Positions 1 to 35,544 of a stretch of DNA of 35,544 bases are shown one piece after another. Position 1 is the first letter of the stretch, and every line of letters starts with the position of its first letter. The translations under genes were made by a program, and so were the position numbers. The stretch spans positions 73,811 to 109,354 of the forward strand of contig JACFNR010000003.1 of the NCBI GenBank assembly GCA_019454765.1, read 5' to 3'. Source of the DNA: Trueperaceae bacterium. GTDB lineage: Bacteria > Deinococcota > Deinococci > Deinococcales > Trueperaceae. The notes beneath the pieces are model-generated. The model was not told where the DNA came from. It ran no database searches and worked only from the letters and a program-made list of their open reading frames with translations.

Positions 1-1553
1 GCGGCCGCCCCGGCGTCAGGGTTGCCCGCGCCCCCGGCAGGGGCGTGCCCCCGGCCCCCGGTCTGGGCTGCGGCCGGCCCGGCGCCGCCGTCCGGCGGGA
101 GCTCGCCGTCACCGATCAGGGCCGTCTGCCAGCCGGCGTCGGGGCCGGGCGCGGCCGCCGCGGCCATCGCGGCCGCCTGACGTTCCTCCGCCGCCCTAAC
201 GGCGGCAGCCTCCGCGTCGAGCGCCGCGCGGTGCGCCACAGCGCGCAGGGCCGCGAGGACGTGGTCACGGTCCCCCAGCAGCCGGCGCCCCTGAGCGTCG
301 ATCTCGGCCGCGAGCGTCGCGTGGAAGTCGGCCACGAGCGGGTGGGCGTGATGCGCGGCAAGCGTGGCGTCGAGCTCCTCGAGCACGGGGCGCCAACCGT
401 CGAACCTCGCGGTCACGGCCTCGAGCGCCTCCGCCTCAGCCTCCATCGCCCGGAGTTCCGCCAGCCGCCGCTGATGCCCGCGCGACGCGCCGGCGAGCTG
501 GCGCGGTGACATGCCCTTCAGGGCGCGCTTGTCGACGTCGCGCTCGCGCGACGCGCGTCTGTTCCGCTCCAGCAGGGCCGTGGCCTCGAGCAGCAGCGTC
601 TTGCGCAGCCTGTCGAGCGCGTCGGCGGCCCGACCGCGCTGGCCCACCGGGTCGGCGAGCTGGCGCTTCACGTCGGCGGCCCACACCTCGAAGGTGGTGG
701 CGCGCGCGCCGAACGGATCGTCGCCCGCCGGCGGCCGCGCCCGTTCGGAGTCCACCTGCACCGCCAGGTCGGCCGCGCGATCCTTGGTGAACCCCGCCAC
801 CGCGCTCTGCCAGGCGGACAGGTCCGCGCGCACCTCACGCAGCAGCGCCGGCGTCGCCTCCGCCAGGCGCGACCGCGCCGCCTTGACGTCGTCCTGCCAG
901 TGCTCCAGCTCGCGGCTGCCCGGGTACAGCTCCGCCAGGGCCTCCAGGTCGCGACCCACCTCCGTCAGGGCGCGGCGGGCCAGGGCCACGTCGGCCTGGA
1001 AGGCGGCGCGGCGCCGCGCCGTCTCGCGCGTGGCCACCAACCAGCGCCAGGCGCGCTTGAGGCCCGTCACGAGCGCCGCCAGGCCGGCGCGGAGGAGGCG
1101 CGTCGGGGGCCAACCGGCCAGCAGGTCGAGGCCGACGCTGGCGATCACCACAGCCGGCACCGCCGCGAGCGCGCCCCAGGCGCCACCCAGCCACTCCCTC
1201 AGGCCGCGACCCCAATCGCCTGCCGCCGCGGGCGACGCTGCCGCGACCACGCCCCACGCCCCGGCGACGAGCAGGAGGTAGCCCAGCGTCGCGCGCGGCC
1301 ACCAACGCGGGCTGCGGCGCACGAGGAAGAGAGCGCCGAGGACCACGAACGGAAGCGGCAGGGCGTAGGCGCCGATGCCGAGACGCCCCGTGAGCGCGCG
1401 CCGCACCGTGAGCCCCAGCTCGCCCGACGGGAGCTGCGGCACCAGGACGCCGGCCAGGAACGCCCCGACCGTGAGCACGACCAAGCCCACCGCCTCGATG
1501 TCCAGGCGGTGGGTGGTGGGTCGCTTCTTGCCGGCGCGGGCTCCCCTCTTCAC
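1..1553 (-). CDS. ftsK: FtsK/SpoIIIE-type DNA translocase, N-terminal part (3' end cut by window edge)
   Basis: About 517 codons are open from a GTG at 1553 to the left edge with no stop. After a basic start (MKRGARAGKKRPTTHRLD) come about four hydrophobic segments in roughly the first 135 residues, with spacing and wording like the FtsK four-helix membrane domain (EAVGLVVLTVGAFLAGVL, then LGIGAYALPLPFVVLGALF). Then follows an Arg/Glu/Ala-rich helical, probably coiled-coil region, and a Gly/Ala/Pro-rich linker near the edge. FtsK proteins anchor by this domain at the division septum and pump chromosome DNA with a C-terminal RecA-like motor. The motor would lie outside the window, so the call rests on the membrane domain and architecture only. 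The start is supported by a TAGACT box 7 nt upstream. The gene is divergent from the diguanylate cyclase. Another four-helix membrane protein with a long helical tail cannot be excluded. Confidence 0.68.
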   Translation of the reverse strand, partial: MKRGARAGKKRPTTHRLDIEAVGLVVLTVGAFLAGVLVPQLPSGELGLTVRRALTGRLGIGAYALPLPFVVLGALFLVRRSPRWWPRATLGYLLLVAGAWGVVAAASPAAAGDWGRGLREWLGGAWGALAAVPAVVIASVGLDLLAGWPPTRLLRAGLAALVTGLKRAWRWLVATRETARRRAAFQADVALARRALTEVGRDLEALAELYPGSRELEHWQDDVKAARSRLAEATPALLREVRADLSAWQSAVAGFTKDRAADLAVQVDSERARPPAGDDPFGARATTFEVWAADVKRQLADPVGQRGRAADALDRLRKTLLLEATALLERNRRASRERDVDKRALKGMSPRQLAGASRGHQRRLAELRAMEAEAEALEAVTARFDGWRPVLEELDATLAAHHAHPLVADFHATLAAEIDAQGRRLLGDRDHVLAALRAVAHRAALDAEAAAVRAAEERQAAAMAAAAAPGPDAGWQTALIGDGELPPDGGAGPAAAQTGGRGHAPAGGAGNPDAGAA

Positions 1554-1560
1554 GCCCGCC

Positions 1561-1566
1561 AGTCTA
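1561..1566 (-). promoter_or_regulatory. Probable leaderless -10 box of ftsK (TAGACT)
   Basis: TAGACT reads on the minus strand and ends 7 nt before the GTG at 1553, so transcription would begin at or next to the start codon. No convincing -35 or Shine-Dalgarno is seen. The same hexamer and spacing precede the M23-like gene at 6080. Confidence 0.5.
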
Positions 1567-1651
1567 CCGCCCGCGCGGGCGCCGCCCGGAGAGCGCTCCG
1601 GGGTGCGGCGCCCCGGGCCGCGCCGCGAACCGCGCGACGCGTTCCAGGCGC

Positions 1652-1668
1652 CGGCGGTAATAACGCCG
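1652..1668. repeat. Small inverted repeat with AT-rich centre in the ftsK/diguanylate cyclase gap
   Basis: CGGCG and CGCCG flank the loop GTAATAA, an A/T patch that stands out in this GC-rich DNA. It lies in the 143-bp gap between two divergent genes, just upstream of a possible -10 (GACAAT, 1684-1689) that ends 7 nt before the ATG of the cyclase gene. It may be an operator or simply promoter DNA. The rest of the gap is GC-rich with nothing else recognised. Confidence 0.25.
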
Positions 1669-1696
1669 TAAGGCGCGGGATGGGACAATCGGGCCC

Positions 1697-4138
1697 ATGA
1701 GGACGCCGGTCCCGACGAACCCAGGGGTGTGGCGCCGCCTGCGGCGACATTCGGGTCCCGCGCTGTGGGCCATCGCGTCCGTCGCCTTCCTGCTGGCCAG
1801 CTTCCGCCTGGGCGGGACGGGGCTCTGGCAGGGGTTCCTCCTCGCGACGCCGGTCCTCATCGCGACCGCCGGCCTCGGCTGGCGCGCTGCTCTCTGGCTC
1901 ACGCCCCTCGCGCTCCTGATCCAATGGTCGGGGCAGCACCTGGGTGGGCCGGCCGCGAGCGCGGCGGACTACCTCCTGCTCCTGGCCGGGTTGGTGCTGG
2001 CCACGCTGGCCGGCGACCGGCTCTACCGTGCCTGGCGGCGCGTCGAGCGTAGCGCCCGACGGGCGGGGCGCCGCGCCAAGCTCCTGCAGGAGGCCACGGT
2101 GGAACTCAACCTGGCCGCCGACCAGGGGGAGCTGCTGAGGGCGGTCCCACGCCTGCTGGCCGACATCCTGCCGTTCGCGCACGGGGCCGTCTTCGTGCCG
2201 GAGGGGGCGGGACTCGCCGTTCACTCGGCCTGGCGCCTGCGCCTCGAACCCGGCTACCTGGTGCCCCTGGGAAGCATCATGGGCCGCGCGTTCCTGACGC
2301 GGGAGCCGCAGTACGCGCCCGACACGGCGCTCGATCCGGACTTCATCCAGGCGCCCGACGCCGAGGCCACGCGCAGCGAGCTGGCCCTGCCGGTCGTCGT
2401 CGGCGAGCACGTGCGGGCGATAGTCAACCTGGAGCACGCCGAGCCTCACGCCTTCGGCCGCGCGGACCAGGCCGCCCTGGCGGCGTTCGTGCGCATGATC
2501 GGCGAGGTCCTCACGCGGCTCGACGCCACCGCGGCGCTCACGCAGAACATCTCCGACCAGCAGTTCATGGCGCGCCTGCAGCACCGCCTCCTGATCGCGG
2601 AGACGGTCGCGGAGACGGCCGAGGCCGCGCTGGACGAGGTCATGGCCAAGTTCGACTTCGACGTCGGCGCCGTGCTCGAGCTGCACCACGCCCGCCTTCG
2701 CACGGTCGCGGTGCGGGGCAACCCCCCGCCCGAGCTCGCCTCCCGCGTGCGCGACGGCTTCGCTTTCGCCGGGATCCTCAGGCACGCCTGGGAGAGCCGG
2801 GAGCTCGTGCTCGCCGACGACCTCACCGCCGGCGGCGACTGGGGCAACGGCACTGAGGCGCGCGCCGTGGCGGCGCTGCCCATCGTCGACCCCACCGGGC
2901 AGGTGTTGGCGCTGCTGGCCGTCACCCGCTACCGCGAGCCGCTCCCGCGCTGGGACGCCCGCAGCCGCCAGCTGTTGGCGAGCCTGTCGGCGCCGCTCGG
3001 CGCGACCCTCGCCCGCTGCACCCTGAACCGGCAGCTCTTCGCCACGCTCGACGCCATCAGGCAGCTCAAGTCGGCGGACGGCCCCGAGGTGCTGTACCAC
3101 CGCGCCGCCCAGGCCGCTTTCGACCTCGTGCCCAACGCCGAGGCGGTGTCGATCCTCGTTCGCCACGGCGAGCATTACCACTTCGAGGCGGCCATCGGCT
3201 ACGACCTCGGCTTCCTGCAGGCGGAGGCGGGGCCGTTCACGTACGAGGAGAACCTGGCCTGGTACCACGGCGAGCTGGAGGACTTCGAGGCGGGCCACGG
3301 CCGCATCCTGCGCGGCGCCGAGATCCTGCCCTTGAGCAGCCAGGCGACGCAGTCGCCGGCGGCGACGAAGGAGGGCCGGGTGGCGGAGATGCGGTGTCAG
3401 CTGGCGGTGCCCATCGTCGACCAGGGCCAGGTTGTGGCGCTCCTCAACATCGACAACTTCTCTAGCGACGACGCCTTCGGCCAGGGCGCGCTGCGAATCG
3501 CGGAGGCGTTCGCGCAGCACGTGACGGTGGTCGTGCGTCAGGCGGAGCAGGTGGTGGCCCTCGAGCGCTCGGCCGTGACGGACGCCCTGACCGGCCTCGG
3601 CAACCGCGAGGGGTTCGAGCGGGCGCTGAAGCAGGAGCTGGCCCGCGCCCGCCGTTACGAGCACCACCTCAGCCTGGTGCTCATCGACCTCAACGGCTTC
3701 AAGCAGATCAACGACCGCTTCGGCCACGCCGAGGGGGACGTCGTCCTCCAGGACGTCGCGCGTGCCATCCGGGGCACGGCGCGCGGCACGGACCAGGTCT
3801 TCAGATGGGGCGGCGACGAGTTCGCCGTCGTGCTGCCGGAGGTGAAGCCGCACGAGGCCGCTGCGGCCGGCGCCCGCATCGCCGGCGTGATCGGAGCGCT
3901 GTCGTGCAAGGGCGTGAACCTGTCCGCGAGCTACGGCGTGGCGAACTACCCTGTCGACGGCCTCGACCGCGACGCCCTGCTAGAGTCGGCCGATCACAAG
4001 ATGTACAAGGACAAGCGGGCGCAGGCCGGCGCCCAGGCTCAGGCGGCACCGCCGGCGTCCTCGCCCGCCGAGCCCGTCAGCTCCGCCGAGGGCTCGCTGG
4101 GCGCCGCACCCGCGAACGCCGGCCGCGTAAGCAGGTAG
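1697..4138 (+). CDS. Membrane-anchored multi-GAF diguanylate cyclase (GGDEF)
   Basis: This 813-residue protein should condense two GTP into cyclic di-GMP. Three or four hydrophobic segments lie in about residues 20-115. They are followed by about three GAF-like sensor regions (roughly 125-260, 300-440 and 455-620) and a GGDEF domain from about 620. The domain opens with DALTGLGNR at 629 and has the intact active-site loop GGDEF at 705-709. RGTD at 696-699, five residues before it, fits the RxxD inhibitory site that gives product feedback. No EAL or HD-GYP phosphodiesterase is seen here or nearby. The Ala/Pro/Ser-rich tail after the domain overlaps the 3' end of the convergent permease gene by 100 bp. 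The ATG follows a weak -10-like GACAAT by 7 nt and has no clear Shine-Dalgarno. The GAF ligand is unknown. Confidence 0.9.
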   Translation: MRTPVPTNPGVWRRLRRHSGPALWAIASVAFLLASFRLGGTGLWQGFLLATPVLIATAGLGWRAALWLTPLALLIQWSGQHLGGPAASAADYLLLLAGLVLATLAGDRLYRAWRRVERSARRAGRRAKLLQEATVELNLAADQGELLRAVPRLLADILPFAHGAVFVPEGAGLAVHSAWRLRLEPGYLVPLGSIMGRAFLTREPQYAPDTALDPDFIQAPDAEATRSELALPVVVGEHVRAIVNLEHAEPHAFGRADQAALAAFVRMIGEVLTRLDATAALTQNISDQQFMARLQHRLLIAETVAETAEAALDEVMAKFDFDVGAVLELHHARLRTVAVRGNPPPELASRVRDGFAFAGILRHAWESRELVLADDLTAGGDWGNGTEARAVAALPIVDPTGQVLALLAVTRYREPLPRWDARSRQLLASLSAPLGATLARCTLNRQLFATLDAIRQLKSADGPEVLYHRAAQAAFDLVPNAEAVSILVRHGEHYHFEAAIGYDLGFLQAEAGPFTYEENLAWYHGELEDFEAGHGRILRGAEILPLSSQATQSPAATKEGRVAEMRCQLAVPIVDQGQVVALLNIDNFSSDDAFGQGALRIAEAFAQHVTVVVRQAEQVVALERSAVTDALTGLGNREGFERALKQELARARRYEHHLSLVLIDLNGFKQINDRFGHAEGDVVLQDVARAIRGTARGTDQVFRWGGDEFAVVLPEVKPHEAAAAGARIAGVIGALSCKGVNLSASYGVANYPVDGLDRDALLESADHKMYKDKRAQAGAQAQAAPPASSPAEPVSSAEGSLGAAPANAGRVSR

Positions 4139-5313
4139 TCCTCCGCCACCACCTTGACGAGCGCGACGAGGGGCACCGCCAGTAGCGCCCCGAGGAGGCC
4201 CATGAGGCCGATCCCGGCCATGATGGCCAGCATCACGGTGACGGGGTGGAGGTTGGTGTTGCGCGAGAGGATGAGCGGCGAGAGCACGTGCGCCTCGAGC
4301 TGGTTGGCCACGAGGAAGACGAGGGCCGCGAGGACGGCGGCCAGTGGGCTGACCGTGAAGCCGAGCAGGATGGCCGGCGTGACGCCGAGGATCGGTCCCA
4401 GGTACGGCACGAGGTTGAAGACGGCGGCGAGGAACCCGATGGCGGTGGCCAGCGGGATGCCGATGATGCTCAGGCCGGCCCAGATCATCACACCGAGGAC
4501 CATGGTGATGAAGAGCTGCCCCCGCAGGTAGCCGCCCACGGCGAGGTCGGCCTTGGCGCTCAGGTCGTCGGCCAGGTCGCGGTACCTGAGGGGCACGAAG
4601 CGCCGGAAGTTGGCCGCGAAGCGCGGGAAGTCGTAGAGGAAGTACGCGCCAGCAAGGAAGATCAGGAACACCTGGAAGGTGGTGGAGATGACGGCGGTGG
4701 CGCCCGTGAGGAGCAGCCCGGGGCCGCCCGCCACGAGCCCCTCAAGGAGCTTCCTCAAGCTCTCACCGAGTTGCTGCAGGAACGAGGCGACCTGGTCCTG
4801 GATCTGCGTGCTCAGCACGCCCGTCTCGTCCGACACACCGAAGCGGTCCGCCAAGAACGCGGGCAGGCGATCCCGGAACCCGGCCACCCACTGCTGCATC
4901 TCGGTGAGCCAGCGGGTGACCTGCTCGAGCGCGGTGGGCACCAGTTGCACGAACTTGCCCATCTCGATGAGTACCTGGCTGACGACCACGGACCCGAGCG
5001 CGACCAGCACGAGGAGCAGGGCGTACGTGATGATCACGGCCAGGGGGCGCTTGAGGCGGAGCCTGACGAGCCAGGCGACCACCGGGTTGAGGATGTAGGC
5101 GATGAGGAAACCGATTAGACCGACCTGGAGCGCGAAGGCGTAACCACCCCGCAGGCGCCACAGGATGAGGGCGAGGAGCGCCGTGGCGCCCACGTACGTC
5201 ACCGCCCTGACCCAGACGCTGCGCCACACGATCTCCAGCGCGGTCGGGTCGGCCTGCTGCTTGGCGTGCCTCGTCTTCGGCGTCACGGCCGGACGCACCT
5301 CCTCGCCACTCAT
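4039..5313 (-). CDS. AI-2E/PerM-family membrane transporter (UPF0118)
   Basis: The 424-residue protein has the family pattern: paired N-terminal helices (about 35-85), a further hydrophobic segment (about 95-115), a soluble helical region (about 120-215, with the QQWVAGFRDRLPAFL stretch), and a C-terminal group of helices rich in Gly and Pro, including VPYLGPILGVTPAILLGF and the late GIGLMGLLGALLAVPLVALV. Members are proposed exporters of autoinducer-2 or other solutes, and some act as cation antiporters, so the substrate cannot be called. Its ATG shares ATGA with the stop of the M23-like gene (5310-5313), so the two are probably co-translated. Its last ~33 codons, a low-complexity Ala/Ser/Glu tail, lie antisense to the end of the diguanylate cyclase gene. 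Confidence 0.85.
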   Translation of the reverse strand: MSGEEVRPAVTPKTRHAKQQADPTALEIVWRSVWVRAVTYVGATALLALILWRLRGGYAFALQVGLIGFLIAYILNPVVAWLVRLRLKRPLAVIITYALLLVLVALGSVVVSQVLIEMGKFVQLVPTALEQVTRWLTEMQQWVAGFRDRLPAFLADRFGVSDETGVLSTQIQDQVASFLQQLGESLRKLLEGLVAGGPGLLLTGATAVISTTFQVFLIFLAGAYFLYDFPRFAANFRRFVPLRYRDLADDLSAKADLAVGGYLRGQLFITMVLGVMIWAGLSIIGIPLATAIGFLAAVFNLVPYLGPILGVTPAILLGFTVSPLAAVLAALVFLVANQLEAHVLSPLILSRNTNLHPVTVMLAIMAGIGLMGLLGALLAVPLVALVKVVAEDYLLTRPAFAGAAPSEPSAELTGSAGEDAGGAA

Positions 5314-6080
5314 GGTCCCACGAACAGCGACGCGGCCGCCATGCGAACGGCCTCAGGCTCGAGGCCGGCTCCGAAGAAGGTGTCTGGCGCGGTCCAGACC
5401 TCGAAGCGGAGGCGCGGCTGGTCGCCGCGGCCGGCGACGGCCGCCTCGGTGCCGGAGTTGCCGGCGAAGCCGACGACCTGCCCGCGGTAGACGCGCGCGC
5501 CCGTGCGGATCCCGCCCTGCACGGCCGAGAGGTGCCCGTAGCGGAGGACGGTGCCGTCGTCGAGCCGCAGCCAGACCTGGCGGCCGCGCAGCGTGTCGAG
5601 CTGGTCCTCGTCGGCACCGCCGGCGGCCACGTCGGCCATGAGCACCTCCCAGGCGCGTGGGTCGATCTCGGTGTAGGCCGTGTCTGCCCGCACGACCTGA
5701 GCGGCCTGCGCGGCCACGACCGGGGTGCCGACCTGGATGGGGACCTGGGCATCGGCGCCGAAGAAGTCGAAGCCTTGACTCACGCCGTGACGGTAGGCGC
5801 GCGGCGCGCCGGGCAGGTTGTCGTCTGAGGCGGGAACGCGCGCGCCGGGCACGGGGAACCAGAGTCCGGCGGGTCCGTAGGCGGCGGCCGCATCGGGCGC
5901 TTGCTCGGTCCCCGAGTTCACGCCCGCGCCGGCCGGTGCCGCTCCGGCGGCGGCGCCGGGTCGCGCCAGCACCAGGACGGTCATGACGACGGCGTACGCC
6001 AGCAACCCGAGCAGGACGTACCAGCCCGGCTTGACGCCTGCCAGGAGCGACGCAGCGGCGGCGGGGCGAGTGCGCCTCAC
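5310..6080 (-). CDS. Membrane-anchored degenerate M23/LytM-like protein
   Basis: A 256-residue protein with one N-terminal membrane helix (about residues 19-38), an Ala/Gly/Pro-rich linker, and an M23/LytM-like beta domain. Recognisable parts are RHGVSQGFDF in place of the first HxGxD zinc motif, GTPVVAAQAAQVVRA, YGHLS (the general-base His position) and RLRFEVW. Active M23 peptidases have HxHFE at the last place, giving one zinc ligand and one catalytic His. Here both are Arg, so peptidoglycan cleavage is unlikely. A scaffold or regulator role like that of EnvC/NlpD is possible by analogy. An in-frame GTG at 6101 would add seven residues. The GTG at 6080 was chosen because TAGACT ends 7 nt before it. 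The gene is coupled by ATGA to the AI-2E-type permease. Confidence 0.72.
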   Translation of the reverse strand: MRRTRPAAAASLLAGVKPGWYVLLGLLAYAVVMTVLVLARPGAAAGAAPAGAGVNSGTEQAPDAAAAYGPAGLWFPVPGARVPASDDNLPGAPRAYRHGVSQGFDFFGADAQVPIQVGTPVVAAQAAQVVRADTAYTEIDPRAWEVLMADVAAGGADEDQLDTLRGRQVWLRLDDGTVLRYGHLSAVQGGIRTGARVYRGQVVGFAGNSGTEAAVAGRGDQPRLRFEVWTAPDTFFGAGLEPEAVRMAAASLFVGP

Positions 6081-6087
6081 GGGCCGA

Positions 6088-6093
6088 AGTCTA
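6088..6093 (-). promoter_or_regulatory. Probable leaderless -10 box of the M23-like gene (TAGACT)
   Basis: TAGACT on the minus strand lies 7 nt before the GTG at 6080, identical in sequence and spacing to the box before ftsK. It would start a transcript for the M23-like and permease genes in the 73-bp gap after the upstream methyltransferase gene. It also lies inside the reading frame if the upstream GTG at 6101 were used. Confidence 0.5.
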
Positions 6094-6153
6094 GCACGCA
6101 CCGAAAGGCGGCCAGGACGGGGTTCCGGGCGGCGGCGCGCGACGCGGAACCGC

Positions 6154-7185
6154 TCAGGTTCGCCGCGTCAACGCCAGGAGCAGCGGGTTGTGGCCGCCGT
6201 GCGCGACCTGGAGCTCGCGCGCCACCGTCCACGCCGACTGGCCGGCCACCACCTGCCGCGTCAGCTTGACCTCGTGGCTGAGGAGGCAGAGGGTGGCTCC
6301 GGGCGTGGCCAGGCGCGCGGCGGCCTCCAGCAGCCGCGGGTAGAGGCGGCGGTTGGCGGCGTGGGCCCCGACCGCGTCGCCCCACGGGGCGTCGACGGCG
6401 AGGGCGTCGAAGCCGCCCGCCGCGCCGAGCAGGGTCACGAACCGGTCGTCCGTCACGTCGCCCACGAGGAGCTCGCAGCGCCCCGCCACCCCGGCCGCCG
6501 CGGCGTTGCGCCCGGCGCAGGCGACGGCCTCGGGATCGAGGTCGAACCCGACGAGGCGCGCCGCCGGGCCGAGCAGGGCGCGCTCTATCAACAGCGTTCC
6601 GGAGCCGCACATCAGGTTCAGGTAGGCGCTGCCATCGCCCCCGCCGACCAGCTCGTTCATGACGGCGCCGACGGCCGCGTTCAGGCCGCCGGGTCGGTTG
6701 CAGACGCGCCAGGTCCGCGCCGAGGCGGGGCGCGGGGAGAGGCGGACGAGGACCTCCCAGCCGCTCGCGGCCGCGGCCGGGCGCACGCGCACCAGCAGGT
6801 CGCCGTCCGCCGGGTCGGGTTCGACGCCGACGGCGGCGGCGAGTTGCGCCGCGAGCCGCTGGAACGTGGCCGAGTCCGCGCCGGCGGCGGAGAGCCGCAG
6901 CCCGCTGAAGCGCGCCCCGGCGCCGACGCCCCTCACGGCGCCGATGAGCCTCCGAAGCGTGGCGTCCCCAAGCAGCGCCTTGGGGCGCGGCACGTCGAAC
7001 GTCAGCGTCAAGTAGACGGCCAGGACCGTGCGCGCCGCGGCCGCGCGGGCCGCGGCGCCCCGCCCCTCGACGATGAAGCCGCCGGGCACGCCCACGGCCC
7101 GCCCGACACCGCGGCGCTTGAGCTCGGCGAGCGCCACCACCTCGGCGCCACCGGGTACCTCGACGAAGTAGCGTTCCGCCGGCAC
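6154..7185 (-). CDS. THUMP-type RNA guanine-N2 methyltransferase (TrmN/Trm14-like)
   Basis: A 343-residue class I SAM-dependent methyltransferase. The first ~150 residues look like a ferredoxin-like plus THUMP RNA-binding region (MPAERYFVEVPGGAEVVALAEL at the start). The C-terminal half has LNLMCGSGTLLIE (motif I, SAM binding), VGFDLDPEAV (motif II, ribose-binding acid), and DAPWG in place of the DPPY/DPPWG catalytic motif IV. This order matches the tRNA m2G6 methyltransferase TrmN of Thermus and the RlmL/Trm14 group, so a tRNA or rRNA guanine is the likely target, though not proven. The change of DPPWG to DAPWG is notable. The GTG at 7185 is preceded by TAGCAT at 6 nt. It is divergent from the ABC importer operon. 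Confidence 0.8.
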   Translation of the reverse strand: MPAERYFVEVPGGAEVVALAELKRRGVGRAVGVPGGFIVEGRGAAARAAAARTVLAVYLTLTFDVPRPKALLGDATLRRLIGAVRGVGAGARFSGLRLSAAGADSATFQRLAAQLAAAVGVEPDPADGDLLVRVRPAAAASGWEVLVRLSPRPASARTWRVCNRPGGLNAAVGAVMNELVGGGDGSAYLNLMCGSGTLLIERALLGPAARLVGFDLDPEAVACAGRNAAAAGVAGRCELLVGDVTDDRFVTLLGAAGGFDALAVDAPWGDAVGAHAANRRLYPRLLEAAARLATPGATLCLLSHEVKLTRQVVAGQSAWTVARELQVAHGGHNPLLLALTRRT

Positions 7186-7191
7186 CCGGCG

Positions 7192-7197
7192 ATGCTA
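7192..7197 (-). promoter_or_regulatory. Probable leaderless -10 box of the methyltransferase gene (TAGCAT)
   Basis: TAGCAT on the minus strand ends 6 nt before the GTG at 7185. No Shine-Dalgarno is seen. The same hexamer precedes folE. Confidence 0.5.
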
Positions 7198-7259
7198 CCA
7201 GCGCGCGGCGCGGGGTTCAGCAACCCCTCACCATCGGCCTCAGCGGCAAGAGCGTCCGC

Positions 7260-7265
7260 TATAGT
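7260..7265 (+). promoter_or_regulatory. -10 box of the ABC importer operon (TATAGT)
   Basis: TATAGT is one of the closest matches to TATAAT in the window and lies 6 nt before the GTG of a short leader ORF at 7272. The -35 position shows no clear TTGACA. It sits in an 86-bp gap shared with the divergent methyltransferase promoter. Confidence 0.5.
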
Positions 7266-7271
7266 TGAGGT

Positions 7272-7328
7272 GTGACTGCAGCCGAGGCCGGTACTTCAGC
7301 CCGTCGGTCCGACGGCTCCCGGCGGTGA
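7272..7328 (+). CDS. Putative leaderless 18-codon leader ORF before the permease gene
   Basis: The GTG lies 6 nt after TATAGT, the spacing seen at other probable leaderless starts here. It encodes MTAAEAGTSARRSDGSRR and stops at TGA (7326-7328), which overlaps the GTG start of the permease gene as GTGA. It has no recognisable domain. It could bring ribosomes to the permease start, which has no Shine-Dalgarno, or sense translation. Alternatively it is the true basic N-terminus joined by a frameshift or sequence error, since the permease also starts with a basic Ser/Ala-rich stretch. Confidence 0.4.
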   Translation: MTAAEAGTSARRSDGSRR

Positions 7329-8503
7329 CGGCGTCCGCCTCGAGCAAGTCGCGGCGGCGCGGCCCGTCGCGGCAGGAGCGGCGCGACTGGGTCACGGCCT
7401 ACCTGTTCGTGCTGCCGGCCACGGTGCTCATCTTCGTCTTCGGGCTGTTCCCGATCGGCTACTCCGTCTACATGAGCCTCCACAACTGGCGCGTGCGCAA
7501 GGGGGACTTCATCGGTCTGCGCAACTACGCCGCCACGCTGGGCGACTGGTGGGGGGCCCTCGCCTTCTTCGGCGGCCTCGTGCTCATCATCGTCGCGCAC
7601 TGGCTGTGGACGGACGCCTTCAAGGGGGGCCATGCCCGCGCGCCAACGGCGGCGCGCGTGATCGGGGCGCTCGTCCTGCTCTCCTCCGGCGTGTTCGTGG
7701 CGCTCGGCTGGCGCCTGATGATGGACGCAGGCAACAAGACCTACCTGCGGAGCCTCGTCAGGACCGTCTACTACGGCTTCGGGTCCGTCCCCGTCCAGAT
7801 CGCCCTGGCGCTGGTGCTCGCCACCCTGCTGTTCCAGAAGATCCGGGGGCAGGAACTCTTCCGGATGCTCTACTTCCTCCCGTACATCACCCCGGCGGTG
7901 GCCGGCGCCGCCATCTTCCGCAACCTCTTCAGTCCGCGGGAGGAGCGCCTCGCCAACCAGGTGCTGGCGTTGGTCGGCATCCCGCCGCAACGGTGGCTGT
8001 TCGAGACGAAGCCGCTGTCGCAGCTCCTGTTCGGCGGCCTGTTCCCGAACGTCGACTGGAGCGGCTTCTGGGCCGGACCGTCGTTGGCGCTTGTCACCAT
8101 CATCATCTTCGGGATCTGGACGTTCACCGGCTACAACGTCGTCATCTTCCTGGCGGGCCTGGGCGGCATCTCCAAGGAGCTGTACGACGCCGCCGCCATC
8201 GACGGGGCGGACCGCCGCCAGCAGTTCCGTTACATCACGGTGCCGCTCCTCTCGCCCGTGACCTTCTACCTGACGGTCCTCGGCTTCATCGGCACCTTCC
8301 AGGCCTTCACCCACATCTACGTCATGCGGGCGCCCGCCACGCGCGACGCGGTCGACACCGCCTCCATCGTGATCTTCGACACGTTCTACAAGCTGAGCAA
8401 CTTCAGCCTGGCGGCGGCGCAGTCGGTGATCCTCTTCGTGATCATCCTGCTCCTGACCCTGCTCCAGAACCGGCTGTTCGGGAAGCGGGTGTTCGGTGCC
8501 TGA
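7325..8503 (+). CDS. Carbohydrate ABC transporter permease, MalF/UgpA type
   Basis: A 392-residue inner-membrane permease with about eight hydrophobic segments. The first follows a basic cytosolic start (YLFVLPATVLIFVFGLFPI, about residues 26-44). An extra helical pair follows before the transport core. The EAA loop that docks the ATPase is clear: ELYDAAAIDGADRRQQFRYITVP at about residues 288-310, quoted here only in part as ELYDAAAIDGADRR. The family imports sugars, oligosaccharides or glycerol phosphates. GTG at 7325 was chosen because it gives a normal short N-terminus and overlaps the leader-ORF stop as GTGA. A TTG at 7265 in the same frame is less likely because it falls on the -10 box. 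The gene overlaps the second permease by 8 bp. No ATP-binding subunit is encoded nearby. Confidence 0.9.
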   Translation: MTASASSKSRRRGPSRQERRDWVTAYLFVLPATVLIFVFGLFPIGYSVYMSLHNWRVRKGDFIGLRNYAATLGDWWGALAFFGGLVLIIVAHWLWTDAFKGGHARAPTAARVIGALVLLSSGVFVALGWRLMMDAGNKTYLRSLVRTVYYGFGSVPVQIALALVLATLLFQKIRGQELFRMLYFLPYITPAVAGAAIFRNLFSPREERLANQVLALVGIPPQRWLFETKPLSQLLFGGLFPNVDWSGFWAGPSLALVTIIIFGIWTFTGYNVVIFLAGLGGISKELYDAAAIDGADRRQQFRYITVPLLSPVTFYLTVLGFIGTFQAFTHIYVMRAPATRDAVDTASIVIFDTFYKLSNFSLAAAQSVILFVIILLLTLLQNRLFGKRVFGA

Positions 8504-9431
8504 CGCGCCGGGCCGCAGGCGGCGCGCCGCCGCGCCGGCGCCGACCACCGAGGTGATCGGCGGCGTCGAGCGGGTGGTGCGGCCGCGCGTCCGGGCCCCC
8601 TACCAGTTCGAGCTGTCGCACATCCCCATCTACTTCGTGCTGCTGGTGGGCGCCATCGTCAGCATCGTCCCGTTCTTCTACATGCTGTCGACGTCGCTCA
8701 TGACGCTGGGCGAGACGATAAACCGCGTCCTGCTCCCCGCCTCGCCCCAGTTCGTCAACTACGAGGTGGCCTGGAGCGAGTCGCACTTCGCCCTCTACTT
8801 CCGCAACAGCGTGATCATCACGGCGTTGGTCATCGCGGGCGTGCTCGTCACGTGCATCCTGGCGGGTTACGCCTTCGCCCGCATCCGCTTCCCGGGCCGT
8901 GAGGCGCTCTTCGCGGTGCTGCTCGCCACCCTCATGATCCCCGGCACCGTCACCTTCATCCCCAACCTCCTCCTGGTCCGCGGCCAGATAATCCCCTGGG
9001 GCTCCTGGATGAACACCCTCCCCGCCCTCACGGTGCCGTTCATGGCGACGGCGTTCATCATCTTCCTCTTCCGCCAGTTCTTCGTCGGCATCCCGGGCGA
9101 GTTGTACGACGCTGCCCGGATGGACGGCGCGGGCCACCTGCGCTTCCTCACCTCCGTCGTGGTGCCCATGTCGAAGCCCGTCATCATGACCGCCACCCTC
9201 CTGTCGTTCGTGGCGAGCTGGAACGAGTTCCTGTGGCCACTCCTCGTGACCACCACGCCGAAGTGGCGCCCGCTCGGCGTCGGGCTCTACACCTTCATCT
9301 CGGAGGCCGGCCCGGAGACCCAGCTCCTGATGGCGGGGACGGTCATCACGGTAATACCGGTGCTGGTGGTGTACTTCTTCACCCAGAAGCAATTCACCGA
9401 GGGCATCGCCACCTCGGGCCTGAAGGGATGA
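8496..9431 (+). CDS. Carbohydrate ABC transporter permease, MalG/UgpE type
   Basis: A 311-residue permease that pairs with the preceding MalF-type subunit. It has a ~45-residue cytosolic start, then about six helices beginning with IPIYFVLLVGAIVSIVPFFY. The periplasmic stretch before helix 2 is typical of the CUT1 family. The EAA motif ELYDAARMDGAGHLR (about residues 203-217) contacts the ATPase. The protein ends with a short basic-free tail (EGIATSGLKG), as in MalG-type proteins. Its GTG start lies inside the last codons of the upstream gene (8-bp overlap, GTGCCTGA), so translation is probably coupled. The substrate is unknown. Confidence 0.9.
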   Translation: MPDAPGRRRRAAAPAPTTEVIGGVERVVRPRVRAPYQFELSHIPIYFVLLVGAIVSIVPFFYMLSTSLMTLGETINRVLLPASPQFVNYEVAWSESHFALYFRNSVIITALVIAGVLVTCILAGYAFARIRFPGREALFAVLLATLMIPGTVTFIPNLLLVRGQIIPWGSWMNTLPALTVPFMATAFIIFLFRQFFVGIPGELYDAARMDGAGHLRFLTSVVVPMSKPVIMTATLLSFVASWNEFLWPLLVTTTPKWRPLGVGLYTFISEAGPETQLLMAGTVITVIPVLVVYFFTQKQFTEGIATSGLKG

Positions 9432-9493
9432 TCATGCCGCAAGCCGTCTCACCACCGCAGGGCGTTCCCGGGCGCGTCGCGTCCGTACGCGAA

Positions 9494-9514
9494 GTGGCGG
9501 CCTCCCGCCGCCAC
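9494..9514 (+). repeat. Stable hairpin between permease and binding-protein genes
   Basis: GTGGCGGC and GCCGCCAC form a perfect 8-bp stem around the loop CTCCC. It lies in the 154-nt gap between the MalG-type gene and the binding protein. No T-run follows, so it is more likely an mRNA processing or stabilising element, or a partial attenuator, than a full terminator. Such elements often help the binding protein outnumber its permeases. Confidence 0.45.
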
Positions 9515-9585
9515 GCGAGGAGAGTCGCCGCGTCCGTCGCCGACGGCGCGAGAACAGTGGGAGCATCGCTGGAAGGAGCGAGAGT

Positions 9586-10935
9586 ATGACGAGAAGGTTC
9601 TTGACCGTCTTCACCCTGGTGGCCCTGGCGTTGACGGGGCCGGCGTTCGCGCAGGACTGGGAGTCGGTCGACCCCAGCGGCCAGACGGTCACGTTCTGGC
9701 ACCAGCACACGCGCGAGCGCGAGACCGCCCTCGACAAGATCGTGCAGGAGTTCAACGACTCGAACGAGTACGGCATCACCGTCGTGGCCGAGTATCAGGG
9801 CGGCTACAGCGACATCTACCAGAAGATGGTGGCCTTGCTCGGCACCACCGACACACCCAACCTGGTCGTCGCCTACCAGAACCAGGCCGCCACCTACCAG
9901 CTCGCGGACGGGCTCGTCGACATGACGCCCCTCGTGAACTCGCCGAAGTGGGGCATCTCCCCAGAGGACCAGGCCGACTTCTTCCCCGGCTTCTGGAACT
10001 CCGACATCTTCCCGAGCTTCGGCGGCGAGCGCCTCGGGCTCGCTCCCAACCGCTCGATGGAGATGCTCTACTACAACGCCGACTGGCTGAAGGAGCTCCG
10101 CGCGGCCGGCAAGATCGACTTCGACGGGCCCCCCACCACGCCGGAGCAGTTCAAGGCCGCCGCCTGCGCCGCGACGGGCTCGCCGTTCTCCGGAGCCACC
10201 GTCACGGGGGCGCCCATCGGTTACGAGCTCTCCGTCGACGCCAGCCGCTTCGCGTCGTTCACCTTCGCGTTCGGCGGCAACGTCTACGATTCGTCCAGCA
10301 ACCGCTACACCCTCGACTCGCCCGCCGCGGTGGAGGCCATGACCTTCCTGCAGGGGATGTTCGCGGACGGTTGCGCCCAGCTCGTGACGGAGGCGTACGG
10401 CGACCAGACCGACTTCGGCAACGGCCGCCTGCTGTTCACCGTCTCCTCCAGCTCGGGTCTGCCCTTCTACCAGAGCGCCGTCGACTCCGGTGCTGGCTTC
10501 GAGTGGAGCGTGGCTGCCATACCGCACACCACCCCCGAGCCGGTGATGAACATCTACGGCGCCAGCGTCAGCATGCCGTCCGGCCACAGCCCCGAATCCA
10601 CCCTCGCCGCCTGGCTGTTCCTCAAGTACTACACGGGCACCAAGGCGCAGACCGAGTGGGCCATCGCCAGCCAGTACTTCCCCGTCCGCAAGAGCGTCGC
10701 GGCGGGCCTGACCGACTTCTTCGACTCCCTGCCCCCCTACAAGACGGCGTTCGATCTCCTGCCTTACGGCATCTCGGAACCCAACGTCCCGGGTTACGAC
10801 CCCGTGCGCGACAGCATCGCCGCCGAGATGTCGGCCATCGTCGACGGCGCCGACGTGACCGAGACCCTGCACATACTCAACGGCGAGGCGAACCTGATCC
10901 TCGACGACCAGCTCTCGCAGCTGCCCGTTCATTGA
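9586..10935 (+). CDS. Extracellular solute(sugar)-binding protein of the ABC importer
   Basis: A 449-residue type I solute-binding protein (UgpB/MalE-like family 1). The signal peptide MTRRFLTVFTLVALALTGPAFA should be cut before QDW near residue 22; it is described here as basic start, hydrophobic core and AFA cleavage site. There is no lipobox Cys, so the protein is soluble in the periplasm or exported. Mature-region marks include VTFWHQHT and the LYYNADWLKELRAAG stretch typical of the family. It should catch a sugar and deliver it to the two upstream permeases. A strong Shine-Dalgarno GGAAGGAG (9571-9578) lies 7 nt before the ATG, unlike most genes here. A hairpin follows at 10997-11024. 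The ligand cannot be read from sequence. Confidence 0.88.
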   Translation: MTRRFLTVFTLVALALTGPAFAQDWESVDPSGQTVTFWHQHTRERETALDKIVQEFNDSNEYGITVVAEYQGGYSDIYQKMVALLGTTDTPNLVVAYQNQAATYQLADGLVDMTPLVNSPKWGISPEDQADFFPGFWNSDIFPSFGGERLGLAPNRSMEMLYYNADWLKELRAAGKIDFDGPPTTPEQFKAAACAATGSPFSGATVTGAPIGYELSVDASRFASFTFAFGGNVYDSSSNRYTLDSPAAVEAMTFLQGMFADGCAQLVTEAYGDQTDFGNGRLLFTVSSSSGLPFYQSAVDSGAGFEWSVAAIPHTTPEPVMNIYGASVSMPSGHSPESTLAAWLFLKYYTGTKAQTEWAIASQYFPVRKSVAAGLTDFFDSLPPYKTAFDLLPYGISEPNVPGYDPVRDSIAAEMSAIVDGADVTETLHILNGEANLILDDQLSQLPVH

Positions 10936-10943
10936 GCGACGGC

Positions 10944-10970
10944 GCCGCTGCACCGCTGCGCCGCTGCACC
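10944..10970. repeat. Short direct repeat after the binding-protein gene
   Basis: GCCGCTGCACC occurs at 10944-10954 and 10960-10970 (16-bp period), with a weaker copy near 10982. It is non-coding and of unknown role; it could be slippage. Confidence 0.35.
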
Positions 10971-10996
10971 GGCCGGGGCGAGCCGCTGCGCCGCCT

Positions 10997-11024
10997 TGCC
11001 GCCGGGACGTGCTACCCGGCGGCA
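10997..11024 (+). terminator. Hairpin at the end of the ABC importer operon
   Basis: TGCCGCCGGG and CCCGGCGGCA form a perfect 10-bp stem with the 8-nt loop ACGTGCTA, about 60 nt after the binding-protein stop and 25 nt before hemW. The T-run of a classic intrinsic terminator is missing. Position and stability make termination or 3'-end protection likely. Confidence 0.5.
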
Positions 11025-11037
11025 CGCACCTAGGGCG

Positions 11038-11043
11038 TAGCCT
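11038..11043 (+). promoter_or_regulatory. Probable leaderless -10 box of hemW (TAGCCT)
   Basis: TAGCCT ends 6 nt before the GTG at 11050. No Shine-Dalgarno is present. Confidence 0.5.
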
Positions 11044-11049
11044 GGACGG

Positions 11050-12177
11050 GTGCCCGCCGCCCTCTACCTGCACGTGCCGTTCTGCCCGAGCATCTGCCCC
11101 TACTGCGACTTCCACAAGATGCTCAGGCACGAGGGGCTGGTGGCGCGCTACCTCGATCGCCTCGAGGAGGAGGCGGCCCAGACCGCTAGCCTCCACCCCG
11201 ACGCCCCCGCCACCGTCTACCTCGGCGGCGGCACCCCTTCGCACCTGACCGACCCGGAGCTGGCGCGCGTGTTCGGCGCCCTGCGCGCCGGGTGGGGCGA
11301 CGCGATCGGCGCTGCCGAGACGACCCTCGAGGCGGACCCCCTGACCTTCGACGCCGCGCGCCTGGAGTCGTTCCGACAGCTGGGCGTGAGCCGGCTGTCC
11401 ATCGGCCTTCAGTCGACCGACGACTCCACGCTGGCGTTCCTGGGCCGCGTGCACGACGGGGCGCAGGGCCTCGCCGCCGTCGGGCTCGCGCTCGCCGCCG
11501 GCCTGCGCGTCAACGTGGACGTCATCATGGCCGTGCCTGGCCAGGACCTCGCCACGGACCTGCAGCGGGTGTTGGACCTGGGCGCCAGGCACGTGAGCGT
11601 CTACAGCCTGACGATCGAGCCCAACACGCCGTTCGCGCTGCGCGGGGTGCGCGTCGACCCCGACGCCGACGCCGACGCCTTCGAGCTGGCGGCCGAGGTG
11701 TTGGCCGGGTACGGGCTCGAGCGCTACGAGGTGAGCAACTTCGCGGTCCCCGGCGAGGAGTCCAGGCACAACCTCGCCTACTGGCGCGGCGAGCCGTACC
11801 TGGGCCTGGGACCGTCCGCCGCCGCCTACCTGCCGGGCGGCGACTTCGGGGTGCGCACCAAGAACCCTCCCATCAAGGGCTGGCTCATGGGCGCGCCGGC
11901 GGAACGGGAGGAGCTCGGCCCGGACGACTACGTCCTCGAGCGCCTCCTCACCGGCCTGCGCACGCGCGAGGGGGTCGACCTGGCGGCGCTGGAGGGGCGG
12001 GTCGGCGTGCGGCTCGCCGACCTCGCTCCCGCCTGGTGGCACGACGTGCTGCGCCACGGCCTGGTGACGACCGACGGGAACCGCCTCCGGGCCGCCCCCG
12101 CGGGCCTGGAGCGCCTCGACGGCCTGCTGCGCACCTTCGTGCGCAGCAGGCTGGCGGTGGGAGCGCTACTCGGTTGA
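11050..12177 (+). CDS. hemW: HemW-type radical SAM protein (heme chaperone)
   Basis: The 375-residue protein carries the radical-SAM cluster motif CPSICPYCDF at the very start, with C12, C16 and C19 as [4Fe-4S] ligands. True HemN coproporphyrinogen dehydrogenase has an extra Cys two residues later; here it is Phe, as in HemW. Further family marks are YLGGGTPS, the GVSRLSIGLQS strand, and RHNLAYWRGEPYLGLGPSA, the HemW signature (about 238-256). A HemN_C-like winged region forms the C-terminus. HemW binds heme and is thought to load it into respiratory proteins, which fits an aerobe with succinate dehydrogenase. It starts with GTG behind a TAGCCT box and is convergent with the glutamate dehydrogenase gene. 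Confidence 0.88.
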   Translation: MPAALYLHVPFCPSICPYCDFHKMLRHEGLVARYLDRLEEEAAQTASLHPDAPATVYLGGGTPSHLTDPELARVFGALRAGWGDAIGAAETTLEADPLTFDAARLESFRQLGVSRLSIGLQSTDDSTLAFLGRVHDGAQGLAAVGLALAAGLRVNVDVIMAVPGQDLATDLQRVLDLGARHVSVYSLTIEPNTPFALRGVRVDPDADADAFELAAEVLAGYGLERYEVSNFAVPGEESRHNLAYWRGEPYLGLGPSAAAYLPGGDFGVRTKNPPIKGWLMGAPAEREELGPDDYVLERLLTGLRTREGVDLAALEGRVGVRLADLAPAWWHDVLRHGLVTTDGNRLRAAPAGLERLDGLLRTFVRSRLAVGALLG

Positions 12178-12193
12178 GGACCCGCGCCGGACC

Positions 12194-12208
12194 GCGCGCC
12201 GAGCGCGC
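12194..12208. terminator. Possible bidirectional hairpin between hemW and glutamate dehydrogenase
   Basis: GCGCGC, loop CGA, GCGCGC lie in the 61-bp gap between two convergent genes. The stem is short and there is no T-run; terminator function is inferred from position only. Confidence 0.25.
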
Positions 12209-12238
12209 CCTCACCGGCGACGCCCGGCCCCGCCAAGC

Positions 12239-15200
12239 TCAGCCCTCGCCCACCGCCCCGTGCGCGGTCGCGCGCGCCTGCTCCAGGATGCGGACCAGGA
12301 CGGAGCCGGCCGCCAGGTCGAGCACGCCCGGCTCCTGCAGCTGGGCCAACGCCAGCTCGTAACGCTTGAAGCTGCCCGCCGTCTTGAGGAAGTCGTCGAG
12401 GGCGGCGGCCATGCCGGCGCCCTCCTCGCGCCGCGCCGCCAGGTAGGCGGCCGTCAGGCCGCGCTGCACGGACCTCACGTCCATCACGAGCCCCACCAGC
12501 GCCACCTGCTCCCACGGCCCGCTGCTGGCGAGCGCCTCGATGCTCTCGCGCAGCCAGCCGAGTTGCAGGCGCTCACCGAGGTGGTAGTACCGCTCGGCGG
12601 CGTGCGTGAGCGGCACCCCCGCCTGGCGCGCGACGTCGATGATCCCAGCGCTATCGGGAAGGTAGGCGAAGCTGGCCACGAGGGCGGCGTCGTCGCGCTC
12701 GAACCCCAGCTCCTCCAGGTCGTCGGTGGCCGCGGCGTACCGCACCCGCTCCCCGTCGGGGAGGTAGGCGTCCAGCGACGCGCGCAGCTCCTGGAGCGGC
12801 GCCCGGTACGAGCTGACCACGGCCTCGAAATCGCCGTGCCCGACGTCGTTGAAGAGCAACCACGCCACCACGCCCTCGACGGCGGCCACCAGCTGGTCGA
12901 TGGCGGCGTAGTACGCGTCCGCGGGCACGGAGCCCGCGCGGGCGTCGAGGTGGTCGCGGACGCGCTTGGCGTCGATCAGTTCCAGCGCGATGAGGGTGGC
13001 GCGCACGACCTCGATGGGCGTGACGCCGTTGTGCCTCGTGGCCTTGTGCACGAAGCCGAGGCCCAGCTGATCGACCAGGGTGTTGGTGATCACGGTCGCC
13101 ACGATCTCCCTGTGCAGGCGGTGGCCCTCGATGGCGGCCGGGAAGCGGCTACGCAGCGCCTGCGGGAAGTAGTCGAGCAGGTAGTGCTGCAGGTGTGGCT
13201 CGGACGGCAGGTCCGTCTCGAGGAGGCGCCTATACAACCCCATCTTCACGTACGCCAACATGATGGCGAGCTCCGGTCGCGTCAGCCCGAGGCCGGCGCG
13301 GCGCCGCTCCTCCAGCTGCCGGGCCGACGGCAGGTTCTCGACGTGCGGGTTGAGCCCGGCCGCCCCCACCAGGTAGTCGAGCAGCGAGGCGTAGAGCTCG
13401 AGGTCGTCGCGGCTGGCGCGCTGCCCGAGGCTGAGGGCGAGGGCCTGAGCCCGGTTGTGGCTCAGCACCAGCCCGGCCACCTCCTCCGTCATCTCCTTCA
13501 GCAGTGCGTCGCGCTCCGCCAGCGTGACCTCGCCCCCGGCCACCAGCGGCTGGAAGAGGATCTTGATGTTGACCTCGTGGTCGGAGGTGTCGACCCCGGC
13601 GCTGTTGTCGATGGCGTCGGTGTCGATCCGCCCTCCGCCAAGCGCGTACTCGATGCGGCCCAACTGCGTGAAGCCGAGGTTCCCCCCCTCGCCCACGACG
13701 GTCGCCCTGAGCTCGGCGCCGTCGACGCGCACGCCGTCGTTGGCCGAGTCGCCCACCTCGGGGTTGCGCTCGATCGAGGCCTTCACGTAGGTGCCGATGC
13801 CGCCGTTGTAGAGGAGGTCGACGTCCATGCGCAACACGGCCCTGATGAGGTCCTGGCCGCTCAGGGCGTCGTCGTCGACCCCGAGCATGGCCTTCACCTC
13901 GGGCGTGAGCGGGATCGACTTGGCTGCGCGCTCGTGCACTCCCCCGCCGCGGCTGATCTTGCCGCGATCGTAGTCGGCCCAGGTCGAGCGCGGCAGCTCG
14001 AAGAGCCGCTTGCGCTCCGCGAACGCCTGGACGGGGTCGGGGTCGGGGTCGAGGAACACGTGCATGTGGTTGAAGGCGGCCTGCAGCTTGACGCGGTCCG
14101 TGTAGAGCATGCCGTTGCCGAACACGTCACCCGACATGTCGCCGATGCCGACCGCCGTGAAGGTGTCGGCGAACACGTCGAGGCCCAGCTCCGCGAAGTG
14201 GCGCTTGACGGCCTCCCAGGCCCCGCGCGCCGTTATGCCCATGCCCTTGTGGTCGTACCCGGCGCTGCCGCCCGACGCGAAGGCGTCGCCGAGCCAGAAA
14301 CCGTACTCGTGGGCGGTGGCGTTGGCGAGGTCGGAGAAGGCGGCCGTGCCCTTGTCGGCGGCCACCACCAGGTACGGGTCGGGTTCGTCGTAGATGACCA
14401 TGCCCGGTGGGGGCACGGCCTCGCCGGCGACGAGGTTGTCGGTCACGTCGAGCAGCCCGCGGATGTAGGTCTGGTACTGGGCACGCACGAAGTCGCGGAG
14501 CTCGTCCCGACCTGCGGGGGCGCCCTTCACCACGAACCCGCCCTTGGAGCCGACGGGCACGATCACGGCGTTCTTGGTCGTCTGCGTCTTGAGGAGCCCA
14601 AGCACCTCGGTCCGGAAGTCGTCCGGGCGGTCGGACCAACGGATGCCGCCGCGAGCGACCCGCCCGCCGCGCAGGTGCGTGCCCTCGACCTGCGGGGCGC
14701 TCACGGCTATCTCGAACATCGGCCGTGGCTCCGGCATCGTGGCCACCTTGGCGGAGTCGATCTTGAAGCTGATGCGGGGGTGGCCGGCGAAGTAGTTGGT
14801 GCGCACGCTGGCCGCCATGAGGTCGAGCAGGCCACGCAGCGCGCCGTCCTCGGCGAGCGACGACACGGTGGCGAGCGAGTCGATCGCCGCCTGGTGAGCG
14901 GCCGCCACGGCTCCCACGCGGGCCGCGGCGCGGGCGTCCGTGCCGGGAGCGGGGTCGAAGCGCGCCTCGAAGTAGCGCATCAGGCGGGCGGCCACGTCGG
15001 GATGCCCGAGGAGCGCGTCCGTGATGAACGAGCGGCTCGTGACCGGGTTCACTTGCGAGTAGTACATCTGGTAGGCGCGCAGGAGCGCCACCTGCCTGAT
15101 CGTCAGGCCGGCGTGGAGGACGAGGCGGTTGAGGCGGTCGTTCTCCACGTCGCGCGCCAGGAGCGCCTCGAGCGCCTCCACCATGCGGGGCTTGACCGCG

Positions 15201-17056
15201 GCGACGTCGAGCTCCCTCCCGGCGGCGTTGGCCACCGTGTAGACGTCGACGCCGCATTGGCGCCCCTCGATCACCATCTCGTACGGGTACTGCTCGATGA
15301 CGCGCAGGCCGACGTTCTCGAGCACGGGCAAGACGTCCGACAGCGCCAGGCCGTGCCCCCGGTGGTACACGCGCAGTAGCGCCTGCGTGCCGTCGGCGCT
15401 CGGCGCCACGGCGTGCAGGTCCACCACGCGCGGCACCCGCGCGAGCTGCTCGAGGTTCAAGACGTCGGTGACGGCGTGCTCGGGCGCGACGTTCGCACGG
15501 TAGCGCTCGTCGAACGCCGCCAGGTAACGGTCCGCGAGTTGCTGCCCCACCGCGGCGTCGCCGGCAGCCACCAGGCGTTCGCGCAGGTCGTCCTGCCACG
15601 ACCGCGCCAGGAGCTGCACCTGGCGTTCCAGGTCGCCAAGGTCGACGTCGGCGAGGCGCTTGGCGGTGGTGAAGAAGAAGTGGAAGCGAGCGTGACCCTC
15701 GTCCTCCCCGAGCGCGATGCGCGAGTCGACGCGGGTGGCGCCCAACGCGCCCATGAGGAACGCCTGCACCGAGCGCCGCACGTCGTCGGAGAAGCTCTCG
15801 TGCGGCATGACCACCATGGCGGCGAGGCCGCGCCCGAGCGGGTCCTCGTGGAGCGTCAGCCTGGCGGACGAATCCTGCCCCAGCCTCATGACGGTGCGCA
15901 CGTCGGCGTGCACCTGCGCCACGTCCATCCAGAACAGTTCCTCGCGCGGCAAGCCGCCGTAGGCGGCCACGATGGCCTTGTAGTCGTGGGAGCCGGGGAT
16001 TGCCTGGTCGCGCTCGAGCACCTGCGCCAGCTTGCGCCGCAGGATGGGCACCTCGTCCACCGGCGCCGCGAGCCCCTTGGTCGTGAACAGGCCCACGAAG
16101 CGCCGCTCTCCCACCACGCGCCCCTGGGCGTCGAGCTTCTTGACGCCCACGTAGTCCATGCGGCGGGGGCGGTGCACGGTAGCCTCGGCGTTCGCCTTCG
16201 TGACGAGGAAGAGCCGACCCCCCGTCACGCGGGCGCTCAGGTCCGCCGGCAGCTGATCCAGGGCCACGGGCTCGCGGTAGGCGCTGCGCGACTCCTTGCT
16301 CAGGACGCCGAGGCCGCTGCCGTCGGCGATCTTGAGGGCCGGCCTGCCCCCGAGGTTGACGACGTCGTACTCGCGATAGCCAAGGAAGACGAAGTTGTCG
16401 TCCTCGAGCCACTCGAGGAAGTCGGCGTCCTCCCGCACCTCGTCGGGCGCCGTGCCCTCGACCGTGGCGCCTTCGGGCACCACGAGCGCCCGCAGGTAGG
16501 CGGCCGCGTCGCGCGTCCGCTCCAGCATCGCCTGGTAATCATCGGTGGCCAGGATGACGTCGCCCAACACCCGCCGCACGCCGTCCGCCACGTTGCCCAG
16601 CGTGGACGGGTCGTCGGGCGGCACGAGGAAGAAGACCTCGAACGCCTCACGCGGCGCTCCCGCCTCGCCAAGGGCGGTGACGTTGCCTGCGGCGTCGCGG
16701 GTGACGGGCAGGGTGGGGTGCAACTGGTCGACCAGCGCGACCCGCTGGCGCCGCAACTCAGCCTGCACGGAATCCACGATGAACGGTCGGTCCTTGAGGG
16801 CCAGCATCAGGACGGCGTGCGGCGAGTCCCAGCCGTTCACGGCTCGCGTGGGCTCGAAGGCAGCGACGCTGAGCTCGTCCGTTCCCAGCGCCTCCAGGAA
16901 GCGCAGGCCGCTACCGGCCAGGGCGGTGAGCCACTCGCTCCCGTGCGCTCCGAAGCGTGCGTCGTCGGCCTTCTCGTACAGCGCCTCCGCGAAGCGCTTG
17001 AGCCGCGGGTCTTTGGTGTCCAAGGTCTCGAGGTACTCGCTGATGGTCACGGCCAT
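12239..17056 (-). CDS. gdhB: Large NAD-dependent glutamate dehydrogenase (about 180 kDa class)
   Basis: At 1605 residues it fits the ~1600-residue NAD-specific class known from Streptomyces and Pseudomonas. It converts glutamate to 2-oxoglutarate and ammonia, making NADH, mainly in amino-acid catabolism. The N-terminal ~700 residues are the ACT-like regulatory part. The catalytic core holds GGIRWSDRPDDFRTEVLGL and VPVGSKGGFVVKG, with the probable catalytic Lys near residue 838. Further marks are GDMSGDVFGNGML and the NAD-binding region around LYNGGIGTYVKAS and VVGEGGNLGFTQLGR. A helical tail completes it. ATG at 17056 begins MAVTISEYLE; an in-frame GTG at 17083 would add nine residues. Neither start has a leaderless -10; a weak AAGGG lies about 12 nt before the ATG. 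The symbol follows common usage and is less sure than the function. Confidence 0.93.
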   Translation of the reverse strand: MAVTISEYLETLDTKDPRLKRFAEALYEKADDARFGAHGSEWLTALAGSGLRFLEALGTDELSVAAFEPTRAVNGWDSPHAVLMLALKDRPFIVDSVQAELRRQRVALVDQLHPTLPVTRDAAGNVTALGEAGAPREAFEVFFLVPPDDPSTLGNVADGVRRVLGDVILATDDYQAMLERTRDAAAYLRALVVPEGATVEGTAPDEVREDADFLEWLEDDNFVFLGYREYDVVNLGGRPALKIADGSGLGVLSKESRSAYREPVALDQLPADLSARVTGGRLFLVTKANAEATVHRPRRMDYVGVKKLDAQGRVVGERRFVGLFTTKGLAAPVDEVPILRRKLAQVLERDQAIPGSHDYKAIVAAYGGLPREELFWMDVAQVHADVRTVMRLGQDSSARLTLHEDPLGRGLAAMVVMPHESFSDDVRRSVQAFLMGALGATRVDSRIALGEDEGHARFHFFFTTAKRLADVDLGDLERQVQLLARSWQDDLRERLVAAGDAAVGQQLADRYLAAFDERYRANVAPEHAVTDVLNLEQLARVPRVVDLHAVAPSADGTQALLRVYHRGHGLALSDVLPVLENVGLRVIEQYPYEMVIEGRQCGVDVYTVANAAGRELDVAAVKPRMVEALEALLARDVENDRLNRLVLHAGLTIRQVALLRAYQMYYSQVNPVTSRSFITDALLGHPDVAARLMRYFEARFDPAPGTDARAAARVGAVAAAHQAAIDSLATVSSLAEDGALRGLLDLMAASVRTNYFAGHPRISFKIDSAKVATMPEPRPMFEIAVSAPQVEGTHLRGGRVARGGIRWSDRPDDFRTEVLGLLKTQTTKNAVIVPVGSKGGFVVKGAPAGRDELRDFVRAQYQTYIRGLLDVTDNLVAGEAVPPPGMVIYDEPDPYLVVAADKGTAAFSDLANATAHEYGFWLGDAFASGGSAGYDHKGMGITARGAWEAVKRHFAELGLDVFADTFTAVGIGDMSGDVFGNGMLYTDRVKLQAAFNHMHVFLDPDPDPVQAFAERKRLFELPRSTWADYDRGKISRGGGVHERAAKSIPLTPEVKAMLGVDDDALSGQDLIRAVLRMDVDLLYNGGIGTYVKASIERNPEVGDSANDGVRVDGAELRATVVGEGGNLGFTQLGRIEYALGGGRIDTDAIDNSAGVDTSDHEVNIKILFQPLVAGGEVTLAERDALLKEMTEEVAGLVLSHNRAQALALSLGQRASRDDLELYASLLDYLVGAAGLNPHVENLPSARQLEERRRAGLGLTRPELAIMLAYVKMGLYRRLLETDLPSEPHLQHYLLDYFPQALRSRFPAAIEGHRLHREIVATVITNTLVDQLGLGFVHKATRHNGVTPIEVVRATLIALELIDAKRVRDHLDARAGSVPADAYYAAIDQLVAAVEGVVAWLLFNDVGHGDFEAVVSSYRAPLQELRASLDAYLPDGERVRYAAATDDLEELGFERDDAALVASFAYLPDSAGIIDVARQAGVPLTHAAERYYHLGERLQLGWLRESIEALASSGPWEQVALVGLVMDVRSVQRGLTAAYLAARREEGAGMAAALDDFLKTAGSFKRYELALAQLQEPGVLDLAAGSVLVRILEQARATAHGAVGEG

Positions 17057-17195
17057 GCCTACTCTGCCCTTCGCGGGCGCCACCCGGCTGCGTGGGGCAC
17101 GCCTCGACCCGCGCAGGCGTCGCCTGGCTCGCGAGGTGGTGGCCCGACCGTCCAGCCGTTTCCGAGCGCCCGTCGTCGTCGCTCTCGCGGTTCAA

Positions 17196-17201
17196 GATAC
17201 C
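17196..17201 (-). promoter_or_regulatory. Weak -10 candidate for the glutamate dehydrogenase gene (TATCTT)
   Basis: TATCTT on the minus strand is the only good TANNNT in the 247-bp gap facing this gene. It would leave a leader of about 130 nt. No clear -35 is seen. Apart from this box and the lspA box, nothing else was recognised in the gap. Confidence 0.25.
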
Positions 17202-17291
17202 GCTCGGGAGCGCGCGCTTCCGCCACGGCGGGAGGCCATCCCGGACAACCGCGCCGGCGCGCCGCGAACGGCCCTGCGCCGGGGCCCGACA

Positions 17292-17297
17292 TATACT
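17292..17297 (+). promoter_or_regulatory. Probable leaderless -10 box of lspA (TATACT)
   Basis: TATACT ends 6 nt before the GTG at 17304 and 9 nt before an adjacent ATG at 17307. The spacing favours the GTG. No Shine-Dalgarno or -35 is evident. Confidence 0.5.
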
Positions 17298-17303
17298 GCC
17301 TCG

Positions 17304-17888
17304 GTGATGCTCCTCCTCGCCGCCGTGATGGTGGCACTCGATCAACTCAGCAAGGCCTGGGTCGTGGCGAACCTGCGGCGCGACGGCAGCGAGATCCCCC
17401 TCGCGCTCGGTTTCAGGATCACGCACACGCGCAACGGCGGCGCCGCGTTCGGCATGCTGCAGGACCTCGAGTTGACCGTGGCCGGCGTCACCATCGACGG
17501 CACGGTGCTGCTCGGCCTGCTGTCGGCCGCCGTGTCGGCCTTCCTCGTCTACTACCTGGTACGCAACCGCCGACGTCTGGCACCGCTGCCCGGCGTCGCC
17601 ACCGCCCTAGTGCTGGCGGGTGCCGCCGGGAACATGATCGACCGCCTCCGCCTCGGCTACGTGATCGACTTCATCCACTTCAAGGTCGGTACCTTCGACT
17701 TCCCGGTCTTCAACCTGGCCGATTCGTGCGTGGTGGTGGGGGCCGGCCTCCTCCTGCTGGCCTCCCTGGGGAGCTCGAGCCAGGAGGGTCACACTCACGT
17801 CAAGCGGGCGCCGGCGCCGCGCGACCACCGGCTGGACGAGGCGCCGGAGCCGCCGCCCCTAGGCGGGCGTGAGGCGGACGGGGCCTAG
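17304..17888 (+). CDS. lspA: Lipoprotein signal peptidase (signal peptidase II)
   Basis: A 194-residue inner-membrane aspartic protease that cuts signal peptides of diacylated prolipoproteins before the lipid-bearing Cys. All family motifs are visible: LDQLSKAWV at the start (12-20), NGGAAFG (44-50), AGAAGNMIDR (105-114), VIDFIHF with catalytic D122, and FPVFNLADS with catalytic D140. Four membrane helices are expected (about 2-17, 66-86, 97-113 and 142-157). A hydrophilic tail rich in His, Arg and Pro (after about 158) extends beyond the usual family end. The GTG start fits the -10 spacing. The gene stands alone between the divergent glutamate dehydrogenase and the convergent oxidoreductase. 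Confidence 0.94.
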   Translation: MMLLLAAVMVALDQLSKAWVVANLRRDGSEIPLALGFRITHTRNGGAAFGMLQDLELTVAGVTIDGTVLLGLLSAAVSAFLVYYLVRNRRRLAPLPGVATALVLAGAAGNMIDRLRLGYVIDFIHFKVGTFDFPVFNLADSCVVVGAGLLLLASLGSSSQEGHTHVKRAPAPRDHRLDEAPEPPPLGGREADGA

Positions 17889-17935
17889 CCGACCAAGCGC
17901 GCCACGCCCAAGGGCGGGCCGCGCCGCCGCACCGG

Positions 17936-19549
17936 TCAGGGCAGCCCGCGCCGCCAGATGATGTCGGCGTCGGCCACGTCCTGGGCGCCGCTGGCCGGGT
18001 ACGGCTGCAGCTCGTCCGGGTCGTGGTCGGCGTACCAGGCCTGGGCGAAGAACGGCTCGACGGCGGCGCGCCGGCCGCCATCCCACTCCCTCAGGCACTC
18101 CTCGCACCAGTGACCCCCGCGCAGCACGGTCGAGACGCGCGCCTCGAACTCGTGCCCGGCCGCGCAGCGCCACGGCAGGCGGGCGTGCCAGTCGCCGTCC
18201 CACCCCTCGGCCAGGCAGTGGCCGCCCCTGAACTCCGCGGCGCGCCGCAGGGCCGCCGGCTCGAGCCGCTCCGCGGCCTCGTCGTAGCCGTGATCGAGGC
18301 GCCGCCACGGCCCGTCCGGCCGCGCCGGCGCCGCGAGCGCGTCGGGAGCGATGGCGTCGTAGGCGTCGTAGCCGCCGAAGAAGGCGCGCACGCGGGCGTC
18401 GTTGCGGGTGAGGTACCAGTGGCGCGGGCTGTTGCGGTGCCTCAGCGCCAAGCGCCTGAAGCTGCGCCGCACGCCCCACTCCACGAGGCGCGCCAGGAGC
18501 GGGACGCGCCTCAGCACCCACCTGAGCGCCTTGAGGGCGGGCGCCATGCTCTGCTCGAGCGCGGCGTGGTGCGACGCGGCGTCGTCGCCCTGATAGCGCA
18601 GGTAGGCGTTCGCGGTGCTCGAGTCCTCGTAGTACTGCAGGTGGAAGTTCCTGAGCGCGAACCAGTTGGCGTCCATGCAGCGGGCGACATCCAGGCCCAT
18701 GAGGTCGTAGGCGGCGCTCAGGTAGTCGCGGGCGTTGGTGCGCATGCCGGGGCCCCCGCCGAGGTTGTAGGCGCGCCGCCAGAAACCGGCGTCGTCGCGC
18801 AGGTCGAGGCAGTTGACCATGGCGAGCCCCGCGGCGCGGTCGGTGACGTTCTCCATGCGCGTGTCGAGGGGCATGTGGAACGCGATCGGGTCGAAGAGCG
18901 CCATGAGGTCGGCGTGGTCGGTGGGCATGATGAACGTCATGCGCAGCGACACCCAGCGCTCGAGGTCCGACTCCATGACGCGCCGCTCACCGGCGATCTT
19001 CGAGAGCGCGTACTCGTCGTACACGGACGGGTTCATGGGGTCGCCGATGCGGCCGACGTACGTGCCGGGCGATCCGTTCCGCCCGAACGCCGGCCGGTTC
19101 CCCGTCTGCGCCACCGAGCCCGTGTGCACGTAGCCGATGCGCGCCGCGCCGTCCGGTTCGGCCGCGATGGCCGCCAGGACGTTCCCGATGGCCGCGTCGT
19201 TGACGGCCCAGGCCAGGGTGGGTCGGTAGTCGGCCTGCGGCGAGATGTACGCCATGGCGTTGAGGACCCAGTCGGCACCCGCCACGGCCGGGGCCACGTC
19301 CTCCGGGCGGGTGGCGTCGCCCCACACCACGCGTATGCCGTCGCCTACCACCACCCCGCTTCGCCCGGCCAGCGGCACCCCCGCCGCCCGCAGGTGCGGG
19401 AGCAGCTTGGCGACCCGCTTGTCGCCCGGCAGCAGCAGGAGCGTGAGGTCGTAGCGGTCGCTTCGGCGCCGCAACTCGAGGAACGCCTGGAACCCCATGG
19501 TGCCGGTGGCGCCCAACAGGGTCACGCGCTCCTTGCCGGGCCGCGTCAC
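17936..19549 (-). CDS. Extended SDR (epimerase-like) protein with C-terminal treble-clef zinc module
   Basis: A 537-residue protein in two parts. Residues 1 to about 300 form an NAD(P)-binding Rossmann fold: LLGATGTMGFQ (11-21) is the glycine-rich loop, DATRPEDVAPAVAGADWVLNAMAY follows the SDR order (quoted in part), and YALSK is the YxxxK catalytic pair. A basic middle region follows. About 442-485 carries GGHC(445), WRC(462)AAGH(466)EFEA and WC(482)EEC(485), which reads like a treble-clef zinc-ribbon of the WxCxxGHxW...CxxC type. The substrate is unknown and the zinc part might bind nucleic acid or protein. The GTG at 19549 shares GTGA with the prmC stop. A start at 19612 would overlap prmC by 67 bp, so it was not used. 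It is the last gene of the rpmH operon. Confidence 0.78.
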   Translation of the reverse strand: MTRPGKERVTLLGATGTMGFQAFLELRRRSDRYDLTLLLLPGDKRVAKLLPHLRAAGVPLAGRSGVVVGDGIRVVWGDATRPEDVAPAVAGADWVLNAMAYISPQADYRPTLAWAVNDAAIGNVLAAIAAEPDGAARIGYVHTGSVAQTGNRPAFGRNGSPGTYVGRIGDPMNPSVYDEYALSKIAGERRVMESDLERWVSLRMTFIMPTDHADLMALFDPIAFHMPLDTRMENVTDRAAGLAMVNCLDLRDDAGFWRRAYNLGGGPGMRTNARDYLSAAYDLMGLDVARCMDANWFALRNFHLQYYEDSSTANAYLRYQGDDAASHHAALEQSMAPALKALRWVLRRVPLLARLVEWGVRRSFRRLALRHRNSPRHWYLTRNDARVRAFFGGYDAYDAIAPDALAAPARPDGPWRRLDHGYDEAAERLEPAALRRAAEFRGGHCLAEGWDGDWHARLPWRCAAGHEFEARVSTVLRGGHWCEECLREWDGGRRAAVEPFFAQAWYADHDPDELQPYPASGAQDVADADIIWRRGLP

Positions 19550-20415
19550 CGGCGCGCCACCAGGAAGCGGTCCCGTCCGGTCAGGTCCGGCAGGATCGTC
19601 ACCTCGCGCCATGCGGCCAGTCTAGCCGCGAGCCCGTGCACGTTGCGAGGGTCGAGCTCGAGGGCGAGGAGCGCTCCCGGTTGTAGCAGCGGCCAGGCCT
19701 GTTCCGTCAACCGCTCCGCCTCCTCCGCGCCGGTCTCCCCCCCGAAGAGGGCGCCGGGCGGGTCGGCGGCGACCTCCGGCGTCAGCCCGGCAGCGTCGGA
19801 GTTGGGCAGGTACGGCAGGTTGGCGACGAGCACGTGGCAGCGCGCCACCACCTCGCGCGCGGCGGGAGCGTCGAGGAGGTCCCAGCGCACGAAGCGCACG
19901 CCGAGCCCCAGGGCGCGGGCGTTGGCGCGCGCGACGGCGAGGGCGTCCTCGGCCACGTCGAGGCCCCACACCTCCGCGGCGGGAGCCTCGGCCTTCACGG
20001 CCAACGCGACGGCGCCGCTGCCGGTGCCCACGTCGAGCACCACGGGCACGCGCGCGGCGGACCCGCCCCGTCGTCTCACCGCCGCCACCTCGTGCAGCAC
20101 CAGCTCGACCAGGCGCTCCGTCTCGGGCCGCGGCACGAGCACCCGCCGGTCGACGGCCAGGTCGAGGCCGTAGAAGTGCGCCGCGCCCAGAACGTGTTGT
20201 AGGGGTTCGCGCGCGGCGCGGCGCGCCGCCAGCGACGCCAGCCGGCCCGCCTCGGCCGCGTCGAGCCGCCTGCTCCCCGCCAGGAGCAGCTCCGTGCGGC
20301 TCAGGCCCAACGCCGCCTCCAGCAGGAGGTCGGCGTCCACCGTCGGGCTGGGGACCCCCGCGGCCGCGAGGCGCACGGCGACGGCCTCGCGCGCGGCCCG
20401 GACCGTCGCGCCCAC
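19546..20415 (-). CDS. prmC: Peptide chain release factor glutamine methyltransferase
   Basis: A 289-residue protein of the HemK/PrmC family, which methylates the Gln of the GGQ motif in release factors RF1 and RF2. An N-terminal helical domain (1-75) is followed by the family marks REPLQHVLG and VLVPRPETERLVE, then a class I SAM-binding core with LDVGTGSGAVALA. The substrate-binding NPPY motif appears as NLPYL, a variant in the second position that keeps the key Asn, Pro and Tyr. The GTG start lies 8 nt after the khpB stop, and the stop overlaps the next gene by GTGA. Confidence 0.9.
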   Translation of the reverse strand: MGATVRAAREAVAVRLAAAGVPSPTVDADLLLEAALGLSRTELLLAGSRRLDAAEAGRLASLAARRAAREPLQHVLGAAHFYGLDLAVDRRVLVPRPETERLVELVLHEVAAVRRRGGSAARVPVVLDVGTGSGAVALAVKAEAPAAEVWGLDVAEDALAVARANARALGLGVRFVRWDLLDAPAAREVVARCHVLVANLPYLPNSDAAGLTPEVAADPPGALFGGETGAEEAERLTEQAWPLLQPGALLALELDPRNVHGLAARLAAWREVTILPDLTGRDRFLVARR

Positions 20416-20423
20416 CAGGTCGG

Positions 20424-21014
20424 TCAGTCCGGCTTCACCACCACGCGGCGGTCGCCCCCCTCGCCGCGCGACTCGGTGTGAACGCCCGGCTCGTCCGCCA
20501 GCGCCATGTGCACCACGCGCCGCTCCGCGGCCGACATGGGCTCGAGCTCCACCGCCATGCCGCTCTTGCGGACGCGCGCGGCGGCCTGCATGGCCTCCTT
20601 GCGGAGCCGCTCGTCCCGCCGGCGCTTGTAGCCGCCCACGTCGACGTTGACGCGCACGCGGCCCCCCTCTTCCCTGTTCACGACGGCGTTGGTCAGGTAC
20701 TCGAGGGCGGCGAGCGTGCGGCCGTTGCGCCCGATGAGCTTGCCCGGGTCGCCGCCATACACCTCGGCCTCGATCTCGTCGTCGGTCACCTGCTCGAGCT
20801 CGACGGCGTACGCCGGGTCGATGTTGAGGAGGAGGTTGACGAGGAACGACTCGGCCCGCTCGAACGGGTCGCCCTGCACGATCGGCCCGACGTCGAGCGT
20901 CTGCTCGAACTCCTCAACCGCGTCGATGATGACGACCTGCGCCTCGCCCGGCTCCTCGCCGTCGACGTCGATGCCGATGCCTTCTAGGTACTTGTCGAGA
21001 TCGGAGTCACTCAT
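20424..21014 (-). CDS. khpB: KhpB/Jag RNA-binding protein (KH plus R3H)
   Basis: A 196-residue single-stranded nucleic-acid-binding protein. The KH domain has GKLIGRNGRTL (its GxxG loop) at about residue 90, followed by the basic GGYKRRRDERL. The C-terminal R3H domain shows the Arg-x3-His signature in ERRVVHMALADEP. The first ~55 residues are acidic (MSDSDLDKYLEGIGIDVDGEE) and do not look like the usual Jag_N domain. Family members bind many RNAs, affect cell-size control, and are classically encoded next to yidC as here. The ATG lies 10 nt after the yidC stop, with GTGAGGG upstream as a Shine-Dalgarno. Confidence 0.9.
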   Translation of the reverse strand: MSDSDLDKYLEGIGIDVDGEEPGEAQVVIIDAVEEFEQTLDVGPIVQGDPFERAESFLVNLLLNIDPAYAVELEQVTDDEIEAEVYGGDPGKLIGRNGRTLAALEYLTNAVVNREEGGRVRVNVDVGGYKRRRDERLRKEAMQAAARVRKSGMAVELEPMSAAERRVVHMALADEPGVHTESRGEGGDRRVVVKPD

Positions 21015-21024
21015 CTGTGGGCCC

Positions 21025-22581
21025 TCACTTTGAGCGCTTGGCCCCCGCGGCGGCCAGGGCGGGCGCCGGCGGTTGGCCGCGGCTCAGTAGCCAGTACTGG
21101 ATGACCTGCACCAACATGGATACCACATAGTAGACGAGCACCCCGGCCGGGAAGTTGATGATGATGAACACGAAAACCACGTTGATGATGAGCGACTGGC
21201 GCAGCATCTGCGGGTTGCCGCGGGCCGAGAAGTACGAGGTGGCCACCATCACGCCGACGTACAGGATGGGCAGGATGTAGAAGGGGTCCGACTGCCCGAG
21301 GTCGGGGAGCCACAGGAAGCCCTCGTTGAACTCGAAGTTGACGAACACGCGCCACAGGATGATGAACAAGGGCATCTGCACGAGGATGGGCAGGCAGCCC
21401 CCGGCGGGGTTCACGCCCGCCTCGCGGTAGAGGGCCATGGTCTCCTGGGTCAGCTTCTCGCGGTCGTCCTTGTACTTGCGCTGGAGCTCCTGGAGCTTGG
21501 GCTGCAGGCGCTGCATGCCGAACATCGACTTGGTCTGGGTGCTGATGAGGGGCCAGATGACGGCGCGGAACAGGAGCGTGAGGACGATGATCGACAGGCC
21601 CCAGCTCGGCACGTACTGGTGCACGAACTCGAGGATTCGCACCACGATGAGCGAGAGCCTGCCCAGGATGTTGGGGTTGAACAGGCCGGGCAGGCCGAGG
21701 TACTCCTCCTGCGAGTAGCGGACGAGCTCGTTGTGCCCCGGGTAGAGGCCGGTGGCGAAGGTGAAGCTCGCCCCCGCCGCCGCGCCGAGCTCGGCCTGCA
21801 GGGCGACGCGGTTGGGGCGGAGGTAGGTGGCGGACAGCCCCTCGCTGCCGGGCGCCGGCCGCATGACGATGGCGAAGTCCCGGTTGTTGTTGTTCATCTG
21901 CAGCGAGGCGTAGGTCGGGTCCTTGAACGCCTGCTCGCTCGGGTTGAGGGTGAACGAGTCGCCGTGCCCGATCTTCACGACCGGGGTGGCGGTGCGGCCG
22001 ATGCCGGGCACCGCCAGTTGCAGGACGGTGGGCTCGTCGGCGGCCTCGGCGCGCGTGACCGTCAGCTCGACGCCGATGGTGTCGACGCCGGCTCGCAGCG
22101 TGAGACGCCGCCGCACCTCGAGGGCTCCGACGCGCTGCTCGAACGTGCCCACGAGGGCGCCGTCGGCGTCGGCCTGCCAGTCGGAGGCCACGACCTCGGG
22201 CGCGACGTAGTCGCCGTTCACGAGCAGGGCGAGCCCGGGGATGGTGGCGTCGAACGGGATCAGGTTGGTGCGCGCGTCGAGCGCGTAATCGTTGAGCTTC
22301 TGCCCGCGCTGCTGCTTGCCGAAGGCCGCCACCAGCTGGCCGGCGCCGTCGAAGAAGTAGTCGACGCCCTTGCTCGTGATGCGGGTGAGCTTGGCCTCAC
22401 CGGGGTCGCAGAAGAAGGAAGGCGCCGCGCCTGAGCAGGTGGCGTCGACCTTCTCCGCGGCGCGGAAGTCTGCCAGCTGGAACGGCTGCGCCGCCAGTTG
22501 GATGCCTGCGTGCGCCGGCGCGGTCAGGGTCAGCGCCGCCAGTAGGGCTACCAGCAGCTGCGGAAGGCGGTTGCGTATCAA
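21025..22581 (-). CDS. yidC: Membrane protein insertase YidC
   Basis: A 518-residue Oxa1/YidC-family insertase, which helps membrane proteins fold and enter the inner membrane alone or with SecYEG. An N-terminal hydrophobic signal or anchor (about 6-25, ending APAHA) is followed by a large exported beta domain (about 30-300), as in Gram-negative YidC. The conserved helices include [10 protein letters not shown] with the groove Arg, [34 protein letters not shown], and a final pair ending in [10 protein letters not shown]. The start is TTG at 22581: GGAGG lies 4 nt upstream, it shares TTGA with the yidD stop, and it gives a normal signal-like N-terminus. A longer frame upstream would just read through yidD. 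Confidence 0.92.
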
Positions 22582-22913
22582 GATGCCTCCGTGTGGACGT
22601 CGGGGTGATCCAACGCCTGGGGGTCGGTAGCGCGGCGCAGTCTGGGTCGCCTGCGCGGCGGCACCGGGTCGTAACCGCCTGGGTGGAACGGGTGGCACCG
22701 CAACACGCGCATGAGCCCCATCCAGCCGCCACGGAGGACGCCGTGGACCTCGATGGCCTCGATGGCGTAGCTACTGCAGGTGGGGTGGAAGCGGCACGAG
22801 GGCGCGCCCTTGAGTGGCGACAGGTAGCGCTGGTAGGCCCTGAGGGGCCATATGGCGGCGGCCCTCGCCCAGTGGCGCGGCGTGCTCGCCGTCGGGGCTC
22901 CCCGACGACTCAC
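22578..22913 (-). CDS. yidD: Membrane protein insertion efficiency factor YidD
   Basis: A 111-residue protein with the full YidD core: [27 protein letters not shown], then [19 protein letters not shown] and [12 protein letters not shown]. The first stretch is quoted only as the RYLSPLKG and [11 protein letters not shown] blocks. YidD is a small membrane-associated protein that aids YidC-dependent insertion. About 20 extra residues precede the core and a basic tail follows it. The GTG start overlaps the rnpA stop as GTGA, and its own stop overlaps yidC as TTGA, making the three genes a tightly coupled set. Confidence 0.92.
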
Positions 22914-23275
22914 TGGAGCTTCGCCCGCTCGAACGCGGACTTGAGCGAGCGTCTAAGGTCGGCGAAGTCGGCGTCTGCCGCCGACGGCCTGGCGATCACC
23001 AGCAGGTCGAACGAGGGGCGGGAACCGTCGTAGGCGTCGGGCCGGAACGGGTCCCGTGCCAACTCGCGGACGCCCTCCTTCAACCTGCGCCGGACGCGGT
23101 TACGCACCACGGCCTTGCCGACCTTCCGGCTAACCACGATGCCCACCCTGACCTCTCCTTGCCGCGAGGGTCGCCACCTGACGGTGACGTGCTTGCCGCT
23201 GCCAGTGCTGCCCTTGCGCAGCCGCTGGAACGCGCGGTCGCCGCTCAGCGAGCGGACGGCCGCTCCAGGACTCAG
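22910..23275 (-). CDS. rnpA: RNase P protein component, probable CTG start
   Basis: The frame encodes [14 protein letters not shown], then [26 protein letters not shown], the basic RNR signature of RNase P protein, and ends [12 protein letters not shown] (the long match is split here into [11 protein letters not shown] and VRRRLKE). The protein helps the RNA subunit cut 5' leaders from tRNA precursors. The frame opens after TAA at 23297-23299 and has no ATG, GTG or TTG until GTG 23146, which would remove the first third of the conserved domain. CTG at 23275 gives 121 residues, the usual size, and overlaps the rpmH stop as CTGA like the NTGA junctions downstream. A second CTG at 23248 would give 112 residues. 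A frameshift or sequencing error is the alternative. Confidence 0.85.
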
Positions 23276-23415
23276 TGGTCCGATACCGACAGGCGCTTAC
23301 GGCCCTTGGCGCGCCGGCGCTTGATGACGTTCCGGCCCGCAGGCGTGGCCATGCGCGCGCGGAAGCCGTGGGTCTTGGCCCGCTTCCGGCGGTTCGGCTG
23401 ATAGGTCCGCTTCAT
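23272..23415 (-). CDS. rpmH: 50S ribosomal protein L34
   Basis: A 47-codon gene: [18 protein letters not shown] opens it, followed by [20 protein letters not shown] and RLSVSDH. Length, basic content and the TYQP and THGFR...M.T..GR.V pattern are those of L34, a small protein buried in the large ribosomal subunit. It is the first gene of the operon that runs through rnpA, yidD, yidC, khpB, prmC and the oxidoreductase. GGAAGGAG lies 5 nt before the ATG. Its TGA overlaps the probable rnpA CTG. rnpA does not enclose rpmH as it does in Thermus, because the rnpA frame has a TAA inside rpmH. Confidence 0.97.
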
Positions 23416-23420
23416 CGTGT

Positions 23421-23428
23421 CTCCTTCC
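23421..23428 (-). promoter_or_regulatory. Strong Shine-Dalgarno of rpmH
   Basis: GGAAGGAG on the minus strand lies 5 nt before the ATG at 23415. The same octamer serves the sugar-binding protein gene. It marks rpmH as a leadered gene, in contrast to the many starts here with no Shine-Dalgarno. Confidence 0.75.
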
Positions 23429-23480
23429 GATCTCTTACCGTCGTGGTGGGAATGCCCGGGCGAGGCTCGAGCCCACGCCG

Positions 23481-23498
23481 CCTCGCGTGCCCGCGAGG
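23481..23498 (-). repeat. Hairpin in the rpmH 5' leader
   Basis: CCTCGCG and CGCGAGG form a perfect 7-bp stem with a 4-nt loop. A second palindrome, GGCTCGAGCC, lies at 23464-23473. Both fall in the ~130-nt leader between the inferred start of transcription and rpmH, where ribosomal operons often carry control structures. Function is not shown. Confidence 0.35.
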
Positions 23499-23551
23499 GC
23501 CGCTACCGGCGTAGGCGAGCGACCGTCCGGGCAGGACAGTCAAGCCGGGGA

Positions 23552-23557
23552 ATAGTA
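23552..23557 (-). promoter_or_regulatory. Promoter of the rpmH operon (extended -10 TGGTACTAT)
   Basis: TACTAT on the minus strand is preceded by TGG, giving an extended -10. A TTGGCC lies 15 nt upstream as a possible poor -35. The stretch GTGGTACTAT is also found at the sdhC promoter (29993-29998). The start of transcription would be near 23545, leaving a ~130-nt leader. Confidence 0.55.
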
Positions 23558-23594
23558 CCACATGGAGGCGCGGGCCAACCGTGTGACGTGGGGG

Positions 23595-23618
23595 CGGCGC
23601 CGCGCGGCCGGGGCGCCG
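23595..23618 (-). terminator. Hairpin directly after gatA
   Basis: CGGCGCC and GGCGCCG form a 7-bp stem with a 10-nt loop immediately beyond the gatA stop and before the rpmH promoter. There is no T-run; terminator role is inferred from position. Confidence 0.4.
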
Positions 23619-25061
23619 TCAGCCGCCAGCGACCGCGCCCGCCACGGCACCGGCCAACCGGAGCAGCTCCCAGTCGCCCGCGGCGGGACCGACGAGCTGC
23701 AGCCCGAGCGGCAGGCCGTGGGCGTCGGCGCCGCACGGCACGCTCACGGCAGGGTAACCGGCGAGGTTGGCGAGGCAGGTGGCGATGTCACCGAGGTACA
23801 TGGCGAGGGGGTCCCCCGACTTCTCCCCCAGCGGGTAGGCGCCCCCCGGGGCGGTGGGCGTCACGAGGGCGTCGACGCCCTCCAGCGCCGCGCGCACCTG
23901 CTCGGCGAGCTTGCGCCTCACCTTCAGGGCGCGGCCGTAGTAGGCGTCGTAGTTCCCCGCCGAGAGGGCGAACGAGCCGAGGAGCACCCGCCGCTTGACC
24001 TCGCGGCCGAACAGCTCGCCGCGCGTGGCGCGCATGACGGCCTCCTGGCCGTCGCGCTCGACCCCCACGCGTCGGCCGTAGAGCATGCCGGCGTAGCGCG
24101 CCAGGTTGCTCGACGCCTCCGCCGCCGCGATCACGTAGTAGCAGGCGACGGCGAGGTCGACGTCCGGCACGCTCACCTCGACCACCTCGGCGCCGCGCGC
24201 GCGGACGGCGTCCGTGGCGAGCTCGACTGCCCGGCGAGCCTCGGTCCCGAACCCGGCGCCGGCGAGTTCCCGCACCACCCCGAAGCGCCTCCCCGCGAGG
24301 TCGGGAGTCCCGGGCTCGGGGCCTCCCGGCTCGAGGTCGAAGCTCGTGGCGTCCCTGGGGTCGGCGCCGACCACGGCCTCGAGCCCGAGGCGCACGTCCT
24401 CGACCGTGGCACCGAGGAGACCCACCTGGTCGAGCGAGCTGGCGTAGGCGAAGAGGCCGTGGCGCGACACCGCCCCGTAGGTGGGCTTGAAGCCGACCAC
24501 CCCGCAGAAGGCCGCCGGCAGCCGACTCGAACCGCCGGTGTCGGTCCCGACCGCCAGCGCCACGACGCCGGCACCGACCGCGGCCGCAGAGCCACTGGAC
24601 GACCCACCCGCGACCCGCGTCCTGTCGCGCGGGTTGCGGGTTGGGCCGAGGCTCGAGTTCTCGCCGGTCGAGCCCATGCCGAACTCGTCGAGGTTCGTCT
24701 TGCCTATCACGACGGCGCCGGCGGCGCGCAGGCGTGCCACGACGGTGGCGTCGAACGGGGGGACGTAACCGGCGAGGACGCGCGAGGCGGCGGTGGTCGG
24801 CATGTCGGCGGTGGCGACGTTGTCCTTGACGGCCACCGGCACGCCCGCCAGCGCCGGCGCCGCGGCGCCGGAGGCCAGCCGGGCGTCGAGCGCGGCGGCG
24901 GCGGTCATGGCGCCCTCCTCGTCGAGGTGCGTGAAGGCGTTCAGCTCGCCCTGGGCCTCGCGGGCCCGCCCGAGGGCCGCGGCGACCGTGGCCGCGGCCG
25001 TGACCCGCCCCTCCCTCACGGCCCGTGCCGTGGCGCTGACGCTTTGAGTGCCGTCGGTCAT
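23619..25061 (-). CDS. gatA: Asp/Glu-tRNA amidotransferase subunit A
   Basis: A 480-residue amidase of the normal GatA length. The Ser-cisSer-Lys triad sits exactly at the positions known in the family: K79 in GVPVAVKDN, S154 in AGGSSSGSAA and S178 in TDTGGSSR. GKTNLDEFGMGSTGENS and GFKPTYGAVSRHGL are further GatA signatures. GatA frees ammonia from glutamine, which GatB uses to turn misacylated Glu-tRNA(Gln) or Asp-tRNA(Asn) into Gln- or Asn-tRNA. gatB lies about 9 kb away and no gatC is seen in the window. ATG at 25061 was chosen over the in-frame ATG at 25073, because the latter overlaps the TATGCT box 7 nt upstream of 25061. Confidence 0.95.
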   Translation of the reverse strand: MTDGTQSVSATARAVREGRVTAAATVAAALGRAREAQGELNAFTHLDEEGAMTAAAALDARLASGAAAPALAGVPVAVKDNVATADMPTTAASRVLAGYVPPFDATVVARLRAAGAVVIGKTNLDEFGMGSTGENSSLGPTRNPRDRTRVAGGSSSGSAAAVGAGVVALAVGTDTGGSSRLPAAFCGVVGFKPTYGAVSRHGLFAYASSLDQVGLLGATVEDVRLGLEAVVGADPRDATSFDLEPGGPEPGTPDLAGRRFGVVRELAGAGFGTEARRAVELATDAVRARGAEVVEVSVPDVDLAVACYYVIAAAEASSNLARYAGMLYGRRVGVERDGQEAVMRATRGELFGREVKRRVLLGSFALSAGNYDAYYGRALKVRRKLAEQVRAALEGVDALVTPTAPGGAYPLGEKSGDPLAMYLGDIATCLANLAGYPAVSVPCGADAHGLPLGLQLVGPAAGDWELLRLAGAVAGAVAGG

Positions 25062-25068
25062 GCGGCGA

Positions 25069-25074
25069 AGCATA
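25069..25074 (-). promoter_or_regulatory. Probable leaderless -10 box of gatA (TATGCT)
   Basis: TATGCT on the minus strand ends 7 nt before the ATG at 25061. Its -35 region would fall inside the large inverted repeat at 25081-25112. Confidence 0.5.
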
Positions 25075-25080
25075 ACAGGG

Positions 25081-25112
25081 GCTCCGGGCGGGCCGACTTG
25101 GCCGCCCGGAGC
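25081..25112. repeat. 11-bp perfect inverted repeat between divergent gatA and PP2C genes
   Basis: GCTCCGGGCGG (25081-25091) and CCGCCCGGAGC (25102-25112) flank a 10-nt spacer. The right arm covers the expected -35 of the PP2C gene, and the left arm and spacer cover the spacer and -35 of gatA. This suits an operator acting on both promoters. TTT follows on the plus strand, so a terminator-like hairpin is the other reading, though no gene ends here on that strand. Confidence 0.45.
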
Positions 25113-25126
25113 TTTCGCCGCGGCGG

Positions 25127-25132
25127 TATCAT
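25127..25132 (+). promoter_or_regulatory. Probable -10 box of the PP2C gene (TATCAT)
   Basis: TATCAT ends 8 nt before the ATG at 25141. There is no Shine-Dalgarno; GCCGGCAC lies between. Confidence 0.45.
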
Positions 25133-25140
25133 GCCGGCAC

Positions 25141-26187
25141 ATGACCGAGTCGGTCACGCCGCTCCCCGACGCCAGTCCCGGCCCCCCGCAGCGCCCGCCG
25201 CCCGCCGGCGCCGGACGCTCACACCAGGGCGCGGGCGCCACGCGCGTGAGGAGCGGCGGCGCGAGCGACGCCGGGCGGGTGCGCACCGTCAACCAGGACT
25301 GGTTCTTCGCCGGCGACGTCGGGCGGAGCGGGCACCTCGGGGTGGTCGCCGACGGCATGGGCGGACACACGGCGGGCGAGGTCGCCAGCCGCCGCGCCAT
25401 CGAGGCGCTCGTCGCGTCGTTGCGGCAGAGCCGCCAGCAACCGCCGGTGAGCCTGGCGCGCGCCGCCCAGGCCGCCAACGTCGAGGTCTACAACCTGGCC
25501 ATCGAACGGCCGGAGCTGAAGGGCATGGGCACCACCCTCACGGCGGTGCTGATCGACGATCAGGTGGGGCTGGTGGGGCACGTCGGCGACTCCCGCGCCT
25601 ACCTCGTGCGGGGCGGCGAGGTCCTGCGCCTCACCGTCGACCATAGCTGGGTGGCGGACCGCGTGCGGCAGGGGCTCCTCAGCGAGGACGAGGCGCGGCG
25701 CCACCGTTGGCGCAACGTGATCACCAACGCCATCGGCGCCACGCCGACGTTCCGGCTCGACGTCCTCTACTTCGACGTGCTCCCGGGCGACGTGCTCGTG
25801 ATCGTCAGCGACGGGGTGAGCATGCTGCTCGACGAGGACGCCATCCGTCAGGTCGTCTCCGACCGCTCGCCCGAGCAGGCCGCCGCCAAGCTCGTTGCCG
25901 TCGCCAACGAGCGCGGCAGCCCGGACAACGTCACGGCGGTCGTGCTCCGCGCCGACGAGGTGGCGTTCAGGCCCAAGCGCTACGACCTCCCCGCCGCGCC
26001 GCTCGTAACCGCCTCCGTCGACATCGGCGAGACGCTCTCCGGCATCAGGCGCGTGGAGGAGGGGTACCCGAGCAACGGCCCGCTGCACCGGCTACGGCTG
26101 CACCCGCTCTTCCCGTACCGCTACTGGTTGCTGGGCAGCGCCTACCTGTTGGTGCTGTTGGCGCTGTTCCTGGCGTGGCGGCGCTGA
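25141..26187 (+). CDS. PP2C-family Ser/Thr protein phosphatase with C-terminal membrane anchor
   Basis: A 348-residue metal-dependent phosphatase. After a Pro-rich start (about 1-35) the domain shows SDAGRVRTVNQDWF, DGMGGHTAGEVASR, MGTTLTAVLI, HVGDSRAYLVR, VSDGVSMLL and SPDNVTAVVLR. These carry the Asp residues that hold two Mn/Mg ions. VNQD replaces the more common NED, but the metal-binding Asp is kept. After the domain (ends near 275) come a linker and one helix at the end (YWLLGSAYLLVLLALFLAW), which should leave the enzyme on the cytosolic face of the membrane. Partners are usually Hanks-type kinases; none is encoded nearby. ridA follows after 11 nt. Confidence 0.88.
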   Translation: MTESVTPLPDASPGPPQRPPPAGAGRSHQGAGATRVRSGGASDAGRVRTVNQDWFFAGDVGRSGHLGVVADGMGGHTAGEVASRRAIEALVASLRQSRQQPPVSLARAAQAANVEVYNLAIERPELKGMGTTLTAVLIDDQVGLVGHVGDSRAYLVRGGEVLRLTVDHSWVADRVRQGLLSEDEARRHRWRNVITNAIGATPTFRLDVLYFDVLPGDVLVIVSDGVSMLLDEDAIRQVVSDRSPEQAAAKLVAVANERGSPDNVTAVVLRADEVAFRPKRYDLPAAPLVTASVDIGETLSGIRRVEEGYPSNGPLHRLRLHPLFPYRYWLLGSAYLLVLLALFLAWRR

Positions 26188-26198
26188 TAGGCTGCGGC

Positions 26199-26576
26199 AT
26201 GCACGAGATCATCGCAACCGACGACGCCCCCAAGGCCATCGGACCCTACTCGCAGGCCGTCAAGGTCGGCGGGTTGGTGTTCACCGCCGGCCAGATCGCC
26301 CTTCGGCCCGACGGCACGTTCGCCGGTGGCGACATCACGGCCCAGACGCACCGCGTGATGCAGAACCTCGCGGCCGTGCTGACCGCGGCCGGTAGCGGCG
26401 TCGAGCACATCGTGAAGAGCACGTGCTTCCTCGCCGACATGAACGACTTCGCGGCCTTCAACGAGGTGTACGGCAGCTACCTGAAGGGGAACCTGCCCGC
26501 GAGGAGCACCGTCCAGGTGGCGCGCCTCCCCAAGGACGCCCTGGTCGAGGTCGAGGTGGTCGCGCGCGTGCCGTGA
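26199..26576 (+). CDS. ridA: RidA-family imine/enamine deaminase
   Basis: A 125-residue member of the YjgF/YER057c/UK114 family. Marks are AIGPYSQAVKVGGLVFTAGQI at 13-33 (quoted in part as AIGPYSQAV), QNLAAVLTAAGSG, and PARSTVQVARLPKDALVEVE with the catalytic Arg. RidA hydrolyses reactive 2-aminoacrylate and related imines made by PLP enzymes, so it protects amino-acid metabolism. It lies 11 nt after the phosphatase stop, so it is likely co-transcribed. A TAGGCT also lies 5 nt before the ATG, which may give it its own start. It is followed by a strong hairpin shared with sdhB. Confidence 0.93.
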   Translation: MHEIIATDDAPKAIGPYSQAVKVGGLVFTAGQIALRPDGTFAGGDITAQTHRVMQNLAAVLTAAGSGVEHIVKSTCFLADMNDFAAFNEVYGSYLKGNLPARSTVQVARLPKDALVEVEVVARVP

Positions 26577-26617
26577 CGGCCGCCGCGGCGGCCGCCTCGG
26601 CGGCCGACGGCTAGTCG

Positions 26618-26655
26618 CGAGGGGCGGGGTCGTGTTCGCGACCCCGCCCCTCGCC
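26618..26655. terminator. Bidirectional terminator between ridA and sdhB
   Basis: GCGAGGGGCGGGGTCG and CGACCCCGCCCCTCGC form a perfect 16-bp stem with the loop TGTTCG, midway between two convergent genes. It lacks a T-run on either side but is by far the longest perfect stem seen in the window. Confidence 0.7.
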
Positions 26656-26670
26656 TTCCCGCGCGGACCC

Positions 26671-27369
26671 CTAGGCCCGCTGCCAGAGCAGTTCGCGCTT
26701 GGTCTCCTCGATGAGCTGCATCACGGGGATGCCCCGCGGGCAGGCCTGCGAGCAGTTGTACGCCGAGCGGCAACGCCACAGGCCGTTAACGCCGTTGAGC
26801 ACCCGCAGGCGCTCGGCCGAGCCGCGGTCGCGCGAGTCGAAGATGAAGCGGTGCGCGTTCACGATGGCGGCCGGCCCGATGTAGCGGCCGTTCGTCCAGA
26901 AGACGGGGCAGGAGCTGGTGCAGGCGGCGCACAGGATGCACTTGGTGCCCTCGTCGAAGCGCTCGCGCTCCTCGTGGCTCTGCAGCCGCTCCTGGGGCGG
27001 GGCGGGTTCGTCGTTGATGAAGTAGGGCAGGATGGCGCGGTAGGAGTCGAGGAACGGCTCCATGTCGACGATCAGGTCCTTGAGGACCGGCAGCCCGCGG
27101 AGCGGCTCGACCGTGATCTCGCTGCCGAGGTCCTTGACGAGCACCTTGCACGCCAGGCGGTTGATGCCGTTGATCATCATGGCGTCGGAGCCGCAGATGC
27201 CGTGCGCGCAGCTGCGCCGGTAGGTGAGCGAGCCGTCCATCTCCCACTTGACGTGGTTGAGCACGTCCAGCACCCGCTCGGTGGGCGTCACGTCGAGCTT
27301 GAACTCCTGCCAGTGGGGGCGCCGGTCCTTCTCGGGGTCGTAGCGGCGGATCTTCATGGTTATCTGCAT
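26671..27369 (-). CDS. sdhB: Succinate dehydrogenase iron-sulfur subunit
   Basis: A 232-residue subunit that passes electrons from SdhA to quinone. The [2Fe-2S] site reads CAHGICGSD then C at the end of NGINRLAC; Asp in the third position is as in E. coli SdhB. The [4Fe-4S] site is CILCAACTSSCP and the [3Fe-4S] site is CRSAYNCSQACP. It is the last gene of sdhCDAB, 8 nt after the sdhA stop, with GAGGCAGG upstream of its ATG. The complex works in the citric acid cycle and aerobic respiration at the inner membrane. Confidence 0.96.
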   Translation of the reverse strand: MQITMKIRRYDPEKDRRPHWQEFKLDVTPTERVLDVLNHVKWEMDGSLTYRRSCAHGICGSDAMMINGINRLACKVLVKDLGSEITVEPLRGLPVLKDLIVDMEPFLDSYRAILPYFINDEPAPPQERLQSHEERERFDEGTKCILCAACTSSCPVFWTNGRYIGPAAIVNAHRFIFDSRDRGSAERLRVLNGVNGLWRCRSAYNCSQACPRGIPVMQLIEETKRELLWQRA

Positions 27370-27377
27370 GGCCTGCC

Positions 27378-29117
27378 TCAGTAGACCCGCGGCTTCGGCT
27401 CGTAGCGGCCGAGCGTGACGGGCTTGTAGTCGATGCGGACCCCGTCGCCATCCTTGTGGACGAGGGAGTGCTTGAGCCAGTTGGTGTCGTCGCGCTCCGT
27501 GAAGTCCTCGCGGGAGTGCGCGCCGCGCGACTCCTCACGGTTGAGCGCGGCGGTGACGAGCTGTTGCGCGTTGTCGAGCAGGAAGCCGAGCTCGAGCGCC
27601 TCCATGAGCTCGGTGTTGTACTTCTTGCCCTTGTCGTCCACGCCGATGCCCGCGTAGCGGGCCTTGAGGCTCTTGACCTCCTCGACCTGCTTGGCGAGCG
27701 TCTCGGCGGTGCGGAAGACCGAGGCGTTGTCCATCATGGTGGCCTGCAGCTCGGAGCGGATGGCCGAGACCCGTTCCTTGTGCGGCCCGTTGAGCGCGGT
27801 GTCGAGCAGCTCGCGCGAGAAGTCGAGGACCCCCTTGGGCAGGTCGGGGAACTCCCCACCCGTGGCGTAGGTGCTGGCGTTGCGGCCGGCGCGGCGCCCG
27901 AACACGAGCAGGTCGCCCAGCGAGTTGGTGCCCAGGCGGTTGGCGCCGTGCAGCGACGCGCAGGCCACCTCGCCGGCGGCGTAGAGCCCGGGGACGATGG
28001 TGTTGTCGCCGTCCACGATGACGTTCGTGTCGATCGTCGTGGGCACGCCGCCCATCATGTAGTGAGCCGTGGGCTGCACCGGCACCATCTCGGTGATCGG
28101 GTCGATGCCCAGGTAGATGCGGGCGAACTCGGTGATGTCGGGCAGGCGCTCCTCGATGATGTGCGCGTCGATGTGCGTGAGGTCGAGGTGGATGTAGTCC
28201 TTGTTCGGTCCACAGCCGCGCCCCTCGCGGATCTCCAGGTACATGGCGCGACTCACCATGTCGCGCGGGGCCAGGTCCTTGATGGTGGGCGCGTAGCGCT
28301 CCATGAACCTCTCGCCGTCGGCGTTGCGGAGGATGCCGCCCTCGCCGCGCGCCCCCTCCGTCAGGAGCACGCCGATCTTGTAGAGGCCCGTGGGGTGGAA
28401 CTGGTAGAACTCGGGGTCCTCGATGGGGATGCCGCGGCGCCAGACGATGCTCGTGAGGTCGCCCGTCAGGGCGTGCGCGTTGGACGTCACCTTGAACATG
28501 CGCCCGTTGCCGCCGGTGGCCAGCACGGTGGACTTGGCCTGGATGACGTGCAGGTCGCCGGTGGCGAGTTCGTAGGCGACGACCCCGCGGCACTCGCCCC
28601 CGTCCATGATCAGGTCGAGCACGTGGAACTCGTTGAAGAAGTGGACCTTGTCCTTGATGGACTGTTGGTACAGGGTCTGCAGGATCATGTGGCCCGTGCG
28701 GTCGGCCGCGTAGCAGGCGCGTTCGACCGGCGCCTTGCCGTGCTCGCGCGTGTGCCCGCCGAACTTCCGCTGGGCTATGCGCCCCTCCGGCGTCCGGCTG
28801 AACGGGAGCCCCATGTGCTCGAGCTCGTACACGGCCTCGATGACCTCGTGGGCGAACGCCTCCGCCACGTCCTGGTCGGTGAGGTAGTCGCCCCCCTTGA
28901 CCGTGTCGTAGGCGTGCCATTCCGGGTGATCCTCGCTGATGTTGCCAAGCGCCGCGCCGACCCCGCCCTGCGCGGCCCCCGTGTGCGAGCGGGTGGGGTA
29001 GAGCTTGGTGACGACCGCCACCGTGACGTTGGGGTTGTGCGCGGCGTAGCGCGCGGCCATGAGGCCGGCGCCGCCCGCGCCCACCACGATGACGTCGAAC
29101 TTATGCGCCCTGATCAT
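27378..29117 (-). CDS. sdhA: Succinate dehydrogenase flavoprotein subunit
   Basis: At 579 residues it has the normal SdhA length. The N-terminal FAD-binding loop is [34 protein letters not shown] carries the His that binds FAD covalently. The capping and active-site regions show [26 protein letters not shown] and PTAHYMMGG, and the C-terminal FAD region has [20 protein letters not shown] (quoted in part as LHGANRLG). It oxidises succinate to fumarate. Its ATG lies 20 nt after the sdhD stop, with only AAGG about 15 nt upstream, so the Shine-Dalgarno is weak. Confidence 0.97.
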
Positions 29118-29137
29118 TGAAGCTATCTACACCCTTC

Positions 29138-29566
29138 CTAGTGGCCGCTCGCGAGGTTGCGGACGGCGTCGCCCATCTCCTGGTACGAGAACGCCCAGAG
29201 GGTCATGACGCCCATCACGAAGACGGCGGCGGTCACGACGAAGAGCACCGTCTTGGCCCAGAAGCGACGGCCGGGACGCTTGATGACGTCCTCGAGCACG
29301 ACGCGGAGGCCGTTGACGCCGTGCAGCATGGCGAGCCCGAGCAGGAAGCTGTCGAACACCTTGACGGCGGGCCGCGCCAGGCGGCCGGCCACGTAGTCGT
29401 AGTCGACGGTGGCGACGTTGATGGTGATGTTGTTGGTGAACACGTGCACGAAGACGAGGAAGACCAGGAAGAGGCCGGAGATGCGCATGAACACCCACCA
29501 GGCCAACTCCGAGTTGCCCTTGTAGTAGTCGCGCGCCTCACGCAGGTTCTTGGGGCGGACGGCCAT
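29138..29566 (-). CDS. sdhD: Succinate dehydrogenase membrane anchor subunit
   Basis: A 142-residue anchor with three helices (about 25-45, 70-95 and 105-130). MLHGVNGLRVVLED carries the His that probably binds heme b and the Arg of the quinone pocket. The short basic N-terminus faces the cytosol. The ATG at 29566 overlaps the sdhC stop as TGATG; a GTG three bases earlier would make a GTGA overlap and add one Met. Which of the two anchor genes is called C or D is by order and length. Confidence 0.9.
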   Translation of the reverse strand: MAVRPKNLREARDYYKGNSELAWWVFMRISGLFLVFLVFVHVFTNNITINVATVDYDYVAGRLARPAVKVFDSFLLGLAMLHGVNGLRVVLEDVIKRPGRRFWAKTVLFVVTAAVFVMGVMTLWAFSYQEMGDAVRNLASGH

Positions 29567-29940
29567 CACGCGCCTCCGAAGATCTCGGGCACGATCTTGA
29601 TGAGGACCGGGATGCCGATGACGGTGGTCAGGCCGAGGACCCCGTACCACATGGAGCGCTGGTACTTGTAGGCCCAGCCCGTGAAGTCGAGCAGGATGAT
29701 GCGCAGGCCGTTCAGCGCGTGGTAGACGACGGCGGCGATCACCAACACGAGGCCGATCCGGAACGGCCACTGGTGATAGAACATCAGGAAGGCGTTGAAC
29801 GGGCCGTCGGGCCCGTACATGACGAGCGCGATGTCGAACACGTGGAGCAGCAGGTAGAGCGCCAGCGCCACGCCGGTGATGCGGTGGAGGAAGTACCCCC
29901 ACAGCGACTCTTGCCCCCGGTAAATCGAGCCTCGATCCAT
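29566..29940 (-). CDS. sdhC: Succinate dehydrogenase cytochrome b556 subunit
   Basis: A 124-residue anchor with three helices. GYFLHRITGVALALYLLLH is the SdhC signature (HRxTG) with the conserved Ser position changed to Tyr/Phe context, and YHALNGLRIILLDF holds the likely heme-ligand His. It is the first gene of sdhCDAB. Unlike most neighbours it has a clear Shine-Dalgarno (GGAGGT at 29947-29952, 6 nt before ATG) and a promoter about 55 nt upstream. Confidence 0.92.
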   Translation of the reverse strand: MDRGSIYRGQESLWGYFLHRITGVALALYLLLHVFDIALVMYGPDGPFNAFLMFYHQWPFRIGLVLVIAAVVYHALNGLRIILLDFTGWAYKYQRSMWYGVLGLTTVIGIPVLIKIVPEIFGGA

Positions 29941-29946
29941 CGATCA

Positions 29947-29952
29947 ACCTCC
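29947..29952 (-). promoter_or_regulatory. Shine-Dalgarno of sdhC
   Basis: GGAGGT on the minus strand lies 6 nt before the ATG at 29940. Confidence 0.75.
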
Positions 29953-29992
29953 ATGGGCGCTCGGCCGGCCCGGACGCCCGAATGCTGGCTGG

Positions 29993-29998
29993 ATAGTA
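29993..29998 (-). promoter_or_regulatory. Promoter of the sdh operon (extended -10 TGGTACTAT)
   Basis: TACTAT preceded by TGG on the minus strand; GTGGTACTAT is shared exactly with the rpmH promoter. No good -35 is seen, as expected for an extended -10. It leaves a leader of about 46 nt that contains the Shine-Dalgarno. Confidence 0.55.
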
Positions 29999-30112
29999 CC
30001 ACCGTCCTCCCACGCGCCTCTCATGACGGGCCGGCGCGACGCGCGATGGCACCGTCTCACGCTGCATCAGGAGCCCGGTAGCCCCCGGCGCCCGCCGGCC
30101 ACGCGCGGCTGG

Positions 30113-30118
30113 TATGGT
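30113..30118 (+). promoter_or_regulatory. Probable -10 box of the HAD phosphatase gene (TATGGT)
   Basis: TATGGT ends 10 nt before the GTG at 30129 and 7 nt before an in-frame ATC. A leader of zero to a few bases is implied. An in-frame ATG at 30114 lies within the box and is therefore unlikely as a start. Confidence 0.4.
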
Positions 30119-30128
30119 CTTCACCATC

Positions 30129-30902
30129 GTGTTGTTAGCGTTCGATCTGGACAAGACCCTCGTGACCAACGACTACAAGCTGCCGCCTGGCACGGCCGAC
30201 GCCATGGCGGCGGCGCGTCGGCGCGGGCACCTCGTCACCGTGCTCACCGGTCGGCCCCTCCGCTCGGCCAGGCCGTTCCTCGAGCAACTCGAGGTGAGCC
30301 TGCCGCACGCCGTCAACCACGGCTCGCTCGTGCGCGGCCCGGACGGCGCCACCCTGCGCCACAAGCGCCTGGAGACCGAGCTCGTCGACTCGCTGCTCGA
30401 GAGCCACCTCTCCGACCCCGAGGTGGAGTTCAGCGCGGTCGTGGGCGACGTCCTCTACGTGCGCGACCCGGAGCACGAGCGCTGGACCTGGGTGCACGCT
30501 GAGAGCCGCACGATCACCCGCTTCCGCGTGGGTTCAGGGCTGGCGGCCGACAAGGTCGTGTTCCACGGCAACGGCCGCAGCAGCCAGCTCGACGGCTGGG
30601 TCGCGAGGCGGCACCCGGAGCTGCTCCGTTACCTGTGGGGCGACGGCTTCTTGGAGATCGTGCCGGAGGGCGGGGACAAGGGCAGCGCCCTCGCCTACAT
30701 CTCCGACCTGCTCGGCGTGGAACGCGGCGACGTGGTCGCCTTCGGCGACGGCCTCAACGACGTCTCCATGCTGACCTGGGCGGGGCACTCCGTGAGCGTC
30801 GGCCCCGAGGCGCACCCGGACGCCCTGGCCGCCGCCGACGAGCACGTCGACTCGCCCGAACTGGGCGGGGTGATCGGGTGGCTGGAGCGCCACGCCGTCT
30901 GA
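30129..30902 (+). CDS. HAD-superfamily (Cof/IIB type) phosphatase
   Basis: A 257-residue cytosolic hydrolase. All four HAD motifs are present: FDLDKTLVT with the Asp nucleophile and the acid Asp, TGRPL (motif II), GDKGSALAYI with the Lys (motif III), and FGDGLNDVSML with the metal Asp pair (motif IV). The cap between motifs II and III is of the C2/IIB kind. Members act on sugar phosphates and similar small molecules; the substrate is not predictable. GTG at 30129 gives MLLAFDLD, the usual family start. It ends 4 bp from the convergent folE stop. Confidence 0.85.
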   Translation: MLLAFDLDKTLVTNDYKLPPGTADAMAAARRRGHLVTVLTGRPLRSARPFLEQLEVSLPHAVNHGSLVRGPDGATLRHKRLETELVDSLLESHLSDPEVEFSAVVGDVLYVRDPEHERWTWVHAESRTITRFRVGSGLAADKVVFHGNGRSSQLDGWVARRHPELLRYLWGDGFLEIVPEGGDKGSALAYISDLLGVERGDVVAFGDGLNDVSMLTWAGHSVSVGPEAHPDALAAADEHVDSPELGGVIGWLERHAV

Positions 30903-30906
30903 CGCG

Positions 30907-31506
30907 CTAGTTGCTGACCGCTTGCAGGAACTCCTGCCGCGTGCGCGCGTCCTCGCGGAACACGCCGCGCATGGCGCTCGTCACCGTCGTCGACCCCTGC
31001 TTCTGCACGCCGCGCATCATCATGCACAGGTGGCTGGCCTCCGTGACGACCGCCAGGCCACGCGGCTGAAGGACCTCGGCCAGCGCGTCGGCCACCTGTG
31101 AGGTGAGCCGCTCCTGCAGTTGCAGGCGCCGAGCGAACACGTCGACGACGCGAGCGAACTTCGAGAGTCCCAGCACCGAGCGGTTGGGGATGTAACCGAT
31201 GTGGGCGCGGCCGAAGAACGGCAGCATGTGGTGCTCGCACATCGAGTAGAACTCGATCCCCTTGACGATGACCATCTCGGAGCCCTCGGCCGCGAACAGG
31301 GCGCCGTTGATGACGTCCTCGACGTTGGCCGCGTAGCCGGAGGTGAGGAAGCGCAGGGAGCGCGACACCCGGTCGGGCGTCTTGACGAGCCCCTCGCGTT
31401 CGACGTCCTCGCCGAGCCGCCCGATGAGATCGGTCACGAGGCCGGCCATGGAGGTGTCGCCCACCTCGTCGAACTCGAGGTGGAGAGGGGTCGCGACGTC
31501 GCTCAT
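30907..31506 (-). CDS. folE: GTP cyclohydrolase I
   Basis: A 199-residue enzyme that turns GTP into 7,8-dihydroneopterin triphosphate, the first step to folate or biopterin. Zinc ligands C90 and H93 (in MCEHHMLPF) and C161 (in [11 protein letters not shown]) keep the exact 71-residue spacing of the E. coli enzyme. RAHIGYIPN and [10 protein letters not shown] are further signatures, and [11 protein letters not shown] lies in the dimer helix. ATG at 31506 was chosen: an upstream in-frame ATG at 31515 falls on the TAGCAT box 7 nt before it. The gene is divergent from the AlaX-like gene across 56 bp. Confidence 0.96.
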
Positions 31507-31513
31507 GTGAGGC

Positions 31514-31519
31514 ATGCTA
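31514..31519 (-). promoter_or_regulatory. Probable leaderless -10 box of folE (TAGCAT)
   Basis: TAGCAT on the minus strand ends 7 nt before the ATG at 31506. No Shine-Dalgarno is present. Confidence 0.5.
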
Positions 31520-31550
31520 ACCGATGAGTGCGGCCGGGACCGTCCGGGGC

Positions 31551-31556
31551 TACACT
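31551..31556 (+). promoter_or_regulatory. Probable leaderless -10 box of the AlaX-like gene (TACACT)
   Basis: TACACT ends 6 nt before the GTG at 31563. It lies 31 bp from the folE box on the other strand. Confidence 0.5.
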
Positions 31557-31562
31557 CGGCGC

Positions 31563-32780
31563 GTGCGCCTCGACCGCTACGACAGCTACCTGAGCACGTT
31601 CCACGCCACCGTCACGGCCCGCCGCGAGGACGCGGGCGGCGCGTGGCTCGCCCTCGACCGCAGCGCCTTCTACCCCAGGTCCGGCGGCCAGCTCAACGAC
31701 GTGGGCGAGCTCGTCGTGGCCGGCGAGACGAGGCAGGTCGTGGACGTGATCGTCGACGCCGGGACGGTGTGGCACAAGTTGGGCCCGCCGCCCGGCGCGA
31801 CAGCGGTGGAACCGGGCGCCGCCGTGGTGGGTCGCCTCGATCGGGACCGGCGCCTGCGACACATGCAGCGCCACAGCGCGCAACACCTCCTGTCGGCGGC
31901 GCTGCTGCGCGTGGACGCCTCGTTCGCGACGGTCGCCGTGAGCATGCGCGGCCCCGACTGCACGGTGGAGGTGCCCGCCGAGGTGACGGTGGACCGCCTC
32001 GCGGCCATCGAGGCGGAGGCGAACGGCGTGGCGCGGGAGGCCCGCCCCATCACGGCGTTCGAGGTCGAGGAGGAGCGCCTGGCCGAGTACGCGCTCCGCC
32101 GCCCAGCCAAGGTCGGTGGGCTGGTTCGCCTGGTGGCCATCGCCGAGTACGACATCGTCGCCTGCGGCGGCACCCACCTGCGCTCCACGGCGGAGACGCT
32201 CCCCATCAAGCTACTCGGGGTGGAGCGGGTGCGCGGCGGCCACAGCCGGATCACGTTCAGGGCGGGTCAGGAGGCGCTGGAGGACCACGTGGCAAGGTTC
32301 GAGGCGACCACCCGGCTGGTGCGCGCCTTCAGCGTCCCGGTCGGCGAGCTGCCCGGTCAGGCCGAGCGCCTGCAGCAGGAGCTCGCCGTCGGCCGGCGCG
32401 AGGTGGAGGCGTGGCGGACGCGGCTCGCCACCAGGCTCGCCCACGACCTGCTCTCCCGCCGCAGCGACCCCTCCGCGGCGGCGGTGGCGGTCCTCGAGGA
32501 GCCGGACGCCGCGCTCCTGCCCGAGGTGATGGAGGCGTGCCAGGCGGTCGAGGGCGCCGTCGCCCTGCTCGCCGCCGTCGTCGGGACCGAGGCTCGCCTC
32601 GCTTTCGTTGCCGGACACGGCGCGAACGTCGACGTCAGGCCGCACCTCGCGGCGGCGCTGGCCGCGCTCGGCGGGCGCGGGGGTGGCCGTCCCGACAGGG
32701 CGCAGGGCGCCGCCACGGCGGACGCCGAGCGGGTGCGCCTGGTCCTGGCGGAGCTGGCACCGGCCGTGCGGCGGGGCTGA
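31563..32780 (+). CDS. AlaX-type alanyl-tRNA editing protein with DHHA1-like C-terminus
   Basis: A 405-residue stand-alone homologue of the AlaRS editing half. The N-terminal part has the [13 protein letters not shown] strand. The zinc site HSAQH (H104, H108) and CGGTH (C201, H205) is that of AlaRS, ThrRS and AlaX editing domains, which clear Ser or Gly wrongly joined to tRNA(Ala). After about residue 230 a helical linker leads to a C-terminal region ([21 protein letters not shown] and [13 protein letters not shown]) like the DHHA1/C-Ala domain. This makes it a long AlaX-L form. GTG at 31563 was chosen from the -10 spacing. A longer start at 31524 would pass through the box. Confidence 0.87.
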
Positions 32781-32882
32781 GCAGCGCGGTCGGCGAGGGG
32801 GACGCCCGGCCGGCGCCGCCCACCCCAGGCTAGCCGGCGCGAGCGGGTGCGCCGCCCCGAACGCCGCAGTGACTCTTGTCCC

Positions 32883-32904
32883 GGCGGCGCCGCCTCGCGG
32901 CGGC
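32883..32904. repeat. Overlapping GGCGGC/GCCGCC inverted repeats upstream of dps
   Basis: GGCGGC, GCCGCC, TCGC, GGCGGC lie in series, so the middle block can pair with either side block. The TCGC-looped form is the stable one. The site is in the 219-bp gap before dps, about 100 nt upstream of its ATG. It could end the AlaX transcript or act on dps. TAGGCT follows at 32904-32909 as a weak -10. Nothing else was recognised in the gap. Confidence 0.3.
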
Positions 32905-32999
32905 TAGGCTGGGCTCGGACCCCGCGGGGAGGCCCGCCGAACACGGGGCCGGCAAGCCCGCGCCCCGCGGCCGACCGCGGCGCCCGCTTGGAGGCCGAC

Positions 33000-33497
33000 A
33001 TGCCCACCATGACCAAGTCCCGCTTGGCCGACGTGAAGCTAGACATCGCCAAGGACGACCGCGAAGCGCTCGTCGAGCTCCTCAACCAGCAACTCGCCGA
33101 CACGGCCGACCTGCAGAGCCAGTTGAAGCAGGCCCACTGGAACGTGAGGGGCCTCGGCTTCCAGCAGGTCCACCTCCTGTTCGACGACCAGGCGGAGCTC
33201 TTCGAGGAGTACGTCGACATGCTGGCGGAACGCGTGGCGCTGCTGGGCGGCGTGGCGCAGGGCACCGTCAGGAGCGCCGCCCGCGCCTCGCGGCTCGAGG
33301 AGTTCCCGGCCGGGTTGGTGAAGGTGGAGGCCGCCGTGACCGCCGTGCGGGACCGCGTCGCCGCTTACGCCGCCGGCAACCGTCGGGCCCTCGCCGCCGC
33401 CAACGAGCTGGGCGAGCCCACCACCGAGGACCTCCTGACGGAGATCTCCCGCGGCGTCGACAAGCAGCTCTACTTCCTGGAGTCGCACCTGCACTGA
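33000..33497 (+). CDS. dps: Dps-family DNA-protecting mini-ferritin
   Basis: A 165-residue protein expected to form a 12-subunit cage that oxidises and stores iron, using peroxide, and so protects DNA. All five ferroxidase ligands are in place with E. coli spacing: H46, H58, D62, D73 and E77 (around KQAHWNVRGLGF and VHLLFDDQAELFEEYVD). The N-terminus is short with a few Lys (MPTMTKSRLADVKLD). It has a good Shine-Dalgarno GGAGG (32990-32994) 5 nt before the ATG, so unlike its neighbours it is leadered. A second ATG at 33009 is possible. No OxyR or Fur site was recognised. It is convergent with the BFN gene after 34 bp. Confidence 0.95.
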   Translation: MPTMTKSRLADVKLDIAKDDREALVELLNQQLADTADLQSQLKQAHWNVRGLGFQQVHLLFDDQAELFEEYVDMLAERVALLGGVAQGTVRSAARASRLEEFPAGLVKVEAAVTAVRDRVAAYAAGNRRALAAANELGEPTTEDLLTEISRGVDKQLYFLESHLH

Positions 33498-33531
33498 CGG
33501 GCGCGGCCGGCGCCGGGGCGGGCCGCCCGGT

Positions 33532-33960
33532 TCACGCCTCGGCGCCGCCCGTGCCGCCCATGTCGTCGTCGCGCATGGCGGCGAGTTCCACCACGCGCTC
33601 GGCCACGTAGACGGGAGCGTTGGTGCGGACCGCCAGCGCCATGGCGTCCGACGGGCGCGCGTCCACCTCGAACCTCACGCCCGAGCGCTCCAGCACGAGC
33701 ATCGCGTAGAAGACGCCGTCCTTGAGGTCGGTGACGTCGACGCGCTCCAGCGTGGCGTCGAGCAGCTCGAGGATAGAGGTCATCAGGTCGTGGGTGAGGG
33801 GCCGCTCCGGCCGCTCCGAACTCCGGCCGGCCGCGATGCTTATCGCCTGCATCGAGTCGATGCGGATGGGCACCAGCTCGCCAGACGGCGCCCGCAGGAG
33901 CGCCAGGAACTGGTTCTCGTCGCCCGAGACCGCGATCCCCTCGAGTTCGACCTTGACCAC
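33532..33960 (-). CDS. Bifunctional nuclease (BFN, DUF151) domain protein
   Basis: A 142-residue single-domain protein. The order is that of the family: MVKVELEGIAVSG, ALLRAPSGELVPIRIDSMQA, RPLTHDLMTSILELL, VDVTDLKDGVFYAMLVLER and FEVDARPSDAMALAVRTNAPVYV (the last quoted as DARPSDAMALAVR). Plant homologues have RNase and DNase activity and bacterial ones are widespread and little studied; some act in stress response. The GTG start lies 6 nt behind TAAGAT. It is divergent from gatB over only 41 bp. Confidence 0.88.
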   Translation of the reverse strand: MVKVELEGIAVSGDENQFLALLRAPSGELVPIRIDSMQAISIAAGRSSERPERPLTHDLMTSILELLDATLERVDVTDLKDGVFYAMLVLERSGVRFEVDARPSDAMALAVRTNAPVYVAERVVELAAMRDDDMGGTGGAEA

Positions 33961-33966
33961 GCCCCC

Positions 33967-33972
33967 ATCTTA
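33967..33972 (-). promoter_or_regulatory. Probable leaderless -10 box of the BFN gene (TAAGAT)
   Basis: TAAGAT on the minus strand ends 6 nt before the GTG at 33960. Confidence 0.5.
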
Positions 33973-33988
33973 GCGCGGGCCACGCTGG

Positions 33989-33994
33989 TATCCT
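33989..33994 (+). promoter_or_regulatory. Probable leaderless -10 box of gatB (TATCCT)
   Basis: TATCCT ends 7 nt before the ATG at 34002. The intervening CTCCCCC is pyrimidine-only, so no Shine-Dalgarno is possible there. Confidence 0.55.
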
Positions 33995-34001
33995 CTCCCC
34001 C

Positions 34002-35411
34002 ATGTTCGAGCCGGTCATCGGCCTGGAAGTCCACCTGGCCCTACGCACGCGCAGCAAGCTCTTCTGCGGCTGCTCCGCCGACGGTTTCGGGGCGGACCCC
34101 AACGAGAACGTGTGCCCCGTCTGCCTCGGCCTCCCCGGCACCCTCCCGGTCGTGAACGAGCGGGCCCTCGAGCTCGCGGTGCGGTTCGCGCTGGCGCTCG
34201 ACTGCGAGGTCCCGGCGGAGACGTACTTCCACCGCAAGCACTACTTCTACCCGGACGCCCCGAAGAACTACCAGACGAGCCAGGGCGACGTGCCGGTCGG
34301 TCGGCACGGCCGGTTGGAACTGCCGAGCGGCAAGCGAATCGGCCTGACGCGGTGCCACCTCGAGGAGGACGCGGGGCGGCTCGTGCACCCGCCGTACGCC
34401 GAGTACTCGCTCGTCGACCTGAACCGCGCGGGCGCGCCACTCATCGAGATGGTCACGGAGCCCGACCTCTCCTCGCCGGACGAGGCCCGCGAGTTCCTGA
34501 CGGAGGTGCGCGCCATCGCCCAGGCCCTCGGCGTGTCGGACGCCGCGCCCGAGGAGGGGAAGATGCGCGCCGACGTGAACGTGTCGCTGCGCCGCCCGGG
34601 CGAGCCGCTCGGGACGAAGGTGGAGGTCAAGAACCTCAACTCCTTCAGGAGCGTGGCGAGCGCCCTCGAGTACGAGACGAAGCGCCAGGCTGTCCTGCTC
34701 GAGGAGGGGCGACGAGTGGTCCAGGAGACGCGCGGCTGGAACGAGGGCGGGCAGCGCACGTACTCCCTGCGCTCCAAGGAGACTGCGGCGGACTACCGCT
34801 ACCTGCGCGACCCCGACCTGCCCGCGCTGCCGATCTGCGAGGAGACCAAACGGCGCATCGTCGCCAGCCTGCCCGAACTGCCGCGCGCTCGAGCCGCGCG
34901 CTACGTCGCTGCCGGCGTGCGCGCGGCAGAGGCGCTACTCATCGCGTACGACGTTGGCGCCGCAGGGTTCTTCGACGCCGCCGCCGCGGCCTACGGGGGC
35001 CCGCCCCAGAACCTGGCCAACTGGTTGACGGGCGAGGTCGCGGGCCGCGCCGGCGAGAGGGGCGTGGCCGTCCCGGCCACCGACCTGAGCCCCGCGACCC
35101 TGGCGCGCCTCCTGCAGCTCGTCGACGCCGGCACGCTGTCGGTCACGGCGGCCAAGGACCTCCTGCCCGACCTGATGGACGGCGCCGACCCGGACGAGCT
35201 CGTGTCCGCCCGCGGTCTCGGCCAGGTCAGCGACGAGGGCGCGCTACTGGCGCTCGTGACCGAGGTGCTGGCCGCCAACCCCGACCTCGTGGAGCGCGTG
35301 AAGGCCAACCCCAAGGCCGTCAACGCGCTGCTCGGCAAGGTCATGGCCGCCAGCCGCGGCAAGGCCAACCCGGACGTGGCTCGGCGCCTGCTCGAGGAGA
35401 GGCTGGGCTAG
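34002..35411 (+). CDS. gatB: Asp/Glu-tRNA amidotransferase subunit B
   Basis: A 469-residue GatB of normal length. It starts MFEPVIGLEVHLALRT, followed by a zinc-binding knot (FCGCSADG and NVCPVCLGLPG), KHYFYPDAPKNYQTSQ and EEDAGRLVHP. MRADVNVS, the EVKNLNSFRSVASALEYE stretch, and RSKEtAADYRYLRDPDLP follow. The C-terminal YqeY-like helical tail grips tRNA. GatB phosphorylates the misacylated tRNA and transfers ammonia from GatA to make Gln-tRNA(Gln) or Asn-tRNA(Asn). It stands apart from gatA in the window. A strong hairpin follows at once. Confidence 0.97.
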   Translation: MFEPVIGLEVHLALRTRSKLFCGCSADGFGADPNENVCPVCLGLPGTLPVVNERALELAVRFALALDCEVPAETYFHRKHYFYPDAPKNYQTSQGDVPVGRHGRLELPSGKRIGLTRCHLEEDAGRLVHPPYAEYSLVDLNRAGAPLIEMVTEPDLSSPDEAREFLTEVRAIAQALGVSDAAPEEGKMRADVNVSLRRPGEPLGTKVEVKNLNSFRSVASALEYETKRQAVLLEEGRRVVQETRGWNEGGQRTYSLRSKETAADYRYLRDPDLPALPICEETKRRIVASLPELPRARAARYVAAGVRAAEALLIAYDVGAAGFFDAAAAAYGGPPQNLANWLTGEVAGRAGERGVAVPATDLSPATLARLLQLVDAGTLSVTAAKDLLPDLMDGADPDELVSARGLGQVSDEGALLALVTEVLAANPDLVERVKANPKAVNALLGKVMAASRGKANPDVARRLLEERLG

Positions 35412-35415
35412 AAGG

Positions 35416-35447
35416 CTCCGGCGCCCGCGCGTGGGCGGGCGCCGGAG
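35416..35447. terminator. Bidirectional terminator-like hairpin after gatB
   Basis: CTCCGGCGCCCGC and GCGGGCGCCGGAG form a perfect 13-bp stem with the loop GCGTGG, 4 nt after the gatB stop and 10 nt beyond the stop of the convergent collagen-like gene. No T-run is present. Confidence 0.65.
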
Positions 35448-35457
35448 TGGCTCGAGG

Positions 35458-35544
35458 TCAAGGGGTGCAACCGCAGTCGCCGGCTGGACCCTGCGGGCCA
35501 GCAGGACCCACCGGACCTTGCGGACCAGCAGGACCTTCCGGACC
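35458..35544 (-). CDS. Collagen-like (Gly-X-Y repeat) protein, C-terminal 28 residues only
   Basis: The minus-strand frame is open from the right edge to TGA at 35458-35460. It encodes seven Gly-Pro triplets (GPE GPA GPQ GPV GPA GPQ GPA) and then GDC GCT P and the stop. Gly at every third place, Pro in X, and Gln/Ala/Glu in Y are the pattern of bacterial collagen-like proteins, which form triple helices on the cell or spore surface. The two Cys at the end may crosslink chains. The DNA is a 9-bp-period repeat. The plus strand also reads as Gly-Pro triplets, but without the natural end. The main part lies outside the window. Confidence 0.7.
   Translation of the reverse strand, partial: GPEGPAGPQGPVGPAGPQGPAGDCGCTP

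Follow-up and report, generated by a model that had tools for sequence, protein, structure and literature searches.

The importer locus and its short leader

The window is the whole stretch of DNA that was analyzed, 35,544 nucleotides from a Trueperaceae bacterium (GenBank assembly GCA_019454765.1, contig JACFNR010000003.1). The assembly, referred to here as G000, is a draft of 2.91 Mb in 93 contigs. The window carries an ABC importer cluster, with genes for a MalF-type permease, a MalG-type permease, and a solute-binding protein (Table 1). Upstream of the MalF-type permease gene, on the opposite strand, there is a methyltransferase gene with its own leaderless-type start. A -10 box and a short upstream open reading frame (uORF) precede the permease gene.

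Table 1. Coordinates of the importer locus in the window, and location of the Ddl-like gene uORFs
Feature	Position	Strand	Details
Divergent methyltransferase, UPF0020/RMKL-like	6154-7185	-	Leaderless-type start TAGCAT-N6-GTG 7185
-10 box TATAGT, leaderless-type promoter	7260-7265	+	Box unchanged in the five other genomes of the genus
Predicted leaderless uORF, 18 codons, MTAAEAGTSARRSDGSRR	7272..7328	+	Stop TGA 7326-7328; direct reading
GTGA stop/start overlap, uORF to permease	7325..7328	+	Direct reading
MalF-type ABC importer permease, 392 aa	7325..8503	+	Start GTG 7325; PF00528
MalG-type permease	8496..9431	+	Overlaps end of MalF-type gene; predicted start; PF00528
Solute-binding protein	9586..10935	+	Same importer cluster; PF13416 SBP_bac_8
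Ddl-like gene uORF, G000	L090 region of contig C11	-
Ddl-like gene uORF, G020	C1 near 1576430

The sequence-only reading had described the leader as TATAGT, 6 nucleotides, a GTG, 18 codons, and a TGA overlapping the GTG of the permease gene. We checked this layout by direct reading and with a script, and it was exact; the spacer between the -10 box and the GTG at 7272-7274 is TGAGGT. The reading had also stated that the permease start has no Shine-Dalgarno sequence, and none of the cores GGAG, GAGG, and AGGA is present before GTG 7325. The sole start-like codon in the permease frame besides GTG 7325 is TTG 7265. Since this TTG begins within the -10 box, GTG 7325 is the only usable permease start downstream of the promoter. 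With its 18 codons, the uORF falls under the 50-codon limit of the class of RTGA-coupled small ORFs, and it ends in the GTGA that it shares with the permease start. One GTGA overlap would not be remarkable by itself; such an overlap forms easily because the second permease codon starts with A.

The 53 bases of the leader lack coding bias in all frames, with a mean log-odds of -0.53 in the uORF frame and about -0.25 in the other two, compared with +0.47 for the permease body. Neither a conserved peptide nor a run of regulatory codons was found in the uORF. The leader RNA is no more structured than shuffled sequences (fold z-score, -0.3), and a search of Rfam up to an E value of 1 gave no match; we therefore rejected a structured leader or known RNA family, and attenuator hairpins or a terminator were likewise not found in the leader RNA. 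A tandem duplication was also rejected as the origin of the extra 53 bases, with 22 of 53 positions identical, which is no better than in shuffles.

Permease starts in related genomes

Of 39 genomes of the family, 29 had a permease match, and a scan of named genomes gave mainly distant permeases. All five genomes of the same genus (G018 to G022) have TATAGT 6 to 7 nucleotides before an ATG or GTG. In G019, G021, and G022, the sequence reads TATAGT-TGGGGC-GTGAAGCTC-GTG, with the first GTG in frame with the permease gene; after the second GTG, G019 and G022 continue with GTGACGGCC. The corresponding sequence of G020, a congener with a single-contig assembly, is TATAGT-TGGGTC-GTGACAGTA, and its start is also in frame. 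Because the leaderless start codon is in frame in these four congeners, their promoter is expected to give a directly leaderless permease mRNA. G000 again has a GTG at the leaderless position, but in a different frame from the permease. In the fifth congener, G018, TATAGT-N7-ATG opens an ORF of 16 codons, which is joined by ATGA to a further short ORF lying ahead of the permease gene. The relay linkage of G000 is thus not kept at the permease locus: G019 to G022 have the direct start, and the uORF of G018 couples to another short ORF.

Across the loci compared, the same elements occur in several combinations. A directly leaderless permease gene, with a spacing of 5 to 7, was found at 9 of 27 loci. 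One-step coupled uORFs precede the permease gene in other genera in G011 (21 codons, TGATG) and G029 (14 codons, GTGA), the latter with a promoter spacing of 8, outside the range of 6 to 7. G010, from another genus, reads as a two-step arrangement, with TATGAT-N6-GTG, 17 codons, and ATGA, and has a Shine-Dalgarno-like sequence before the permease gene. At two loci, L007 and L008, possible two-step relays lie about 50 to 145 bases 5' of the permease gene; the leaderless uORF overlaps a second short ORF by ATGA, and the second ORF ends shortly before the permease start.

A conserved anchor residue lies 21 codons after GTG 7325, and at an equal distance from the G020 start and from the second GTG of G019, G021, and G022. 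Because GTG 7325 stands as far from this residue as these codons of the congeners do, the permease start has stayed put in G000. We conclude from this distance, and from GTGACGGC, which is common to G019 and G022, that GTG 7325 is the predicted ancestral permease start. The two GTG codons are 53 bases apart in G000 and nine in G019, G021, and G022, with none between them in G020, such that the promoter is about 44 to 53 bases farther from the permease start in G000 than in its congeners. On the tree, in which G000, G020, and the G019/G021/G022 group form a polytomy, this change could be an insertion in G000 or deletions in the relatives.

Directly behind the start codon, 11 of 18 bases match between the uORF and the G020 permease gene (P = 0.002 against shuffles). 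Given this similarity of the opening codons, the uORF may descend from an old form of the permease start. The resemblance would also fit an assembly or sequencing indel: the true gene would then be leaderless, starting one frame away at GTG 7272, with a longer N-terminus and no uORF. Such an error would fit the draft state of G000 and the in-frame leaderless GTG of four congeners. However, with the start unmoved and the 44 to 53 bases interposed, the leader is not a permease N-terminus that is one base out of frame, as the sequence-only reading had allowed for. No change of one base would yield an ordinary gene: a fused N-terminus would place about 40 residues ahead of the conserved residue, versus about 22 to 29 in the direct-leaderless relatives, and coding bias is lacking in all frames of the 53 bases. 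Moreover, the architecture recurs at 13 other genes of G000 and is kept at several of them in the single-contig G020 (see below). We consider an indel unlikely.

The sequence-only reading had suggested checking whether related genomes retain the short frame, its stop, and the GTGA overlap with a synonymous bias. Four of five congeners have no uORF, and the leader has no coding bias. Relatives with no such frame, which the reading had named as evidence against itself, do exist, and they count against conservation of the G000 permease uORF.

Leaderless starts and coupled uORFs across the genome

The analysis covered 1.19 Mb of the G000 genome (2.91 Mb in total) and 1.60 Mb of the G020 genome (2.92 Mb in total). 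Among 994 predicted genes in the 1.19 Mb of G000, a TANNNT motif precedes an in-frame ATG or GTG near the gene start in 39 genes at a spacing of 5, in 105 genes at a spacing of 6, and in 59 genes at a spacing of 7, compared with about 7 to 8 genes at each unrelated spacing. The peak at a spacing of 6 is far beyond chance, and TANNNT-N6-RTG is a dominant start signal of G000. Of the 27 genes predicted in the window, 12 have a TANNNT-type start at a spacing of 5 to 8. The best matches of the G000 RNA polymerase β subunit include chains 1ynj and 1iw7, which are Thermus polymerases, at about 710 bits; the next group scored 472. G000 is on this basis a Deinococcota-like bacterium. In Deinococcus-Thermus, TANNNT shortly 5' of the start codon drives leaderless expression (Zhong et al. 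2025, PMC12340547; reportedly also de Groot et al. 2014).

We defined a relay as TANNNT, a spacer, and RTG outside predicted coding cores, opening an ORF of 3 to 40 codons whose stop overlaps an in-frame gene start as RTGA or TRATG; the expected number was taken from 22 control spacings. At spacings of 6 to 7, relays precede 14 genes in the 1.19 Mb of G000, versus 2.4 expected (P = 2e-7), and 11 genes in the 1.6 Mb of G020, versus 5.5 expected (P = 0.024). The enrichment in G020, taken singly, is modest. The 14 uORFs of G000, on contigs C1 to C12 and all but the permease uORF outside the window, are 9 to 22 codons long, and 12 of the 14 relay starts have no Shine-Dalgarno core.

For nine of the relay genes of G000, the analyzed portion of G020 contains an ortholog, and a relay precedes six of these orthologs as well. 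By sequence reading, the six include genes for a PilT-like ATPase, a response regulator, and thymidine-phosphorylase-like, D-Ala-D-Ala-ligase-like (Ddl-like), and NAD-epimerase-like proteins, and one more. Among "relays" at control spacings, none was conserved between G000 and G020 except nested start codons of the same relay genes. The uORF peptides of the G000/G020 pairs are unrelated save for MCNLHM in the ligase pair; hence, at six of nine relay genes, orthologs retain the linkage although their peptides have diverged. The Ddl-like pair differs from the other relay pairs in that MCNLHMLTAVRWPW and MCNLHMEAPLVVGE begin with the same six residues, and the 5' end of this gene is perhaps constrained.

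The epimerase-like locus (L251 in G000, L252 in G020, L253 in G021, and L255 in G019) has a TACCGT promoter, followed by a coupled uORF of 12 to 13 codons in G000 and G020 and directly by the gene start in G019 and G021. The epimerase and permease loci show the same two states, relay and direct start, within one genus.

Proposed ribosome delivery to the permease start and comparison with known systems

The promoter precedes no other usable in-frame start, so that a relay is the best reading of the permease leader. From the spacing of 6 behind TATAGT and the genome-wide spacing peak, we infer that the mRNA would start at or beside GTG 7272. Initiating at this codon as it would on other leaderless mRNAs of the lineage, a ribosome would translate the 18 codons, terminate at TGA 7326, stay on the mRNA, and reinitiate at the overlapping GTG 7325. 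The uORF peptide would be dispensable, the task of the uORF being ribosome delivery, and the relay and a direct leaderless start could replace each other in function. We conclude that a leaderless uORF likely delivers ribosomes to the permease by termination and reinitiation. This part of the sequence-only reading gains from the genus-wide conservation of the promoter and leaderless position, from GTG 7325 being the sole start, and from the retention of the class in orthologs.

Alternatively, the uORF could be incidental, with ribosomes initiating at GTG 7325 either directly or by 70S scanning on the 53-nucleotide leader. GTGA overlaps do arise by chance, each control spacing giving about 1.2 genes in the 1.19 Mb of G000. 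However, GTG 7325 has no Shine-Dalgarno sequence, the upstream GTG occupies the exact leaderless position that starts the gene itself in congeners, and the stop/start linkage is retained across orthologs of the class. We regard an incidental uORF as improbable, as we do the indel.

The sequence-only reading had combined the relay with a possible control point for the importer, and here the two parts separate. The relay architecture recurs across the genome and is already known from mycobacteria, so that it is probably real, though no new kind of control. Four of five congeners have no uORF, the uORF peptides are unrelated, coding bias is absent, and the leader RNA folds like shuffles. A function specific to regulation of the importer is, on this comparison, unneeded and not supported. 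Leaderless leader peptides of Deinococcus deserti are reportedly predicted to act in attenuation (de Groot et al. 2014), yet an attenuator or peptide sensor, in which translation of the uORF or stalling within it would adjust importer expression to a sensed condition, seems very improbable here, given that the peptides are unrelated among relatives and that G019 to G022 manage without a uORF.

Returning to the relay, we lean, by a narrow balance, toward the broader view that translation in the family regularly starts through leaderless uORF relays, as a conserved mode that interconverts with direct leaderless starts through gains and losses of short stretches between the -10 box and the gene. 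If so, leaderless initiation would feed more genes than start-site annotation implies, and genes of this lineage that lack a ribosome-binding site, and whose short 5' leader seems unexplained, would be translated via a leaderless mini-ORF. The congeners would provide a clean natural comparison within a genus, in which one promoter and gene occur both with the relay and without it. There would also be a warning for start-codon annotation, in that genes should not be extended to the promoter.

Leaderless genes in Deinococcus-Thermus are marked by TANNNT a few bases 5' of the start codon (Zhong et al. 2025, PMC12340547). The permease leader resembles these genes in its motif; there, however, the gene itself and not a uORF follows the -10 motif, and a term search of that paper showed no uORF relay. 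A literature search with partial coverage gave no report of a leaderless uORF relay for Deinococcus or Truepera. Coupling of two ORFs by a stop/start overlap is familiar from ATGA/TGATG termination-reinitiation (PMC6728339; reviewed in PMC12548453), which has mostly been studied between two full genes, whereas the first ORF here is a predicted leaderless uORF of 18 codons. Ribosome delivery by a uORF is a proposed initiation route in the same 2025 review of translational coupling (PMC12548453).

The closest counterpart is the "coupled" class of mycobacteria (Shell et al. 2015, PMC4633059), in which leaderless small ORFs end in RTGA at the start of the next gene, are over-represented, and keep the linkage, but not the peptide, in orthologs. 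The relays described here share the leaderless RTG, an ORF of <50 codons, the RTGA overlap, the over-representation, and a linkage that outlasts the peptide. They differ in belonging to another phylum and in being known from sequence alone. The permease relay itself is not kept in its nearest relatives; in mycobacteria, the linkage is kept for some members and is not obligatory (PMC4633059). The predicted architecture thus matches one already known from mycobacteria and places it in another phylum; if the relays operate as proposed, it would extend to a second phylum rich in leaderless genes.
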